Source: Gammaproteobacteria bacterium (GTDB lineage: Bacteria > Pseudomonadota > Gammaproteobacteria > Eutrophobiales > Eutrophobiaceae). Taken from it: a stretch of 64,000 bases of DNA. Made by a program: the position numbers and the translations under genes. The stretch's first letter is position 1. Each line of letters opens with the position of its first letter. The stretch spans positions 1 to 64,000 of the forward strand of contig JACPSH010000047.1 in NCBI GenBank assembly GCA_016193395.1. Direction: 5' to 3'. The notes under the pieces were generated by a model. That model was not told the origin of the DNA, made no database searches, and saw nothing but the letters and a program-made list of their open reading frames with translations. Shown piece by piece: positions 1 through 64,000 of this stretch.

Positions 1-36
1 GCGGCTCGGCTGCGCATGAGTACCGCGGGGCGGGTC

Positions 37-196
37 GGCTGGATTCATGCGGCGGCGCTGAACGGACGGGTGGCATCGGGTACCTCTGCTCCGCGCGCAG
101 CGGGAGGGCATCACCGGCGGCAGGTTCGAGCGAGCACGGACGGGGGTGCCCGGTGACAGGACCCGGCCGCCGTCCAACGCGAAGATGAATCCGGCC
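37..196. repeat. Dispersed intergenic palindromic repeat, copy R1
   Basis: Terminal inverted repeats GGCTGGATTCATG (37-49) / GATGAATCCGGCC (184-196); internal core GGTGACAGGACCCGGCCG shared with six other loci in the window. Confidence 0.8.
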
Positions 197-265
197 GGAC
201 CGCCCGATACAACGCGCTGAGCGGAACGAGCGCCCGGTAATCGGTGCAATGCGCGATACTTAGAT

Positions 266-1201
266 GTGATGACCCAGAAGAGGCGCCAGGCGGTGGATGT
301 GGATGGAGCCCCATGGTTGCGTCTGGAATTCGACTGCGGGCCTGCGCAGATTGACGCCGCCGCGGAGCTGCTGGATCGCTTCGGCGTGGCTTCGGTCAGC
401 ATCACCCCGCTCAAGGGTGCAGCAATCGAGGGTATTGCGGGGCCCGCCGTGTACGGGACTTCAAACCGGGTGAGCGCGCTGATCGCCGCGGGGACCGACC
501 TCGACATCCTGATCGCCTGCCTTCGCAACCGGGTGGGCGCGGACCATATCCGCAATGTCTCGTTCGAAGCAGTAGCAGACCGGGACTGGAGCGCGGAATA
601 CTGCGCCACCCACCAGCCGCTGAGCTTTGGCGGCAAGCTCTGCATCTGCCCAGGCTGGGCGAAGCCGGCTCCCGGCCAGCACGTGGTCTGCTTGGATCCG
701 GGGCTGGCGTTCGGGACCGGGATCCACGCCACCACGGCGCTTTGCCTCGAGTGGTTGACCGGTTTGAGTCTGCGGGACCTCGTGGTCATCGACCATGGCT
801 GTGGATCAGGTGTGCTGGCGCTGTCCGCCGCGGTGCTCGGCGCGCGGGAGGTACACGCGGTGGACATCGACCCGGGCGCGGTGGACGTGGCCCGGGAGAA
901 CGTCGCGAAAAACAGCCTCGGGCAACGCGTACGGGTCTCCCGGTGCGGCGTCGACCTGCCGGCAGCCGATATACTGGTCGCCAATATTCTCCTGCAGCCG
1001 CTCGTGGATCTGGCCCCCACATTCAGTGTCCTGGTGAAATCCGGCGGCCGGATTGCGCTGTCCGGGATCCTCGCGACCCAGACGGACGAGTGTGCGGCGG
1101 CGTACCTCCCGTGGTTCGACATCGCGCCCCCGGAATTCCGGGACGAATGGGCGTTGCTCCCTGGCACGCGCAATGCAGCGCCCGCCGACCGCGCGGCGTA
1201 A
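266..1201 (+). CDS. prmA: Ribosomal protein L11 methyltransferase
   Basis: 311 aa; DPGLAFGTGIHATTALCLEWL and VIDHGCGSGVLALSA SAM-binding motifs typical of PrmA. Confidence 0.93.
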   Translation: MMTQKRRQAVDVDGAPWLRLEFDCGPAQIDAAAELLDRFGVASVSITPLKGAAIEGIAGPAVYGTSNRVSALIAAGTDLDILIACLRNRVGADHIRNVSFEAVADRDWSAEYCATHQPLSFGGKLCICPGWAKPAPGQHVVCLDPGLAFGTGIHATTALCLEWLTGLSLRDLVVIDHGCGSGVLALSAAVLGAREVHAVDIDPGAVDVARENVAKNSLGQRVRVSRCGVDLPAADILVANILLQPLVDLAPTFSVLVKSGGRIALSGILATQTDECAAAYLPWFDIAPPEFRDEWALLPGTRNAAPADRAA

Positions 1202-1216
1202 TTGAAGACGGCCTGA

Positions 1217-2014
1217 ATGTACGCTGATTGCCCCACCTGCCGGCGCCAGTTCGTGGTGCGCGCGCAGCACCTGTCGGCCGCGGAGGGCGAAGTGCGCTGT
1301 GGTTTCTGCGGCACGCAGTTCAACGCCCTCAATCGTCTGCACGACTCGCCGTTGCCTGATCTCACGCCGCAACCCCTGGAGGAAGCGGAGGCCGAGCCGC
1401 AATTCGATGTACCGGAGTCCCCGCCAGAGCCTCCACCCGAGCCGCCGCCGGTCCGGAACATTGAGGCGGTTCGTCGCGAGCGCGTGTCACGGTTCGAGCC
1501 GCCCCCGGAATGGGTGCGAGACGCGGATGAGGAAAAGGACGAGCCGCGCCGGCTGGCCTGGATGCTGACCGCCGTTGTATTGCTGCTGGCCGCCGCGCTG
1601 CAGGCTGCGTGGTTCAACCGTGACCAGGTGCTGTCTCAATTTCCGCAACTGGCGCCATTCGCGGACAGTCTGTGCGCGCGATTGCAGTGCAGCGTCGTAC
1701 GGAACCGTGACCTGGGGGCAATCAAGCTGATCAACCGTGACGTGCGGCTGCACCCGCGCTTCGAGAACTTCCTGCTGCTGAACGCCACCATTGTCAATGA
1801 ATCGCGGAGACGGCAGCCGTTTCCGCGGGTGCAGTTCGCCCTTTACGACACGACCGGAGCCACGCTGGCTTACCGGGCCTTCAAGCCGGAGGAATATTTG
1901 GACAGGAGCGTGGACCGGCGCGCGGGAATGTCGCCGGGGGCGCCGGTGCATTTCGTGCTGGAGGTGACGGGCCCCACTGAAGGCGCAGTCAGTTTCGAGT
2001 TCGGATTTTTGTAG
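1217..2014 (+). CDS. Zinc-ribbon DUF3426 family membrane protein
   Basis: N-terminal CPTC...CGFC zinc ribbon, central TM helix (LAWMLTAVVLLLAAALQAAWF), C-terminal DUF3426-like region; follows prmA as in many proteobacteria. Confidence 0.8.
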   Translation: MYADCPTCRRQFVVRAQHLSAAEGEVRCGFCGTQFNALNRLHDSPLPDLTPQPLEEAEAEPQFDVPESPPEPPPEPPPVRNIEAVRRERVSRFEPPPEWVRDADEEKDEPRRLAWMLTAVVLLLAAALQAAWFNRDQVLSQFPQLAPFADSLCARLQCSVVRNRDLGAIKLINRDVRLHPRFENFLLLNATIVNESRRRQPFPRVQFALYDTTGATLAYRAFKPEEYLDRSVDRRAGMSPGAPVHFVLEVTGPTEGAVSFEFGFL

Positions 2015-2046
2015 TAAGCGGTTGAAAAGGCGTGGCTTGGCACGCC

Positions 2047-2248
2047 GATGCAAAACCGGGTTCTGCATCAGCGTGTGGCGCCCCAGGGCAGATTTCCTGC
2101 TCCTGCGAAATCTGCACTTCCGCCGTCCCTGGCGGTCGGACGGGGCGCATCTTTTATCAAGCACGCAAGTGCTTGATAAATGGAGCGAGGCCGAAGCTCT
2201 GCTTTGGCCGAAGCGAGACGGGAAAGTCCTCGAACGGACTTTTGCATC
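2047..2248. repeat. Array of five consecutive hairpins
   Basis: 2047-2069 GATGCAAAACC/GGTTCTGCATC; 2088-2115 GCAGATTTC/GAAATCTGC; 2153-2180 TTTATCAAGCAC-GCAA-GTGCTTGATAAA; 2189-2209 GGCCGAAGC/GCTTTGGCC; 2223-2242 AAAGTCC/GGACTTT. Confidence 0.8.
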
Positions 2249-2450
2249 AACGTGTCAGTCTGCCCGCTTTCATCGCGCCCTTTTCCCCGCTATCATTCCC
2301 GCCGCAACGGGCGCCAGGGTCTTTCGATAAGAAGCGGCTCGTGCATCAAGGATCAATGACGGAATTCGATTTGTCGCTGTTCATTCCACGTCTGCCCGTC
2401 GTCACCGGCCGCCACAGTGCGGACGCAACCGCCCGGCTTGCGCATAGCGT

Positions 2451-2726
2451 ATGACCCAATTGCGGAAGAACCCGGCGGGCACCGCGCGCCGGGCTGGAAG
2501 TCCCGGTCTCAGTGACAGCGTCAGGGACGCCATCGAGCGGTATTTCCGCGACCTGGACGGCCACGACCCGGGGGGTCTGTACGAGCTGGTGCTGACACAG
2601 GTGGAACGTCCCCTGTTCGAAGCGGTGATGAGGAATACGCGCGGCAATGTCAGCCACGCGGCGCAGGTGCTCGGCCTGAACCGCGCGACCCTGCGCAGCC
2701 GTCTGAAGAAGTACGGACTGGATTAA
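2451..2726 (+). CDS. fis: Fis-family DNA-binding protein
   Basis: 91 aa; C-terminal HTH NTRGNVSHAAQVLGLNRATLRSRLKKYGLD; prmA/purH neighbourhood. Confidence 0.88.
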   Translation: MTQLRKNPAGTARRAGSPGLSDSVRDAIERYFRDLDGHDPGGLYELVLTQVERPLFEAVMRNTRGNVSHAAQVLGLNRATLRSRLKKYGLD

Positions 2727-2814
2727 CCCCCCGTCCCCGGCTACCTGGACAGTTGCGCGGGGCGCAGCGTCCGGCGTCGGCGCGACGGCGCGCAACCGGG
2801 AGCATATTTGACCC

Positions 2815-4374
2815 ATGTCGAAGGTGAAGCGCGCCCTGGTCAGCGTGTCCGACAAGACCGGCATCGTCGAATTCTGCCGGCAACTGTCCGGCCTCGGTAT
2901 CACCCTTCTTTCGACCGGCGGAACCGCCGCCACGCTGCGCAACGCGGGGCTGGCGGTCCTCGAGGTATCGGATTACACCGGGTTCCCGGAGATTATGGAC
3001 GGGCGCGTCAAGACCCTGCACCCGAGGATCCACGGCGCGTTGCTCGCGCGGCTCGACCTGGACGGGGAGATCATGCGCGCGCACGGCATAGAACCCATCG
3101 ATCTGCTCGTAGTGAACCTCTATCCATTCGAGGCGACGGTCAGCCGCGAGAATTGCAGCCTGTCCGAGGCCATCGAAAACATCGACATCGGCGGGCCGGC
3201 GATGCTGCGGGCCGCCGCCAAGAACAGTGGCCGCGTCGGCGTCCTGGTGGATCCCGCCGATTACGCGCCAGTGCTGTCCGAGCTTGGCGAAGGCGGCACG
3301 CTCGGCGACGCCACGCGCATGCGGCTTGCGCAGAAGGCCTTCGCCCACACCGCGCGTTACGACTCGGCGGTCTCGAATTACCTCAATGCCATCGACCCCG
3401 GTAACGGCCAGCTCGACTACCCGCTGGTCTTTTCCATGCAGTTCCGTAAATTGCAGGATCTCCGCTACGGCGAGAACCCTCACCAGACAGCGGCGTTCTA
3501 CGCTCAACCCGATGCGCCGGATGGGACGCTGGCGGCCGCGAGGCAGCTGCAGGGCAAGGAGCTGTCTTACAACAACATTGCGGACGCCGACGCCGCGCTC
3601 GAATGCGCGCTCGGTTTCGTCGAAGCGGCGTGTGTCATCGTCAAGCACGCGAATCCCTGTGGCGCCGCCGAGGGCGCGACGATTACGGAGGCTTACGAAC
3701 GGGCTTATGCGACCGATCCCACCTCGGCCTACGGCGGCATCATTGCCTTCAACCGCAGTCTGGATGCGCGCACGGCGCAGGCGATTGTCGAGCGGCAGTT
3801 CGTGGAGGTCATCGTTGCCCCGGAGATCGAACCGGCGGCGCTCCCGGTGACCAGAGGCAAGCCGGGCATACGCGTCCTGCGCTGCGGCGCCAGGCCGGGC
3901 CCGCTGCGCCAGATCGATCTCAAGCGCGTGAGCGGCGGCCTGCTGGTGCAGGACGCGGATTCGGCGACCGTGGAGGACGCCGCGCCGAAGGTGGTCACGC
4001 GGCGCGCCCCGGCGCCGGCCGAATTATCGGATCTGCTGTTCGCGTGGCGCGTGGTGAAGTACGTCAAATCGAACGCCATTGTCTATGCGCGCGATCGCCG
4101 CACTATCGGCATCGGCGCCGGCCAGATGAGCCGCGTGTACAGCGCGCGCATCGCCGGCATCAAGGCATCCGACGAGGGGCTCGAGATATCCGGCTCGGTG
4201 ATGGCCTCGGATGCGTTCTTTCCGTTCCGCGATGCGATCGACGCCGCCGCGGCCGCCGGGATCACGGCGGTGATCCAGCCGGGCGGCTCGGTGCGCGATG
4301 AGGAAGTGATCGGCGCGGCGAACCAGAACGGCATGGCCATGGTTTTCACGGGTATACGGCATTTTCGCCATTGA
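2815..4374 (+). CDS. purH: Bifunctional AICAR transformylase / IMP cyclohydrolase
   Basis: 519 aa; MGS-like N-terminus [37 protein letters not shown]. Confidence 0.96.
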
Positions 4375-4391
4375 ACGCCGGGAACAGGCGC

Positions 4392-5675
4392 ATGGACATC
4401 CTGGTCGTCGGGGGTGGGGGACGCGAGCACGCCCTGGCCTGGAAAGCCGCGCAATCGAAACGGGCCGGTCGCGTCTATGTCGCGCCGGGCAATGCCGGCA
4501 CGGCGCGGGAGCACGGCGTGGAGAACGTGGCCATTTCTGCGGAGGACATCGCCGGCCTGAGGGATTTTGCACTGGCCCGGGCCATCGGTCTGACGATCAT
4601 CGGGCCGGAGGCGCCGCTGGTCGCCGGCATTGTCGATGATTTCAATTCCGCCGGTCTGCGCTGCTTCGGCCCGAGCCGTGGAGCCGCGACGCTGGAGGGC
4701 TCGAAGAGTTTCACCAAGGCGTTCCTGTCCCGGCACGGGATCCCGACCGCAGACTTCGCAAGCTTCACGGACGCCGAATCAGCGAAGCGCTATATCCTGG
4801 AACAGGGCGCGCCGATCGTGGTCAAGGCCGATGGTCTGGCCGCCGGAAAAGGCGTGGTGGTTGCCTCGAACGTCGATGAGGCGCAGCAGGCGGCCGATGC
4901 GATGCTTATCGGAAACCGCTTCGGCAACGCCGGAAAGCGCGTTGTCATCGAGAAATTTCTGGAAGGCGAAGAGGCAAGCTTCATCGTCATGTGCGACGGC
5001 GGCGCCGTCCTGCCGCTGGCGAGCAGCCAGGATCACAAGCGGCGCGACGACGGCGATCGGGGACCCAACACAGGCGGCATGGGCGCCTATTCGCCGGCGC
5101 CCGTGGTCACGCCCCGGGTACATCAGCGGATCCTGTCGGAAATCATCCAGCGGACCGTCGACGGCATGCGCGCGGAGGGCCTGCCCTATACGGGCTTTCT
5201 CTACGCGGGGCTGATGATTGCGCCGGACGGCGCGCCGCGTGTAATCGAGTACAACTGCCGCTTGGGCGATCCGGAGGCGCAACCGATCCTGATGCGGATC
5301 AAGTCGGACCTGGTCGAGCTGTGTTTACATGCGCTGGAGGGCAGCCTGGCGGATTGCGCGGCGATCTGGGACGAACGGGCGGCCCTGACGGTGGTGCTCT
5401 CCGCGGCCGGGTACCCCGACGGCGTGCGCAAGGGCGACGCCATCTCGGGCCTGGATGTCCCTCTCGACGACGATGTGAAGATATTTCATTCCGGCACACA
5501 GGGCCGCGACGGCGCGGTCGTCACTGCCGGTGGACGCGTGCTCTCGATTACGGCGCTCGGCGTGAGCGTGGCCGCCGCGCAGAAACGGGCCTACGCGGTG
5601 GCGGGCGGCATAAGCTGGCCCGGTATGTTCTACCGCAGAGACATCGGTTTTCGCGCCGTCGCGCGCCGCTTTTGA
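4392..5675 (+). CDS. purD: Phosphoribosylamine-glycine ligase
   Basis: [18 protein letters not shown] start, ATP-grasp motifs, [14 protein letters not shown]; track ORF opens at 4371 but the canonical N-terminus is at 4392. Confidence 0.95.
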
Positions 5676-5695
5676 CGAGAACGCATTCGGCACGC

Positions 5696-7237
5696 ATGAA
5701 AGGCTCGATGTTCCAGAGGTCGCTTGCGACGCAACGCGAATTCGCGGACTTGCGCGAGCGTCTGCGCGGAGCGGTCCGTCTCGACCCGCTGCCGGTTCGG
5801 AGCACATCGCGCTCCTATTTCGATACCTTCGACTGGCGGCTCTATAACAAGGGACTGGCGCTGGAATTCGATGCCTCCGCCACGGCAAAGGCGCGCCTGA
5901 GAGAAATCGGCGCGGCCGCCGCCTTTGAAGAACAGGCGCTGAAGTCGGTCCCGAGGTTCGCTTCAGGTTTCCCGGCCGGCGCCCTTCGCGATCAGCTGGA
6001 CGAGACGCTCGATGAGCGGGCACTGCTGCCCCTGGGCAGCGTGAACCTGCGGGTCACGCCGTACCGGGCGAGCGATGCGCAGGGGAAGATCCTGTACTTC
6101 CTCGAGAAGGAACAGATCCTGCAGAAGGGGGCCGGGCGGCGGGGCCGCACGCTGGCGACCCACGTCCGGGTCCGCACATTGCGTGGTTACGAAAAGGCCG
6201 GCCGGCAGGCGTTGTCGTTGCTCAAGAAGGGGAAGGCAGTTTCCAAATCGCCGGCCGATCCCTTCGGGCCGTGCATGTCCATGCTGGGGAGAGTGCCAGG
6301 AGAGTATTCGACGCGGCTGCGCATCAGGCTCTCGCCCGAAATCGGCGCGCGCGCCGGAATCTCGGAAGTCCTGTTGTTCCTGCTCGATATCATGGAACGC
6401 AATGTGCCGGGAGTGGAGGAAGACCTGGATTCGGAGTTCCTGCATGACTTCCGTATCGCCGCCCGTCGCAGCCGTTCCCTGATCAGCCGGACGCTGGGCA
6501 TATTCGCCGGCCAGGAGATGGCGCGCATCAAGCGCGATTTTTCCTGGCTGAGTCAGATGTCCTCCGGACAGCGCGATTTGGATGTCTTTCTGCACGATCT
6601 GCCGGGGTACCAGACGGAACCGGACATGGGCAGGCCGGAACACCTGGAGCCCTTACGGGCGCTGCTGGAAGAGGATCGGGCCGGGGAACACGCGCGGCTC
6701 ACGGCCGCGTTACGCTCGCGGCGTTTTCTTGGTTTTGTCGATGACTGGCGCGAATCGCTGGCGGGCGGCGCCGCGACGTCCGGCGCGGGGATGCCTCTGG
6801 CGATCGTGGCGAACGGATCCATCCGCCGGCAGTACCGAAAGCTGATGAAGAAAGCGCCCGAGGCCGGACAGTACAGCGAGGCATTACACGACCTGCGCAA
6901 GAACGGCAAGCAGTTGCGCTATCTGCTCGAAGCATTCCGATCGCTTTATCCGTCGGAGGACATAGAAGAAGTGATCGCGCAATTGCGAAGGCTGCAGAAC
7001 GTGCTGGGCGATATCGTCGACTTCCACGTGCAGCGCACGCGCCTGTTGGGCTGGCGCGACCGGCTCCTGGCGCGCCCCGGGACGCCGGCGGATACCATCG
7101 AGGCGGTCGACCGGCTGGCACAGAAGTTCGACGCCATGGAGAAACAGGCGGCGGACGGGTTTCTCGCCTGCCACGCGCGCTTCGCGGCGGCCGAAAACAC
7201 GGAACGGATCATCCGCCTGTTCGGAGAAGCGGCGTGA
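5696..7237 (+). CDS. CHAD domain-containing protein with degenerate CYTH-like N-terminus
   Basis: In-frame ATG at 5696; CHAD-type motifs EFLHDFRIAARRSRS and EALHDLRKNGKQLRYLLEAF. Confidence 0.85.
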   Translation: MKGSMFQRSLATQREFADLRERLRGAVRLDPLPVRSTSRSYFDTFDWRLYNKGLALEFDASATAKARLREIGAAAAFEEQALKSVPRFASGFPAGALRDQLDETLDERALLPLGSVNLRVTPYRASDAQGKILYFLEKEQILQKGAGRRGRTLATHVRVRTLRGYEKAGRQALSLLKKGKAVSKSPADPFGPCMSMLGRVPGEYSTRLRIRLSPEIGARAGISEVLLFLLDIMERNVPGVEEDLDSEFLHDFRIAARRSRSLISRTLGIFAGQEMARIKRDFSWLSQMSSGQRDLDVFLHDLPGYQTEPDMGRPEHLEPLRALLEEDRAGEHARLTAALRSRRFLGFVDDWRESLAGGAATSGAGMPLAIVANGSIRRQYRKLMKKAPEAGQYSEALHDLRKNGKQLRYLLEAFRSLYPSEDIEEVIAQLRRLQNVLGDIVDFHVQRTRLLGWRDRLLARPGTPADTIEAVDRLAQKFDAMEKQAADGFLACHARFAAAENTERIIRLFGEAA

Positions 7238-8004
7238 AGGCGCGCGTGCTGGCCTGCTACAACTTCAAGGGCGGGGTCGGCAAGACCGCCGCCGCCGTCA
7301 ATCTGGCGTTTGCGGCGGCCCGCGATCCGAAGCGCGTGCTGATCTGGGACCTTGACGCGCAGGCGGCGGCGACGTTCTATTTCCGCGTAGAGCCCGGGTT
7401 CAAGGGCGGCGCGAAAAAATTGATCGGCGGCAAACGCGATCTGGAAGATTTCATCAAGGCGACCAATTACGAAAACCTCGACCTCATGCCCTCGGATTTC
7501 TCGTATCGAAACCTGGATCTCTACCTGCACAAGCGCGGCCGGACCATCGAGCGCCTCGCACAACTCATCGCGCCGTTACGGAGTCAGTACGACTACGTGA
7601 TTCTCGACTGCCCACCGGGCATATCCCTGGTGTCGGAAAACATCTTCCTGGCCGCCGACGCGCTCATCGTACCCCTGATTCCCACGACCCTGTCGGCGCG
7701 TGTCTACGAAAAACTGAAGGCATTCTTCGCCAAGCGGCGGGACGAATTTCATCCGGCCCTGCTGCCGTTTTTCTCGATGACGGATCGGCGCCGCCGCTTG
7801 CACCGCGAGGTCGAGGAGGAGTTCAGCCACCGCCACCCGGAGCTGCTCCGCACGAGCGTCGCGAACGCGAGCAGCATCGAGCAGATGGGCCGGTACCGTG
7901 CGCCGGTCCAGGTTTATGCCGGTGCGAGCCCCGAAGCGAAGGCCTTTGACAGCCTCTGGCTCGAGATCCGCGAGCGGCTAGAGCAGGCCGAAAGCACCAG
8001 CTGA
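7234..8004 (+). CDS. Orphan ParA/MinD-family ATPase
   Basis: Deviant Walker A KGGVGKTAAAVNLAF, VLIWDLDAQAAAT, YDYVILDCPPG; overlaps the upstream CHAD gene by 4 nt; no ParB in window. Confidence 0.88.
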   Translation: MKARVLACYNFKGGVGKTAAAVNLAFAAARDPKRVLIWDLDAQAAATFYFRVEPGFKGGAKKLIGGKRDLEDFIKATNYENLDLMPSDFSYRNLDLYLHKRGRTIERLAQLIAPLRSQYDYVILDCPPGISLVSENIFLAADALIVPLIPTTLSARVYEKLKAFFAKRRDEFHPALLPFFSMTDRRRRLHREVEEEFSHRHPELLRTSVANASSIEQMGRYRAPVQVYAGASPEAKAFDSLWLEIRERLEQAESTS

Positions 8005-8319
8005 TCCGGCCCCGGGATCAGACCGATCCCGGTTTCACGGAATGCAACTCCATGAAAATCAATGAGCCGGACACGGTTGTTTTACGCTTTGCGTGAACTT
8101 TGCGGTACGCCCCGGGCTGATCCGGGAGAACCGCGCGTGGAAGGTTGTCATGGACCGTGGATGTACCGCTCGGGCGCAGGCTGCGGCAGCGGGAAATCAC
8201 AATGGAATTCCCGCCTCTGACGCTGCATAATCCCTGCGCCCTGTCGCTGCGGCGAACGCTGGGCTTCGGGACGCGCTCAACAAACCGGCTATTTGAATAC
8301 CCAACATGAGGAACAGGAC

Positions 8320-8652
8320 ATGGCCAAGAAAAATACCGTGACCCCAGCCAAACAGACCAAATCACAGATCCTTGCATCGATTGCCGCCGACACCGGCCTG
8401 AGCAGGAGACAGGTGGCCGGCGTCCTGGATACGCTCGCGAGTCTCGCGCAGAGCCATTTGAGGACGCGCGGATCCGGCCAGTTCACGGTTCCTTCCCTGG
8501 GCATCAAGCTGCGCCGCGTCATCAAGCCGGCGCGCGCGGCCCGCATGGGCGTGAATCCCTTTACCGGGCAGCAGATGATGCTCAAGGCGAAGCCGGCGAC
8601 GACATCGGTCCGGGCATCGGCGCTGAAGGCGCTCAAGGACGCTGTAGCCTAG
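8320..8652 (+). CDS. HU-family DNA-binding protein
   Basis: SQILASIAADTGLSRRQVAGVLDTL..., PFTGQQMMLKAKPATTSVRASALKALKDAV; ATG at 8320. Confidence 0.85.
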   Translation: MAKKNTVTPAKQTKSQILASIAADTGLSRRQVAGVLDTLASLAQSHLRTRGSGQFTVPSLGIKLRRVIKPARAARMGVNPFTGQQMMLKAKPATTSVRASALKALKDAVA

Positions 8653-8664
8653 TATTTCAATGTC

Positions 8665-8695
8665 CGGCAGGGCCCCGGAGACCGGGGCCCTGCCG
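8665..8695. terminator. Hairpin between convergent HU-like gene and hisH
   Basis: CGGCAGGGCCCCGG-AGA-CCGGGGCCCTGCCG, 14-bp stem; second hairpin CGCGGACGG/CCGTCCGCG at 8721-8740; no clear T tract. Confidence 0.55.
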
Positions 8696-8745
8696 CGTAC
8701 ACCTCTTATCCCCAGCTTGACGCGGACGGTCCCGTCCGCGCCAGA

Positions 8746-9387
8746 CTACGGTCGCCAGGCCACGAAGTTTCGCAGCAGTTGCAGCCCCGCGCGCTGGCTT
8801 TTTTCCGGGTGGAACTGCACGGCAAATACATTTTCCCGCGCCAGCGCGGAAACGAACTCGATGCCGTGTCCGGTGACCGCCGCGACATCCTCGCCGCGCC
8901 GGGGCGTGACGAAGTAGCTGTGCACGAAATAGAAGCGCGCATCCGTGTCTATGTCCTTCCAAAGCGCGTGCGCCTGCCGCCGGGCGACCTGGTTCCAGCC
9001 CATGTGCGGGACCTTGCAGCGCTTTCCCGCCGGGTCGCGCGAGTCCGCGGGAAAGCGGACGACGCCGCCGGGCACGAGACCGAGGCAGGCGGTGCCGCCG
9101 TCCTCCTCACTGGACTCCATCAACGACTGTAGTCCGAGGCAGATGCCGAGGTACGGTTTGCCGCGGATGCAGCCTTCAACCGCCTCAACGAGATCCAGGC
9201 GGCGCAGGTTGGCCATGCACTGCCCGATGGCGCCCTGTCCGGGGAATACCACCCGTTCCGCGGCCAGCAGTTCCTCGGCGCGGTTCGTCACGATCACGCG
9301 GTAACGGTCCGCGCAGACGAATTCAAGTGCCTTGGCGACCGAGCGCAGATTGCTCATGCCGTAATCGAGTACAGCGATGCTCTGCAT
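8746..9387 (-). CDS. hisH: Imidazole glycerol phosphate synthase subunit HisH
   Basis: IAVLDYGMSNLRSVAKAL, GKPYLGICLGLQSLM, FVHSYFV, VQFHPEKSQ glutaminase motifs. Confidence 0.95.
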   Translation of the reverse strand: MQSIAVLDYGMSNLRSVAKALEFVCADRYRVIVTNRAEELLAAERVVFPGQGAIGQCMANLRRLDLVEAVEGCIRGKPYLGICLGLQSLMESSEEDGGTACLGLVPGGVVRFPADSRDPAGKRCKVPHMGWNQVARRQAHALWKDIDTDARFYFVHSYFVTPRRGEDVAAVTGHGIEFVSALARENVFAVQFHPEKSQRAGLQLLRNFVAWRP

Positions 9388-9398
9388 AAAGGTCCCGC

Positions 9399-9995
9399 TC
9401 AGAGCGAGCCTTTCGTGGACGGGGTGATCCCCTGCATGCGTGGGTCGCGCTCGACCGCCATGCGCAGGGCGCGTCCGAACGCCTTGAAGATGGTCTCCGC
9501 GACGTGGTGGGCATTGCGCCCGCGCAGGTTGTCGATGTGCAGCGTGATCTGCGCGTGGTTGACCAGGCCCTGGAAGAACTCCCGGAGCAGGTCGACGTCG
9601 AAGTCGCCGACGCGTGCGCGCGGGTACTCGACGTGGTATTCAAGACCGGGACGTCCAGAGCAGTCGACCACGACGCGCGACAGCGCTTCGTCCAGGGGGA
9701 CATAGGCGTGGCCATAACGGCGGATGCCGGTCTTGTCGCCCAGGGCTTCGCGTAGCGCCTGTCCCAGGCAGATACCGACGTCCTCCACGGTGTGGTGCGC
9801 ATCGATCTGGAGATCGCCCCTCGCCTTCAGCGTCAGATCGAACATGCCGTGGCGGGCCACCTGGTTGAGCATGTGCCCGAGAAACGGCAGCTCGATGTTC
9901 AGATCGGCGCGCCCCTGGCCATCCAGGTCGAGCGTGATCTGGATCTGCGTTTCGCGCGTTTCGCGGGTGATTGAGGCAGTGCGTGAATTGCTCAT
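9399..9995 (-). CDS. hisB: Imidazoleglycerol-phosphate dehydratase
   Basis: [39 protein letters not shown] at 9995 gives 198 aa. Confidence 0.95.
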
Positions 9996-10019
9996 TGCTC
10001 GGGCTGCGCGGGTAAGTGA

Positions 10020-11033
<1,014 letters not shown>

Positions 11034-11040
11034 ACGGTCC

Positions 11041-11175
11041 GGCCAGTTTCATGCGTCAGCGCTGACCGGGCGGGTGACATCGGGTCACCGCTCTTCGCGC
11101 GCAGCGACAGCGAGCACGAAGACGGTACCCGATGGCAGGACCCGCCCGCCGAAGGACGCGCAGCTGAAGCCGGCC
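11041..11175. repeat. Dispersed palindromic repeat, copy R2
   Basis: GGCCAGTTTCATGCG...CTGAAGCCGGCC termini; core GATGGCAGGACCCGCCCG; nearly identical to copy R4 over about 108 bp. Confidence 0.82.
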
Positions 11176-11331
11176 GGATTCCTCTGACAGCGACAAACGG
11201 ACGGGTGGCACCGGGCACCCCTGCTCCGCGCGCAGCGGGAGGGCGTGTCCGGCGGCAGGTTCAAGCGAGCACGGACAGGGTTGCCCGGTGACAGGACCCG
11301 TCCGGTAAGGTGCGCAAGGATGTTTCCGGCC
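11172..11331. repeat. Dispersed palindromic repeat, copy R3, abutting R2
   Basis: GGCCGGATTCC...GATGTTTCCGGCC; core GGTGACAGGACCCGTCCG; shares its GGCC boundary with R2. Confidence 0.78.
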
Positions 11332-11362
11332 GGCCCGCCAATGGACAGGCCGCATGGTCCGG

Positions 11363-11800
11363 CTAGACGTCCAGGATGAAGGTCACCGGTCCGTCGTTGG
11401 TGAGCGCCACCTGCATGTCGGCACCGAAACGGCCGGCTGCCACGTCGTGGTGCCGGCGCCGGGCGCACTCGACCAGTGATTCGAACAGCGCTTTGCCGGT
11501 TTCAGGCGGCGCCGCCCGGCTGAAACTGGCGCGCATACCCTTCGTCGTATCGGCGGCGAGAGTGAACTGGGGAACGAGCAGCAGTGCGCCGCCAGTGTCC
11601 TGCAGGCTGCGGTTCATGCGCCCGGAATCGTCCGGAAAGACGCGGTAGCCGAGGAGCCGATCCAGCAGCCGATCCACGTTGGCCTGTGTATCTTCGCGCT
11701 CGATCCCGACGAGGACCAGCAGGCCCGGCCCAATCGCGGTGATCGGGCGGCCATCGATCTCCACGCGCGCCTGGGTGACCCGGTGCAACAGGCCGATCAT
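11363..11800 (-). CDS. dtd: D-aminoacyl-tRNA deacylase
   Basis: 145 aa; VPQFTLAADTTKGMRASFSRAAPPE and LTNDGPVTFILD motifs. Confidence 0.94.
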   Translation of the reverse strand: MIGLLHRVTQARVEIDGRPITAIGPGLLVLVGIEREDTQANVDRLLDRLLGYRVFPDDSGRMNRSLQDTGGALLLVPQFTLAADTTKGMRASFSRAAPPETGKALFESLVECARRRHHDVAAGRFGADMQVALTNDGPVTFILDV

Positions 11801-11837
11801 GTCAGGACAATGCCGGAAAAGCCCCGGCTCAGATCAG

Positions 11838-11871
11838 CAGGCTGATGCAAAACCGGGTTTGCGTCAGCCTG
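11838..11871. repeat. 34-bp near-perfect palindrome
   Basis: CAGGCTGATGCAAAACC/GGGTTTGCGTCAGCCTG; two non-Watson-Crick positions. Confidence 0.75.
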
Positions 11872-11943
11872 TCCGTGAAACACGCCGCAGGTGGAAACGC
11901 GGCCGTCTCTGAACAGGCCGCGACCGACCTGTTCGAGGCAGGG

Positions 11944-12096
11944 TCAGATAATCTTGAGGTAATCGAGGATGTTGACGCCAAACAATGCCACCGCCGCCAC
12001 CAGGACAGCCCATTCCATGTTGCGGCGGGCCAGAATGCCGGTGAAGTGCAGTACGAGAATGACGATTGAGGCCAGATAAACGATGTAGAAGATCAT
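11944..12096 (-). CDS. Small (50 aa) predicted membrane protein, absent from the ORF track
   Basis: Manual translation MIFYIVYLASIVILVLHFTGILARRNMEWAVLVAAVALFGVNILDYLKII; two hydrophobic segments; GGGGA about 10 nt upstream of the ATG. Confidence 0.6.
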   Translation of the reverse strand: MIFYIVYLASIVILVLHFTGILARRNMEWAVLVAAVALFGVNILDYLKII

Positions 12097-12189
12097 GAAT
12101 TTTCCCCAGGTTGGCTACCCTGATCGACCCCGTCGATTGTCCCCATAGGTAGTATAAAACAAAATTTACCGCCGGCAGACAGCCGGCAA

Positions 12190-12849
12190 TCAACGTGTGA
12201 TGGTTTTCACGCCGGCGGTGGCGGCGACGAGCAGCAAATCCGCGCCACGGCGGGCGAACAGTCCGTTACACACCACGCCGGCGATGTGATCGATACACTC
12301 TTCGGTTTCCACCGGGTTGGTCAGCGTGAGTCCATGCACGTCGATAACGATGTTGCCGTTGTCCGTGTTGAATCCCTGGCGCAGCACCGGGCGTCCTCCC
12401 AGTTTCGCCAGTTGCCGGCCGACGTGACTTTGCGCCATGGGGATCACCTCGACCGGCAACGGGAACTTCCCCAGCAGGACCACGAGCTTGGAGTCGTCGA
12501 TGATACAAACGAAGCGCCTGCTGACGGCCGCCACGATCTTTTCGCGGGTCAGCGCGCCGCCGCCGCCCTTGATGAGGCGCAGGTGTGGATCGGCTTCGTC
12601 CGCCCCATCCACGTATATCGGCAGTTCGTCCACGCTGTTGAGGTTGACCACGGGTATGCGGCGCTCGCGCAGCCGCGCCTCAGTCACCGAAGAACTGGCC
12701 ACGGCGCCCCGGATCCGCTGGCGGATCCCCGCCAGGGCATCGATGAAGAAATTGACGGTGCTGCCCGTCCCGACGCCCACGGTCATGTCGTCCTCCACGT
12801 AAGCCAATGCCGCTTCTGCGGCGGCCTTCTTCTTTTCGTCAGGGCTCAT
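12190..12849 (-). CDS. rpiA: Ribose-5-phosphate isomerase A
   Basis: [48 protein letters not shown] at 12849 gives 219 aa. Confidence 0.95.
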
Positions 12850-12889
12850 TGGAGCGTTTCGTGCATTGCTTTCAACGGGTGGGCGAATG

Positions 12890-12974
12890 GTATCTCGTAT
12901 CTCGTATCTGGCAGGAGTCACAACAGGCGCGCTTGTTGCGAGATACGAAAAACGAGATACGAGGTACGAGATAC
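12890..12974. repeat. Inverted repeat of CGAGATA-type units between divergent rpiA and ilvA
   Basis: GTATCTCGTATCTCGTATCT (12890-12909) vs AGATACGAGGTACGAGATAC (12955-12974), one mismatch; nested CAACA/TGTTG hairpin at 12921-12938. Confidence 0.8.
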
Positions 12975-13003
12975 GGTTCTTTTGTTGATGGTATCTTATC
13001 CTC

Positions 13004-14521
13004 ATGTTCGATGAATACAGCGGGTTGATCGAGGCAGCATGCGAACGCGTCTATGCCGTCGCCAACAGGACGACCCTGGACTACGCGCCCCAGACATCGC
13101 GTGAGCTGGACAACCGCGTCTGGCTCAAACGCGAAGACCAGCAACCCGTGTTCAGCTATAAGGTGCGCGGCGCGTACAACATGGTGGCAGCGCTGGATCC
13201 GACGCGGCTGCGCGCGGGCGTCATTGCCGCTTCCGCCGGAAACCATGCGCAGGGCGTGGCGCTTGCCGCGCGCAGGCTCGGGGCCTCTGCGCTCATCGTC
13301 ATGCCGAAAACGACGCCGGAGATCAAAATCTCGGCCGTGCGCCAGCTCGGCGCGGACATTGTCCTGCACGGCAATACCTATGACGAGGCGAGGGATCATG
13401 CCCTCGAGCTGGAGGCGTCGACCGGCCGGACCCTCATCCCGCCCTACGACCACCCGCTGGTGATCGCGGGGCAGGCGACCGTCGGTGTCGAAATCCTGCA
13501 GCAGAGCGCCAGGGTCCCGGCGGCGATTTTCGTTCCAGTCGGTGGCGGCGGGCTTATCGCCGGGATCGCGCTGCACGTGCGGGCCAGGGCGCCGCAGGTC
13601 AGGATCATCGGCGTCGAGTCCGACGAGGCACCATGCCTGCACGCGGCCCTGGCCGCTGGCAAGGTGGTAACGCTTGAAGGGATCGGCATTTTCGCGGACG
13701 GCGCGGCGGTACGCCGGGCGGGTGACGAAAATTTCCGCATCTGCCGCGAACTGGTGGATGAGATCTTGCTGGTCAGCAACGACGAGATCTGCGCGGCGGT
13801 CAAGGATATCTTTGAGGATACGCGATCGATCCCCGAGCCCGCCGGGGCGCTGGCGCTGGCCGGGCTGAAACAGTACGTCGCCCGCGAACGCCTCGCTGGC
13901 GCGGACCTGGTCGCGGTGTTCAGCGGCGCCAACGTCAATTTCGATCGACTGCGCCACATCGCGGAACTGGCGGCCCTGGGAGAGCAGCGCGAGGCCCTGT
14001 TGTGCGCGACCATCCCGGAGCGGCCGGGGAGTTTCCGCGTGTTCTGCCACGACCTCGGCGCGCGGCAGATCACCGAGTTCAATTACCGCTATGCGGATGC
14101 GGGCGACGCTCACGTCTTCGCGGGGATCCAGCTCCGGCACGGCGTTGGGGAAAAGGAAGCCCTGCTGCGTTCCCTTCGGGAGAAGGGGTACTCAGTCGTG
14201 GACATGAGCAGCAATGAGCTCGCGAAGATGCACATCCGGTATATGGTGGGCGGACGCGCGCCAGCCCGCGATGAAGTTGTCTACCGGTTCGAGTTTCCGG
14301 AGCGGTCAGGGGCCCTGCTGCACTTCCTGAACCGCATGGGCGATCGCTGGAATATCAGCCTGTTCCACTACCGCAATCACGGCGCGGCCTACGGCCGCGT
14401 GCTGATGGGCTTCCAGGTCCCTGAGAGCGATCGCGCGGATTTCCAGCAATTTCTCGGCGGGCTCGGCATCGAGTACCGGGAGGAAACCGACAATCCGGCG
14501 TATAGGATGTTTCTGGCTTAA
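13004..14521 (+). CDS. ilvA: Threonine ammonia-lyase, biosynthetic
   Basis: 505 aa; [16 protein letters not shown]-lysine motif, [13 protein letters not shown], two C-terminal ACT-like regulatory domains. Confidence 0.95.
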
Positions 14522-14580
14522 GGGAGAGCAGTTAGTACGCCACGGGCGCATCACGGGTGTCGCAGCGGAAAGGGAGGCGG

Positions 14581-14762
14581 GTATCAACCGCGGAGCCGTC
14601 ACGGGCCTTGAACTTGAACCGAGGGTTCAAGTGGGAACAGCGGGCGATGCTTCAGGCTTCCCGGGAACCGGGCATGCACAACCACATCGCGGTTCAGTTC
14701 CCTCAGTGAGGAAATCAGGCTCAAGTAACACCGGCCCGAAAACGCACACCGCAGAAGATACC
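14581..14762 (-). ncRNA. ssrS: 6S RNA
   Basis: Minus strand resembles E. coli 6S RNA: GTGTGCGTTTTCGGGCCGG...TTGAGCCTGATTTC...GTGCATGCCCGGTTCCCGGGAAGCCTGAAG...CACTTGAACCCTCGGTTCAAG; closing stem GTATC/GATAC; immediately downstream of zapA. Confidence 0.85.
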
Positions 14763-14833
14763 CTGAACTTTTTGCCGGCGGAGTCACTGCGGGTCAACTC
14801 CGGCGGCGTAATCCTGCCGGTCCGGGATATAGT

Positions 14834-15148
14834 CTACATCTCCAGCGCCACGCCCTGCCCCAGGACCTCATCGATCTTGATCTGCAGGCGCCGGACCGTG
14901 TCGTCCACCGAATTGTTATAGTGATCGCTTTCCACGCGGCAGGCAAGCAGCTCATGGGCGATGTTCAGCGCCGCCATGACGGCGATGCGCTCGGTGCCCA
15001 CGACCTTGCCGGCATTCTTCACCTCCAGCATCTTGCCGTTGAGATAGGCCACGGCGGTGTGCAGCTGGTCCCGCTCGCTGTCGCTGCACGAAACGAGATA
15101 ATCCTTGTCGAGGATCTTGACGGTTACCGGTTTCGCCGCACCGCTCAT
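14834..15148 (-). CDS. zapA: Cell division protein ZapA
   Basis: 104 aa; VTVKILDKDYLVSCSDSERDQLHTAVAYLNGKM, ERIAVMAALNIAHELL. Confidence 0.92.
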   Translation of the reverse strand: MSGAAKPVTVKILDKDYLVSCSDSERDQLHTAVAYLNGKMLEVKNAGKVVGTERIAVMAALNIAHELLACRVESDHYNNSVDDTVRRLQIKIDEVLGQGVALEM

Positions 15149-15369
15149 GAACGCGTCTCCATTGCCCGGAGGCGTGAAATCATCGACTCGATGCGCGTGC
15201 GCGCCTGCTCCGTCTTGTCGATGAGCACGGCGCGTTCGTTGATGAGATTGTCCTGCTGCGATCGCAGCGCGGAATTCTCGGTTTTGAGCTGTTCCACCGT
15301 CCGGATTAACTGATCGACACGGGCCTCGAGCGCCGCGAGATCGATGTTATCGGCTTTGCCCTCAGTCAT
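15145..15369 (-). CDS. Small coiled-coil protein (TIGR02449-like/ZapB-like)
   Basis: 74 aa; LEARVDQLIRTVEQLKTENSALRSQQ coiled coil upstream of zapA. Confidence 0.82.
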   Translation of the reverse strand: MTEGKADNIDLAALEARVDQLIRTVEQLKTENSALRSQQDNLINERAVLIDKTEQARTRIESMISRLRAMETRS

Positions 15370-15538
15370 TTTTCCGGACGCCTTTCAGCAAGGCGTTCAA
15401 TCCCTGGGGATGCAGGTGGGCCATAAATATAGAGCCGCCCCCGCAGGCGGTCAACTGCCATAGGCCGCGCGAATTCAATCGTGCTTGAATATGCTCGATA
15501 TTGCCTTGCAAAATACCGCAGAGTTTAGTCAAGACTGA

Positions 15539-16111
15539 ATGGTTGGGATCAATTTACTGATGCTGGATTACCGCGGATTGTCGGAACTGCTGCAGCGCGC
15601 GGGCGCCGAAGCGGGCGCGGCCGAGTGCCACGGGTTTCTGTGCGGCCAGATCTGCGGCGCCGAATGGCTCGATGAGGAACTGTGGATGGAGTTTATCGAT
15701 GCGCAGACGCGCGATGACTTCACGGCGGATGAATGTCTTGCCGAACTGCGCATGCTCGCCGCGGAGATTCGCGACCAGATCGGCTCTCTCGAATTCGAAT
15801 TTCAGTTGTTCCTGCCGGACGAGGACTCGCCGTTGGCGGAACGCGTCAACGAACTCGGCAACTGGTGCCACGGCTTCCTGGGCGGCATCAACGCGGCCGG
15901 CGACGAGGACCGGCCGGCGCTGACCGCGGATGGCCAGGAACTGCTACAGGATTTCGGTGCCATCTGCAGGGTCAGCGTGGAGGGGCCCGACGACGAGGAC
16001 GAAGGCGCGCTGGTCGAAGTCGTGGAGTACGTGCGCGCCGGCGTCATGATGCTGTTCGAGGAACTCCGGTTCCAATCCGGGGCTGGACACACCGGCGAGG
16101 CGCGGCACTGA
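15539..16111 (+). CDS. UPF0149/YgfB-YecA family protein
   Basis: AAECHGFLCGQICG, WCHGFLGGINAAG; position between zapA and pepP is conserved. Confidence 0.88.
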   Translation: MVGINLLMLDYRGLSELLQRAGAEAGAAECHGFLCGQICGAEWLDEELWMEFIDAQTRDDFTADECLAELRMLAAEIRDQIGSLEFEFQLFLPDEDSPLAERVNELGNWCHGFLGGINAAGDEDRPALTADGQELLQDFGAICRVSVEGPDDEDEGALVEVVEYVRAGVMMLFEELRFQSGAGHTGEARH

Positions 16112-17427
16112 TGAACCGCAGCGAATTCCCCAGGCGTCGCAAGCGACTGATGGACATGATGGGCGATGAAAGCGTCGCCATCATACCGACAGCCGCAGTG
16201 CGCCTGCGCAACCGCGACGTGGAGTACCCCTACCGCCCGGACAGCGACTTCTTCTATCTCACCAGGTTTCCCGAGCCCGAGGCCGTTGCGCTCCTCATCC
16301 CCGATCGCAGTTCCGGCGAGTTCGTGATGTTCTGCAGGGAGCGCGATGCCAAGATGGAGACGTGGAACGGGCGGCGCGCCGGGCTCGAGGGGGCGTGCGA
16401 CCTGTACGGCGCCGACGACGCGTTTCCGATCGGCGATCTGGACGACATCCTCCCCGGGTTGCTGGAGGATCGCGAACGCATCTACTACACCATGGGTCAG
16501 GATTCCGCATTCGACCAGCGCGTGGTTGGATGGGTCAACCAGGTGCGGCGCAAGGAGCGGGCGGGCGTCAACGCGCCGGATGAATTCGTTTCGCTGACGC
16601 ACCTGTTGCACGAAATGCGCCTGTTCAAGAGCCGGGCGGAGATCCAGGCCATGCGGCGGGCGGCGAAAATCGCGGCGGCGGCGCACCGGCGCGCCATGCA
16701 GATCTGCATGCCTGGCATGACCGAATACGAAATGGAAGCCGAAATCGTGCACGAATTCATGCGCCGCGGCGCGCGCAGCCCCGCTTATTCACCGATCGTG
16801 GGCGGCGGGGCCAACGGCTGCATCCTGCATTACACCGAAAACTCGGCGGAACTGAAGGACGGCGATCTGCTGCTGATCGACGCCGGCGCAGAGTTCGATG
16901 GCTATGCCAGCGACATCACGCGTACCTTCCCGGTCAACGGCGGTTTTTCGCCGGCGCAGAAGGAAATCTACGAAGTTGTCCTGGAAGCACAGCTTGCGGC
17001 GATCCGCGAGGTGCGCCCGGGCAACCACTGGAATGATCCGCACGACGCGGCGGTGCGCGTGCTGACCGAGGGGCTGGTCGAGCTCGGCATACTGCACGGA
17101 CGCGTGCGCTCGCTGATCCGCGAGCAGGCCTACGCGGACTATTACATGCACCGGACCGGCCACTGGCTCGGCATGGACGTGCACGACGTGGGCGACTACA
17201 AGCTGGAGGGCGACTGGCGCATGCTGGAGCCCGGCATGGTCCTGACTATCGAGCCCGGCCTGTATTTCCAGCCGCGGCGCCGACTGGCCAAGAAGTGGTG
17301 GAACATCGGCGTGCGCATTGAAGACGACGTGCTGGTGACCACCGGCAGCCCCGATGTGTTGAGTTCGGATGCCCCGAAGGCGGCGGGCGATATCGAAGCC
17401 CTGATGGCTCGGAGTCGCGCCGTTTGA
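16111..17427 (+). CDS. pepP: Xaa-Pro aminopeptidase
   Basis: RRKRLMDMMGDESVAIIPTA, YRPDSDFFYLTRFPEPEAV, HRTGHWLGMDVHDVGDY; ATG at 16111 overlaps the previous stop. Confidence 0.94.
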   Translation: MNRSEFPRRRKRLMDMMGDESVAIIPTAAVRLRNRDVEYPYRPDSDFFYLTRFPEPEAVALLIPDRSSGEFVMFCRERDAKMETWNGRRAGLEGACDLYGADDAFPIGDLDDILPGLLEDRERIYYTMGQDSAFDQRVVGWVNQVRRKERAGVNAPDEFVSLTHLLHEMRLFKSRAEIQAMRRAAKIAAAAHRRAMQICMPGMTEYEMEAEIVHEFMRRGARSPAYSPIVGGGANGCILHYTENSAELKDGDLLLIDAGAEFDGYASDITRTFPVNGGFSPAQKEIYEVVLEAQLAAIREVRPGNHWNDPHDAAVRVLTEGLVELGILHGRVRSLIREQAYADYYMHRTGHWLGMDVHDVGDYKLEGDWRMLEPGMVLTIEPGLYFQPRRRLAKKWWNIGVRIEDDVLVTTGSPDVLSSDAPKAAGDIEALMARSRAV

Positions 17428-18665
17428 CGGCGCACACCGCCGTGCGCGACGAATACGATATCTGCATCGTCGGCGGCGGCATGGTCGGCGCAAGCATGGC
17501 GCTCGCCCTGGCGCCGGGCCGCGCCAGCATCGCCCTGATCGAGGCGGTTGCTCCGCAGTCCGACGACCAGCCGAGCTACGATCAGCGCGGCCTGGCTCTC
17601 TCGCTTTCTTCCCGCCGGATCCTCGAGCACCTGGATGTTTGGGATTCGGTAAGCCTCGCCGCGCATCCCATCCGGCGTGTCCACGTCAGCCGGCAGGGTC
17701 GCTTCGGCCGCGTGCAACTGGACGCCCGAATGCTCGGGCTGGACGCCCTCGGTCACGTTGTCCTGGCGCGGTGCCTGGGTGAAGCCCTGTTCCAGGCGTT
17801 GCGCGGCCGGGCATCCGTGGACCTGGTTTGTCCGGGGCGCGTGCGCGATGCCGCTTCCGGGGCCGAGGGGGTCCGCCTTGAGGTAGACACCGGCGACGGG
17901 CTGCGGCAGATGCGTTGCCGCCTGATGGTCGTGGCCGACGGCACGCATTCGAGCGTGCGCGGCCTGCTGGGGATGGGAACGCAGGTTCGCGACTACAGGC
18001 AGACCGCGCTGGTCGGCATCGTCACGCCGGTCCGCCATCACCAGGACACGGCCTATGAACGGTTCGCGCCCGGCGGACCCCTGGCCCTGCTGCCGATGGC
18101 CGACGGGCACTGCGTCGCTGTCGTCTGCGTCGCCAACGCGGCGCTGGCCGAATGGTCCGCCCTTGATGACGACGGATTCTTGGCTCGTCTCGATGTAGCC
18201 TGGGGCCGCCGTTTCGGCGGGTTCACGCGCGCCGGCCCTCGCCGGTCATACCCGCTGCAATTGATGCGCGCCGATGCGCAGAGGGGTGATCGGGTCGTAT
18301 TGCTGGGCAATGCCGCGCACACCATCCATCCCAACGGTGCGCAGGGTTTCAATCTGGGCGTCCGCGATGTCGCCGGCCTGGCGGAACAGTTGAACCGGGC
18401 TTTGCGCGAAGGAGACGATCCGGGCGACCGGCGCGTGCTGGATGCCTACCTCCACGCCCGCCGCGCGGATCAGGGCCGCGTGATCGGATTCAGCGATCTC
18501 ATCGCGACGCTCTACAGCAGCGGATGGAGCGCCGCATCGCTTGTGGGCGGAGCGGGCATGCTTCTGACCAGCATGGTGCCGCCGTTGCGCCGCGCGCTGT
18601 TGCTCCACGGTACCGGCCTCTACGGACGCCAGCCGGCCTGGGTTCGCGGGGCCGTGACGCCATGA
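17424..18665 (+). CDS. ubiH: 2-octaprenyl-6-methoxyphenol hydroxylase
   Basis: FAD-binding DICIVGGGMVGASMALALA, VVADGTHSSVRGLLG, LLGNAAHTIHPNGAQGFNLGVRD. Confidence 0.88.
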   Translation: MTAHTAVRDEYDICIVGGGMVGASMALALAPGRASIALIEAVAPQSDDQPSYDQRGLALSLSSRRILEHLDVWDSVSLAAHPIRRVHVSRQGRFGRVQLDARMLGLDALGHVVLARCLGEALFQALRGRASVDLVCPGRVRDAASGAEGVRLEVDTGDGLRQMRCRLMVVADGTHSSVRGLLGMGTQVRDYRQTALVGIVTPVRHHQDTAYERFAPGGPLALLPMADGHCVAVVCVANAALAEWSALDDDGFLARLDVAWGRRFGGFTRAGPRRSYPLQLMRADAQRGDRVVLLGNAAHTIHPNGAQGFNLGVRDVAGLAEQLNRALREGDDPGDRRVLDAYLHARRADQGRVIGFSDLIATLYSSGWSAASLVGGAGMLLTSMVPPLRRALLLHGTGLYGRQPAWVRGAVTP

Positions 18666-19884
18666 GCGGCGGAAAATTCAACGCTGAAGCCATCATCGTC
18701 GGCGCCGGACCGGTCGGTTCCACGCTGGCTTCGCTGCTTGGCGCCGGCGGCGTCGAGTGCGTGCTGGCCGGCTCCACGGGCGGCCCCAGACCCGGCGGAC
18801 CCGTCCGCGCGCTGGCCATGACGCTTGCCTCCCGGAATGTCTTGCAAGCCGCCGGCGCCTGGGAGCGGCTGCCGCGGGAAGAGATCGGTTATTTCCAGAA
18901 AATGCGCGTGTGGGATGCGAATGGCACGGGCGCCATCGAATTCGACAGCGCGGAACTGTGCCTGCCGACATTGGGATATATCGTGGAGCAGACCCTTCTG
19001 GATGATGCCCTGGCCGGCGCGATCCAGACGCACCAGTGCCTGTCCGCGGTAGTCGCCGACAGGGCGGAGTCGCTCGACATCGGCAGGGACCGCGCCGTGC
19101 TGCGCCTCGAAGACGGTCGCGAGCTTTCGGCGCCGCTCGTCGTGGGCGCGGATGGATTTGCCTCCGGCGTGCGCCCGCTGGCCGGAATCGATTACCCTAC
19201 GCATGAGTACCGCCAGCAGGCGCTGGTATGCACCGTAGATACCGAGCGCCCGCATGAGTTCACCGCCTGGCAGCGCTTCCTTCCGGACGGCCCTCTGGCG
19301 TTCCTGCCGCTGTCCGTACCGCGTCGTTGCGCGGTGGTGTGGTCCACGGCATCCGACCGTGCCACGGAATTACTGCGCATGAATCCCGCGGCATTCGACG
19401 CGCAGCTGGCGCATGCCTTCGATCACACCCTGGGCGCGGTCACGACCATCAGCGCGCGCGGCGCGTTTCCCCTTCGCCGCGCCCACGCGGAGCGCTACTG
19501 CCGGCCGCGATTTGTGTTGGCCGGAGACGCCGCGCATTGCGTCCACCCGCTGGCGGGTCAGGGCGCAAACCTCGGCTTGCTCGATGCGGCCTGCCTCGCG
19601 CAGGTGCTGCTTGCGGCGCGGGCGCGGGGACAGGACATCGGCGCGCTGGAAGTGCTGCGCCGGTACGAACGCTGGCGGCGGGGTGAAAACGGCGCCATGT
19701 TGGTCGCGCTGGACGCGCTGCAAAAACTGTTCGGGAGCGGCAGCGGCGCATTGCAGTGGGCGCGCAATGCCGGTCTCGACCTGGTTGACGCCAGCGACAT
19801 GCTCAAGAACCTGATCATGCGTCTCGCGACCGGAACCCTCGGGGATCTCCCCTTGCTTGCGCGCTCGCCGTTGCCGGCACGCCC

Positions 19885-19888
<4 letters not shown>
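18662..19888 (+). CDS. UbiH/UbiF/VisC-family FAD-dependent hydroxylase (UbiI-like)
   Basis: [54 protein letters not shown] at 18662. Confidence 0.87.
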
Positions 19889-21567
<1,679 letters not shown>

Positions 21568-21634
21568 GAAGAATGCAGAATATCCGCAGTCACCCTATAT
21601 TCTGCATTCAATTCCCGGACTCCAGGGACAGGTC

Positions 21635-22528
21635 ATGAGCAAACAATCCGGTGCGCTCTACCAATCTGAACTGAAGTGTCTTCCGCTCCTCAACCGCGGC
21701 AAGGTGCGCGACATCTATGCGGTTGGCGATGACCTGATGCTGATTGTCACCACCGATCGGATCTCGGCGTTCGACGTCATCCTGCCCAACCCGATCCCGG
21801 GTAAAGGGGCAGTGCTGACCGCGCTGTCGAATTTCTGGTTTGGCCGGACCCGACATCTGATCCCGAACCACCTGACGGACATATCGCTGGACCAGGCGGT
21901 CCCGTATGCCGCTGAGAGAAAGCCCCTGGTGGGCCGGTCCGTCATCGTGCGCCGGCTCAAGCCATTGCCCGTCGAAGCGGTCGTGCGCGGCTACCTGATC
22001 GGTTCGGGCTGGAAGGATTACCAGCGCAGCGGCGCGGTCTGCGGCATCAGGCTGCCGGCCGGGCTACGGCAGGCGGAGCGGCTGCCTGATCCCATCTTCA
22101 CGCCTTCCACCAAGGCCGAGCACGGCGCGCACGACGAGAACATCAGCTTCGAGCGCACGGTGGAACTGCTCGGGCCGAAACTTGCGGCCCAGGTGCGCGA
22201 CAAGGCCATCGAGATCTACCGCTCGGCCGCCGAGTATGCGCTGACGCGGGGCATCATCATCGCCGACACGAAGTTCGAATTCGGCACAGACCCGGAAGGG
22301 AAGCTCTATCTCATCGACGAAGCGCTGACGCCGGATTCGTCACGCTTCTGGCCCGCGGATTCCTACCAGGTGGGGATCAGCCCGCCGAGTTTCGACAAGC
22401 AGTACGTGCGGGATTATCTGGAGACGCTCGACTGGAAAAAGACGCCGCCGGCCCCGCCGCTGCCGGACAACGTGATCCGGAACACCGCCGCAAAGTATGT
22501 CGAGGCCCTGCAGCGGCTCACCGGCTGA
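21635..22528 (+). CDS. purC: SAICAR synthase
   Basis: [58 protein letters not shown]. Confidence 0.96.
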
Positions 22529-22573
22529 AGGACGGGCGCAGCTGGACCGTGCCGGGCACGGATATGAGGCACC

Positions 22574-23272
22574 ATGATCCCACTGCACGACGATAATCCG
22601 ACGGAAATCTATCCCGTCGTCACCGTCGCGATCATTGTCGCCGCCGTGCTGGTGTTCCTGTGGGAGGCGTCGCTGGGGCCGGAGAGGATTGAAGCCGCGG
22701 TCTATAGCCTGGGCGTCATACCGGCGGTGCTGCTCGATCGCGCGCAATTGCCGCCTGAGCTGGCGCTGGTCCCTCCGGGCGCGACCATCCTTACCTCCAT
22801 GTTCCTGCACGGTGGTTTCATGCACCTAGCCGGGAACATGCTGTACCTGTGGATCTTCGGCAACAACGTCGAAGATGCCATGGGCCATGTCCGCTTTGCC
22901 GTTTTCTACCTCGTGTGCGGCATCGTTGCGGTGTTCGGGCAGGTGATTCAGAACCCCGGATCGGAAGTCCCCATGATCGGCGCCAGCGGCGCCATTTCCG
23001 GGATCCTGGGGGCGTACCTGCTACTCTATCCGCACGCCCGCGTGCTCGTTCTGATCCCGATCGGTTTCGTGATGCAGACGGTGCGCCTGCCGGCCGGATG
23101 GGTGCTTGGCTTCTGGTTCGTGGCGCAACTGGTCAGTTCGGCGGTCAGCAGCGGCGAGGCGGGCGTGGCCTGGTTCGCGCACATCGGCGGGTTCATCGCC
23201 GGCATGGTGCTGATCCCGATCTTCAAACGGCGCGGCACGCGCCTGTTCCAACCGTCGCGTTTTTCGCGTTGA
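22574..23272 (+). CDS. Rhomboid-family intramembrane serine protease
   Basis: MFLHGGFMHLAGNMLYLWIFGNNVED, GASGAISGILGAYLLLYP (GxSG), AHIGGFIAGM. Confidence 0.9.
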   Translation: MIPLHDDNPTEIYPVVTVAIIVAAVLVFLWEASLGPERIEAAVYSLGVIPAVLLDRAQLPPELALVPPGATILTSMFLHGGFMHLAGNMLYLWIFGNNVEDAMGHVRFAVFYLVCGIVAVFGQVIQNPGSEVPMIGASGAISGILGAYLLLYPHARVLVLIPIGFVMQTVRLPAGWVLGFWFVAQLVSSAVSSGEAGVAWFAHIGGFIAGMVLIPIFKRRGTRLFQPSRFSR

Positions 23273-23309
23273 CTGCCTGTTCCCGCGAGTCCAGGGAGCC
23301 GCGATCCGT

Positions 23310-23933
23310 TCAGGAGCGCCGCAGTTCCTCGCCGGCCCGGAAAACGGCAATGATCTTGTGCATGAATTTTATCTCCCTTTCCCTGATGCTTTTTCTGCTT
23401 CTGTTTCCCGAGACGTTCTCGACAATCACGCGGCCCTGATGTTTGTTGATGTAGGTGTGAATGCTCGGGGGTCCGGAACGCCGGTGAATTACCACTTCGT
23501 CACCGGCGAGCGGTTCTTCACCAGGATCGATCAGTATCGTCTCACCCGCGAACATGCGTGGTGAATACGCGTCATTCGTGATTGGCATCGCGTAACAGTT
23601 TCGCGCGGGCGTTGGAACACGCAGGAGGCGGGCCTGCCGCGATCCCCGCCCGGGGCCACTGTCACCGACGACGGGCACGAGGTGATCCCGTTTACCATAA
23701 TCCGCCGCCTGTTCCTGCACGGCATTGGAACCATTGTCATGCAGCAGCCACGCCGGGGCGACCTGCAGGGCCCGTGCGATTTCGGCAAGCTGCTTGAGCG
23801 ATGGCCGGCGTCTGCCGGACAGATAATGACCCACCGCGCCACGCGTGCATCCCAGTCTGTCGGCCAGGGCCTGATGGGAAATCCCACCGGCGCGCATCTG
23901 CGCCCGGGCCCGGTCAATCCAGGTCTCGTTCAT
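23310..23933 (-). CDS. CI-like XRE-family repressor with degenerate S24-like C-terminus
   Basis: HTH ISHQALADRLGCTRGAVGHYLSGRRRPSL; NDAYSPRMFAGETILIDPGEEPLAGDEVVIH resembles S24 but lacks the DSM serine. Confidence 0.85.
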   Translation of the reverse strand: MNETWIDRARAQMRAGGISHQALADRLGCTRGAVGHYLSGRRRPSLKQLAEIARALQVAPAWLLHDNGSNAVQEQAADYGKRDHLVPVVGDSGPGRGSRQARLLRVPTPARNCYAMPITNDAYSPRMFAGETILIDPGEEPLAGDEVVIHRRSGPPSIHTYINKHQGRVIVENVSGNRSRKSIREREIKFMHKIIAVFRAGEELRRS

Positions 23934-23942
23934 CGTCGAAAT

Positions 23943-23957
23943 GATACGCAGCGTATC
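23943..23957. promoter_or_regulatory. Operator palindrome O1
   Basis: GATACGCAGCGTATC between divergent CI-like and Cro-like genes. Confidence 0.8.
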
Positions 23958-23969
23958 GGATTGCGTGAC

Positions 23970-23984
23970 GATACATTATGTATC
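23970..23984. promoter_or_regulatory. Operator palindrome O2
   Basis: GATACATTATGTATC. Confidence 0.8.
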
Positions 23985-23989
23985 ATTAT

Positions 23990-24017
23990 TTGACAAGGTA
24001 GATACAGAACGTATCAT
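23990..24017 (+). promoter_or_regulatory. Sigma70-type rightward promoter of the Cro-like/GGDEF operon
   Basis: TTGACA (23990-23995), 16-bp spacer, TATCAT (24012-24017); overlaps operator O3. Confidence 0.7.
24001..24015. promoter_or_regulatory. Operator palindrome O3
   Basis: GATACAGAACGTATC, overlapping the -10 of the rightward promoter. Confidence 0.8.
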
Positions 24018-24041
24018 TTCGTCCAGTCACCGAGTGGTGTT

Positions 24042-24278
24042 TTGGATGACGTGCTGCTGCGTGAATTCATAGTCTCTTTCCCCAGAAGCAAGCGCGCCGA
24101 GGTCCGCCGGAAAATCGCGGAGGTGCATGGCGTATCGGAAGTCACCGTACGGGCATGGGCCAACGGCAACCGAAATCACCCCTATCGGTTATCTGCAATC
24201 CAGGCGACGGAGTCGTTGACCGGGGGGAAAGTCACACGGCATGACTTGAGGCCGGATATCTTCGGAGCCCGCGCTTGA
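24042..24278 (+). CDS. Cro-like/YdaS-like HTH regulator
   Basis: 78 aa; RRKIAEVHGVSEVTVRAWANGNRNHP HTH; TTG start; divergent from the CI-like gene. Confidence 0.65.
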   Translation: MDDVLLREFIVSFPRSKRAEVRRKIAEVHGVSEVTVRAWANGNRNHPYRLSAIQATESLTGGKVTRHDLRPDIFGARA

Positions 24279-25291
24279 AGCCGCGTGTGGCAAACCGCGG
24301 CTTGGGAACCGGCTCAACCCTTCGCCGCCCGAGCGATTTTCGTTCGATTGGCAATTCGGGTCAGACGTTGCAGTCCGGGCAGCACCGCCCTTCGGCGTGG
24401 CGCTCATGCGCGGGTGGGCAAGCCGGAATCACTGCCTTCTGTGCCGTGTACTGCGCAGCCATAAGTTTCTTCTCTCCTTATGCGGCCGCGGTGTCCCTGA
24501 TCCTGTGGCTCTACTGCAGGACCGGACAACCCACGGCTGGCTGCGCGATCCCGAGTCTGATGGTGAGCTACCTGTATCTCATTTATGCGTTTGCACGCAA
24601 GAATCCGGCCACTGCGTGGTTCGAGCTCTCGTTGCTCGCCGCGCTCAACGGCTTCGCGTTGCGCACCAGGCTGTCCTGCGATGCGTTGGCCGGCGCGCTC
24701 GCGCTGCGCAACGCGACACTGGAGAAGCTGGCAGCGATCGATGAATTGACGGCGCTGTACTGCAGGCGGCAGATCTTTGACCTTGGGCACAGGGAATTCA
24801 GCCGCTGCAGTCGCGGCGGCGAGCCGCTGTGCGTGCTGTTGCTGGATGTGGATCGTTTCAAGGATATCAACGACCGGCTCGGGCATGCGGGAGGCGACAG
24901 GACCCTGCAGAATCTCGGTGAAATCCTGCGCGACAGCCTGCGTACGCAGGATCTGGTCGGCCGTTACGGAGCAGACGTGTTTCTGGCGCTGTTGCCGGAT
25001 ACGGGACTGGCCGGAGCGGAATTAACGGCGGACCGGCTTCGCCGCGCTATCAATTCGCGTCCAATTATCCATGATTCCAGAAAGATCACTCTGACAGTCA
25101 GCATGGGTATTGCCGTCCTAGATTCGCAGATCGAAGACTTTCAGGGCCTGGTGCATCGAGCCGACGTCGCGCTCTATGAAGCAAAGCGTCGTGGAGGAGA
25201 TCAGTTCCGTTCCTGGTTCTCCCTCGATGATCACCGGAGCGCGCGGGATAGGCGCTTAGGGAACCTCCGAGCAAGTTCAGAGCTTCCTTAG
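24275..25291 (+). CDS. Membrane protein with degenerate GGDEF domain
   Basis: Hydrophobic N-terminal segments, DELTALYCRRQIF, DVDRFKDINDRLGHAGGD, RTQDLVGRYGADVF (GADVF for GGDEF), ADVALYEAKRRGGD; TTG start overlaps previous stop. Confidence 0.88.
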   Translation: MKPRVANRGLGTGSTLRRPSDFRSIGNSGQTLQSGQHRPSAWRSCAGGQAGITAFCAVYCAAISFFSPYAAAVSLILWLYCRTGQPTAGCAIPSLMVSYLYLIYAFARKNPATAWFELSLLAALNGFALRTRLSCDALAGALALRNATLEKLAAIDELTALYCRRQIFDLGHREFSRCSRGGEPLCVLLLDVDRFKDINDRLGHAGGDRTLQNLGEILRDSLRTQDLVGRYGADVFLALLPDTGLAGAELTADRLRRAINSRPIIHDSRKITLTVSMGIAVLDSQIEDFQGLVHRADVALYEAKRRGGDQFRSWFSLDDHRSARDRRLGNLRASSELP

Positions 25292-25299
25292 CAAAACGT

Positions 25300-26331
25300 T
25301 CAGGCGGCTTCCTTCTCCAGCGCCTCGGTGTACTTGCCCTCGCACGCCAGGCTGTTGCAGTGTTCCCGGTGCAGCAGCGCGCGTTGCGCCCTCTCGACGT
25401 TTTCCGCCTTGCCGCCCCATGCCTTGAGACAGGGGTCCTGCAGGGCGCGCCCATAGGAGAAACTCAGCGGCCAGGGCAGTTGCGGGTACATCGCGTTCAT
25501 CGTGTTCAGGTGGGCCGTCGCGAGTAACGCGCTCTGTCCCCCGGAGAGAAATACAATTCCCGGAATGGCGGCCGGCACGCCGCTTCGCAGGCACTTCACG
25601 GTCAGATCGGCGACCTGCTGCACGCCGGCCTGGGTGGGGCACTTCTTGCCCGATACGACCATGTTGACCTTGAGCACGGTGTGCTCGAGCGCGACGCGTT
25701 GCCGGTACAGTTCGTGGAACACGATCTTCAGGGTCCGCTCGGTCGCGTCAAAGCACACCTCGGCGGTATTGTCCCCGTCCATCAGCACTTCCGGCTCGAC
25801 CACGGGCACCAGGCCCGCTTCCTGACACAGCCCGGCGTAGCGCGCGAGCGTGTGCGCATTCGCCTCTATGCAGCCGCTGCTCGGGATCCCTGTACCGATG
25901 GTGATGACCGCGCGCCACTTCGCGAACGATGCCCCCATGCCGCGGTACTCCGTCAGCCTCTCGCGCAGTCCATCCAGCCCTTCGCTAACCACTTCACCAG
26001 GGTGGCCGGGCAGGGCCTTGATGCCCTTGTCCACTTTGATCCCGGTCAGGATTCCCTGAGCGGCCAGGACCTTGGGAAACGGCACGCCGGCGGCCGTCGA
26101 CTGATGCAGGGTCTCCTCGAACAGGATCATGCCACTGATGAACTTGCCGCCGCCCGGGGCGGTGATCAGGAGGTCGCGGTAGGCACGCCGGTTCCCCTCG
26201 GTCGATTCGACGCCGATGGAGTCGAATCGCTTCTTGATGGTGGGCATGCTTTCGTCGATGGCGAGGATCCCCTTGCCCGGCGCCACCATGGCGCGGGCGG
26301 TCTGCTCGAGTTGCTGCGTAAACTGGTTCAT
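25300..26331 (-). CDS. Class I fructose-bisphosphate aldolase
   Basis: KGILAIDESMPTIKKRFDSIGVESTEGNRRAYRDLL, LEHTVLKVNMVVSGKKCP, SFSYGRALQDPCLKAWGGK. Confidence 0.93.
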   Translation of the reverse strand: MNQFTQQLEQTARAMVAPGKGILAIDESMPTIKKRFDSIGVESTEGNRRAYRDLLITAPGGGKFISGMILFEETLHQSTAAGVPFPKVLAAQGILTGIKVDKGIKALPGHPGEVVSEGLDGLRERLTEYRGMGASFAKWRAVITIGTGIPSSGCIEANAHTLARYAGLCQEAGLVPVVEPEVLMDGDNTAEVCFDATERTLKIVFHELYRQRVALEHTVLKVNMVVSGKKCPTQAGVQQVADLTVKCLRSGVPAAIPGIVFLSGGQSALLATAHLNTMNAMYPQLPWPLSFSYGRALQDPCLKAWGGKAENVERAQRALLHREHCNSLACEGKYTEALEKEAA

Positions 26332-26447
26332 GTTGCCTCTCCGGAAGAATGACCGTGATTTTAGCGAATTGCCATGCCCGCAGGGCGGCCCGCGACTGGT
26401 CCGCCGCGCCCGTCCTTGATTCAGGTCATCTCCGGCATCGCGGCCCA

Positions 26448-26581
26448 GCTGGATTCATGCACGTGTGCCGAACGGGCGGGTGACATCGGGTCACCGCTCT
26501 TCGCGCGCAGCGCCAGCGAGCACGAAGACGGTACCCGATGGCAGGACCCGCCCGCCGAAGGACGCGCAGGTGAAGCCGGCC
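26448..26581. repeat. Dispersed palindromic repeat, copy R4
   Basis: GCTGGATTCATGC...GGTGAAGCCGGCC; core GATGGCAGGACCCGCCCG; near-identical to R2. Confidence 0.82.
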
Positions 26582-26721
26582 AGATTCATGTGGGCATCTT
26601 GCCGGACGGGTCCTGTCGCCGGGCACCCCTGTCCGTGCTCGCTCGGTCCCCTCACTTGCGCGCGGAGCAGGGGCGTGCCCGGCGCCACCCGTCCGTTTGG
26701 CGTTTGCGTGTGAATCCGGCC
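26578..26721. repeat. Dispersed palindromic repeat, copy R5, inverted and sharing an end with R4
   Basis: GGCCAGATTCATG...TGAATCCGGCC; core in reverse orientation, CGGACGGGTCCTGTCGCC. Confidence 0.8.
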
Positions 26722-26742
26722 GGGTCATCACCAGAGGGCTGA

Positions 26743-28164
26743 CTAGGCCACCTGCACGATCTTCATGTTGTTCGTGCCGCCGCGGCGGCCGCTGAGGTCA
26801 CCCTTCGTGATGATGACAAAATCGCCTCGTTCCACGATGTTCCGCCGCCGCAATTCCGCGATGATCTCGTTGTTCGCTTCCAGCGGATCGGTGTGCGTGA
26901 TGTCGAAATGGATGGGATAGACGCCGCGGAACAGCCGTACCTTGCGCATGGTCGCCACGTGGCGGGTGAAGGCGAATACCGGAATGCCGGTGCTGATGCG
27001 CGACATCCACAGCGGTGTCGAACCGGTTTCGGTGAGGGCCGCGATGGCCCTGGCGCCGATGTGGTTGGCGGCGTACATGGTCGACATCGCTATTGCCTCG
27101 TCGATGCGCTCGAAGCGCTGGTTGATGCGGTGGTCGGAGACGCGCGTGATGCGCTGTTTCTCCGTTTCCTCGCAGATGCGCGCCATGGCGGCGACCGTCT
27201 GAACGGGGAACATGCCGATGCTGGTTTCCGCGGAGAGCATCACCGCGTCCGTGCCTTCGATCACGGCGTTGGCGACGTCGAATACCTCGGCGCGCAGCGG
27301 GATCTGGTTGTCGATCATGGACTCCATCATCTGCGTCGCGGTGATCACGGCGCGGTCCATGTCGCCGGCCAGCTTGATGAGGCGCTTCTGCACCGGCGGC
27401 AGCGAGGCGTCGCCGATTTCGACCCCCAGGTCGCCGCGGGCGATCATAATCGCGTCCGACAACTCTATGATCTGATCGGCATTGTTCAGGGCCTCGGCCC
27501 GCTCCAGCTTGGCAATGATCCCGGCATGGCTGCCCGCGTCCTTGAGCGCCTTGCGCGCCTCCAGGATATCCGCCGGTCCACGCACGAACGATACCGCGAA
27601 ATAGTCGGCGCCCGTCTTCACGCCGTGTGCAAGGTCCGCGCGATCCTTGTCCGTCAAGGCGCCGGCGGAGAGTCCGCCGCCCTGCAGGTTGACCCCCTTC
27701 TTGCTGGACAGCTCGCCGCCGAGCAGCACCTTGCAATGGACTTCGTTACCCGAGACATCGCTCACCTCCAGCATGATGCGGCCATCGTCGAGCATCAGCT
27801 TGTCGCCCGCCTTCACTTCCCGTGCGAGGTGCTGGTAGGTGACGCCTACGTGCCGGTCGTCGCCGGCGTCGTCCGCCAGACCCGAATCCAGCGTGAAGCG
27901 CTGCCCCTCTTCGAGGTGGATCCGCCCGCCCTCGAAGCGCTGTAGGCGGATCTTCGGCCCCTGCAAATCAGCAATAATCCCCACTTCCAGCCGGCGCGCC
28001 GCCGTTGCCGTGCGGATCTCGCGCACGCGCCGCTCGTGGTCCTCGTGGGTCTGGTGGGAATAATTGACGCGGAACAGGTCCACGTCCGCATCGACCAGCC
28101 TGGCAAGGACGTCCGGCTTGTCGGTCGCCGGCCCGAGCGTAGCGATGATCTTCGTCCGCCGCAT
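26743..28164 (-). CDS. pyk: Pyruvate kinase
   Basis: MRRTKIIATLGPATDKPDVL, IIAKLERAEALNN, IMIARGDLGVEIG, TATQMMESMIDN. Confidence 0.96.
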   Translation of the reverse strand: MRRTKIIATLGPATDKPDVLARLVDADVDLFRVNYSHQTHEDHERRVREIRTATAARRLEVGIIADLQGPKIRLQRFEGGRIHLEEGQRFTLDSGLADDAGDDRHVGVTYQHLAREVKAGDKLMLDDGRIMLEVSDVSGNEVHCKVLLGGELSSKKGVNLQGGGLSAGALTDKDRADLAHGVKTGADYFAVSFVRGPADILEARKALKDAGSHAGIIAKLERAEALNNADQIIELSDAIMIARGDLGVEIGDASLPPVQKRLIKLAGDMDRAVITATQMMESMIDNQIPLRAEVFDVANAVIEGTDAVMLSAETSIGMFPVQTVAAMARICEETEKQRITRVSDHRINQRFERIDEAIAMSTMYAANHIGARAIAALTETGSTPLWMSRISTGIPVFAFTRHVATMRKVRLFRGVYPIHFDITHTDPLEANNEIIAELRRRNIVERGDFVIITKGDLSGRRGGTNNMKIVQVA

Positions 28165-28242
28165 CAGTTCGACGCAGCTTGCGCGGTTTGAGTGGCCATG
28201 CGAGGTAGGAACCGGCAGGATCCCATGGCATGGATGTCATGG

Positions 28243-28341
28243 CATTTTTCGGTGGCCGCGGCCACCGAAAAATGGTGCAAGGCAAAAACCGCGCCTTTTG
28301 CCTTGCGAGCCGGAAAAGCCACAGGGAAGTGCTTTTCCGGC
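28243..28341. repeat. Three back-to-back perfect hairpins between pgk and pyk
   Basis: 32-bp perfect palindrome CATTTTTCGGTGGCCGCGGCCACCGAAAAATG (28243-28274); GCAAGGCAAAA/TTTTGCCTTGC (28277-28306); GCCGGAAAAGC/GCTTTTCCGGC (28309-28341). Confidence 0.9.
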
Positions 28342-28345
28342 ATGT

Positions 28346-29557
28346 TCAATACTCCTCTTCTGCGGCCTTGGTCGCGCGCGCCGATTCCTCAAGCATGGCA
28401 ATGGCAGGCAGGGTCTGGCCCTCCAGGAATTCCAGAAAGGCGCCGCCCCCGGTGGAAAGGTAGGAGATCCGGTCCGAGATGCCGAAACGCGTGACCGCCG
28501 CCAGCGTGTCGCCTCCCCCGGCGATGGAAAAGGCACGGCTTGCGGCAATGCCCTCCGCGATGGCGCGTGTGCCCGCGCTGAACGCCTCGATCTCGAAGAC
28601 TCCGACCGGGCCGTTCCAGACGATGGTGGCCGCTTCCGCGAGCAGGCTCCGATACGCCTCGACGGTGCGCGGCCCGATGTCCACGATCAAATCGCCTGCA
28701 GCGACCCCGTCCGACTGCACCACCCGCGCTTTTGCACCATCACTGATCTCCGCTGCGCAGACCAGGTCAACGGGCATGGGAATCGATTTCCCCTGTGCGT
28801 TCGCACGCTCCAGGATCGCCGCGGCTTTGCCGAGCAACCCTTCCTCGTGCAGCGAGCCGCCGATCGGGAACCCTGCGGCCTTGAGAAAGGTATTCGCAAT
28901 CCCGCCGCCGACGATGAGCTTGTCGACCTTGCGCAGCAGGTTTTCGAGCAGTGCGAGCTTGGTGGAGACCTTCGCGCCGCCGACGACCGCGACCAGCGGC
29001 CGGGCCGGCTGTTCCAGCACACGGCCGAGCGCTTCCATTTCGGCGACGAGCAACGGTCCGGCACAGGAGGTCGGGGCATATTTGGCGATGCCGTGCGTGG
29101 AAGCCTGCGCCCGGTGCGCCGTGGCGAATGCGTCGTTGACATAGATGTCGCACAACCGCGCCATCTTGCGCGCGAGGTCATCGTCGTTTCCCTTCTCGCC
29201 TTTCAGAAAACGCACGTTTTCGAGCAATACGACCTGCCCCGGCTTGACTTCCACGCCGTTCAGCCAGTCCACAACGAGCGGGACGGACTGCCTGAGCAGC
29301 TTCCCGAGGTGATCCGCCACGGGCCCCAGGCTGTATTTCGGATCCGGCTCGCCCTCTTTGGGCCTGCCTAGGTGGGAGCAAAGAATAATGGCGGCGCCGG
29401 ATTCCCGGAGCTGGTGAATCGTGGGCAGCGTGGCGCGGATGCGCGTGTCGTCGGCCACGCGTCCGTCCTGCAGCGGGACGTTGAAATCCACGCGCACGAG
29501 CACGCGCTTCCCGCGTGGATCCACATCGGCCAGGGTCAGGAACCGGGCAGTGGTCAT
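28346..29557 (-). CDS. pgk: Phosphoglycerate kinase
   Basis: [52 protein letters not shown]. Confidence 0.96.
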
Positions 29558-29578
29558 GATAGAGGCTCGGTCAACGGC

Positions 29579-30592
29579 TTACCCGGCATTCATCAGGGCG
29601 ATCGTCGTATCCAGCATGCGGTTGGAGAAGCCCCATTCGTTGTCGTACCAGGCAATGACCTTCACCAGCCGTCCGCCGATGACCTTGGTCAGCGAGGCGT
29701 CGTAGACGGCGGACGCGGGGTTGTGGTTGAAGTCGACGGACACGAGTGGCTCGTCGTTGTAGACCAGGATCCCGCGCATCGCGCCGTTCGCCGCCCCCTT
29801 CATCAGGCCGTCGATCTCTTTGTGGGAGGTGTCGCGCGCGGCCGTGAAGGTCAGATCGACGACGGAAACATTGATGGTGGGGACGCGCATGGCGAAGCCG
29901 TCCAGCTTTCCCTCCAATTCGGGCATGACCAGCCCCATGGCGGCGGCGGCCCCGGTCTTGGTCGGGATCATGGACATGGTGGCCGATCGCGCGCGCCGCA
30001 GGTCGGAGTGGTACACGTCGGTCAAGACCTGATCGTTGGTATAGGCATGGATCGTGGTCATGAGACCGCTGACCACGCCGATCGACTCGTGCAGCACCTT
30101 CACCACCGGTGCCAGGCAATTGGTGGTGCAGGAGGCGTTCGATATCACGGTGTGCGCCGGCTTGAGCACATGCTGGTTGACGCCGAATACGACCGTTGCG
30201 TCCATGTCCTTGCCGCCGGGCGCCGAGATGATGACCTTCTTCGCCCCGCCGTTCAGGTGCGCCCCCGCCTTGGCCTTGCTGGTGAACAGTCCGGTGCACT
30301 CGTGCACGACGTCGACGCCGAGTTCGCGCCAGGGCAGCTTGGCGGGATCGCGTTCGGCGAAGACGCGAATGCGGTTGCCATTGACGACGATGCTGTCCTT
30401 GTCGACTTCGACTGTCCCCGGGAATTTCCCGTGCGCGGTGTCGTGCCGGGTCAGGTGCGCGTTGGTCGCGGGATCGCCAAGATCGTTGATCGCGACGACG
30501 CTGACTTCCTCCGTGCGTCCGGATTCATACAGCGCACGCAGGATGTTCCTGCCGATCCGTCCGTAGCCGTTGATGCCGACTTTGATGCTCAT
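29579..30592 (-). CDS. gap: Glyceraldehyde-3-phosphate dehydrogenase
   Basis: [59 protein letters not shown] at 30592. Confidence 0.96.
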
Positions 30593-30752
30593 GGTCAGAA
30601 CTCCATCGGTGCTGGTGCCATTTTCGATATTCACCCGGTTGCGAACACGCGGCAATCCGCAAATCGCAGGCTGAGTTCCGCCCTTGCGGGCGCGTAGCTT
30701 GGGCGACGTTGAGCTAAGCCAGGATGTCCGCGAGGCCTGAGATTACAGCGGC

Positions 30753-32756
30753 TCAGTTTCCTGCCAGAGACAATTGTACCAACTCGACGAGACGATCGGC
30801 GGTGATGCCGAAATGCCTGTACACCTCCGCTCCGGGAGCGGATGCGCCGAATGCCGGCACGCCGAGGATCCGGCCATCCAGTCCGACGTACTTGTGCCAG
30901 TAATCCGGGATCCCCGCCTCGACCGCGACGCGGCGCCGGCATGAAGGCGGCAAGACGTTATCGCGCCAGGATTGATCCTGCCGGGCGAATACGTCGGTAC
31001 TCGGCATGGAGACGAGGCGCACGCTGCGCCCGGCGTCGTTGAGTTTGCGCACCGCCTGCAGCGCGAGGCCGACTTCGGAGCCGGTGGCGAGCACGATCGC
31101 CTCCGGGTTCGCCGCGCCCTCGACGAGCACATAGCCGCCGCGGCGGATCGCATCCGATTGTTCCGCGGATCGCTCGATGCAGGGAACGCTCTGCCTGGAC
31201 AGCAACAGGCACGTAGGTCCGTCGCGCCGCTCGATCGCCGCTTTCCAGGCTACGGCCGTCTCCACGCCGTCGCAAGGTCGCCAGACGGACAGGTTCGGGA
31301 TCAGGCGCAGGCTGGAGGCCTGCTCCACGGCCTGGTGCGTGGGTCCGTCCTCGCCAAGACCTATGGAATCATGGGTGAGCACGAGGATATTGCGCACCCG
31401 CATGAGCGCCGCCATGCGCACGGCATTCCGCGCATAGTCGGAGAAAATCAGGAAGGTCCCGCCGTAGACAATGAAGCCGCCGTGCAGCGCGATGCCACTG
31501 TTGATGGCGACCATGCCGAACTCGCGCACTCCATAATATATATAGTTGCCGCCGGGGTCGTCCGCCTGCACGGCCTTCGAGCCTGACCACAGGGTAAGGT
31601 TGGAGCCGGTCAGATCCGCGGAGCCGCCGATCAGCTCCGGCAGTACCGGGCCGTAGGCATTCAGGGCGTTCTGGGACGCCTTGCGCGTCGCGGCGGTTTC
31701 CTTTCTGGCCGCCGTGTCCGACAGGGTGCGCGCACACAGCGCGTCCCAGCCGGCCGGCAGATCACCACGCTGCCGGCGTTCGAATTCGGCGGCGAGACCG
31801 GGGTACTTTGCCCGGTACATCGCAAACATTTCATTCCACTCGCGCTCAAGCGTCTGGCCGCGCTCGCGCGCGTCCCATCCCCTGTAGTGTTCCTCGGGGA
31901 TCACGAACGGGGCGTGCGGCCAGCCAAGGGTCTTGCGCGCCAGCGCCACTTCGTCCGCGCCGAGCGGCGCGCCGTGGCACACCGCATCACCCTGCTTGTT
32001 GGGTGCGCCCCAGCCGATGACGGTGCGGCAGCAGACCAGGCTCGGTCTCCGCATCTCTTCGCGCGCCTCGATCAGCGCCCGGCGCACGAGTTCCGGGTCA
32101 TGCCCATCGATTTCCCCCACGACGTGCCAGCCGTAGGATTCAAAACGCCGCGCGACGTCTTCGGTGAACCAGCCGCGCACGTCGCCGTCGATGGATACGC
32201 CGTTGCTGTCGAAGATCGCGATGAGCTTGCCGAGACGCAGGGTGCCGGCGAGCGAGCAGACCTCGTGCGAAATGCCTTCCATCAGACAGCCATCGCCCAC
32301 CGACACGTAGGTGCGGTGATCGACGATCGGGAATCCATCGCGGTTGAAGGTCGCGGCCAGGCAGCGCTCCGCGATCGCCATGCCCACGGCATTCGCCAGC
32401 CCCTGTCCCAGCGGACCGGTGGTGGTCTCGATGCCCGGCGTCGCGCCGTATTCCGGGTGCCCTGGCGTGAGCGAGTGCAATTGCCGGAAGCGCCGCAGCT
32501 CGTCCATGGGGAGGTCGTAACCGGTGAGATGGAGGATGGCGTAGAGCATCATCGAACCGTGGCCGTTCGACATGACGAAGCGGTCGCGGTCCGGCCAGCG
32601 CGGATTGCCGGGGTTGTGACGCAGAAAGTCGTTCCACAGCACCTCGGCGATGTCCGCCATTCCCATCGGCGCGCCGGGGTGCCCGGAATTGGCGAGCTGC
32701 ACGGCGTCCATGCTGAGCGCGCGCACGGCATTGGCGAGTTCACGCCTCGAAGTCAT
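30753..32756 (-). CDS. tkt: Transketolase
   Basis: [78 protein letters not shown] at 32756. Confidence 0.96.
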
Positions 32757-32761
32757 GTTAA

Positions 32762-33319
32762 TCAATCGCGCCACTTGATCGAGCAGCCCATGCTCGGAAT
32801 CTGCTTCGCCGGCGCCTTGCCGGTTTCCGCCACCTGGCGCATCGCTTCGAAAAGCTCCCGCTGGACGTCGGGTGGACCCGGCCTCCCCGGCGAGGTCGAA
32901 TCCATCCGCCCGCGGTACTGCAGCTCGAGACCGGCGTTGAAGCCGAAAAAGTCCGGCGTGCAGACCGCCCCATACGCGCGCGCGACCGCCTGCGATTCGT
33001 CCAGCAGATACGGGAACGGGTAATGAAGTCGTTCCGCGACGCGCTTCATGTTCGCAAAGGAGTCCTCGGGGTACTTCACGAAATCGTTGGGCATGATCGC
33101 GACGCTCGTCACGCCGAGCGCGGCCAGGTCGCGCGCATCGCGCACCAGCTTGTCCTGCACGGCCTTCACGAACGGACAGTGATTGCAGATGAACATCACC
33201 AGCGTTCCGCGCGCGCCCCGGCAATCGGCGAGGCTCCAGTTCCGGTCGTCGACGCCGGGCAGGTTGAACTCGGGGGCCGGGCTGCCGAAATCGCAGCCGG
33301 GCGTTTCAGTGACGGCCAT
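32762..33319 (-). CDS. Thioredoxin-fold (redoxin/AhpC-TSA-like) protein
   Basis: [70 protein letters not shown]. Confidence 0.85.
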
Positions 33320-33412
33320 GGGTAGCGCAGCGTTCTGCAGGGAGCGGGCCGCGTCCAGGCGCCGCGCCCCGGCGCGGGCCGTGAAGGGCAAGGTTCATGC
33401 GATGAGTTTACA

Positions 33413-34894
33413 ATGAACCGAGCAAAACCGGCCAATCTCGAAAGCGTTCAATTCATGGCAAGACAGAGCACGCAGCCCTCCGCCACGGACGTCAAACGGC
33501 GCGGACTTCTGTTCGTCGACGACGACCCGTTGATCGTCGAGTCCTTGTCGGTCGCGCTCCAGTCGGAATACGAGATCCACACGGCCGAAGGCCGGAAACA
33601 GACGAAGGAATTGCTGCACCGGCTGGATGACAAACCCTCGCTGGCGCTGGTGGATCTCGGGTTGCCGCCGTATCCGCACAGCCCGGAGGAAGGATTCGAA
33701 CTCATCGACGAGCTGCTGGCGTTCAATCCGAACATGAAGATACTGGTGCTCTCCGGTCAGAGCGAACAGCCGAACATCCAGCACGCGCTCACCCTGGGCG
33801 CCGTCGATTTTATCCCCAAACCCTGCAACGTACCGCTGCTGCGCACGCGTCTGGCTCACCAGGCCATGATGCTTGACGCGGAGCAGGCGCAGGGCGGCGG
33901 CGAGACCAGCGGCGAGGGATTGCGCGGCGAAAGCCAGGCGGTCCAGGACCTGCTGGCCCTGATTCGCCAGTTCGCGGACAGTCCTTTCCCGATCCTGATC
34001 CAGGGCGAGTCCGGCAGCGGCAAGGAACTGGTTGCACGGTACCTCCACGAGTGGAGCCAGCGTGTCCGGGAGCCGTTCCTGTCCGTGAACTGCGCGGCGT
34101 TCCCCCGGGATCTGCTGGAGGCCCAGCTGTTCGGCTACGCCAAGGGCGCCTTCACGGGCGCGGTCCAGAATCGATCGGGTTTTTTCGAGGACGCCGGCGA
34201 CGGCAGCCTGTTCCTGGACGAGATCGGGGAGATGCCGCTCGACCTTCAGTCGAAGCTCCTGCGCGCGCTGGAGAATGGCGAGTTCTACCGCCTCGGCGAG
34301 ACGCAGGCGCGCACGTCGAGGGCGCGTATCATTGCCGCCACCAACCGCGACCTGCGCGGGGAAGTACGGCGCGGCGCGTTCCGGTCCGACCTCTACCATC
34401 GTCTTGGCGTACTCGCGATCCGCGTGCCGCCGTTGCGCGAGCGCGGACGTGACTGCCTGGCTCTGCTCGATCACTTCCGCGCGATGTATGCGGGCGACGG
34501 ACCGCAGTTCCGGCTGGATCCAGCCGCCGCGGAATTCCTGCTGAATTACGCCTTCCCGGGCAACGTGCGCGAACTGCGCAACATCGTGATCCGGCTCGGC
34601 GCGAAGTATCCGGGAAAGACGGTCAGCGTCGATCTGCTCGGCGGCGAAGTCGAGCTGGACCTGGTGACGTCGCTCGCGGAGCCCGCCGGTCCGGAGGATG
34701 CGGAGCTGGAAGGGGAATTGCGCGGCGGCAAGTTCCGGCTGGACGAGTACCTCGAGGGCTGGGAGCGGCGCTACATCGCCACGGCGCTGAAGTTGAGCGG
34801 TGGCAACCTGAGCAAGGCGGCGCGTCTGCTCGGCATCAACCGCACCACGCTCTACAGTCGGATGCAGCGGCTCTCCCTGCGCGGGCTGGAATAG
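33413..34894 (+). CDS. Sigma54-dependent response regulator (PrsR/NtrC-like)
   Basis: Receiver domain LLFVDDDPLIVESL...LALVDLGLPPYP, AAA+ GESGSGKELVARYLHE, GAFTGA loop intact, C-terminal Fis-type HTH GGNLSKAARLLGINRTTLYSRMQRL. Confidence 0.88.
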   Translation: MNRAKPANLESVQFMARQSTQPSATDVKRRGLLFVDDDPLIVESLSVALQSEYEIHTAEGRKQTKELLHRLDDKPSLALVDLGLPPYPHSPEEGFELIDELLAFNPNMKILVLSGQSEQPNIQHALTLGAVDFIPKPCNVPLLRTRLAHQAMMLDAEQAQGGGETSGEGLRGESQAVQDLLALIRQFADSPFPILIQGESGSGKELVARYLHEWSQRVREPFLSVNCAAFPRDLLEAQLFGYAKGAFTGAVQNRSGFFEDAGDGSLFLDEIGEMPLDLQSKLLRALENGEFYRLGETQARTSRARIIAATNRDLRGEVRRGAFRSDLYHRLGVLAIRVPPLRERGRDCLALLDHFRAMYAGDGPQFRLDPAAAEFLLNYAFPGNVRELRNIVIRLGAKYPGKTVSVDLLGGEVELDLVTSLAEPAGPEDAELEGELRGGKFRLDEYLEGWERRYIATALKLSGGNLSKAARLLGINRTTLYSRMQRLSLRGLE

Positions 34895-34901
34895 CAAGGC
34901 G

Positions 34902-36281
34902 ATGTATTACGAATACTTCGGGCTGAAACAGCCGCCGTTCCGGATCACCCCGGACACGACCCTGTTTTTCCCCGGCGGCAACCGCGGGCCGATCCTCGAG
35001 GCGCTCGTGTACGCGATCCTGAACGGCGAGGGGATTGTCAAGGTCGTGGGCGAAGTGGGGAGCGGCAAGACCATGCTCTGCCGGATGCTGGAGAAGGAGC
35101 TTCCGGGGCACGTCGAGATCGTCTATCTCGCCAACCCCAGCCTGTCGCCGGAGAACATTCTGCACGCGATCGCCTTCGAGCTGAAACTGCCGGTGCAGCC
35201 GGTCACGTCGCGGCTGCAGGTCATGCAGGACCTGCAGAACTACCTGCTCGAACGTCATGCCGGGAACCGGCAGGTCCTGGTGTTCGTGGAAGAAGCGCAG
35301 GGCATGCCCATCGCCACGCTCGAGCAGATCCGCCTGCTGAGCAACCTCGAAACCCAGCAGCACAAGCTCCTGCAACTGGTCCTGTTCGGGCAGCCGGAAC
35401 TCGACGTCCGCATGGCGCGCCCGGAGATCCGCCAGCTCAAGGAGCGCATCACCTACAGTTTTCACCTCAATCCATTCGCCGTGGACGATATCCGCGACTA
35501 TCTGAATTCGCGCCTGCGTGCCTGCGGCTTCCGCGGCGCGGAGGTCTTCACGCCGGCCGCGGTGCGCGCCATTGCGCGTCATTCGAACGGGCTCGTCCGG
35601 CGCATCAACATCCTGGCCGACAAGTCGCTGCTGGCTGCCTACGCGGACAATATGCACGAAGTTTCGGCGCGCCACGTCCGCCGCGCGGCATCCGACAGCG
35701 AATTCGCCTCCGGCCGCCACTACGTGTTCCCAACCCTGATAGGCGCTCTGGTCCTCACCCTGGCGGTTGGCATTCTGTGGTGGATCAACCGGACACCACC
35801 GAAGGAACCCGTCGCGGCACTCACGCCAACCCCGTCGGCTTCGGTTGAAGCGCGACCGGCGCCGGGGGCGGTTGTCACGGAGCGGGCGGCCGAGGAACCG
35901 GCAACCATTCCGTCGCCGGTACCCGACGCGGCCGTCGCCGCAAACCCGGAATCCCCTGTTCTGCAGCATGGTTCCGCGAGCGAGCGTTCAGAGGCTTTCC
36001 AACCTCAAGACACCCCCGTGCTCCCAGCGCCGGAAACAGCTGTGACGGAGCAGGCTTCCCCTGCGGGCGAGGTCCAGCTGCTCGGCATGAACGCCGTGTT
36101 CCGCGTACAGGACTTCGGCGACTCGAGGCTTTCGCCCGAAGAATCCGACTTGCTTCAGAAGCAGCTCGCGGCGGTGCCGCCCGAGGAGGCGATCCCTGAA
36201 GGCCTGTCGCCAACTGGTGACGTGTGCAGACTTTGCTGGTCCATTATCTATAGACCCCTGAAAAGCCCAGAAAATCTTTAA
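34902..36281 (+). CDS. ExeA/MshM-like AAA ATPase
   Basis: MYYEYFGLKQPPFRITPDTTLFFPGGNR, VVGEVGSGKTMLCRMLEKEL, TM helix, Pro/Ala-rich C-terminus. Confidence 0.87.
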   Translation: MYYEYFGLKQPPFRITPDTTLFFPGGNRGPILEALVYAILNGEGIVKVVGEVGSGKTMLCRMLEKELPGHVEIVYLANPSLSPENILHAIAFELKLPVQPVTSRLQVMQDLQNYLLERHAGNRQVLVFVEEAQGMPIATLEQIRLLSNLETQQHKLLQLVLFGQPELDVRMARPEIRQLKERITYSFHLNPFAVDDIRDYLNSRLRACGFRGAEVFTPAAVRAIARHSNGLVRRINILADKSLLAAYADNMHEVSARHVRRAASDSEFASGRHYVFPTLIGALVLTLAVGILWWINRTPPKEPVAALTPTPSASVEARPAPGAVVTERAAEEPATIPSPVPDAAVAANPESPVLQHGSASERSEAFQPQDTPVLPAPETAVTEQASPAGEVQLLGMNAVFRVQDFGDSRLSPEESDLLQKQLAAVPPEEAIPEGLSPTGDVCRLCWSIIYRPLKSPENL

Positions 36282-36310
36282 TTCTTAGAGACTTGTGATC
36301 CGGATATAAT
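36279..36310 (+). promoter_or_regulatory. Possible sigma70 promoter for the mshL operon
   Basis: TATAAT at 36305-36310 with only a weak TTCTTA-like -35. Confidence 0.35.
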
Positions 36311-36375
36311 CGCCGGACAAGGCAGGCGAACCCCGGCGCAGACCGGGGAACAGGAATTGCATCAAACCAGCGAAT

Positions 36376-38007
36376 ATGTCCATGCGAAGAGTCTTCATCG
36401 TTCTGTTTGCCGGCCTGGTCTGCGCCGGCTGCGAACAGCTTGAGCCGAAGCCTTTCGAGCCGTCGCCCGGCCACATCAGCGCCGATGAGCCCGTGGCCGG
36501 GCAGCCGCAGATCCCAGAACTGGTGCAGCAGGCGCCCGAACTGCCGGAGCCGGGCACGCCCGAGGAGCAGGAGAAGTACACGGTGGTCGTGCATGAAGTG
36601 CCGGTCAACGAAATCCTGTTTGCCCTGGCGCGCGACGCGAAGATCAACGTTGACATCGATCCACGCGTGGCGGGCGTGGTCACCCTGAACGCCGTGGACC
36701 AGAACCTGACGCAGCTCCTCGAACGCATCTCCCGGCAGGTGCCGATCCGCTACGAGATGAGCGACGGCAATCTGTTCATCATGCCGGACGAGCCGTACTT
36801 CCAGACCTACAAGATCAATTACGTCAATATGGCGCGGGATTCCGAAATCAAGGTGAAAATCGACACGCAGGTGTCGTCCGCCGGCGGGGGTGGCGGCGCG
36901 CCGGCGGGAGCCGGCGGCGGCAGCAGTTCGAGCACGGAAGTGGCCAGCGTATCCAACAACCGCTTCTGGAATTCGCTGGTCGCCAATGTACAGGCGATAC
37001 TCAGCCAGGAAGAAGGCGGAGCGGCCGGCGGCGGTGCCGCGGGCGCGGGTGGCGGTGAACTGCCGGTGACGGAGAACGTCATCCCGCATGCGGAATCCGG
37101 ACTGCTCACGGTCAAGGCGACCGCAAGCCAGCACAAAATGATCCAGGAATTGATCGACAACACTATCGCCGCCGCGCACAGGCAGGTCCTCATCCAGGCG
37201 ACGATTGTGGAGGTCAACCTCAACAAGGACTACCAGGCGGGAATCGACTGGTCGTTCCTGAGCGAACAAGGGAAGGCGGGTTTCAACTTCACTTCGCTGG
37301 CGACCAGCGCCGCGGCCGGCATCGTGCCATTGGGAACGCCCTTGTCGTTTGTGCTGAGCTACGTCGACCCGAATACCGGCAGGGACCGCATCAATGCGAC
37401 CGTTCGGTTGCTGGAACAGTTCGGCAATGTGAACGTGCTTTCCAGCCCCCAGATCATGGCGCTCAATAATCAGACGGCGGTACTGAAGGTGGTGGACAAC
37501 GAAGTCTATTTCAGCGTCAACGTCGAGAGTGAAACCACCCAGACGGGTATCGTGGCGAAGACCATCGAAACCGAGATCCACACCGTGCCGGTGGGCATCG
37601 TCCTCAGCGTCACGCCGCAGGTGAACGAGAACGATTCGATTATCCTCCAGGTGCGCCCGACGGTTTCGCGGGTGCGGGAGTTCGTCAACGATCCGAACCC
37701 GGAGCTGGACGAGGACACGCCGAACCCGGTGCCGGTTATCCAGACGCGCGAAATGGAATCCGTTCTGAGGATGAACAATGGCCAGATCGCCGTCCTAGGT
37801 GGTCTGATGGAGGATCGGGAAAGCTACACGGATACGTCGGTTCCGGGGTTGTCCAGGCTTCCCGTGGTGGGAGATGCCTTCAAGACCCGCGTCCGGGATC
37901 ACGCGAAGTCCGAACTCGTGGTCTTCCTGAGACCGGTCGTCATCCGCAACCCCAGCCTCGAGGCCGACCTGGGCCAGTACAAGACGTTCCTCCAGCGCCG
38001 TCAGTGA
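36376..38007 (+). CDS. mshL: MSHA-type pilus secretin MshL
   Basis: Lipoprotein-like N-terminus (LVCAGCEQ), secretin domain VNVLSSPQIMALNNQTAVLKV, VLGGLMEDRESYTDTSVPGLSRLPVVGDAF. Confidence 0.88.
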   Translation: MSMRRVFIVLFAGLVCAGCEQLEPKPFEPSPGHISADEPVAGQPQIPELVQQAPELPEPGTPEEQEKYTVVVHEVPVNEILFALARDAKINVDIDPRVAGVVTLNAVDQNLTQLLERISRQVPIRYEMSDGNLFIMPDEPYFQTYKINYVNMARDSEIKVKIDTQVSSAGGGGGAPAGAGGGSSSSTEVASVSNNRFWNSLVANVQAILSQEEGGAAGGGAAGAGGGELPVTENVIPHAESGLLTVKATASQHKMIQELIDNTIAAAHRQVLIQATIVEVNLNKDYQAGIDWSFLSEQGKAGFNFTSLATSAAAGIVPLGTPLSFVLSYVDPNTGRDRINATVRLLEQFGNVNVLSSPQIMALNNQTAVLKVVDNEVYFSVNVESETTQTGIVAKTIETEIHTVPVGIVLSVTPQVNENDSIILQVRPTVSRVREFVNDPNPELDEDTPNPVPVIQTREMESVLRMNNGQIAVLGGLMEDRESYTDTSVPGLSRLPVVGDAFKTRVRDHAKSELVVFLRPVVIRNPSLEADLGQYKTFLQRRQ

Positions 38008-38039
38008 ACAACCCGCCACGGGTCAGGAGGTAGAGCGCC

Positions 38040-39746
38040 TTGAGTCTATTGATGGACGCCTTGAAAAAGGCGGAGCAGGAAAAGAAGGAATCCGCGAAGC
38101 GTCTGGAACAGGCGACGGAACTTGCGCGGCTGGAACGCACCGGCGAGCAGCAGGCGGACATCACCTCCGAACACGCGGTCGCCTCCAGGCCCGAAGCCCC
38201 TGCCGCGGAAGACTCTCCGCTGTCCCTCGAAGCGCTATCGCCGGACCCCGTTGCGTCGCCGTCGGAACCCGCGGCGACGCCCTTGCGGGACACATCGCCC
38301 CCGCTCCGTTCGCGGGACCTCGAGCTGGCTGCCTTCAACATGGAGATGGCGACGATGGTGCCCGGCGACAATGCGGGTGACAAGACGGAAGTGCGCGGAA
38401 CTCCCCTCCCGGCGACAGCGAAAGCCCCGGCGGCAGAGGACATGGATCAGACGTTTCACGGTATCGAGCTCCCCGACGCGCCGCAGTCCGGCATGTACGA
38501 GGAAACGGTCCAGGGCGAGCAGTTCGATGCGGGCGAACCGGTCAAGGCCTATGAGGAGACCCTGCCTGGTGTGCCGGCCGTCCAGTTCGCGAAGGACATC
38601 GGCGGCAAGGATCAGCCGACACCGGTGGCCGCGCAGACGGTATTTACGGCCGGTGAGGTGGGCCGGCAGGCGGATTCGGCGTGGCTGAAGTGGGCGTATA
38701 TCGGTTTGCCCCTCGTCGCAGTCATTGCAGGAGGTATCTGGTATTACTATGCCGTCACGCCGGTCAGGCGGGCATTACCCTCGCCCTGGGTGGCCCGCGG
38801 CATTGAAACCGTCGTGCCCGGCCCGGCCGTGCCTGTGCCGTCGGCGGAATCGGCCGGCGCCGGCGCGGTCGCCCCTCCGGCAGCGACGGTGCTCGCACCG
38901 GAGACAGCGGCAACGGAAGTTCCCATGCCTATGGAACCAGGAGCAGGCGCGGCCCCGGCCGGAGCCGCGGCGCCCACGCCAGCGGCAATTCTGGAATCCG
39001 CGTCAGCGGCGACAGAGCCCGTGCCCGGCGCAGCGGTCGCTGCCGTGCCGGTGGAAACCGGAGAAGACGAGGAACAGGAATCCGCCATTGAGGAACGACC
39101 GGCCCAGCCGGCGTTCGGTTCACCGCCCTCCCTGGTGAAAATCACCCGCGGCAAGAAACCGAGCGACGAGGGACTGCTGATCCGGCAGGCCTATTCCGAC
39201 TATAACTCCGGCAACCTCGAGGCCGCGAAAAACGGCTACCTGGCCGCATTGTCCCGCCTGCCGGATAACGTGGACGTCCTGCTGGGCCTCGGCGCGATTG
39301 CCCTGAAGGAAGCCGATCTGACGCGCGCTCTCGAGGCGTACACGAAAGTGTTGAATCTGGATCCGCGCAACGAGACGGCGCTCGCGGCCCTGATCGGCCT
39401 GCAGAAAGACAGCGACCTGCAGGCGAGCGAAAGCGCGCTCAGGACCCTGCTGCTCGACAATCCGGACAATCCGTACCTGTACTTCACGCTCGGCACGGTA
39501 TATGCCGCCCAGCAGCGCTGGGCCGAGGCGCAACTGGCCTTTTTCGATGCCTACCGCAACGATTCGGTGAATCCGGATTACGCGCTCAATCTTGCGGTCA
39601 GCCTCGACCGCCTGGGGCAGTACGACACGGCGCTCGATTACTACAACGTTGCGCTCAAGCTCGCCGATGATCGCAGGGCCGGGTTCGATCCCTCCGTGGT
39701 TCTCGCGCGCATCCAGGCGCTGTCCGCGCCGCAGGTTACGCCGTGA
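38040..39746 (+). CDS. MshN-like TPR protein
   Basis: MSLLMDALKKAEQEKKES start, single TM, C-terminal TPRs; between mshL and mshE. Confidence 0.72.
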   Translation: MSLLMDALKKAEQEKKESAKRLEQATELARLERTGEQQADITSEHAVASRPEAPAAEDSPLSLEALSPDPVASPSEPAATPLRDTSPPLRSRDLELAAFNMEMATMVPGDNAGDKTEVRGTPLPATAKAPAAEDMDQTFHGIELPDAPQSGMYEETVQGEQFDAGEPVKAYEETLPGVPAVQFAKDIGGKDQPTPVAAQTVFTAGEVGRQADSAWLKWAYIGLPLVAVIAGGIWYYYAVTPVRRALPSPWVARGIETVVPGPAVPVPSAESAGAGAVAPPAATVLAPETAATEVPMPMEPGAGAAPAGAAAPTPAAILESASAATEPVPGAAVAAVPVETGEDEEQESAIEERPAQPAFGSPPSLVKITRGKKPSDEGLLIRQAYSDYNSGNLEAAKNGYLAALSRLPDNVDVLLGLGAIALKEADLTRALEAYTKVLNLDPRNETALAALIGLQKDSDLQASESALRTLLLDNPDNPYLYFTLGTVYAAQQRWAEAQLAFFDAYRNDSVNPDYALNLAVSLDRLGQYDTALDYYNVALKLADDRRAGFDPSVVLARIQALSAPQVTP

Positions 39747-41458
39747 CCGGCCCGCACAAGAAATACCTGCGCCTGGGAGAGATCCTGGTTCAGAAGGGCG
39801 TGACCACGCCCGACCAGATCGACATCGCCCTCACCGAGCAGAAGCGCACGCGCGAGCACCTCGGCAAGATCCTGGTGCGCCTGGGATTCGCGACCGAGGC
39901 GATCATCCGCGATGTCATCGGCGGCGTCATCGGCCAGGAAAGCGTCGACCTGACGCGCGCGGTGGTCGACGCCGACGCCATCGGCCGCATCCCCAAGGAC
40001 ACGGCGCGACGGCTCAAGGTGCTGCCCCTCACATTTGACGCCAATTCCAATACCCTTACCGTGGCGATGGCCGACACCTTCGACGTCGTCGCGCTCGACC
40101 AGTTGAATGCCCTGCTCGGCGGCGCGACCGACCTGTCGCCGGTGCTGGCCGGCGAGGCGGAGATCGAGAAGGCGATCGACCAGTTCTACGGGTTCGAGCT
40201 GTCCGTGGACGGCATTCTGCGTGAAATTGAAACCGGGGAGATTGATTACCAGAGCCTGGACGCCGGCACCGACGAGTACAGCCAGCCGGTGGTGCGCCTG
40301 GTGAATGCGCTGATGTCAGACGCCGTGAAACGCGGCGCGTCAGACATCCATTTCGAGCCGGAAGAAGGATTTCTGCGCTTCCGTTACCGCATCGACGGCG
40401 TGTTGAGGCAGATCCGCAGCCTGCACAAGAATTACTGGTCCGCGATCGCGGTGCGCCTGAAGGTGATGGCCGGCATGGACATCGCCGAGACGCGCGCGCC
40501 GCAGGACGGCCGCATTTCACTCGCGCTGTCCGGCCGCCAGGTGGATTTCCGCGTCTCCACGCTGCCGACGGTGCACGGCGAGAACATCGTCCTGCGCGTG
40601 CTCGACCGGCAGAAGGGCATCGTTTCGCTGGAAGAACTGGGGCTCAAGTCCGACGAGCTGACTTTGCTGAAACTCATGGTGGGGCGTCCGGAGGGCATCA
40701 TCCTCGTGACCGGCCCGACCGGCAGCGGCAAGACGACCACGCTGTATTCGATCCTCAATTACCTCAACACCGAATCCGTGAACATCATGACGCTCGAGGA
40801 CCCGGTGGAATACCCGACGACCATGATCCGACAGACCTCGGCGCAGGAGACCTCGCGTCTCGATTTCGCGAGCGGCATCCGCTCGATGATGCGCCAGGAT
40901 CCGGACATCATCCTCGTCGGCGAAATCCGCGATGAGGATACCGCGAGCATGGCGTTCCGCGCCGCGATGACCGGCCACCAGGTGTTCTCGACGCTGCACA
41001 CGAATTCGGCGCTGGGCGCCATCCCGCGCCTGCTGGACATCGGCGTCTCGCCGGATATCGTCGCCGGAAACATCATCGGCATCGTCGCGCAGCGGCTGGT
41101 GCGCAAACTCTGCGCGGACTGCAAGCACCCGCACGAAATGTCCGACCTGGAACGCAACCTGCTGGGACTCAAGGCCACGGACCGGCACCAGATCATCTAC
41201 GGCCCGCACGGCTGCCCGAAGTGCGACAACCAGGGCTACAAGGGCCGGATCGCGGTCATGGAAGTCCTGAAATTCGACCCCGACCTGGACGAACTGCTGG
41301 CGCGCAGGGGGACTTCGCGGGAACTGTTGAGAATGGCGCTGTCGAAGGGCTTCAGGCCGCTCGCGGACGTCGGCACGCAGCGCGTGCTGGAAGGCTCGAC
41401 GAGCCTCGAGGAAATCTCGCGCGTGGTCGACCTTACTTCGAGGCTCAAGCAGAAATAA
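39743..41458 (+). CDS. mshE: Type II/IV secretion ATPase MshE
   Basis: VTGPTGSGKTTTLYSIL, TLEDPVEYPTTMIRQ, Asp box IRSMMRQDPDIILVGEIRDEDTA, CxxC zinc motifs. Confidence 0.9.
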   Translation: MTGPHKKYLRLGEILVQKGVTTPDQIDIALTEQKRTREHLGKILVRLGFATEAIIRDVIGGVIGQESVDLTRAVVDADAIGRIPKDTARRLKVLPLTFDANSNTLTVAMADTFDVVALDQLNALLGGATDLSPVLAGEAEIEKAIDQFYGFELSVDGILREIETGEIDYQSLDAGTDEYSQPVVRLVNALMSDAVKRGASDIHFEPEEGFLRFRYRIDGVLRQIRSLHKNYWSAIAVRLKVMAGMDIAETRAPQDGRISLALSGRQVDFRVSTLPTVHGENIVLRVLDRQKGIVSLEELGLKSDELTLLKLMVGRPEGIILVTGPTGSGKTTTLYSILNYLNTESVNIMTLEDPVEYPTTMIRQTSAQETSRLDFASGIRSMMRQDPDIILVGEIRDEDTASMAFRAAMTGHQVFSTLHTNSALGAIPRLLDIGVSPDIVAGNIIGIVAQRLVRKLCADCKHPHEMSDLERNLLGLKATDRHQIIYGPHGCPKCDNQGYKGRIAVMEVLKFDPDLDELLARRGTSRELLRMALSKGFRPLADVGTQRVLEGSTSLEEISRVVDLTSRLKQK

Positions 41459-41464
41459 AACGGC

Positions 41465-42670
41465 ATGGATTTTTTCCGGTACAAGGCGATTGACCAGTTC
41501 GGGCGCGTGCAGATCGGCCAGGCCGATGCCATCAACATGGCGGATCTGGAGATGCGCCTGCGCAAGATGGGGCTCGACCTAGTCAACTGCAAGGAACTGA
41601 AGTCCGCGGGCAAGAGCGTCTCCGGCCGCGGCGTCAAGCGGCGCGACCTGATCCTGATCTGTTTCCACATGGAGCAGACTTCGCGCGCCGGCGTGCCGAT
41701 GCTCGACAGCCTGCAGGACCTGCGCGACAGCACGGACAACCCACGCCTGCGCGAAGTCATTTCCGCCATGGGCGAGTCCATCGAGGGTGGCAAGACCCTG
41801 TCGCAGACCATGACGGACTTCCCGGGCGTGTTCGACAAGGTATTTGCCAACCTGGTGCGCGCCGGCGAGCAGTCGGGCGAACTGAGCGAGGTGTTCCGGC
41901 GCCTGGGTGAGAGCCTGAAGTGGCAGGACGAGCAGGCCTCGCAGGCGCGCAAGCTGATCATGTACCCGGCGTTCGTCGGTTCGGTCGTGGCCGGCGTCCT
42001 GTTTTTCCTGATGATCTACCTGGTGCCTGAGTTGCTCGCCTTCGTCAAGACCATGGGCAAGGAGCTGCCGGCGCACACGAAGGTCCTGATTTTCGTTTCC
42101 AACATTTTTGTCCACTACTGGTATCTGATCCTGATCCTGCCGGTGGTGGTCGTCGGCGGGGCAATGGTCATGGTCAATGTCAGTCCCCTGATGCGGCTGC
42201 GCTACGACACCCTGAAGCTCAACCTGCCCGTGCTCGGCCCGATCGTGAAGAAGATCATCCTGGCGCGGCTCGCCGGCTTTTTCGCGATGATGTATTCCTC
42301 CGGCATCACCATCATCGATTGCATCCGCACCGGCGAGGACATTGCCGGGAACAAGGCCATCGAGAACGCGGTGCGCAACGTCGGCCAGCAGATCGCGGAC
42401 GGCAAGAACCTGAGCGACAGTTTCGAATCGACCGGCCTGTTCCCGCCCCTGGTGCTGCGCATGATCCGCGTCGGCGAGAATACCGGGGCGCTGGAACAGT
42501 CGCTGGAGAACGTCTCCTATTTCTACACGCGCGACGTGCGTGAATCGATCGAACGGCTCCAGGCCATGATCGAACCCACCATGACGATCATCCTGGGGGC
42601 TATCGTCGGCTGGGTCATGTTCTCCATACTCGGGCCAATCTATGATCTCATCTCTACTATCAAGATTTGA
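41465..42670 (+). CDS. mshG: Type II secretion F-family inner-membrane protein MshG
   Basis: Two GspF-type domains, EQTSRAGVPMLDSLQDLRDSTDN, ARLAGFFAMMYSSGITIIDCI. Confidence 0.88.
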   Translation: MDFFRYKAIDQFGRVQIGQADAINMADLEMRLRKMGLDLVNCKELKSAGKSVSGRGVKRRDLILICFHMEQTSRAGVPMLDSLQDLRDSTDNPRLREVISAMGESIEGGKTLSQTMTDFPGVFDKVFANLVRAGEQSGELSEVFRRLGESLKWQDEQASQARKLIMYPAFVGSVVAGVLFFLMIYLVPELLAFVKTMGKELPAHTKVLIFVSNIFVHYWYLILILPVVVVGGAMVMVNVSPLMRLRYDTLKLNLPVLGPIVKKIILARLAGFFAMMYSSGITIIDCIRTGEDIAGNKAIENAVRNVGQQIADGKNLSDSFESTGLFPPLVLRMIRVGENTGALEQSLENVSYFYTRDVRESIERLQAMIEPTMTIILGAIVGWVMFSILGPIYDLISTIKI

Positions 42671-44252
42671 GCTCGCGCGCCCCCGTGCGTTGTTCCTCGG
42701 CGCCCAGAAGGCCGCGGTCTATCACTGGCGCAAGGGCGACCTGGGCACGTCCTTCCTGTTCGACGCCAACGACGAGGGACGCGAATATTTCGCCCGTTAT
42801 CTCAAGGAGACGCCCAACACGCCGATGTACGTTCTGGTCGACGTGTTCGAGGAGGAATTCCGCCGCGACACGATCCCACACGTCTTCGGCCCGGATCGCA
42901 CGGCCATCCTCGGCCGCAAGAAAAGCCGGCTGTTCCGCGATACCCCGTATTTTCATTATTTCCTGCAGGGACGCGAGCAGGAGGGGCGCCGCGACGATCG
43001 GGTGCTGTTGACCTCGATCACGAATCCGAACCTGGTCCGGCCCTGGGTCAAGCTGCTGGACGAGCATCAGATCCCGCTCGCCGGGGTGTATTCCGTCCCG
43101 CTGTTCACCAAGTCAGTGCTGAAGCTGCTCTCCAAGCCGGGGGACCACATGCTGGTGATCAGCCTGCAGAGCATCAGCGGGCTGCGCCAGACTTTCATCC
43201 ACAAGGGCGATCTGCGCATCAGCCGCCTCGTGCAGATGCCGCGCTACGGCACGGAGCCCTACGGTCCCCACATCCGCCAGGAAGTGGACAAGATTCGCCG
43301 CTACCTGAACAACATGCGGCTGACCACCGTCGACGATCCGGTCGATATCTACCTGTTGCTGGGCGGCGAGTTGCTCGACGAGATGCGCAGGCACTACACG
43401 GATTCGGGTCTGAACCGGTACCACATTCTGGATCTCAACGAACTCATGCAGGCGGCCGGTTCGGAACGCCGGGTGTCCACGCCGTTCAGCGACCAGTTTT
43501 TCGTCCACGAGCTGCTGAAGCAGCGTCCATCCAATTTGTACGCCACAGGCTCGGAGCGCCGTTATTTCACCATGCGCCGGCTGCGGCATTCCATGCACGC
43601 AGCGAGCGCGCTGCTGCTGCTGGGTGGCGCGGCCTGGGGCGGATACAATTTTATGGATGGCCTCAGCTACAAGCAGCGCAGTCTCGCGGATGTCCAGAAG
43701 ACGCAGTTCTACACCGCGCGTTACCAGATGGCGCGCGAGCGCCTGCCGCAAACGCCGGTAGAGCCGGCGGACATCCAGGTCGCCGTCGAACTGGCGGACG
43801 TTTTGAACCAGTACAAGACCACCCCGCTCGACATGATGAAAGTGATCAGCGCCGCGTTGCAGGGTGAGCCTTCGGTGCAGATTGACGATCTGCAGTGGGT
43901 AGCGAGCTTCAACCCGGACGTCGAGCTGGGCAAGGAGGGGGGCGTGAAGCCGGGGCAGGCGGCACTCGCCGCGCCCATCGCCGTGTCCGGCCAGCCGGCT
44001 TACAAGTTCTACCAGGTCGCACAGATGAGCGGCCGGCTGGATCCGTTCGACGGCAACTTCCGCAATGCCATCACGACCATCAACAATTTTGCGGAATCGC
44101 TGCGCGCAATGAAATCCGTGTACGACGTCAAGATCGTGTCGTTGCCGCTGGACGTCAGTTCCACCGCGAACCTCCAGGGCAACGTGCAAGCGCAGCAGAG
44201 CGAAGCCCGGTTCATCGTCAAGCTGGTCATCGGTATCGGCCATGAAGCGTGA
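42642..44252 (+). CDS. Pilus assembly-associated protein (position of MshI/GspL)
   Basis: 536 aa, TM segment MHAASALLLLGGAAWGGYNFM, overlaps mshG. Confidence 0.55.
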   Translation: MISSLLSRFELARPRALFLGAQKAAVYHWRKGDLGTSFLFDANDEGREYFARYLKETPNTPMYVLVDVFEEEFRRDTIPHVFGPDRTAILGRKKSRLFRDTPYFHYFLQGREQEGRRDDRVLLTSITNPNLVRPWVKLLDEHQIPLAGVYSVPLFTKSVLKLLSKPGDHMLVISLQSISGLRQTFIHKGDLRISRLVQMPRYGTEPYGPHIRQEVDKIRRYLNNMRLTTVDDPVDIYLLLGGELLDEMRRHYTDSGLNRYHILDLNELMQAAGSERRVSTPFSDQFFVHELLKQRPSNLYATGSERRYFTMRRLRHSMHAASALLLLGGAAWGGYNFMDGLSYKQRSLADVQKTQFYTARYQMARERLPQTPVEPADIQVAVELADVLNQYKTTPLDMMKVISAALQGEPSVQIDDLQWVASFNPDVELGKEGGVKPGQAALAAPIAVSGQPAYKFYQVAQMSGRLDPFDGNFRNAITTINNFAESLRAMKSVYDVKIVSLPLDVSSTANLQGNVQAQQSEARFIVKLVIGIGHEA

Positions 44253-44862
44253 AGATCTGGACTGGCCGGTGCTTACCGGCGCCCTGGTCACCCTGCTGGT
44301 CAGTATCGTCGTCAGCGGGCTGCTGATCGGCGGCAGTTACTATTTCCAGAAGCAGATGCTGCTTGAGTTCACGCGAAACAACGCGCAGTTCCAGGCCATC
44401 AGCCAGCGCTACCTGGCGGTGGACGAGGAGGAGAAGCTGATCCGGAAGTTCTATCCGCGTTTCATCGAGCTATACAACAACGGCGTCATCGGCAAGGAGC
44501 AGCGACTGAACTGGCTCGAGATCCTGCGGGATTCCGGGGAGAAGATCCGCGTGCCGGGCCTGAGCTACGAGATCAAGTCGCAGGAAGTCTACGCGCCGCA
44601 GTTCTCGGCTCAACTCGGCCGCTACCAGCTGTTCAACAGCAGGATGGCGCTGAACATGCAGTTGCTGCACGAGGGAGATCTGCTCAGCCTGTTCAGTATG
44701 CTCGACAGCCGGGCCGCCGGCACCTACAGCGTCTCGGAATGCAGGTTCTCCAGGGCCTCGACAGCGATCGACCTGAATCCGAGGAAGGGCAATATCATGA
44801 CGAAGTGCGACCTCAATTGGTTCACCATCAAGCTGGCCGATGGAAAAGACATCAAGGTTTAA
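44242..44862 (+). CDS. Single-TM protein (position of MshJ/PilO)
   Basis: N-terminal TM LVTLLVSIVVSGLLIGGSYYF followed by coiled coil; overlaps neighbours. Confidence 0.5.
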   Translation: MKREDLDWPVLTGALVTLLVSIVVSGLLIGGSYYFQKQMLLEFTRNNAQFQAISQRYLAVDEEEKLIRKFYPRFIELYNNGVIGKEQRLNWLEILRDSGEKIRVPGLSYEIKSQEVYAPQFSAQLGRYQLFNSRMALNMQLLHEGDLLSLFSMLDSRAAGTYSVSECRFSRASTAIDLNPRKGNIMTKCDLNWFTIKLADGKDIKV

Positions 44863-45412
44863 CCTGCTGCCCGCCCCGCGCGGCGCCTTGCTCGCTGCGG
44901 GGGCGGCATTGATCCTGCTCGGCACCCTGAATTGCGCCGGGGCCGCCGAGCCGCTGGGAAGGTTGTTCACCTCGCCGCAGCAGCGCAAGCAGCTTGATGA
45001 TCTGCGCGATGCGATTCCCGAGGGCGAGCAGATCGTCGCCCCGGAATTTCGGTCCGTGGAACCCGACGCGTCCGCGGTGCCCGAAGCGGCATCGGGCAGC
45101 GCGATCACCGTCAAGGGGCTCGTCCGGCGCGGCGAAGGCCGGAGCATGGCGTGGATCAACGACAGTAACACCTACGAAGGCGACCTGGCCTCGCAATACC
45201 TGCGGATTGACAGCAACGATATACAGTCCGGCGGCGTACGGATCAGCGTCCCCGACCAGGAGCGGCCGATCAACGTCAAAGTCGGCGAAAGCTACAACCC
45301 CGCCAGCGGACAGGTCGCCGATCTGGCCGCGGCAGAGGACGGGGCGGCTGCCGCGGAATCCCCCGTCCCGGCGGTTCCGCAGCCGGCTGCCGGCATCCCC
45401 GCGCCGCGATAG
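44840..45412 (+). CDS. Hypothetical exported protein (position of MshK/PilP)
   Basis: Signal-like N-terminus, GSAITVKGLVRRGEGRSMAWINDSNTYEGD segment resembling pilus accessory proteins. Confidence 0.5.
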   Translation: MEKTSRFNLLPAPRGALLAAGAALILLGTLNCAGAAEPLGRLFTSPQQRKQLDDLRDAIPEGEQIVAPEFRSVEPDASAVPEAASGSAITVKGLVRRGEGRSMAWINDSNTYEGDLASQYLRIDSNDIQSGGVRISVPDQERPINVKVGESYNPASGQVADLAAAEDGAAAAESPVPAVPQPAAGIPAPR

Positions 45413-45437
45413 CCCGCGGCCCCGGGCACCCCACCGC

Positions 45438-48400
45438 ATGCGCGAATCCCCGTCATTCCGCCGCTTGAACGCGGCTGCCCGCGGCCAGCGGGGCGCGGTG
45501 CTGCTCGTGTTCATGCTGGTACTGGTCGTCGGTTCCTCCTACATGCTCGTTTCCAGGCTGAACGAATACGCGCAAGCCTATGCGCGGGAGGCGCAGACTC
45601 AGTCCGCCCTGGCGGAGGCCAAGCAGGCCCTGCTGTTCTACGCGATGAATTACCCGGATTTAAACACTGGTCTCAGTACGATTCGTGGGCCCGGCTATCT
45701 GCCGTGTCCGGATCAGAACGATGATGGGGCTACCGAGACGAATTGCTCGGATACAACGGGGAGCACGCTCGGTCGTTTGCCGTACTCGACCCTTGGACTG
45801 TCGGAATTGACAGACAGCAGCGGGGAGATGTTGTGGTACGCGGTCTCGCAGAACCTCAAGTACAACCAGTCCAGCGACTACATACTGAACAGCGATACGC
45901 CCGGGACGATCAGCGTCGACGGAAGTGACGACGTGGTGGCGGTCATCATCGCGCCGGGCGAGCCGGTTGCGGACCAGAGCGGCAGGCGCGGGACCGCGGA
46001 GACCACGGCCCTGCTGGAAAGGGATGTCTATGACGTAGCGGATCAATACCTCGAGGATGACAACGCGACCAACGGGGATGCGAGCTATGTCTCGGAGTCC
46101 TCGGACGATTTCAACGATCAGGTCGTCACCATTACACGGCAGGAGCTGATGGCGGTGGTCGAGCAGCGGGTCGCGAACGAAGCGCGCCAGGCGCTCGGCA
46201 ATTATTACGATGAGATGCTGGCTCTTAGTACTGAAAACCCACAAAGGGGCGCCTATCCGTGGCTGGCGCCATTCGCCGATCCGAAATCAAGCCCCTTCGT
46301 GCTGCGGGGCACGCACGACGGCTCGGACGACTCGACCAATGACCTCGACGATTCCTCGAGGGATTTCACGCAGTGGGGTGTTGCAATTGGCGATACCGTG
46401 TGGAATCTCACTGATGGCTCAGTAGGAGTGGTGGATACAACTCCTACCGCGACGCGTCTGTCGATGAGCGGCGGCCTCGCGCTGGGGACAGACAACGACT
46501 TTGACGACGGTGACGAGTATGTAGTGGAGGCCAAGGCTCTCGCAGGAGCCCATGCCGGGACGGCCACCGCCGGCTCCGACAACCTGGCTCTGGAGGACAC
46601 CGCCAGGGATTTCGAGGAGCAAGGGGTCAGCGCGGGCGACGTGGTGGAGAACATCACGGATGGATCCAGCGGCATCGTGGCCTCGGTCGATTCGGACACA
46701 CTGACCGTCAGTTCACTTGCGGGCGGTGCGGAAAACGACTTCGACCTGAACGATAGCTACCGCGTCCGGACCAATGCCGGCCAGGCGACCGCGGGAAGCA
46801 GCGGGACCACGCTGGAAGACACGGATGCGGATTTCACGGTGATGGGCGTGCAGGAGGGAGACCTGGTACATAACCTGACCGACAACTCCTATGGCCGCGT
46901 GGCATCGGGAGGCGTAGCGGCGACGACGCTGACCGTCGACAGCCTCGAGTTCGGGACCGGCAATCAATTCAGCACGAACGACTACTACGAGATCCCGCGC
47001 TTCTACGGTTCCGCCAATACGCCCCGGGGCCTGCTCTCCATCCACGAACCCGGGGAAGCCTTCGCGACTGGATTCGATGTCGACTGGTCGACGCCTTCGG
47101 TGTCCCCGATTACCGTCACGACCACTGCTTCGGGCACCAACACGACCTACAACAACGGCCTCTATTACTGGTTGCTGGGATCGTCAGGATATTCAGGGAC
47201 CGTGCAGGTGCCGGATTCAGGCGGCGCATGCACCTGGATCACAGAGGAGATAGCTGATTGCCGCGGAGAGTATGTCGATTCGAATTTCCTCACGGGCGCA
47301 GTCACTTCGACCTTCACCTCCAGTCCGTACATCTACGTCTACGACACCTCGAAAAACTTCCCCTCCAGCGGCGTGAAGGTCGGTGACCGGATCCTGAACA
47401 TCACGACCAACGTCGCCGGGATCATTTCCGTGGCCAGCACGACTTACCCAACCCGGGTCCGGGTGACGAGCATCACGGGAGAAACGGCGTTCAGCGCTTC
47501 CGTCGGGGATTCTTTCCGCATCTACGTCGCGGCCAACCGCTCACCCGCCTCCGGCGCGTCCCCCAGTACACATACCGCAAACGCCTCTACCGATACCGCC
47601 GCGAATCTGGTGTGCGTGGACGCAGTCGATTTCACGTCAAATCCAGCCGTGGAACCGGGTGATGTTATACGCGATACCTCCGACGCCACCTATGGTCTGG
47701 TCATGGCGACGAGCTGGGACGGCACCATGGGCTGCATTACCTACACCGACATGATAGGCGGCGGGTCAAGCACCATCGGGATCGGGGACTATTTCCGCAT
47801 CTCCTACGACTTCGTAAGCGAGCGGCACTACCTATTCGACGTACGGATCAGCGGGACCACGAGCAACGGCGGTTCCGCCATCGGCAACAATGCGGGCATG
47901 CGTGACCGGGATGTCTGCCTGGGGTACGGGGCGGATTGCACGAATTCAACCGCGTCCAACGCGGAGTTCGACGCCGGGAATTCGGCGACCATCACCATAG
48001 AGGACTATGACTCGGCTGCAACGCTTCTCGGCTCAAGAACCGTGACTGCGCCATCCAGCGGTTCGCCGGTGGCGAGCATCCGCCTGGACGGCATCGATTA
48101 CTACCTGGAGGAAACGGAAGACGCCATCCCGGAATGGTTCCTTAAGAACAAATGGCACCGTTTCGTCTACGCGGCCTATAGCAGTGAATACCAGCCGGGC
48201 AATGTCGGAACCGGCTGCGTTGAAGGAACAAACTGTCTCTCCCTGTCAGTGCCGCTGCCGGCCGACACGACCCTGGATGACCGCCAGGCTCTCGTGATCT
48301 CCGCCGGACCGGAGCTGTCCACGCAGGCCAGCAGCCGCCTCAACGGCGCGCTGGATGCCTATTTTGAGGACGATAACGCCGTGGCTGATGACGTGTTCAG

Positions 48401-48455
48401 CAGAGACGAGGTCAGCACGACCTTCAATGACCTGATCAGCGTGATTGCGCCCTGA
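45438..48455 (+). CDS. Large pilin-like protein with five internal repeats
   Basis: N-terminus RGQRGAVLLVFMLVLVVGSSYMLVSRL; repeats of the form DT..DF...GV..GD.V.N.TD.S.G.V....TL.V.SL..G..NDF...D.Y.V; ATG at 45438. Confidence 0.75.
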   Translation: MRESPSFRRLNAAARGQRGAVLLVFMLVLVVGSSYMLVSRLNEYAQAYAREAQTQSALAEAKQALLFYAMNYPDLNTGLSTIRGPGYLPCPDQNDDGATETNCSDTTGSTLGRLPYSTLGLSELTDSSGEMLWYAVSQNLKYNQSSDYILNSDTPGTISVDGSDDVVAVIIAPGEPVADQSGRRGTAETTALLERDVYDVADQYLEDDNATNGDASYVSESSDDFNDQVVTITRQELMAVVEQRVANEARQALGNYYDEMLALSTENPQRGAYPWLAPFADPKSSPFVLRGTHDGSDDSTNDLDDSSRDFTQWGVAIGDTVWNLTDGSVGVVDTTPTATRLSMSGGLALGTDNDFDDGDEYVVEAKALAGAHAGTATAGSDNLALEDTARDFEEQGVSAGDVVENITDGSSGIVASVDSDTLTVSSLAGGAENDFDLNDSYRVRTNAGQATAGSSGTTLEDTDADFTVMGVQEGDLVHNLTDNSYGRVASGGVAATTLTVDSLEFGTGNQFSTNDYYEIPRFYGSANTPRGLLSIHEPGEAFATGFDVDWSTPSVSPITVTTTASGTNTTYNNGLYYWLLGSSGYSGTVQVPDSGGACTWITEEIADCRGEYVDSNFLTGAVTSTFTSSPYIYVYDTSKNFPSSGVKVGDRILNITTNVAGIISVASTTYPTRVRVTSITGETAFSASVGDSFRIYVAANRSPASGASPSTHTANASTDTAANLVCVDAVDFTSNPAVEPGDVIRDTSDATYGLVMATSWDGTMGCITYTDMIGGGSSTIGIGDYFRISYDFVSERHYLFDVRISGTTSNGGSAIGNNAGMRDRDVCLGYGADCTNSTASNAEFDAGNSATITIEDYDSAATLLGSRTVTAPSSGSPVASIRLDGIDYYLEETEDAIPEWFLKNKWHRFVYAAYSSEYQPGNVGTGCVEGTNCLSLSVPLPADTTLDDRQALVISAGPELSTQASSRLNGALDAYFEDDNAVADDVFSRDEVSTTFNDLISVIAP

Positions 48456-48465
48456 GAATGCCGCA

Positions 48466-49200
48466 ATGCGGATGACCCCGAATCGGCTGCGCGGTTTCTC
48501 GCTGGTCGAGCTGGCGATGGTGCTGTTCATCATTTCGCTGCTTCTCGGCGGTCTGCTCGTGCCGCTGGCCTCGCAACTGGAGGCCCGGCAACGAAATGCC
48601 GCATTGGAACAGCTCGATCTCATAAAGGAGGCGCTCATCGGCTTCGCGATCATCAATGGCAGGCTGCCCTGCTATACGTCAGAAACGGATCCCACCAATG
48701 CATACTATGGCATCGAAGACACGGAAGATCCGGGGAAGACCTGTAACCCGACCGGCCTCACCAGCGACGGAATACTGCCGTGGAAAACGCTGGGAATGGC
48801 CAGCGGCCTGGACCCCTGGGGGATCGAGCGTACCGCCGCTGCGGATCCATGGATTGGCTACTGGCGCTACCGGGTCGACACGACATTCGAGAGCACGTCT
48901 CCGCTGTTTGCGCTCACGGATCAGTCTGGCGAGATGAGCATATGCGATTCAAACGACGTGTTGCTCATATCGACGTCCGAACGTCCTGTCGCGGTCATCT
49001 ATTCGACGGGGGCGGATCAGACGGCCGATGGTCAGAATGCCTCCTACGAAGCAATTCTCACGCCTAGTTCGATCTGCATCACGCCTACCGGGCCGACCTA
49101 TCAGGGTGGAGAAGTCAGCGGCACTTTCGACGACATCACGGTGTGGCTCACCCGCCCGCTACTGTTCAACCGCTTGGTCACCGCCGGAACGCTGCCCTAA
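48466..49200 (+). CDS. Type IV prepilin-like protein
   Basis: RLRGFSLVELAMVLFIISLLLGGLLVPLA, class III signal G^FxxxE. Confidence 0.88.
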   Translation: MRMTPNRLRGFSLVELAMVLFIISLLLGGLLVPLASQLEARQRNAALEQLDLIKEALIGFAIINGRLPCYTSETDPTNAYYGIEDTEDPGKTCNPTGLTSDGILPWKTLGMASGLDPWGIERTAAADPWIGYWRYRVDTTFESTSPLFALTDQSGEMSICDSNDVLLISTSERPVAVIYSTGADQTADGQNASYEAILTPSSICITPTGPTYQGGEVSGTFDDITVWLTRPLLFNRLVTAGTLP

Positions 49201-49206
49201 CAGATT

Positions 49207-49238
49207 GATGCAAAAGTCCGCCCTTGGACTTTTGCATC
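49207..49238. terminator. Perfect 13-bp hairpin between convergent genes
   Basis: GATGCAAAAGTCC-gccctt-GGACTTTTGCATC. Confidence 0.6.
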
Positions 49239-49255
49239 TCCCTTCCGATTTCCGT

Positions 49256-50974
49256 TCAACCGGCCGGCGCAGAGGCGGCCGCGCTTGCCGCGGGCGCGGC
49301 GATGCGGTTGCTGAGTTCGAAGCAAACCCGGCCGTCCACGTTCGCCGAAAGGAAAAGCGCGAAGCCCAGCGACTCGGCAAGCCGCGCCACCTGGTACAGT
49401 CCGACGCCCAGGCCGCTGTCTGACGGCAGTGGTTCGTGGAACAACAGCCGCGCCTTCTCCTCCGCCAGGTGCGTCCCGTTATCGCAGATGGAAAGCTGGA
49501 TCAGGCTGCCGTCGCTGTAGAGCGCGACGGTCACCGCGAGTCCGGGCTCGATTTGCGCCTTGTCTTTCACGTTCTCCAGCAAATTTTCGACCACACTGTC
49601 GAACAGGTCCGCGGGAACGGTCGGGTCGCCCGCAATGTCCGACTGGAACCGGGTGGTGCCGCGGCCGCTGCGATTCTGCAGGTCGCGCCACCAATCCTTG
49701 AGGTACACCTCCTCGTACCGGATCACCGCCGGGTCCTGGAGCTTGTCGAGCGCCAGTTGCAGCCGTTGCGTGAGATGGGGCAATTGCCGGCGCAGGAGTT
49801 TCTGCGACACGGATTCGCCGCCGGCCTCCTCCTGCTGGATGATGCTGGTGATCGCCTGGAGCGACTGGAGGAGGTTCTTGATGTCGTGCGTGATCCGCGC
49901 ACCCGTTTCGTAGATGGCCTGCAAGTGAGTACGCTTGGTCAATTCGCGCTGGTGGAGCCGGGCGACGTAGAAATCATCGACGAGGTGCAGCAGCAGCTTG
50001 CAGTGCAGAAACAACGCCCCGCCCAGGGGGGCATGCGTAAAGATCCGGGCAGTCAACCGTTCCATCCGGAATTCGGTGGCGTGTGGTGTGCGGCTTCCGT
50101 GTTCGCCCTGCGATCCCTCCGCCGTCCATGTCACGCCCGCGATCCAGGCGTGGCCGGTCAACTCCTCCATCGCGGAATCCAGGAATTCGTCGGGCGAGGT
50201 GCGTTGCCGGAACAGAACCGACAGCTCGTTCAACCACCGCTCGAAGGGCGTGCCGATGTTGAGAATGGAACGCAACCACAATTGCGACAGGCCGCTGAAG
50301 CGCATGCGCGGCGTCAGCAGCCAGCTGATGGCAAACAGAAACACGCCGATCGCCAGCAGCGTATGCACCAGAGCCAGCAGGTAATCGACGTGGTTGCGGT
50401 ACATGTTGATCAGGCTGCCGATGATGAGCAGCGTCACCAGCGTTGCGGCGGCGATGGCCTGCAGAATGTCGACGGAATGAAGGGCGCGCGCGTCCGATGG
50501 CGCCGACAGCAGGACGACGATGACCGGCATGATCGGGAGCAGCACGCCGAACACGTCGCGGATGTTGCGCGGCAGCGGGATGTCGAACAGTTCCGTAGTA
50601 CAGGCGATCAGCAGTTCGGAAGTCAGGAACGCGAGCACCAGCATGGACAATCCACGCTCCCGGCGGCTGACCGCGACGCGTCCGCCGCAGAACCCGACCA
50701 GCAGGATGAGCCACGCGTACAGCAGCCACCAGTTCATCCAGGTGACGAACGCGAGGGTGAGAAGGATGAAGGCCGTGCCGTTATACCAGGCGAGTTTCTC
50801 GTCGCTGCGCCATACCGGTTGCCAGATGAGGAACAGGCCGAATTGAATCAACATCAGGGACCGCGATGACAGGCTGCCGAAGTCGAACCAGATGGCGCCA
50901 TGCAGGAACTCGAGCATGAGCGCGAGAATGACCGACTCCCGCCGCGCCGCCAGAAATGCAGGGATGCGCTTCAC
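49256..50974 (-). CDS. Membrane sensor histidine kinase
   Basis: Multiple TM helices, H-box THDIKNLLQSLQAI, N-box VVENLLENVKDKA, GLGVGLYQVARLAESLG. Confidence 0.86.
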   Translation of the reverse strand: MKRIPAFLAARRESVILALMLEFLHGAIWFDFGSLSSRSLMLIQFGLFLIWQPVWRSDEKLAWYNGTAFILLTLAFVTWMNWWLLYAWLILLVGFCGGRVAVSRRERGLSMLVLAFLTSELLIACTTELFDIPLPRNIRDVFGVLLPIMPVIVVLLSAPSDARALHSVDILQAIAAATLVTLLIIGSLINMYRNHVDYLLALVHTLLAIGVFLFAISWLLTPRMRFSGLSQLWLRSILNIGTPFERWLNELSVLFRQRTSPDEFLDSAMEELTGHAWIAGVTWTAEGSQGEHGSRTPHATEFRMERLTARIFTHAPLGGALFLHCKLLLHLVDDFYVARLHQRELTKRTHLQAIYETGARITHDIKNLLQSLQAITSIIQQEEAGGESVSQKLLRRQLPHLTQRLQLALDKLQDPAVIRYEEVYLKDWWRDLQNRSGRGTTRFQSDIAGDPTVPADLFDSVVENLLENVKDKAQIEPGLAVTVALYSDGSLIQLSICDNGTHLAEEKARLLFHEPLPSDSGLGVGLYQVARLAESLGFALFLSANVDGRVCFELSNRIAAPAASAAASAPAG

Positions 50975-51039
50975 AGTGGCCAGACTGCCCTCACGAATGC
51001 GTAGTGTACAATAGTCGTCTCCCCGGGAGGGTTCCGCCC

Positions 51040-51807
51040 TTGAAGAGTCCCGCCGTTGCGATCGCGTTTTACACTTTCCAGGAAGCGCTGCGGAACCGGC
51101 TGTTTGTCCTCACGCTGGTCGGCCTGGTCTGCCTGCTCGGCGTCACCGAATTCATCGGCGAGCTGGCCGTGACCGAGACGGCCGCGATCCAGGCGCTCAT
51201 TGTCGGCAGCGGCATGCGCCTGTTCGCCGTGTGCACGGTCTCGCTGTTCGTGATCACCAGCACCGTGCGCGAGTTCAATGACAAGGGATTCGAGCTGCTC
51301 CTGTCCCTGCCGATCCCCAGGTACAGCTATTTCCTGGGCAAATTCGCCGGCTTCATGCTGCTCGCGTTCGTGATCGCCGTTGCCGCCGCGATTCTGCTCC
51401 TGCTCTACAGCAACGTCGCGGTGGTCTCCCTCTGGCTGGTGTCGCTGGTATCCGAGCTTGCCATCATGATCGCGCTGAGTCTCCTGCTGCTGCTCACCTT
51501 CAGCAACATCACCGTTTCCTTCATGCTCGCGCTGGCGTTCTATCTGCTCTCGCGCAGCCTGTCCGCGATCCAGCTTATCGCCCACAGCCCGATACTCGAA
51601 TCCGATACGCTGTCGCAGGCATTCATGAATCGGCTGGTGGATGCCATCGCCTTCCTCATGCCGGAACTGCACCGTTTCACGCGCAGCGACTGGCTGGTTC
51701 ATGGCGCCTCCTGGCAGGACCTGGGTGTCGTAGGCGTGCAGACGTTGATCTATGTGGTGCTCCTGTCCGCAGCCGGCCTGTTCGACCTCTACCGGAAGGA
51801 TCTTTGA
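51040..51807 (+). CDS. ABC-2-type transporter permease
   Basis: Six hydrophobic segments, LLLSLPIPRYSYFLGKFAGFMLLAFVIAV; TTG start preceded by GGGAGG. Confidence 0.75.
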   Translation: MKSPAVAIAFYTFQEALRNRLFVLTLVGLVCLLGVTEFIGELAVTETAAIQALIVGSGMRLFAVCTVSLFVITSTVREFNDKGFELLLSLPIPRYSYFLGKFAGFMLLAFVIAVAAAILLLLYSNVAVVSLWLVSLVSELAIMIALSLLLLLTFSNITVSFMLALAFYLLSRSLSAIQLIAHSPILESDTLSQAFMNRLVDAIAFLMPELHRFTRSDWLVHGASWQDLGVVGVQTLIYVVLLSAAGLFDLYRKDL

Positions 51808-51820
51808 CGCGGACCATTCG

Positions 51821-51962
51821 TGGGCGATGGCGGGATGAGACGGCCGGGTCCTGTCAGCAGGTACCCCTGTCCGTACTCGCTCGGTCCCCACGCTTGCGTG
51901 CGGAGCAGGGGCACCCGGCGCCACCCGGCCGATCTGCGAATCGCGGTTCATGAATAATCCGG
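51821..51962. repeat. Dispersed palindromic repeat, copy R6 (inverted)
   Basis: Core CGGCCGGGTCCTGTCAGC; right end TTCATGAATAATCCGG. Confidence 0.72.
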
Positions 51963-51966
51963 ACCG

Positions 51967-52695
51967 ATGATGCTGCGTTTCGCAAGGCTGGTGCTGCGCA
52001 GTGAACGGCCCACCGCGGAGGTTCCGGTGCCGGTCATCGCGGCCCTGTTGATCGCGTTGATTGCGCAGATCGCCTGGCACGGACTGCGCCCGCCGCCCGC
52101 GGCGGCTGCGGAGGACCTGCCCGAACCTCCGGCGTACGAGGTGCTCAACGCGATCGCCTTCGGCGAACCCGCGTCACTATCGCGTTTCCTCATGTTGTGG
52201 CTGCAGGCCTTCGACAACCAGCCCGGCATCAGCGTTCCTTTCAGGCGGCTCGATTATGAACGCGTGCGATCCTGGCTGGGCGTGATCCTGCGGCTCGACC
52301 CGCGCTCGGCCTACCCGCTGCTCTGCGCCGCGCGCATATACAGCAAGGTTGCCGACGAGGAGCGCAAACGCATCATGCTGGATTTCGTGCGCGAGGAGTT
52401 CCTGAAAGATGCCGACGTACGCTGGCCGTGGATGGCGCACGCGGTATTCGTCGCCAAACACGAGTTGCGCGATCTTGACCTGGCGCTGGCGCTCGCCCGT
52501 GAGCTGCGGTTGCATGCCACGGCCGTGACGGTGCCCACCTGGGCGCGGCAGATGGAATTGTTCGTGCTGGAGGAGCTGGGCGATATCGAGGGCGCGAAAG
52601 TGCTGCTTGGCGGTCTGATCGAAAGCGGCGCGGTCAAAGATCCCCACGAGCTCCGCTTCCTGATGGGGCGGCTGGATATCAGGGGGTCGGAGTGA
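51967..52695 (+). CDS. Hypothetical membrane-anchored protein
   Basis: 242 aa; N-terminal TM VPVIAALLIALIAQIAWHGL, helical repeat-like remainder. Confidence 0.65.
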   Translation: MMLRFARLVLRSERPTAEVPVPVIAALLIALIAQIAWHGLRPPPAAAAEDLPEPPAYEVLNAIAFGEPASLSRFLMLWLQAFDNQPGISVPFRRLDYERVRSWLGVILRLDPRSAYPLLCAARIYSKVADEERKRIMLDFVREEFLKDADVRWPWMAHAVFVAKHELRDLDLALALARELRLHATAVTVPTWARQMELFVLEELGDIEGAKVLLGGLIESGAVKDPHELRFLMGRLDIRGSE

Positions 52696-52696
52696 C

Positions 52697-53938
52697 TTAT
52701 TTCCTTGCTTCGGCAATCTTGCCGAGCATGGCGGCGTAGTAACCTTCGTCCTTTTCGTCCCGCTGCAATTCCTGGAATATCGCCGTAGCCGCGGCGTAGT
52801 CCTCCGCGAACAGGGCTTCGATGCCTTTCTCGTGCATCGCGAGCTGCTGGCGCAGCAGGTCGTTCAAATCGCCTTCCAGGCACAAAGGCTGGTAGATGCG
52901 GGTGCGGTTGTGCTTGCCGCGCACCTGCACGACGTCCAGCGTGCGGAACGCGACGCCGGCGCAATCCTGCCGCGTCGATTCGCTGACAATCGTCGGCACG
53001 TGGTAGTCGCGCGTCAGCGTTTCCAGCCTGGAAGCGAGGTTGACCGCGTCCCCGACCACGGTGTAGGCCACGCGGTACTTCGAGCCCAGGTTGCCGACGT
53101 TCATCATGCCGGTGTTCATGCCAATGCCCATGGTGGGGCCGGGCCAACCCCGGCGCATGAAGGTCTCGGCGAGCTGCTTGATCGCCCGGTGCATCTCGAA
53201 ACTGGCGAGCACCGCGCGCTGGGCGTGTTCGGCCATCGGCAGCGGCGCGCCCCAGAACGCCATGATCGAATCGCCGATGTACTTGTCAATGGTCGCGCCG
53301 TAGCGGAACAGCACCTCGGTCATCGCGGTGAAATACTCGTTGAGCAGCAGGGTAAGCTGCCTGGGGTTGAGCTGTTCCGCCACGCCGGAAAAATTCTGCA
53401 GATCGCAGAAGAACACCGTCATGCGGCGCGATTCTCCGTCGAGCGAGATGCGCTGCGGGTGCCTGCTGATTTCCGCGACCAGTTGCGGCGGGATGAACTG
53501 CCCGAATACGGAAAGAATTTGCTGTTTTGAGCGGGTTTCCCGGAAGAAACTCAGCAGCAGGTTCAGCATGTAGATCGTGCCGAGCGTGAGGATGCTGAAT
53601 TCCATGGGCAGGCCTGCCCCGGAGCCCGTGCCGTAAACGCCGAGGTAAAGCGACGGCAGGATCGCCGCCAGCGTGACGAGAGATGAGCGCATCGGATTCA
53701 GCAGCGGCAGCGCGAAACACAGGGCGAGCCCCGTGACCACGAGCACGACGAATTCCGCTGAACCGGCCAGGCCCGGCGGAAGCAATCCCTGCTGTTCGAA
53801 TGGCCACATGCGCAGCCGTAGCAGGCTGCCGGCATGGGGGTGGAACTCGACGAGTCCCAGCGCATTGCTGAGGAAGACCAGAAATACAAAGGTGACGATC
53901 GCGATCTGAGCCGCGTTCTGGCGCAGTGGGGTGGACAT
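52697..53938 (-). CDS. Class III adenylate/guanylate cyclase with TM N-terminus
   Basis: MTVFFCDLQNFSGVAEQL, KYIGDSIMAFWGAP, GIGMNTGMMNVGNLGSKYRVAYTVVGDAVNLASRLE. Confidence 0.92.
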   Translation of the reverse strand: MSTPLRQNAAQIAIVTFVFLVFLSNALGLVEFHPHAGSLLRLRMWPFEQQGLLPPGLAGSAEFVVLVVTGLALCFALPLLNPMRSSLVTLAAILPSLYLGVYGTGSGAGLPMEFSILTLGTIYMLNLLLSFFRETRSKQQILSVFGQFIPPQLVAEISRHPQRISLDGESRRMTVFFCDLQNFSGVAEQLNPRQLTLLLNEYFTAMTEVLFRYGATIDKYIGDSIMAFWGAPLPMAEHAQRAVLASFEMHRAIKQLAETFMRRGWPGPTMGIGMNTGMMNVGNLGSKYRVAYTVVGDAVNLASRLETLTRDYHVPTIVSESTRQDCAGVAFRTLDVVQVRGKHNRTRIYQPLCLEGDLNDLLRQQLAMHEKGIEALFAEDYAAATAIFQELQRDEKDEGYYAAMLGKIAEARK

Positions 53939-54254
53939 GGGGATGGAAGGGTGCCTTGTGGGGGATCCCTGTTGCGGGGCGGAACCGCGGTTCGCGTTGC
54001 CGTTTGCGGCACTCAGAGGCAGTTTAGCAGCCGCCCACCGCGCCAGAAACCACGCCCGCCGGCGCCGGGTTCAGGGCTCGGATGGACATGCGCCCGGCAA
54101 TCCGGAGCGGAGGCTGCACCGTTGCGCAGGGTGTTTCAGGGCAGTTCAATCTGACGAACTTTCGACGATTCCGTCCGGGGCCAAACGCTGAGATACCGAT
54201 TCAGGCACCCTTGTGTGCAATGCAATACGCATAGTAATCAACAAGATATGGACA

Positions 54255-54270
54255 TGGCATGGATAGTGCC
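54255..54270 (+). promoter_or_regulatory. Sigma54 (RpoN) -24/-12 promoter upstream of pilin gene
   Basis: TGGCATG-GATA-GTGCC against consensus TGGCACG-N4-TTGCW; GG and GC at canonical spacing; 39 nt before the ATG. Confidence 0.65.
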
Positions 54271-54309
54271 TTAAGGTGAAGCAAAGCATTTTTCAGCGAG
54301 GACAGAACC

Positions 54310-55095
54310 ATGATTTCGCGTATAGAGAAAGGCTTCACCCTGGTTGAAATCGCCATCGTGCTGGTGGTTATCGGGCTCCTGCTTGGCGGGATCCTGAAGG
54401 GCCAGCAGCTCATCAACAGCGCCCGCGTGCGCAACCTGGCGGACCAGAATTCCGGCGTCCAGGCGGCCTACTACGGGTTCATCGATCGGTTCCGCAACGT
54501 ACCGGGCGACATGGATCCGACGAATGCCTGTACGCAGGTCGGCACCGGTGTCGATAGAGGCGGTACCTGTGCCACGCCGGCCAACGCCCCGGGCGGCGAC
54601 GCCAATGGACGGATCGATACAATTGCCGAAGCCGGCGCCGTCTGGCCGCACATGTCGGCGGCGGGTTTCCTGACCGGGACGTATTCCGGCCAGTCCGCCG
54701 GCACCACCCTCCTGACGGCCGCCACCTATCCGAATGCCGTTGCGCTGGGCGCCGTGCCGCCGAATGCATTCCAGGGGCCGATTCTTCTGGCGCACTCGAC
54801 CGACTATGTACAAGGCGCGCAAAACTCCCGCGCGACAATTGTCCGCCTCTCCTATTCCTTCGGCGGCAATATTCCCGTGCCCATCCTCAGGGATCTGGAC
54901 CAGAAACTGGACGACGGTATTGCGGGAAGTGGTGTGGTGGTTTCGGCCGCGGAGGCCGCTTCAGGAACTCAGGGTACCTTTGGCGCGGTCACGGATTTCA
55001 CGGCTGGCACCAGCAACTGTCTCAATACGGCCAATCCGGCCACGTGGAACGTGGACAGCTCGAACCAGACCTGTAACGGCATATTTCTTTATTGA
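54310..55095 (+). CDS. Type IV prepilin
   Basis: EKGFTLVEIAIVLVVIGLLLGGILKGQQLINSARVRNL; conserved C-terminal Cys pair. Confidence 0.92.
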   Translation: MISRIEKGFTLVEIAIVLVVIGLLLGGILKGQQLINSARVRNLADQNSGVQAAYYGFIDRFRNVPGDMDPTNACTQVGTGVDRGGTCATPANAPGGDANGRIDTIAEAGAVWPHMSAAGFLTGTYSGQSAGTTLLTAATYPNAVALGAVPPNAFQGPILLAHSTDYVQGAQNSRATIVRLSYSFGGNIPVPILRDLDQKLDDGIAGSGVVVSAAEAASGTQGTFGAVTDFTAGTSNCLNTANPATWNVDSSNQTCNGIFLY

Positions 55096-55120
55096 TCGGC
55101 CTTGTCCGGCTGAAAGCAAA

Positions 55121-55148
55121 CAGAAGGCCCGCGCATGCGGGCCTTCTG
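55121..55148. terminator. Hairpin after pilin gene
   Basis: CAGAAGGCCCGC-GCAT-GCGGGCCTTCTG, 12-bp perfect stem. Confidence 0.7.
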
Positions 55149-55203
55149 CGTTGCAGTTGCCTTGTTTTTGTATGGCCGGATTCATCCGGCCGGGTAGCAT
55201 GCA

Positions 55204-55920
55204 ATGAGTGATTCTGCGATCCAGATCGAGGGTGTGCACAAACGCTACGGCGCCAACCAGGTGCTGCGCGGCGTCGACCTCTCGATCGGGCGCGGGGAAT
55301 TCTTCGGCCTGGTCGGCGTGAATGGCGCCGGCAAGACGACGTTGATGAAGTGCTTGCTGGATTTTGCGCGTGCCGATGCCGGCGCCCTGTCGCTGTTCGG
55401 CATAACGCACACGGAGCCGCGCGCGCGCGCGGCGCTGGCCTATCTCCCGGAGAAGTTCACACCGCCGTATTACCTGGGCGGCGACGACTTTCTGCGGTAT
55501 ATGGCCGAGTTGTATGGTATTTCCATTTCCCCAGCGGCACTCGATTCCCTGCTGCCTATCGTCGATCTGGATCGCGTGGCGTTGCAGAAACCGGTGCGGC
55601 AGTTGTCCAAAGGGACGGCGCAGAAACTCGGCATCCTCGCCTGCCTGTCGAGCGGCCGGAAGCTCCTGGTGATGGACGAGCCGATGAGCGGTCTCGATCC
55701 CAAGGTCCGGGCGCGCCTCAAGCAACACCTGCTGCGGCTCAAGGCCGAGGGACGAACCTTGTTTTTCAGCACGCACCTGCTGCATGACGCGGAAACCCTT
55801 TGTGACCGCGTGGCCATTTTGCACGGCGGCCGGGTGCGCTTCACCGGCTCGCCCGCGCAATGTTGCCGGGAGTTCGGAACCGGCGACTTCGAGCAGGCCT
55901 ATCTCCGCTGCGTGGGATGA
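55204..55920 (+). CDS. ABC transporter ATP-binding protein
   Basis: Walker A GVNGAGKTTLMK, LSKGTAQKLGILACLSSGRKLLVMDEPMSGLDP. Confidence 0.92.
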   Translation: MSDSAIQIEGVHKRYGANQVLRGVDLSIGRGEFFGLVGVNGAGKTTLMKCLLDFARADAGALSLFGITHTEPRARAALAYLPEKFTPPYYLGGDDFLRYMAELYGISISPAALDSLLPIVDLDRVALQKPVRQLSKGTAQKLGILACLSSGRKLLVMDEPMSGLDPKVRARLKQHLLRLKAEGRTLFFSTHLLHDAETLCDRVAILHGGRVRFTGSPAQCCREFGTGDFEQAYLRCVG

Positions 55921-56008
55921 ATCACTGGCGCCGCCGCCGGCTGCGGAACCTGCCCGCCCCACCGGTGCTATACTGACGACCCTTCACGCTCACGTCCTCG
56001 AATCAGTC

Positions 56009-56530
56009 ATGCGCCGATTCCTGCTGCTCGCCAGCCTCATGATGGTCTCCACGGCGGCGCCGGCGCGCATGTATCAATGGATCGACCCTGACACGCAGAC
56101 GCCGCAACTGTCCGGCACGCCTCCGACCTGGTACCGGAGCGCTGAAAAAGGGCCGCGGGTGTTCGTCATCGAGAATGGGAAGGTGATCGACGACACGCAG
56201 GTGGAGGTGTCCGAGGTGACGCGCCAGCAACTCCGGGAAAATGCGCTGATTGCGGCGGCACGGGACCGCGAAGCGGCTCGGGAGAAGCTGATGGAGGCGG
56301 AACGCCTCAAGGCCGCGATGCGCGGTGGCAAGGAGGAGGAGGAGATCGACCTCGCCCTCCCCGAGGACGAAGAAGAGGAGCCGCCGGCGGAACCGGAGCA
56401 GGCCGCAACGGCCGCCTCGACCGGGCCGACTCTGGAGGAAATGAAGGCGCTGGTCGAACAGTGGGAGAAACTGCGCACGAAAGGGGCACGCGAGGTAATC
56501 GAAGGTGAGGAAGTGAAAAGTGAAAAGTGA
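56009..56530 (+). CDS. Exported DUF4124-like protein with acidic coiled-coil tail
   Basis: Signal peptide MRRFLLLASLMMVSTAAPA, RMYQWIDPDTQTPQLSGTPP; ATG at 56009. Confidence 0.7.
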   Translation: MRRFLLLASLMMVSTAAPARMYQWIDPDTQTPQLSGTPPTWYRSAEKGPRVFVIENGKVIDDTQVEVSEVTRQQLRENALIAAARDREAAREKLMEAERLKAAMRGGKEEEEIDLALPEDEEEEPPAEPEQAATAASTGPTLEEMKALVEQWEKLRTKGAREVIEGEEVKSEK

Positions 56531-56635
56531 AAAAGGGGCCAGATTTATTTTCCGGCGAACTGGAAAATAAATCTGGCCCCTTTTTCTCGTAACGCGTTCT
56601 TTCTTTTCACTTTAAACTTTCCACTTTTCACTTCC
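56509..56635. repeat. Nested inverted repeat between convergent genes
   Basis: Outer arms GGAAGTGAAAAGTG (56509-56522) / CACTTTTCACTTCC (56622-56635); inner 25-bp perfect arms GAAAAAGGGGCCAGATTTATTTTCC / GGAAAATAAATCTGGCCCCTTTTTC (56529-56586). Confidence 0.9.
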
Positions 56636-58100
56636 CTGCGAACAGGCTCTTGATGGCGGCCAGGAATCCCCTGTCCTGGTTCTGCATCAGGTTCTGAAGG
56701 GACAACAGGGCCTGGTTGTCCGGGTTGATGCGCAACCCGATGTCGATGTAAGCCGCAGACTTCTCCATTTCATTGCGCGCCAGCGCCTGCTCGGCAAGCA
56801 CCGCGTACTGGTCCGCGATCTCGAGGATCCCCCGCACCGCGGTCGGATTGCCGGGATCGAGTTCGAGCAGCCGGTTGAAGTAGTAGTAGGCGTTATCCTT
56901 GGGCGGAAAAGTCAGCTTGAATTCTTCCAGGCTCTGTTTCCCGAGCCAGACGAGCGCCTGGATGACCTCCTCGGACGGCGGCGGCGCGGGGACGGCAGCC
57001 TCCGGTTCCGGCGTCCCGGGGTTGGCCGGGGCTGCTTCCGGTTCGGGAGCGCCGGATTCGGCCACGGCGGCCTGGGCGACCGGCAACGGCGCGGGCCCGG
57101 GTTGCAGCACGGTATCGGTGGAGACGCGATCCGTGCGCACGCTGGGCGCCTTGAGCGTGATCTCGACGTATTTCAGCGACGAGAACAGGATCAGGCCAAG
57201 CAGCATCACACCGCCGAGGATCTGCTTGGCGCGGCGCTCGCGCAGCTCGGCGCGGACCGCGCCGGCTCCCGTGACGTCCAGATCCGCGCCCATGACCTTG
57301 CGCCTGTGCGCTTTCTGGATCTTCGCAATCTCCACAGTCAGCGTTTCGGCGTCCGTAAACCGCTCGTCGCGCTTCTTCGCCATCATCCGGTTCAGCAGCG
57401 GCTGCATGTCCTGGTATTCCTTAGGCAGCGTCGGGACCGGTGCGGACTTGTGCTGGATGACGATGTCGATGACCGAGTCCGAGATGTACGGTTTCTTGCC
57501 GGTCAGCATCTCGTAGAAGATGCATCCCAGGCTGTAGATGTCGGCGCGGCCGTCGATGCGCACGCCATCGGCCTGTTCCGGGCTCACGTAATTGGGGCTG
57601 CCGAGGAAAATCCCGGTGGACGTCAGGTCGGTTTCCGTGTCGACCTGCTTGGCGATGCCGAAGTCGGTCAGCAGCGGCGTGGCGTCGTCGCGGAACAGGA
57701 TGTTGGCCGGCTTGACGTCGCGGTGGACGATGCCGTGCTTGTGTGCCTCGCCCAGCGCGCCCGCGATCTTCACCAGGTATTCGAGGGCTTCGCCCGCAGA
57801 AATGGGCAGTTCCATGCGGCGCTTGAGGTCGCCGCCCTGGACGTACTCCATCGAGATGAACAGCGACCTGTCGGCAAGGCCAATGTCGTAAATCGTGATG
57901 ATGTTGGGATGCTGCAGGGATGCGATGATCCGTCCCTCGGCGAGGAAACGCTCGACCATGTCCTCGGCATGCTGGGTGTTCATCTGGTCCAGGATCTTGA
58001 GCACGACGGGGCGGTGCAGCGACTCCTGGATGGCCAGGTACACCGTCGCCATCCCGCCTTTGCCGATCAATCGCTGGATGGAATAGCCGGGGATCTCCAT
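56628..58100 (-). CDS. Hanks-type Ser/Thr protein kinase with TM and TPR-like tail
   Basis: YSIQRLIGKGGMATVYLA, HRDVKPANILFRDD, LTDFGIAKQ, SPEQADG; ATG at 58100. Confidence 0.92.
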   Translation of the reverse strand: MEIPGYSIQRLIGKGGMATVYLAIQESLHRPVVLKILDQMNTQHAEDMVERFLAEGRIIASLQHPNIITIYDIGLADRSLFISMEYVQGGDLKRRMELPISAGEALEYLVKIAGALGEAHKHGIVHRDVKPANILFRDDATPLLTDFGIAKQVDTETDLTSTGIFLGSPNYVSPEQADGVRIDGRADIYSLGCIFYEMLTGKKPYISDSVIDIVIQHKSAPVPTLPKEYQDMQPLLNRMMAKKRDERFTDAETLTVEIAKIQKAHRRKVMGADLDVTGAGAVRAELRERRAKQILGGVMLLGLILFSSLKYVEITLKAPSVRTDRVSTDTVLQPGPAPLPVAQAAVAESGAPEPEAAPANPGTPEPEAAVPAPPPSEEVIQALVWLGKQSLEEFKLTFPPKDNAYYYFNRLLELDPGNPTAVRGILEIADQYAVLAEQALARNEMEKSAAYIDIGLRINPDNQALLSLQNLMQNQDRGFLAAIKSLFAGK

Positions 58101-58183
58101 AATCGCGATTATAAGATCAATCCCCGCAAATGTAGTCTGTGGAACAGCTCGTGGCTCGAGTCTCTCAAGGCGGATCATCCGGG

Positions 58184-58897
58184 ATGTCGTCTCCCGCCCC
58201 GGGCGTGGCCGGCATGCTGCTCCTGGCCGCGATTTCATGCGGGTGCGCGCTGTCCGGCGAGCAATCCACCGCGCGCACGGCCAGCCTCGAACCGATACGC
58301 ACTGTGCGGGGATTTTCCGATCTCGCGACGACCCGCACGTTCGTCCAGTCGCCGCGACCGGATCGTTTCAGCGTCTGTTTCGGCAACACCTGCCGCCATG
58401 TGGCGACGGTGAAACTGGCGGTCGCATCCTGGGACCGGGTCCGCGCCGCTTTCCTGCCCGCTCCGCGGGATGCCGTGGAAGAGCGTGATCGGATCGCCGT
58501 GGCCATCGCCTGGATCGAATCGGAGGTTGGCGGAATCACGGGCACCTGGCGCGATCGGGGCGAGAACAGTGCCGGCAGTGGCGAGGACGGACAGATGGAC
58601 TGCGTCGACGAAGCCAACAATTCAACCGTGTATCTCGAAATGCTGCTCAATGACGGCCTGCTCCGCTGGCATCGTCCCGGGCCACGCATCAGCCGCGGCG
58701 TCTCGCGCCTGCTCGTTCCGCATTTCACCGCCACCGTCGTGCAAACCGGGACCGGCGCGCGTTTCGCCGTAGATTCCTGGTTCGAGGATAACGGCAAGCC
58801 GCCGTACATCGTCCTGCTTGCCGAATGGCAGCGCGGCTGGGAACCGAAGGGTGATCCCGCTGCCGGCCCGGGCGCGGAGGTGTCGCGGCGTGAGTAA
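58184..58897 (+). CDS. Exported protein, possible transglutaminase/papain-like fold
   Basis: Signal-like LLLAAISCGCA; ordered Cys-His-Asp pattern GQMDCVDEANNST ... PHFTATVVQ ... AVDSWFEDNGK. Confidence 0.5.
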   Translation: MSSPAPGVAGMLLLAAISCGCALSGEQSTARTASLEPIRTVRGFSDLATTRTFVQSPRPDRFSVCFGNTCRHVATVKLAVASWDRVRAAFLPAPRDAVEERDRIAVAIAWIESEVGGITGTWRDRGENSAGSGEDGQMDCVDEANNSTVYLEMLLNDGLLRWHRPGPRISRGVSRLLVPHFTATVVQTGTGARFAVDSWFEDNGKPPYIVLLAEWQRGWEPKGDPAAGPGAEVSRRE

Positions 58898-59357
58898 GGG
58901 GCGGAAACAGGGAGACGGCGAACGGCGCGCGCGCGGGGGGTCGATCGTCAAAAAGATGCTCAAGGAGCGCTCCGAATTGCTGTCATTGTTAATGGAGCTC
59001 TCGCAGGCCGATCCGAGGCACGCTGCCCGTACCGATCCGGACGTGCTGCTGGAGTTCTGCCAGGTGCTGGTCGATTACGTTGCCGCCGGTCACTTCGGCC
59101 TGTACGAGCGCATCATCAGCGGCCAGGAGCGCCGCCGTAACGTGGCTCAGTTTGCGGCCGATCTGTTGCCGCGCCTCGAGCAGACGACGGAGGTCGCAAT
59201 GGCGTTCAACGAAAAATACGCGCCGGACAGCGGCGATCCGGACCTTACGCGCCTGCTCGAGGACCTGTCTGAACTCGGCGAGGAACTCACCACGCGGTTC
59301 GAGCTGGAGGATCGCCTGTTTGGACTGTTCCTGGAACCGGCCGGCGGCGCGCATTGA
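58890..59357 (+). CDS. rsd: Rsd/AlgQ-family regulator of sigma70
   Basis: LLEFCQVLVDYVAAGHFGLYERIISG ... TTRFELEDRLFGLFL resembles Rsd/AlgQ; GTG start at 58890. Confidence 0.82.
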   Translation: MSKGRKQGDGERRARGGSIVKKMLKERSELLSLLMELSQADPRHAARTDPDVLLEFCQVLVDYVAAGHFGLYERIISGQERRRNVAQFAADLLPRLEQTTEVAMAFNEKYAPDSGDPDLTRLLEDLSELGEELTTRFELEDRLFGLFLEPAGGAH

Positions 59358-59379
59358 CGGCGTGTAACGGTTCAGCGCC

Positions 59380-60111
59380 GTGCGGATCAATCGTGTTTTT
59401 GCAGACCAGCCACTCGCCCGCGGTGCCCTCATCGATCTCTCCGCGGAAGGGGCGCATCACATCGGCACGGTCCTGCGCATGCGCGAAGGCGATTTCCTCC
59501 ACGTTTTCGACGGCGACGGCGGCTGTTATCTGGCGCGCATCGCGGCGCGCCGCCGCAGTACGGTGACGATCGAGCCGGTCGAGTTCCTTGCCGAGGATCG
59601 CGAATCGCCCATCCAGGTTACGCTGGCCCAGGGACTCGCGCGCGGCACGCACATGGATTACACCATCCAGAAGGCGGTGGAGCTCGGCGTGCGACGCATC
59701 GCGCCGCTGCTGACCGAACACGGCAATGTGCGGCTCGACGGAGCGCGCGCCTCCCAGCGCATGCAGCATTGGCGCCGGATCATCATCGGCGCCTGCGAGC
59801 AATGCGGCCGCAACCGGCTTCCGGAACTGTTGGCGCCCATTCCGTTTTCCGACTGGATCGCGGGAGATGCCAGTCCGCTGCGGCTCGTTCTGCATCCGCG
59901 CGGCGAATGCGGGCTGGGCGGCGTGCCGGCCGGCGGTGCGGGCGTCACGCTCCTCTGCGGTCCGGAGGGCGGTTTCGCCGAGCCGGAATTCGAAGCTGCG
60001 ATGCGCGCCGGGTATACCGGAGTGCGGCTCGGACCCCGGATCCTGCGCACCGAGACCGCCGCGGTCGCGGCGCTCGCAGCGTGTCAGGTGCTGTGGGGCG
60101 ATCTGCGCTGA
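59380..60111 (+). CDS. rsmE: 16S rRNA m3U1498 methyltransferase
   Basis: MRINRVFADQPL, QKAVELGVRRIAPLLTEHGNVR, LLCGPEGGFAEPEFEAA, LGPRILRTETAAVAALAACQ. Confidence 0.93.
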   Translation: MRINRVFADQPLARGALIDLSAEGAHHIGTVLRMREGDFLHVFDGDGGCYLARIAARRRSTVTIEPVEFLAEDRESPIQVTLAQGLARGTHMDYTIQKAVELGVRRIAPLLTEHGNVRLDGARASQRMQHWRRIIIGACEQCGRNRLPELLAPIPFSDWIAGDASPLRLVLHPRGECGLGGVPAGGAGVTLLCGPEGGFAEPEFEAAMRAGYTGVRLGPRILRTETAAVAALAACQVLWGDLR

Positions 60112-60156
60112 GTCCGTGCGCTATACTCCCAAACCCGGTTCAAACATTCACCACAG

Positions 60157-61452
60157 ATGGCCATCGATCCCGCCCAACCCGTTCCGCATCTGACCACCGC
60201 GCTCAGCGGCCCGCTGCACCTGGTCGAGCGGCATATCCTGGATCGCCAGCCCGCGATCGAATCCTGGTTTCGCGGACAGTGGCGCAGGAGCCCGGCGCCC
60301 TTCTACGCTTCGGTCGACCTGCGCAACGCGGGATACAAGATCGCGCCCGTCGACACGAACCTGTTCCCCGCCGGGTTCAACAACCTGAACCCGGAATTCG
60401 AGTCGCTCTGCATCCAGTCCCTGCAGCAGGCGGTGGAGCGTCTCGGCAAACCCGTCGACCGCATTGCGCTGGTTCCGGAAAGCCACACACGCAACGTTTT
60501 TTACCTGAAAAACGTGGCCGTCCTGCAATCGCTGCTGGAGCAGGCCGGGTTTTCGGTGCGGCTCGGGTCGCTGCTGCCCGATCTGCGGGAGTCCATGGTG
60601 GTGACGCTGGAGGATGGGAGCAGCCTCAAATTCGAGCCGCTGGGCCGCGAAGGCGATCGCGTGGCTGTGGGGGACTTCGTCCCGGACCTCGTGCTGCTGA
60701 ACAACGATCTCAGCGCCGGCATCCCCGCGCTGCTGGAGGACATCACCCAAATTGTCCTTCCCGCGCCGAGGCTCGGCTGGTCGACGCGGCTCAAATCGGT
60801 GCACTTCAGTTTTTACCAGCAGGTGGCTCGCGAGTTCGCGGAATTGATCGGTCTCGATCCCTGGCTGATCGATTCGCTGTTCCGCAATTGCGGCGAGATC
60901 GATTTCATGAAGCGCGAGGGGCAGTCGTGTCTCGAGAAGAACGTCAACTCCCTGCTCGAGGGCGTGCGCGCGAAATACGAAGAGTACGGTATCCAGTGCA
61001 GGCCCTTTGCGATGGTGAAGGCGGATGCCGGCACCTACGGCATGGGCGTCATGCCGATCCACAGCGCCGAGGAGCTCATGGAACTGAACCGCAAGCAGCG
61101 CACGAAGATGGCCACCACGAAGGAAGGGCAGAAGGTGAGCAAGGTGATCATCCAGGAAGGGGTGTACACGTACGAGACCCTGGGCGAGCCGCCGCACGTC
61201 GCCGAGCCGGTCGTCTATCTCATCGACCACAACGTCGTCGGCGGCTTCTACCGCGTCCACGAGGCGCGTTCCTCCAGCGAGAACCTCAACGCGCCGGGCA
61301 TGCGCTTCGAGCCGCTGGCCTTCGAGGAGTGCTGCATCTTGCCCGATCGGCACCTGTCGCCGGACGCGCACACGAACCGGTTCTATGCGTACGGCGTAAT
61401 CGCCCGGCTGGCGGCCCTCGCGGCGGCCCGGGAACGGGCAAGCCTGACTTAG
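60157..61452 (+). CDS. gshA: Glutamate-cysteine ligase (proteobacterial GshA type)
   Basis: VDLRNAGYKIAPVDTNLFPAGFNNL, VKADAGTYGMGVMPI, QEGVYTYETLGEPPHVAEPVVYLID. Confidence 0.9.
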   Translation: MAIDPAQPVPHLTTALSGPLHLVERHILDRQPAIESWFRGQWRRSPAPFYASVDLRNAGYKIAPVDTNLFPAGFNNLNPEFESLCIQSLQQAVERLGKPVDRIALVPESHTRNVFYLKNVAVLQSLLEQAGFSVRLGSLLPDLRESMVVTLEDGSSLKFEPLGREGDRVAVGDFVPDLVLLNNDLSAGIPALLEDITQIVLPAPRLGWSTRLKSVHFSFYQQVAREFAELIGLDPWLIDSLFRNCGEIDFMKREGQSCLEKNVNSLLEGVRAKYEEYGIQCRPFAMVKADAGTYGMGVMPIHSAEELMELNRKQRTKMATTKEGQKVSKVIIQEGVYTYETLGEPPHVAEPVVYLIDHNVVGGFYRVHEARSSSENLNAPGMRFEPLAFEECCILPDRHLSPDAHTNRFYAYGVIARLAALAAARERASLT

Positions 61453-61475
61453 GGACTCTGGGCTGGTGCGAGTCG

Positions 61476-61654
61476 CTGACTCGGATTATTCATGAACGAA
61501 AAGTCGATAAGCGGACGGGTGGCATCGGGTACGGCCATCCGCGCGCAGCGGAAGGGACCCACCGGGGGATGGGTGGAGCGAGCACGGACGGCTGTACCCG
61601 ATGACAGGACCTGGCCCGCTGATGACTCAATCGTTCATGAATAATCCGAGCCAG
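61476..61654. repeat. Dispersed palindromic repeat, copy R7, with long terminal inverted repeats
   Basis: CTCGGATTATTCATGAACGA (61480-61499) is the exact reverse complement of TCGTTCATGAATAATCCGAG (61631-61650), extending to 24 bp with one mismatch; core GATGACAGGACCTGGCCCG. Confidence 0.9.
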
Positions 61655-62396
61655 TCTCCAGTCCCTTCTTCCTGAGTTCCCCACGCACGTCCGCCAGGTG
61701 CCGGCGGCTGACCGGCAACAGCCGGCTTGCGCCGCTCAGACGCACTTGGTAGGTCCCATCCGGCGCCCGCTCGAGGGCCTCGAGATATTCGAGCGCCACC
61801 AGGGTGCCGCGGTGAACGCGCAGGAAGCGCCCGGCTAATTCCGCTTCCAGATCACGCAGCGACTCGTCCAGCAGTACTTCGCGACCGGTCCAGCCCACGC
61901 AGACGTACTTCTGTTCCGCGTGCAGGTAACGGATATCGCGAATGGCGATGAGCTGGATCCCCCCGTGGTGGGCGACGCTGATATGGGTACGCCTGTGTTC
62001 CCCCGGGTCGCGCCGTCGCAGCGACTCGCTGCGTGCGCGGCTGATCACGCGGGCCTTCCGCAGCGCCTCCAGGAGACGCTCGGCGCGGATCGGTTTCAGC
62101 AGGTAATCGACGGCGTTCGTCTCGAACGCCGCCAGCGCGTGATCGTCGTAGGCGGTCGTGAAGATCACCGCCGGCGGGGCTTCCATGCGCGACAGGTGGC
62201 CGGCCGTTTCAATCCCGTCCATGCCCGGCATGCGTATATCGAGCAGGATCGCGTCCGGGTGTTCCGACTGGGCCAGCTCGAGGGCCTTGATTCCATTATC
62301 GGCTTCCAGCAGGACGTGTTCTCCGCCGCCGCGCCGGATCAGTTCCTTCAGCCGCTCCCGGGCGAGCTGTTCGTCGTCAACGATCAGGTATTTCAT
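61635..62396 (-). CDS. algR: LytTR-family response regulator AlgR
   Basis: Receiver [16 protein letters not shown]...AILLDIRMPGMDGIE, LytTR IRYLHAEQKYVCVGWTGREVLLDESLRDLE...FLRVHRGTLV. Confidence 0.88.
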   Translation of the reverse strand: MKYLIVDDEQLARERLKELIRRGGGEHVLLEADNGIKALELAQSEHPDAILLDIRMPGMDGIETAGHLSRMEAPPAVIFTTAYDDHALAAFETNAVDYLLKPIRAERLLEALRKARVISRARSESLRRRDPGEHRRTHISVAHHGGIQLIAIRDIRYLHAEQKYVCVGWTGREVLLDESLRDLEAELAGRFLRVHRGTLVALEYLEALERAPDGTYQVRLSGASRLLPVSRRHLADVRGELRKKGLETGSDYS

Positions 62397-63474
62397 GGCG
62401 CGACGGGATCGTGAGGCTCACCCGGTAGTCCCCCGGGCCGGAATGAATGGCGAGCAGGCCCGCCCTGCCGAAGAAGGCGCTCAGCCGCTGCGCAACGTTC
62501 TCCTGCGCCAGCCGGTTGCCTTCGTGCCAGCCGGCGCGCGTGTTCTCCGCGGGTCTTGGATTGTCGATATGAATGGTCAGCTCCGGGCGCGCGGCATCGC
62601 GGCTGATGCGGATCGTTCCTCCGCCGGTCAGCGGTTCGATGCCGTGGTAGATGGCGTTCTCGAGCAGCGGCTGCAGGGTGAGCGGGGGCAGTCGCAGGTC
62701 GGGTACCGCGTCGAGGCCGCTCCACTCCACGCGCAGCCGCTCGCCCAGCCGGTGCTGTTCGATGCGCAGGTACTGTTTGCAGAGCGTAATCTCGTCCCCG
62801 AGCGTGGTCGCCTCGCCGGCGTCGCGCAGGCTGGCGCGGATCAGATCCGAGAGATCCTCGATGGACTGTTCCGCGAGATCCGGGCGTTGATGGGTGAGGC
62901 TCGCGATCGTATTCATGCAGTTGAACAGAAAGTGCGGCCGGATGCGTGACTGCAGCGCCTGGAAACGGGCGTCCGCCTCGGATTCGATCCGCCGCCGCCA
63001 CTGGTGGCGCACATAGAAATAGCGCAGGGCGAGCGCCCAGGAAATCCCGCTGATGCCCATGCTGCGCAGCAGGAACAGCGCATGGGTGTCCGGAATAGGC
63101 GTCGGCGGGATCCATCGCACTGCAATCTGCCACGCCAGCTCCGCGACAATCATCGTGACGAGCAGCACCACGGCGTAGCTGCCCCCCGCCACCCACAGTT
63201 CCGGCAATCGGCGCAGCAGGCGTTGCGCCAGGCACAGCGCCCCAAGACAGCTCAAGGCCATCCACTGGGCGTAGAACGAGAACAGGGCGATATCGAACAG
63301 TTCCTCGGTGCTTGAATGGGATCGCGCGAGCGTCAGAGCGATAACCAGCAACTCGGCAAGCAGCACCACGACGAACACCATGCGGGTGCCGCAGAAATCG
63401 GGCAGAAACGAAGGTGGGCCGTGGCCGGCGCCGTGCTCGCCGGGGGCCGTGAATGCGTTGTTCGCGGAGGTCAT
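62377..63474 (-). CDS. algZ: AlgZ/FimS-like sensor histidine kinase
   Basis: His_kinase motif [36 protein letters not shown]; overlaps algR. Confidence 0.87.
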
Positions 63475-63520
63475 ACGCTATACTGTCAGTGATTTTCCAC
63501 GATGTGGACTCCCGCAAACG

Positions 63521-64000
63521 ATGGCACCCAAGCAGACTACAGTAAAGCCCTGGTCCGGCCGCTTCGGCGCCGATACCGACAGCTTTGTGGAGGATTTCAC
63601 GGAATCCGTATCCTTCGATCGGCGCCTGTGGCGTCATGATATCGAGGGCTCGATTGCGCACGCGCGCATGCTGGCGCGGGTCGGGGTGTTGACCGAGTCG
63701 GAGTGCGCCCAGATCACCTCCGGCCTCGAAGCGATACGCGGCGAGATCGAGGCCGGCCGGTTCGAGTGGCGCCAGGAACTCGAAGACGTGCACATGAACA
63801 TCGAGGCGGCTCTCTCGGCGCGCATCGGCGAGGTCGGCAAGAAGCTGCACACCGCCCGGTCGCGCAACGATCAGGTTGCTACCGACCTACGGCTTTACCT
63901 GCGCGGAGAGATTGACGAAATCCGCGCCAGCCTGCGCGGCCTGATCACCGTGCTGGCGGATCTCGCCGAACGCGAGGCCGACACGATCATGCCTGGCTTC
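63521..64000 (+). CDS. argH: Argininosuccinate lyase, 3' truncated by window end
   Basis: Manual translation [51 protein letters not shown]...[35 protein letters not shown]. Confidence 0.94.

Follow-up and report, generated by a model that had tools for sequence, protein, structure and literature searches.

The question raised by this locus is why a gene for a ParA-family ATPase lies directly behind, and overlaps with, a gene for a CHAD-domain protein. Both genes are in a 64,000-nucleotide stretch of contig JACPSH010000047.1 of a Gammaproteobacteria bacterium (hereafter the window). A sequence-only reading of the window had proposed that they encode a dedicated system for positioning or segregating polyphosphate (polyP) granules, with the CHAD protein as the cargo adaptor.

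The CHAD and ParA Genes of the Window

The features of the locus are listed in Table 1. The identification of a CHAD-domain gene and of a ParA-family gene with a KGGVGKT motif held in both cases. The CHAD protein matched PF05235 (E = 6e-50, residues 228–450) as well as the CtCHAD structures 3E0S/6QV7 (E = 7e-35), and its gene is the single CHAD gene of the genome. The ParA protein matched AAA_31 (E = 2.5e-34) and carried KGGVGKT at residues 12–18. An AlphaFold model of the CHAD protein, built from two sequences, had a pLDDT of 44 and was discarded. Moreover, H250, R253, R257, and R293, which correspond to H253, R256, R260, and R296 of CtCHAD, were found in the window protein and in 83–84 of the 85 paired CHAD proteins. 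Mutation of these residues is reported to weaken or abolish polyP binding, in CtCHAD or in its archaeal counterpart (PMC6537752). The window protein possesses both the CHAD domain and the conserved His/Arg polyP-binding residues by which CHAD proteins, or phosins, are recognized.

Table 1. Features of the CHAD-ParA locus, with positions in the window.
Feature	Position	Strand	Basis or remarks
Protein of 513 aa with CHAD domain (ATG 5708 as alternative start); putative partner of ParA and adaptor for polyP granules	5696..7237	+	PF05235, CtCHAD structure matches, ParA-linked subfamily
N-terminal domain of about 205 aa without Pfam match; probably degenerate CYTH/TTM-like, catalytic ExExK absent	5696..6310	+	Alignment A4; profile comparisons
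CHAD domain, polyP-contacting CtCHAD residues kept	6377..7045	+	H250, R253, R257, R293 = Ct H253, R256, R260, R296
GTGA start-stop overlap of CHAD and ParA genes	7234..7237	+	ParA start GTG 7234–7236, CHAD stop TGA 7235–7237
ParA/MinD-family ATPase, CHAD-linked clade, 256 aa, GTG start	7234..8004	+	AAA_31 E = 2.5e-34; clade of 95 rows, support 100/99
Deviant Walker A KGGVGKT with signature lysine, residues 12–18	7267..7287	+	Invariant columns of alignment A1
Basic patch RRRRLHR, residues 185–191; candidate non-specific DNA-binding site	7786..7806	+	Alignment A1
Divergent HU-like protein, probably not a core part	8320..8652	+	PF00216 E = 1e-11; nearby in four family genomes

The overlap had been described as ATGA. 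The two genes indeed overlap by 4 bp, but the letters are GTGA, as the ParA gene starts with GTG. A fis-purH-purD-like run (names assigned by eye; window positions 2451–5675) precedes the pair. Because this run is on the same strand and the gap between the purD-like gene and the CHAD gene is 20 bp, the pair may be transcribed from the fis-purH-purD-like operon. Inspection by eye of the window and of 20 neighbourhoods, in which CHAD is the upstream gene, showed no ParB-like gene beside the pair.

An HU-like gene had also been noted behind the ParA gene. This gene is real (PF00216, E = 1e-11), but it is not coupled to the pair because it begins 315 bp downstream of the ParA gene. When compared with canonical HU, its product scored 26.9 bits, for which the cut-off is 157 bits. 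The gene is kept near the pair in four genomes of the family (that of the window and those of L071, L072, and L079). HU was rejected as a core component, since outside the family it was absent among the neighbours examined, and the HU-like gene probably lies outside the core module.

Conservation of the Pair

CHAD operons were reportedly described by Iyer and Aravind in 2002. Across the 369 class genomes, profile A1 matched 43 ParA relatives with at least 300 bits. For 41 of these 43 best relatives, the gene immediately upstream was a CHAD gene in the same orientation, an arrangement far beyond chance. In the first set of relatives, ParA adjoined CHAD in 10 of the 20 CHAD-bearing genomes, the window's own excluded. 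Viewed from the CHAD side, ParA was found at 43 of the 135 CHAD places in the class; 36 of these places were among the 62 with a long frame and 6 among the 66 with a short one. The distinct CHAD-ParA pairs were no more than 48 bp apart in all cases (86/86), and in 36 the two genes overlapped by 4 bp. One genome, G324, contains two pairs (G324:C101 and G324:C269).

The pairing was also found beyond the class. In a scan of contigs from 85,000 species, the top match was from a Desulfofustis metagenome-assembled genome and was also CHAD-paired. Such ParAs were CHAD-paired in 5 of 6 cases in Desulfobacterota and in 30 of 37 cases in Bacteroidota, including Chlorobaculum tepidum. On the plasmids of Paracoccus marcusii, P. 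aestuarii, and P. liaowanqingii, the pair is part of the gene run CHAD-ParA-CYTH-NUDIX, which was also found in G525, a genome from another class of the phylum. Lack of conserved adjacency outside the source genome had been named as an observation that would count against the proposal. The proposal clearly withstood this check, since the pair is present in Gammaproteobacteria-like relatives, Alphaproteobacteria (Paracoccus), Desulfobacterota, and Bacteroidota/Chlorobia.

In a phylum-wide sample, most ParAs of this clade stand alone, and about seven loci were paired among those examined. CHAD was found somewhere in 57 of the 68 ParA-bearing genomes versus 146 of the 331 others (Fisher p = 1e-9, phylogeny ignored) and was not found in the remaining 11 ParA-bearing genomes. 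Within the class, CHAD was present elsewhere in 8 of the 15 genomes with an unpaired ParA. The unpaired ParAs of a large clade, from several families, were repeatedly near a truA-like gene and a gene for an RnfH-like small protein, as judged by eye (L186, L188, L194, L197, L200, L204, and L206). In L196, L205, and L209, another protein was encoded behind the unpaired ParA, with TPR in L205. The clade ParAs on plasmids of Pontibacter, Halomonas, and Marinobacter were considered as CHAD pairs and rejected, as no CHAD adjoined them. On plasmid pMAQU02 of Marinobacter nauticus, the clade ParA (L177:3998-4744) has phbB and a gene for pyruvate kinase in its vicinity, and no CHAD was found in the stretch around it.

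The CHAD-Linked ParA Clade

The window ParA possesses K12 G13 G14 V15 G16 K17 T18, which corresponds to the xKGGxxK[T/S] motif with the signature lysine of ParA/MinD (A/D) ATPases, as well as the aspartates of Walker A' (D41) and Walker B (D125). Similar to the Walker A residues, D41 and D125 were invariant in alignment A1. Judged from the sequence, its ATPase motifs are intact. The basic patch RRRRLHR falls in the family pattern FFSMxDRRKRLHRE, of which R186 and H190 were invariant in A1, and is a candidate for non-specific DNA binding.

In a maximum-likelihood tree of 122 ParA rows, whose bootstrap was not fully settled, the A1-type ParAs formed one clade of 95 rows with support of 100/99, separate from the other sampled ParAs. 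The label "CHAD next door" changed 9 times on this tree versus 39.7 times with shuffled labels, and the first branches of the clade were all CHAD-paired, suggesting that the pairing is probably ancestral in the clade and was lost in some subclades.

In the window genome (an assembly of 96.65% completeness), PF13614 matched the window ParA and gave one weak match of 32 bits. No canonical chromosomal ParA was seen in this assembly, which may reflect an assembly gap. C. tepidum has an additional ParA-type protein that scores higher than its CHAD-linked ParA.

The N-Terminal Domain of Paired CHAD Proteins

Nearly all paired CHAD proteins possess an N-terminal domain of about 200 amino acid residues. 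Because a few of them lack it, the domain may be dispensable for the function of the pair. Five of its columns were invariant in alignment A4 (D43, R108, K131, G164, and Y165). CYTH models did not match this domain in 11 members of the CHAD subfamily. The ExExK motif was found in 2 of 76 ParA-linked N-termini and was absent in the other 74, including that of the window, whereas it was carried by three unpaired full-length CYTH-CHAD proteins in the sample (L135, L137, and L148). The window protein is without the catalytic N-terminal CYTH domain with ExExK that characterizes YgiF-type CYTH-CHAD triphosphatases.

A mixed CYTH set gave no match in a first profile comparison with the N-terminal domain. 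Comparison with a cleaner set of genuine CYTH domains gave a weak colinear match (pairwise E about 1e-4, probability 20–57%), and a search of PDB sequences with the N-terminal-domain profile returned nothing credible. The domain is probably a dead CYTH relic. It would also be the likeliest surface for contact with ParA. No clear activator motif was found in it, because the domain is poorly conserved outside the five invariant columns.

Link to Polyphosphate

The CHAD protein paired with ParA in G1049 is CtCHAD of C. tepidum (99.7% identity over 313 amino acid residues). CtCHAD has been crystallized with polyP, the chain of which passes through the pore of the protein (PDB 6QV7/6QVA; PMC6537752). 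In G1049, a single gene separates the pair from ppk1, which is upstream and in the same orientation. Many other pairs are also flanked by polyP genes, such as ppk1, ppk2, ppx, sixA, phoU, and those for CYTH and NUDIX proteins. The flank sets varied among pairs and included ppk1; ppk2 with ppx and sixA; phoU; sixA alone; and pstAB-phoU-phoB. The window genome contains ppk1, beside which are matches to ppx and phoU. In G195 (L153:1171-4189), the clade ParA is 7 bp behind ppk1, and CHAD is a short remnant interrupted by stops.

Given the recurrent pairing, the polyP-bound CtCHAD crystal, and the polyP and phosphate genes in the flanks, a link of the ParA-CHAD pair to polyP is well supported, and so is the earlier suggestion that the two proteins form a dedicated ParA system with a CHAD partner.

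At a further locus (L319; G249:C51), a PHA_gran_rgn protein and a lysine/alanine-rich histone-H1-like protein are encoded next to the CHAD-ParA pair. The latter resembles AlgP/PhaF, a known granule-spacing type, and has no Pfam match.

Proposed Mechanism and Alternatives

What the pair does with polyP is less direct. It likely functions as a two-gene system of the ParA/MinD type for positioning or segregating polyP granules, in which CHAD would be the cargo adaptor; the positioning role is an inference. Other CHAD proteins have been reported to localize to granules. The CHAD protein would bind polyP, as its C. tepidum counterpart does in the crystal (PMC6537752), and sit on the granule. The co-translated ParA would form an ATP-bound dimer that binds the nucleoid non-specifically. 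The granule-bound CHAD protein would then contact ParA, presumably via its N-terminal domain, stimulate the ATPase, and release ParA locally. Granules would travel up the resulting ParA gradient by a Brownian ratchet similar to that of McdA/McdB, and would be spaced and shared out at division.

The main rival is that ParA does not move granules and is instead an ATP-driven switch, which recruits polyP enzymes (Ppk, Ppx, CYTH, and NUDIX proteins) to the CHAD-coated granule or releases them and so controls nucleation, size or growth, or turnover. The operon-like runs of pairs with CYTH and NUDIX hydrolases, the pairs that adjoin ppk1, ppk2, ppx, or sixA, and the ParA directly behind ppk1 in a genome without an intact CHAD are all consistent with such a switch. 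The CHAD-ParA unit, however, is constant while the flanking enzymes vary among lineages, and studied ParA/MinD relatives with the same motif set position cargo (PMC10241942). The switch is considered unlikely, and granule positioning is preferred.

It is very improbable that the ParA serves chromosome or plasmid partition with CHAD as its partner and polyP as an incidental matter. Such a role would fit the window genome, in which no second protein matched AAA_31 strongly, and the plasmid location of the Paracoccus copies. Similar to ParABS (Soj/Spo0J), the window ParA possesses ParA-family ATPase motifs, and it matched 1WCV (E = 1e-15). However, no ParB-like gene was noted by eye beside the pairs in the window and 20 neighbourhoods, the ParAs of the pairs form a clade apart from the other sampled ParAs, and C. 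tepidum encodes a further ParA-type protein with a higher score. Moreover, the pairs are flanked by genes of polyP and phosphate metabolism, and the core polyP-binding residues are kept in almost all CHAD partners. Finally, mere co-expression, in which the two genes would be part of the phosphate response with products that act separately, could account for the several clade ParAs that stand alone with CHAD elsewhere. It is hardly credible, however, given that the genes form close, overlapping pairs of constant order in no fewer than four deep lineages, and that ParA and CHAD co-occur even when unlinked.

Comparison With Known Positioning Systems

Among known systems, granule positioning by the CHAD-ParA pair would be comparable to carboxysome positioning by McdA/McdB, which also consists of a ParA/MinD ATPase and a dedicated cargo partner, works without ParB, and is proposed to act by a Brownian ratchet on the nucleoid (PMC6328274, PMC13052382). 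Similar to McdAB-type systems, the CHAD-linked ParA has a conserved partner gene, whose product in C. tepidum was crystallized with polyP, its putative cargo (PMC6537752). Different from McdA/McdB, the putative cargo is the polyP granule, with a CHAD protein that binds polyP as the partner, and the ParA, with KGGVGKT and its signature lysine, belongs to a clade of its own. AlgP of Pseudomonas aeruginosa also acts on polyP granules, which are evenly spaced through the nucleoid (PMC9239181), but it is a histone-H1-like protein without ATPase. A 2025 review names AlgP as the polyP positioning factor, describes no ParA/MinD or ATP-dependent factor for polyP granules, and regards energy use as unknown (PMC13052382).

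The CHAD partners share the CHAD domain and polyP-binding residues with phosins and other CHAD proteins, such as CtCHAD, YgiF, and the Ralstonia CHAD proteins, of which CtCHAD is itself ParA-linked. YgiF-type CHAD proteins differ by their catalytic CYTH domain with ExExK, and the sampled ones have no adjoining ParA. A term search for ParA in the available part of the CtCHAD paper found no mention of a ParA partnership (PMC6537752), and a survey of multiple ParAs in Halothiobacillus does not mention CHAD (PMC10241942). No paper joining CHAD with the CHAD-linked ParA was found in the open full-text literature; subscription papers and preprints were largely outside this search, and an earlier description is possible. 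On balance, it seems probable that ParA and its pseudo-CYTH-CHAD adaptor constitute an undescribed, ATP-driven organelle-positioning system for polyP granules that is widespread from Chlorobia to Proteobacteria, with an inorganic polymer as the cargo of a ParA-type system.

How bacteria place polyP granules and pass them on is an open question, for which the CHAD-ParA pair is a concrete candidate in many bacteria. For the adaptor of C. tepidum, a polyP-bound crystal structure already exists.

Follow-up and report, generated by a model that had tools for sequence, protein, structure and literature searches.

A phage-type CI/Cro switch joined to a GGDEF protein gene in a gammaproteobacterial chromosome, and related loci in other lineages

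Two divergent genes, encoding a CI-like repressor and a Cro-like protein of the YdaS family, were found with three palindromic operators between them and a gene for a membrane GGDEF protein directly behind the Cro-like gene, on contig JACPSH010000047.1 of a Gammaproteobacteria bacterium (the 64,000 nucleotides analysed are referred to below as the window). Since the same arrangement is present in several related bacteria, it looks like a virus switch that has been put to work by its host. We consider it probable, from the comparison of sequences, that the locus is a domesticated temperate-phage immunity switch turned chromosomal module, blind to RecA/SOS, which sets a c-di-GMP-related output. 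The preliminary description of this DNA had already proposed a domesticated lysogeny-type switch with such an output; its observation was confirmed and its interpretation partly supported, in that its outline stands and is here extended to a module that is conserved. To our knowledge, CI/Cro, the textbook bistable switch, is known almost solely from phages and mobile elements.

The repressor genes and their operators

The CI-like gene (23,310-23,933, minus strand) encodes a protein of 207 aa with an HTH_3 domain (Pfam, E = 3e-11) and a LexA/CI-type C-terminal domain, for which the Pfam match to Peptidase_S24 was weak (E = 0.003). In PHROGs the protein matched PHROG 4, transcriptional repressor (E = 8e-24), and a Foldseek search with its predicted structure gave the lambda repressor (3bdn) as best match, together with the CI C-terminal domain 1f39. 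The AlphaFold models were of middling quality (pLDDT 63 and 67) and were used for fold and helix layout only. The Cro-like gene (24,051-24,278, plus strand) encodes a member of the YdaS family (PF15943, E = 8e-9, 35.6 bits against a cut-off of 30), which also matched PHROG 35, repressor (E = 1e-9), and PDB entry 3bd1, 'Cro protein' (E = 6e-4). The Pfam, PHROGs, PDB and Foldseek matches thus bear out the divergent CI-like and Cro-like genes of the preliminary description. The TTG at 24,042, chosen there as the start of the Cro-like gene, is less likely than the GTG at 24,051, based on the alignment with relatives, whose Cro orthologues are 53-64% identical.

The three 15-bp palindromes between the two genes lie exactly where they had been placed: operator 1 (GATACGCAGCGTATC) at 23,943-23,957, operator 2 (GATACATTATGTATC) at 23,970-23,984 and operator 3 (GATACAGAACGTATC) at 24,001-24,015, with centres 27 bp (1-2) and 31 bp (2-3) apart. 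All three are perfect in the window and were located by sequence, by a genome pattern scan and by the alignment of seven loci described below. The scan showed that they are the only perfect copies of GATACN5GTATC in the whole 2.7-Mb genome, in which a reversed control pattern had no match. Single-mismatch copies numbered 31, against 12 for the control, and were scattered in position. A genome-wide regulon under this operator was therefore rejected, and the switch is regarded as local.

A promoter scan placed a promoter directed towards the Cro-like gene at 23,990-24,017 (plus strand), consisting of TTGACA (23,990-23,995), a 16-bp spacer and TATCAT (24,012-24,017); its -10 box overlaps operator 3, as the preliminary description had it. 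On the minus strand, a predicted -10 box of the CI promoter (TATCAT, 23,941-23,946) overlaps operator 1, with 7 bp between it and the CI ATG, because of which the CI mRNA is predicted to be leaderless. The -35 box of this promoter is poor in the window; several relatives have TTGNNN at a spacing of 16. The predicted CI start lies 44 bp downstream of the centre of operator 2, a distance near that between OR2 and PRM in phage lambda. Several shared operators that overlap both promoters, a trait of lambdoid switches, could be read from the sequence in all seven loci.

Alignment with phage CIs showed that the catalytic Ser of the S24 peptidase domain is replaced by Ala (NDAY) in the window, and the catalytic Lys by His. 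The Ser is replaced (by A, D, E or R) in all seven chromosomal CIs and the Lys (by H, Y, Q, F or I) in all six that were aligned; the CI of locus L037 (genome G001) is partly masked, and the Ser site alone was checked there. Both residues are kept in the phage CIs L039 and L071-L075. The best match among named phages, the CI of PY54 (29% identity to CI), is also without the Ser, so loss of the Ser alone need not mark domestication. Without the Ser-Lys dyad, self-cleavage under RecA/SOS should not flip the switch between states, and the CI should be insensitive to this signal. A switch controlled by the SOS response was rejected, since the dyad is missing from the chromosomal CIs.

Related loci in chromosomes and phages

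The block is surrounded in the window by genes of core metabolism, namely ubiH-type genes (ubiquinone hydroxylases), glnS, purC and a rhomboid gene, and fba, pyk, pgk and gap. Near the block no integrase, replication, structural, lysis or other phage gene was found in the window flanks, nor an attachment tRNA in the window. A prophage nearby, which had been named beforehand as evidence against a domesticated switch, was rejected on these grounds, and the Cro-like gene is indeed followed by the GGDEF gene rather than by phage genes. Two other features of the window were noted: next to a zapA-like gene, a 6S RNA (14,581-14,760, minus strand; Rfam RF00013, 76.9 bits), and a sigma-54 response regulator (33,413-34,894, plus strand) which resembles the PEP-CTERM/exosortase regulator (TIGR02915, E = 2e-99, below the family cut-off).

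The Cro alignment was searched against approximately 85,000 species genomes, and six further loci were obtained from five other lineages. L034 and L037 apparently belong to genomes G015 and G001, of the same family as the window; L033 is from a Kangiellaceae MAG and L036 from a Chromatiales MAG, while L032 and L035 are a near-identical pair, one of them titled Sedimenticola. At all six loci Cro and a CI-type gene diverge, and three operators are present. In the stretches read, no phage genes adjoin the block at any of the six, the flanking genes of L036 being mostly without assigned identity. The recurrence of CI, Cro and three operators of fixed geometry at these six loci gives good support to the proposed domesticated lysogeny-type switch.

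Within the family of the window, 3 of the 53 genomes carry the Cro gene (that of the window, G015 and G001). In G015 the pair occupies the same place, between the rhomboid gene and fba, on a contig that is syntenic with the window from glnS to tkt, and in G001 the block adjoins the same rhomboid gene; the switch is thus at a shared locus in three genera. Several other genomes of the family have the rhomboid gene and fba together and no CI/Cro match. A class-wide sample of 369 genomes yielded no further Cro orthologue, one Cro of prophage type (in G230) and no paired operators outside the genome of the window.

Operators 1 and 2 are spaced 27 bp apart at every one of the seven loci, and operators 2 and 3 are 30-32 bp apart (29 bp in L036). 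Apart from operator 3 of L036, no outer operator departs from the perfect palindrome; at five loci operator 2 departs from it by one or two bases. In the intergenic alignment of the seven loci, nearly all invariant columns fall in the operator arms and in the block AAATGATAC, which bridges operator 1 and the CI start and is itself invariant. In all seven, ATGATA (the CI -10 box on the opposite strand) reaches into operator 1, and 6-7 bp lie between its end and the CI ATG; a Cro-ward promoter of the form TTGAC-N16-TATC[AC]T, its -10 box overlapping operator 3, is present in five. The CIs of different loci are just 34-42% identical, yet the open frames, the three operators and their spacings have been kept.

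Cro-like relatives (about 40% identical) were also seen on Pseudomonas megaplasmids (L040, 5,995-6,267, and L041, 4,995-5,249). They lie directly before dotI/icmL-type conjugation genes, are divergent from another gene and have no GATAC operators, and were set aside as a different system.

The lysogeny-type layout was matched on a true phage contig, L077 (IMGVR_UViG_3300022741_000065), which has a CI, a YdaS-type Cro and the same operators at spacings of 27 and 32 bp. A CII gene (Phage_CP76, E = 5e-34) follows Cro in this phage, in the position held by the GGDEF gene in the window. L077 differs from the window in that its CI has no S24 domain and a phage primase-like gene is nearby. Most of the recognition-helix region (TRGAVGHYLSGRR) is common to the phage CIs L039 and L071-L075. 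In the CI tree the chromosomal CIs form one group (93/95; 94% of bootstraps), although the sampling of this tree is biased, since its phages were chosen by patterns drawn from the chromosomal CIs. Paired GATACN5GTATC operators were found in 117 viral stretches (IMG/VR contigs L078-L157) and represent a widespread class of phage operators; many of the stretches have a regular array, and some have an extra site approximately 240 or 470 bp away.

The GGDEF protein and other output genes

The GGDEF gene (24,275-25,291, plus strand; Pfam GGDEF, E = 8e-40) overlaps the stop of cro by 4 bp with its start (TTGA), so the stop/start coupling that had been described was seen. The N-terminus of the protein has several hydrophobic helices. 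Alignment with three other switch-linked GGDEF proteins showed a degenerate signature (RYGADVF), with the D-x-D, FKxxND and GHxxGD motifs intact. The I-site, RxxD, is also intact and lies five residues ahead of the signature (RTQD-LVGRY-GADVF). The GG[DE]EF motif of active diguanylate cyclases is lost in the window and intact in L033, L036 and L037. The earlier designation as a degenerate GGDEF protein thus holds for the signature, GADVF, but not for the remaining motifs and the I-site, and the degeneration is confined to the lineage of the window. Because the signature is partly lost but the I-site kept, the protein is more likely a binder of c-di-GMP (through the I-site) or of GTP than a maker of c-di-GMP, whereas, judged by their motifs, the GGDEF proteins of the relatives are probably diguanylate cyclases. 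The genome encodes 13 GGDEF and 3 PilZ proteins; c-di-GMP is therefore likely in use, with a network on which the output could act.

Four lineages have a GGDEF gene behind Cro, represented by the window (degenerate) and by L037, L033 and L036 (intact motifs), with a 20-bp overlap in L037, a 14-bp gap in L033 and a distance of about 290 bp in L036. In the Sedimenticola-type pair, Cro is followed by a gene for a lone receiver domain (L032, 2,563-3,247; L035, 2,653-3,009; Pfam Response_reg, E = 2e-24 in L035); this pair also has, convergent to CI, a multihaem-cytochrome-like gene. No output gene follows Cro in L034 (G015). Conservation of the coupling, to be expected under the preliminary description, was thus borne out in three other lineages and not in the remaining two, and a GGDEF gene is not obligatory. 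In a tree, the four switch-linked GGDEF domains were not recovered as one clade, yet a single clade was not rejected (p-AU 0.27).

Proposed mechanism and alternative explanations

The window resembles the OR region of phage lambda in the three operators that separate its divergent cI and cro genes, in a leaderless cI mRNA (predicted in the window) and in the modelled fold of CI, to which the lambda repressor is closest; the -10 boxes of the window overlap the outer operators. It differs from lambda in operator sequence and spacing (27 and 29-32 bp), in the YdaS type of its Cro, in a CI without the self-cleavage dyad, and in having no PL/OL, CII or lytic genes. Lambda CI activates its own gene from OR2. 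By the mechanism that we propose, CI bound at operator 3 would block access to the rightward -10 box, so that cro and the GGDEF gene stay off, and CI at operator 2, some 44 bp upstream of the predicted start, could activate its own leaderless mRNA. Cro, co-expressed with the GGDEF protein from the rightward promoter, would bind the same operators, turning CI off and, later, curbing its own expression. The expected outcome is that cells inherit one of two states that exclude each other, GGDEF-off under CI or GGDEF-on under Cro, with all-or-none expression of the membrane GGDEF protein as output. Flipping would have to come about by chance, with the growth phase or through a dedicated signal, since SOS self-cleavage should be unavailable.

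The PaaR2/YdaS pair of CP-933P in E. coli O157:H7, in which a CI analogue with a leaderless mRNA (PaaR2) faces a YdaS-type Cro across shared operators, has been shown by experiment to be bistable; its states are heritable, and in stationary phase it shifts towards the CI-like one (PMC8630535). Its YdaS was shown to be a Cro analogue, outside any toxin-antitoxin pair (PMC8630535). However, this region lies in a cryptic prophage with YdaT (a CII analogue) and replication genes, drives a toxin-antitoxin operon, and has GTTTAGTAA repeats as operators instead of GATACN5GTATC (PMC8630535); in the window the phage genes are gone and the output is the GGDEF protein. SetR of the SXT/R391 ICEs is likewise a leaderless CI-type repressor with a Cro-like partner and a non-phage use, but it is SOS-cleavable and controls conjugation (PMC4542580). 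Diguanylate cyclase genes are found on some of these ICEs as cargo; joining to the cro operon is not reported (PMC4542580). In the open-access literature we found no paper in which a diguanylate cyclase is linked to a CI/Cro pair of the chromosome.

The GGDEF protein itself might be the main actor, as a membrane sensor of c-di-GMP or GTP whose level is autoregulated by Cro and CI in a graded, not bistable, way. Known c-di-GMP receptors of the GGDEF type likewise combine an intact I-site motif and a degenerate active site, and the number of GGDEF and PilZ proteins in the genome agrees with this. We nevertheless regard it as rather unlikely, as two divergent repressors on three operators exceed the needs of graded autoregulation and the homologous CP-933P pair is bistable (PMC8630535). 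There is a smaller chance that the locus is an immunity remnant, with CI kept to repress incoming phages that have GATACN5GTATC operators and the GGDEF gene just sitting in an old early operon. Such operators are frequently found paired in viral contigs, and many of them form arrays of three to five sites; G015 keeps CI, Cro and the operators without an output gene. CI alone would suffice for immunity, yet Cro is the best conserved part, and GGDEF genes after Cro in four lineages, with a receiver gene in another, exceed what is expected of passengers.

Quite improbable is a decaying remnant of a recent prophage, with an accidental GGDEF coupling and no present function. The phage derivation is clear, the GGDEF signature of the window is partly lost and the distribution is patchy, but open frames, three operators and fixed spacings persist at the low CI identity given above, the locus is shared by three genera, and integrase, attachment tRNA and other phage genes were not found near the block in the window. 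A toxin-antitoxin type pair is very improbable, for although PF15943 is named 'Bacterial toxin YdaS', the YdaS of CP-933P is a Cro analogue (PMC8630535) and the operator geometry fits a lysogeny switch.

Beyond the domesticated switch itself, we put forward, as a tentative and on balance doubtful extension, that these loci are a family of SOS-blind CI/Cro switches serving as plug-in heritable two-state controllers for signalling genes (GGDEF in four lineages, a receiver domain in another). Such controllers might keep genetically identical cells in distinct states of c-di-GMP signalling; for the window, the output would by now be a c-di-GMP-binding protein, which may feed back on the switch. 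If true, a module of about 2 kb would show a viral decision circuit becoming a host decision circuit, and would offer a simple transcriptional cause for differences in c-di-GMP signalling from cell to cell.

As a separate observation, the same genome encodes a second degenerate GGDEF protein, with the signature RIGADQF (L205, G000:C40:6620-7087), within an open frame of 1014 codons.
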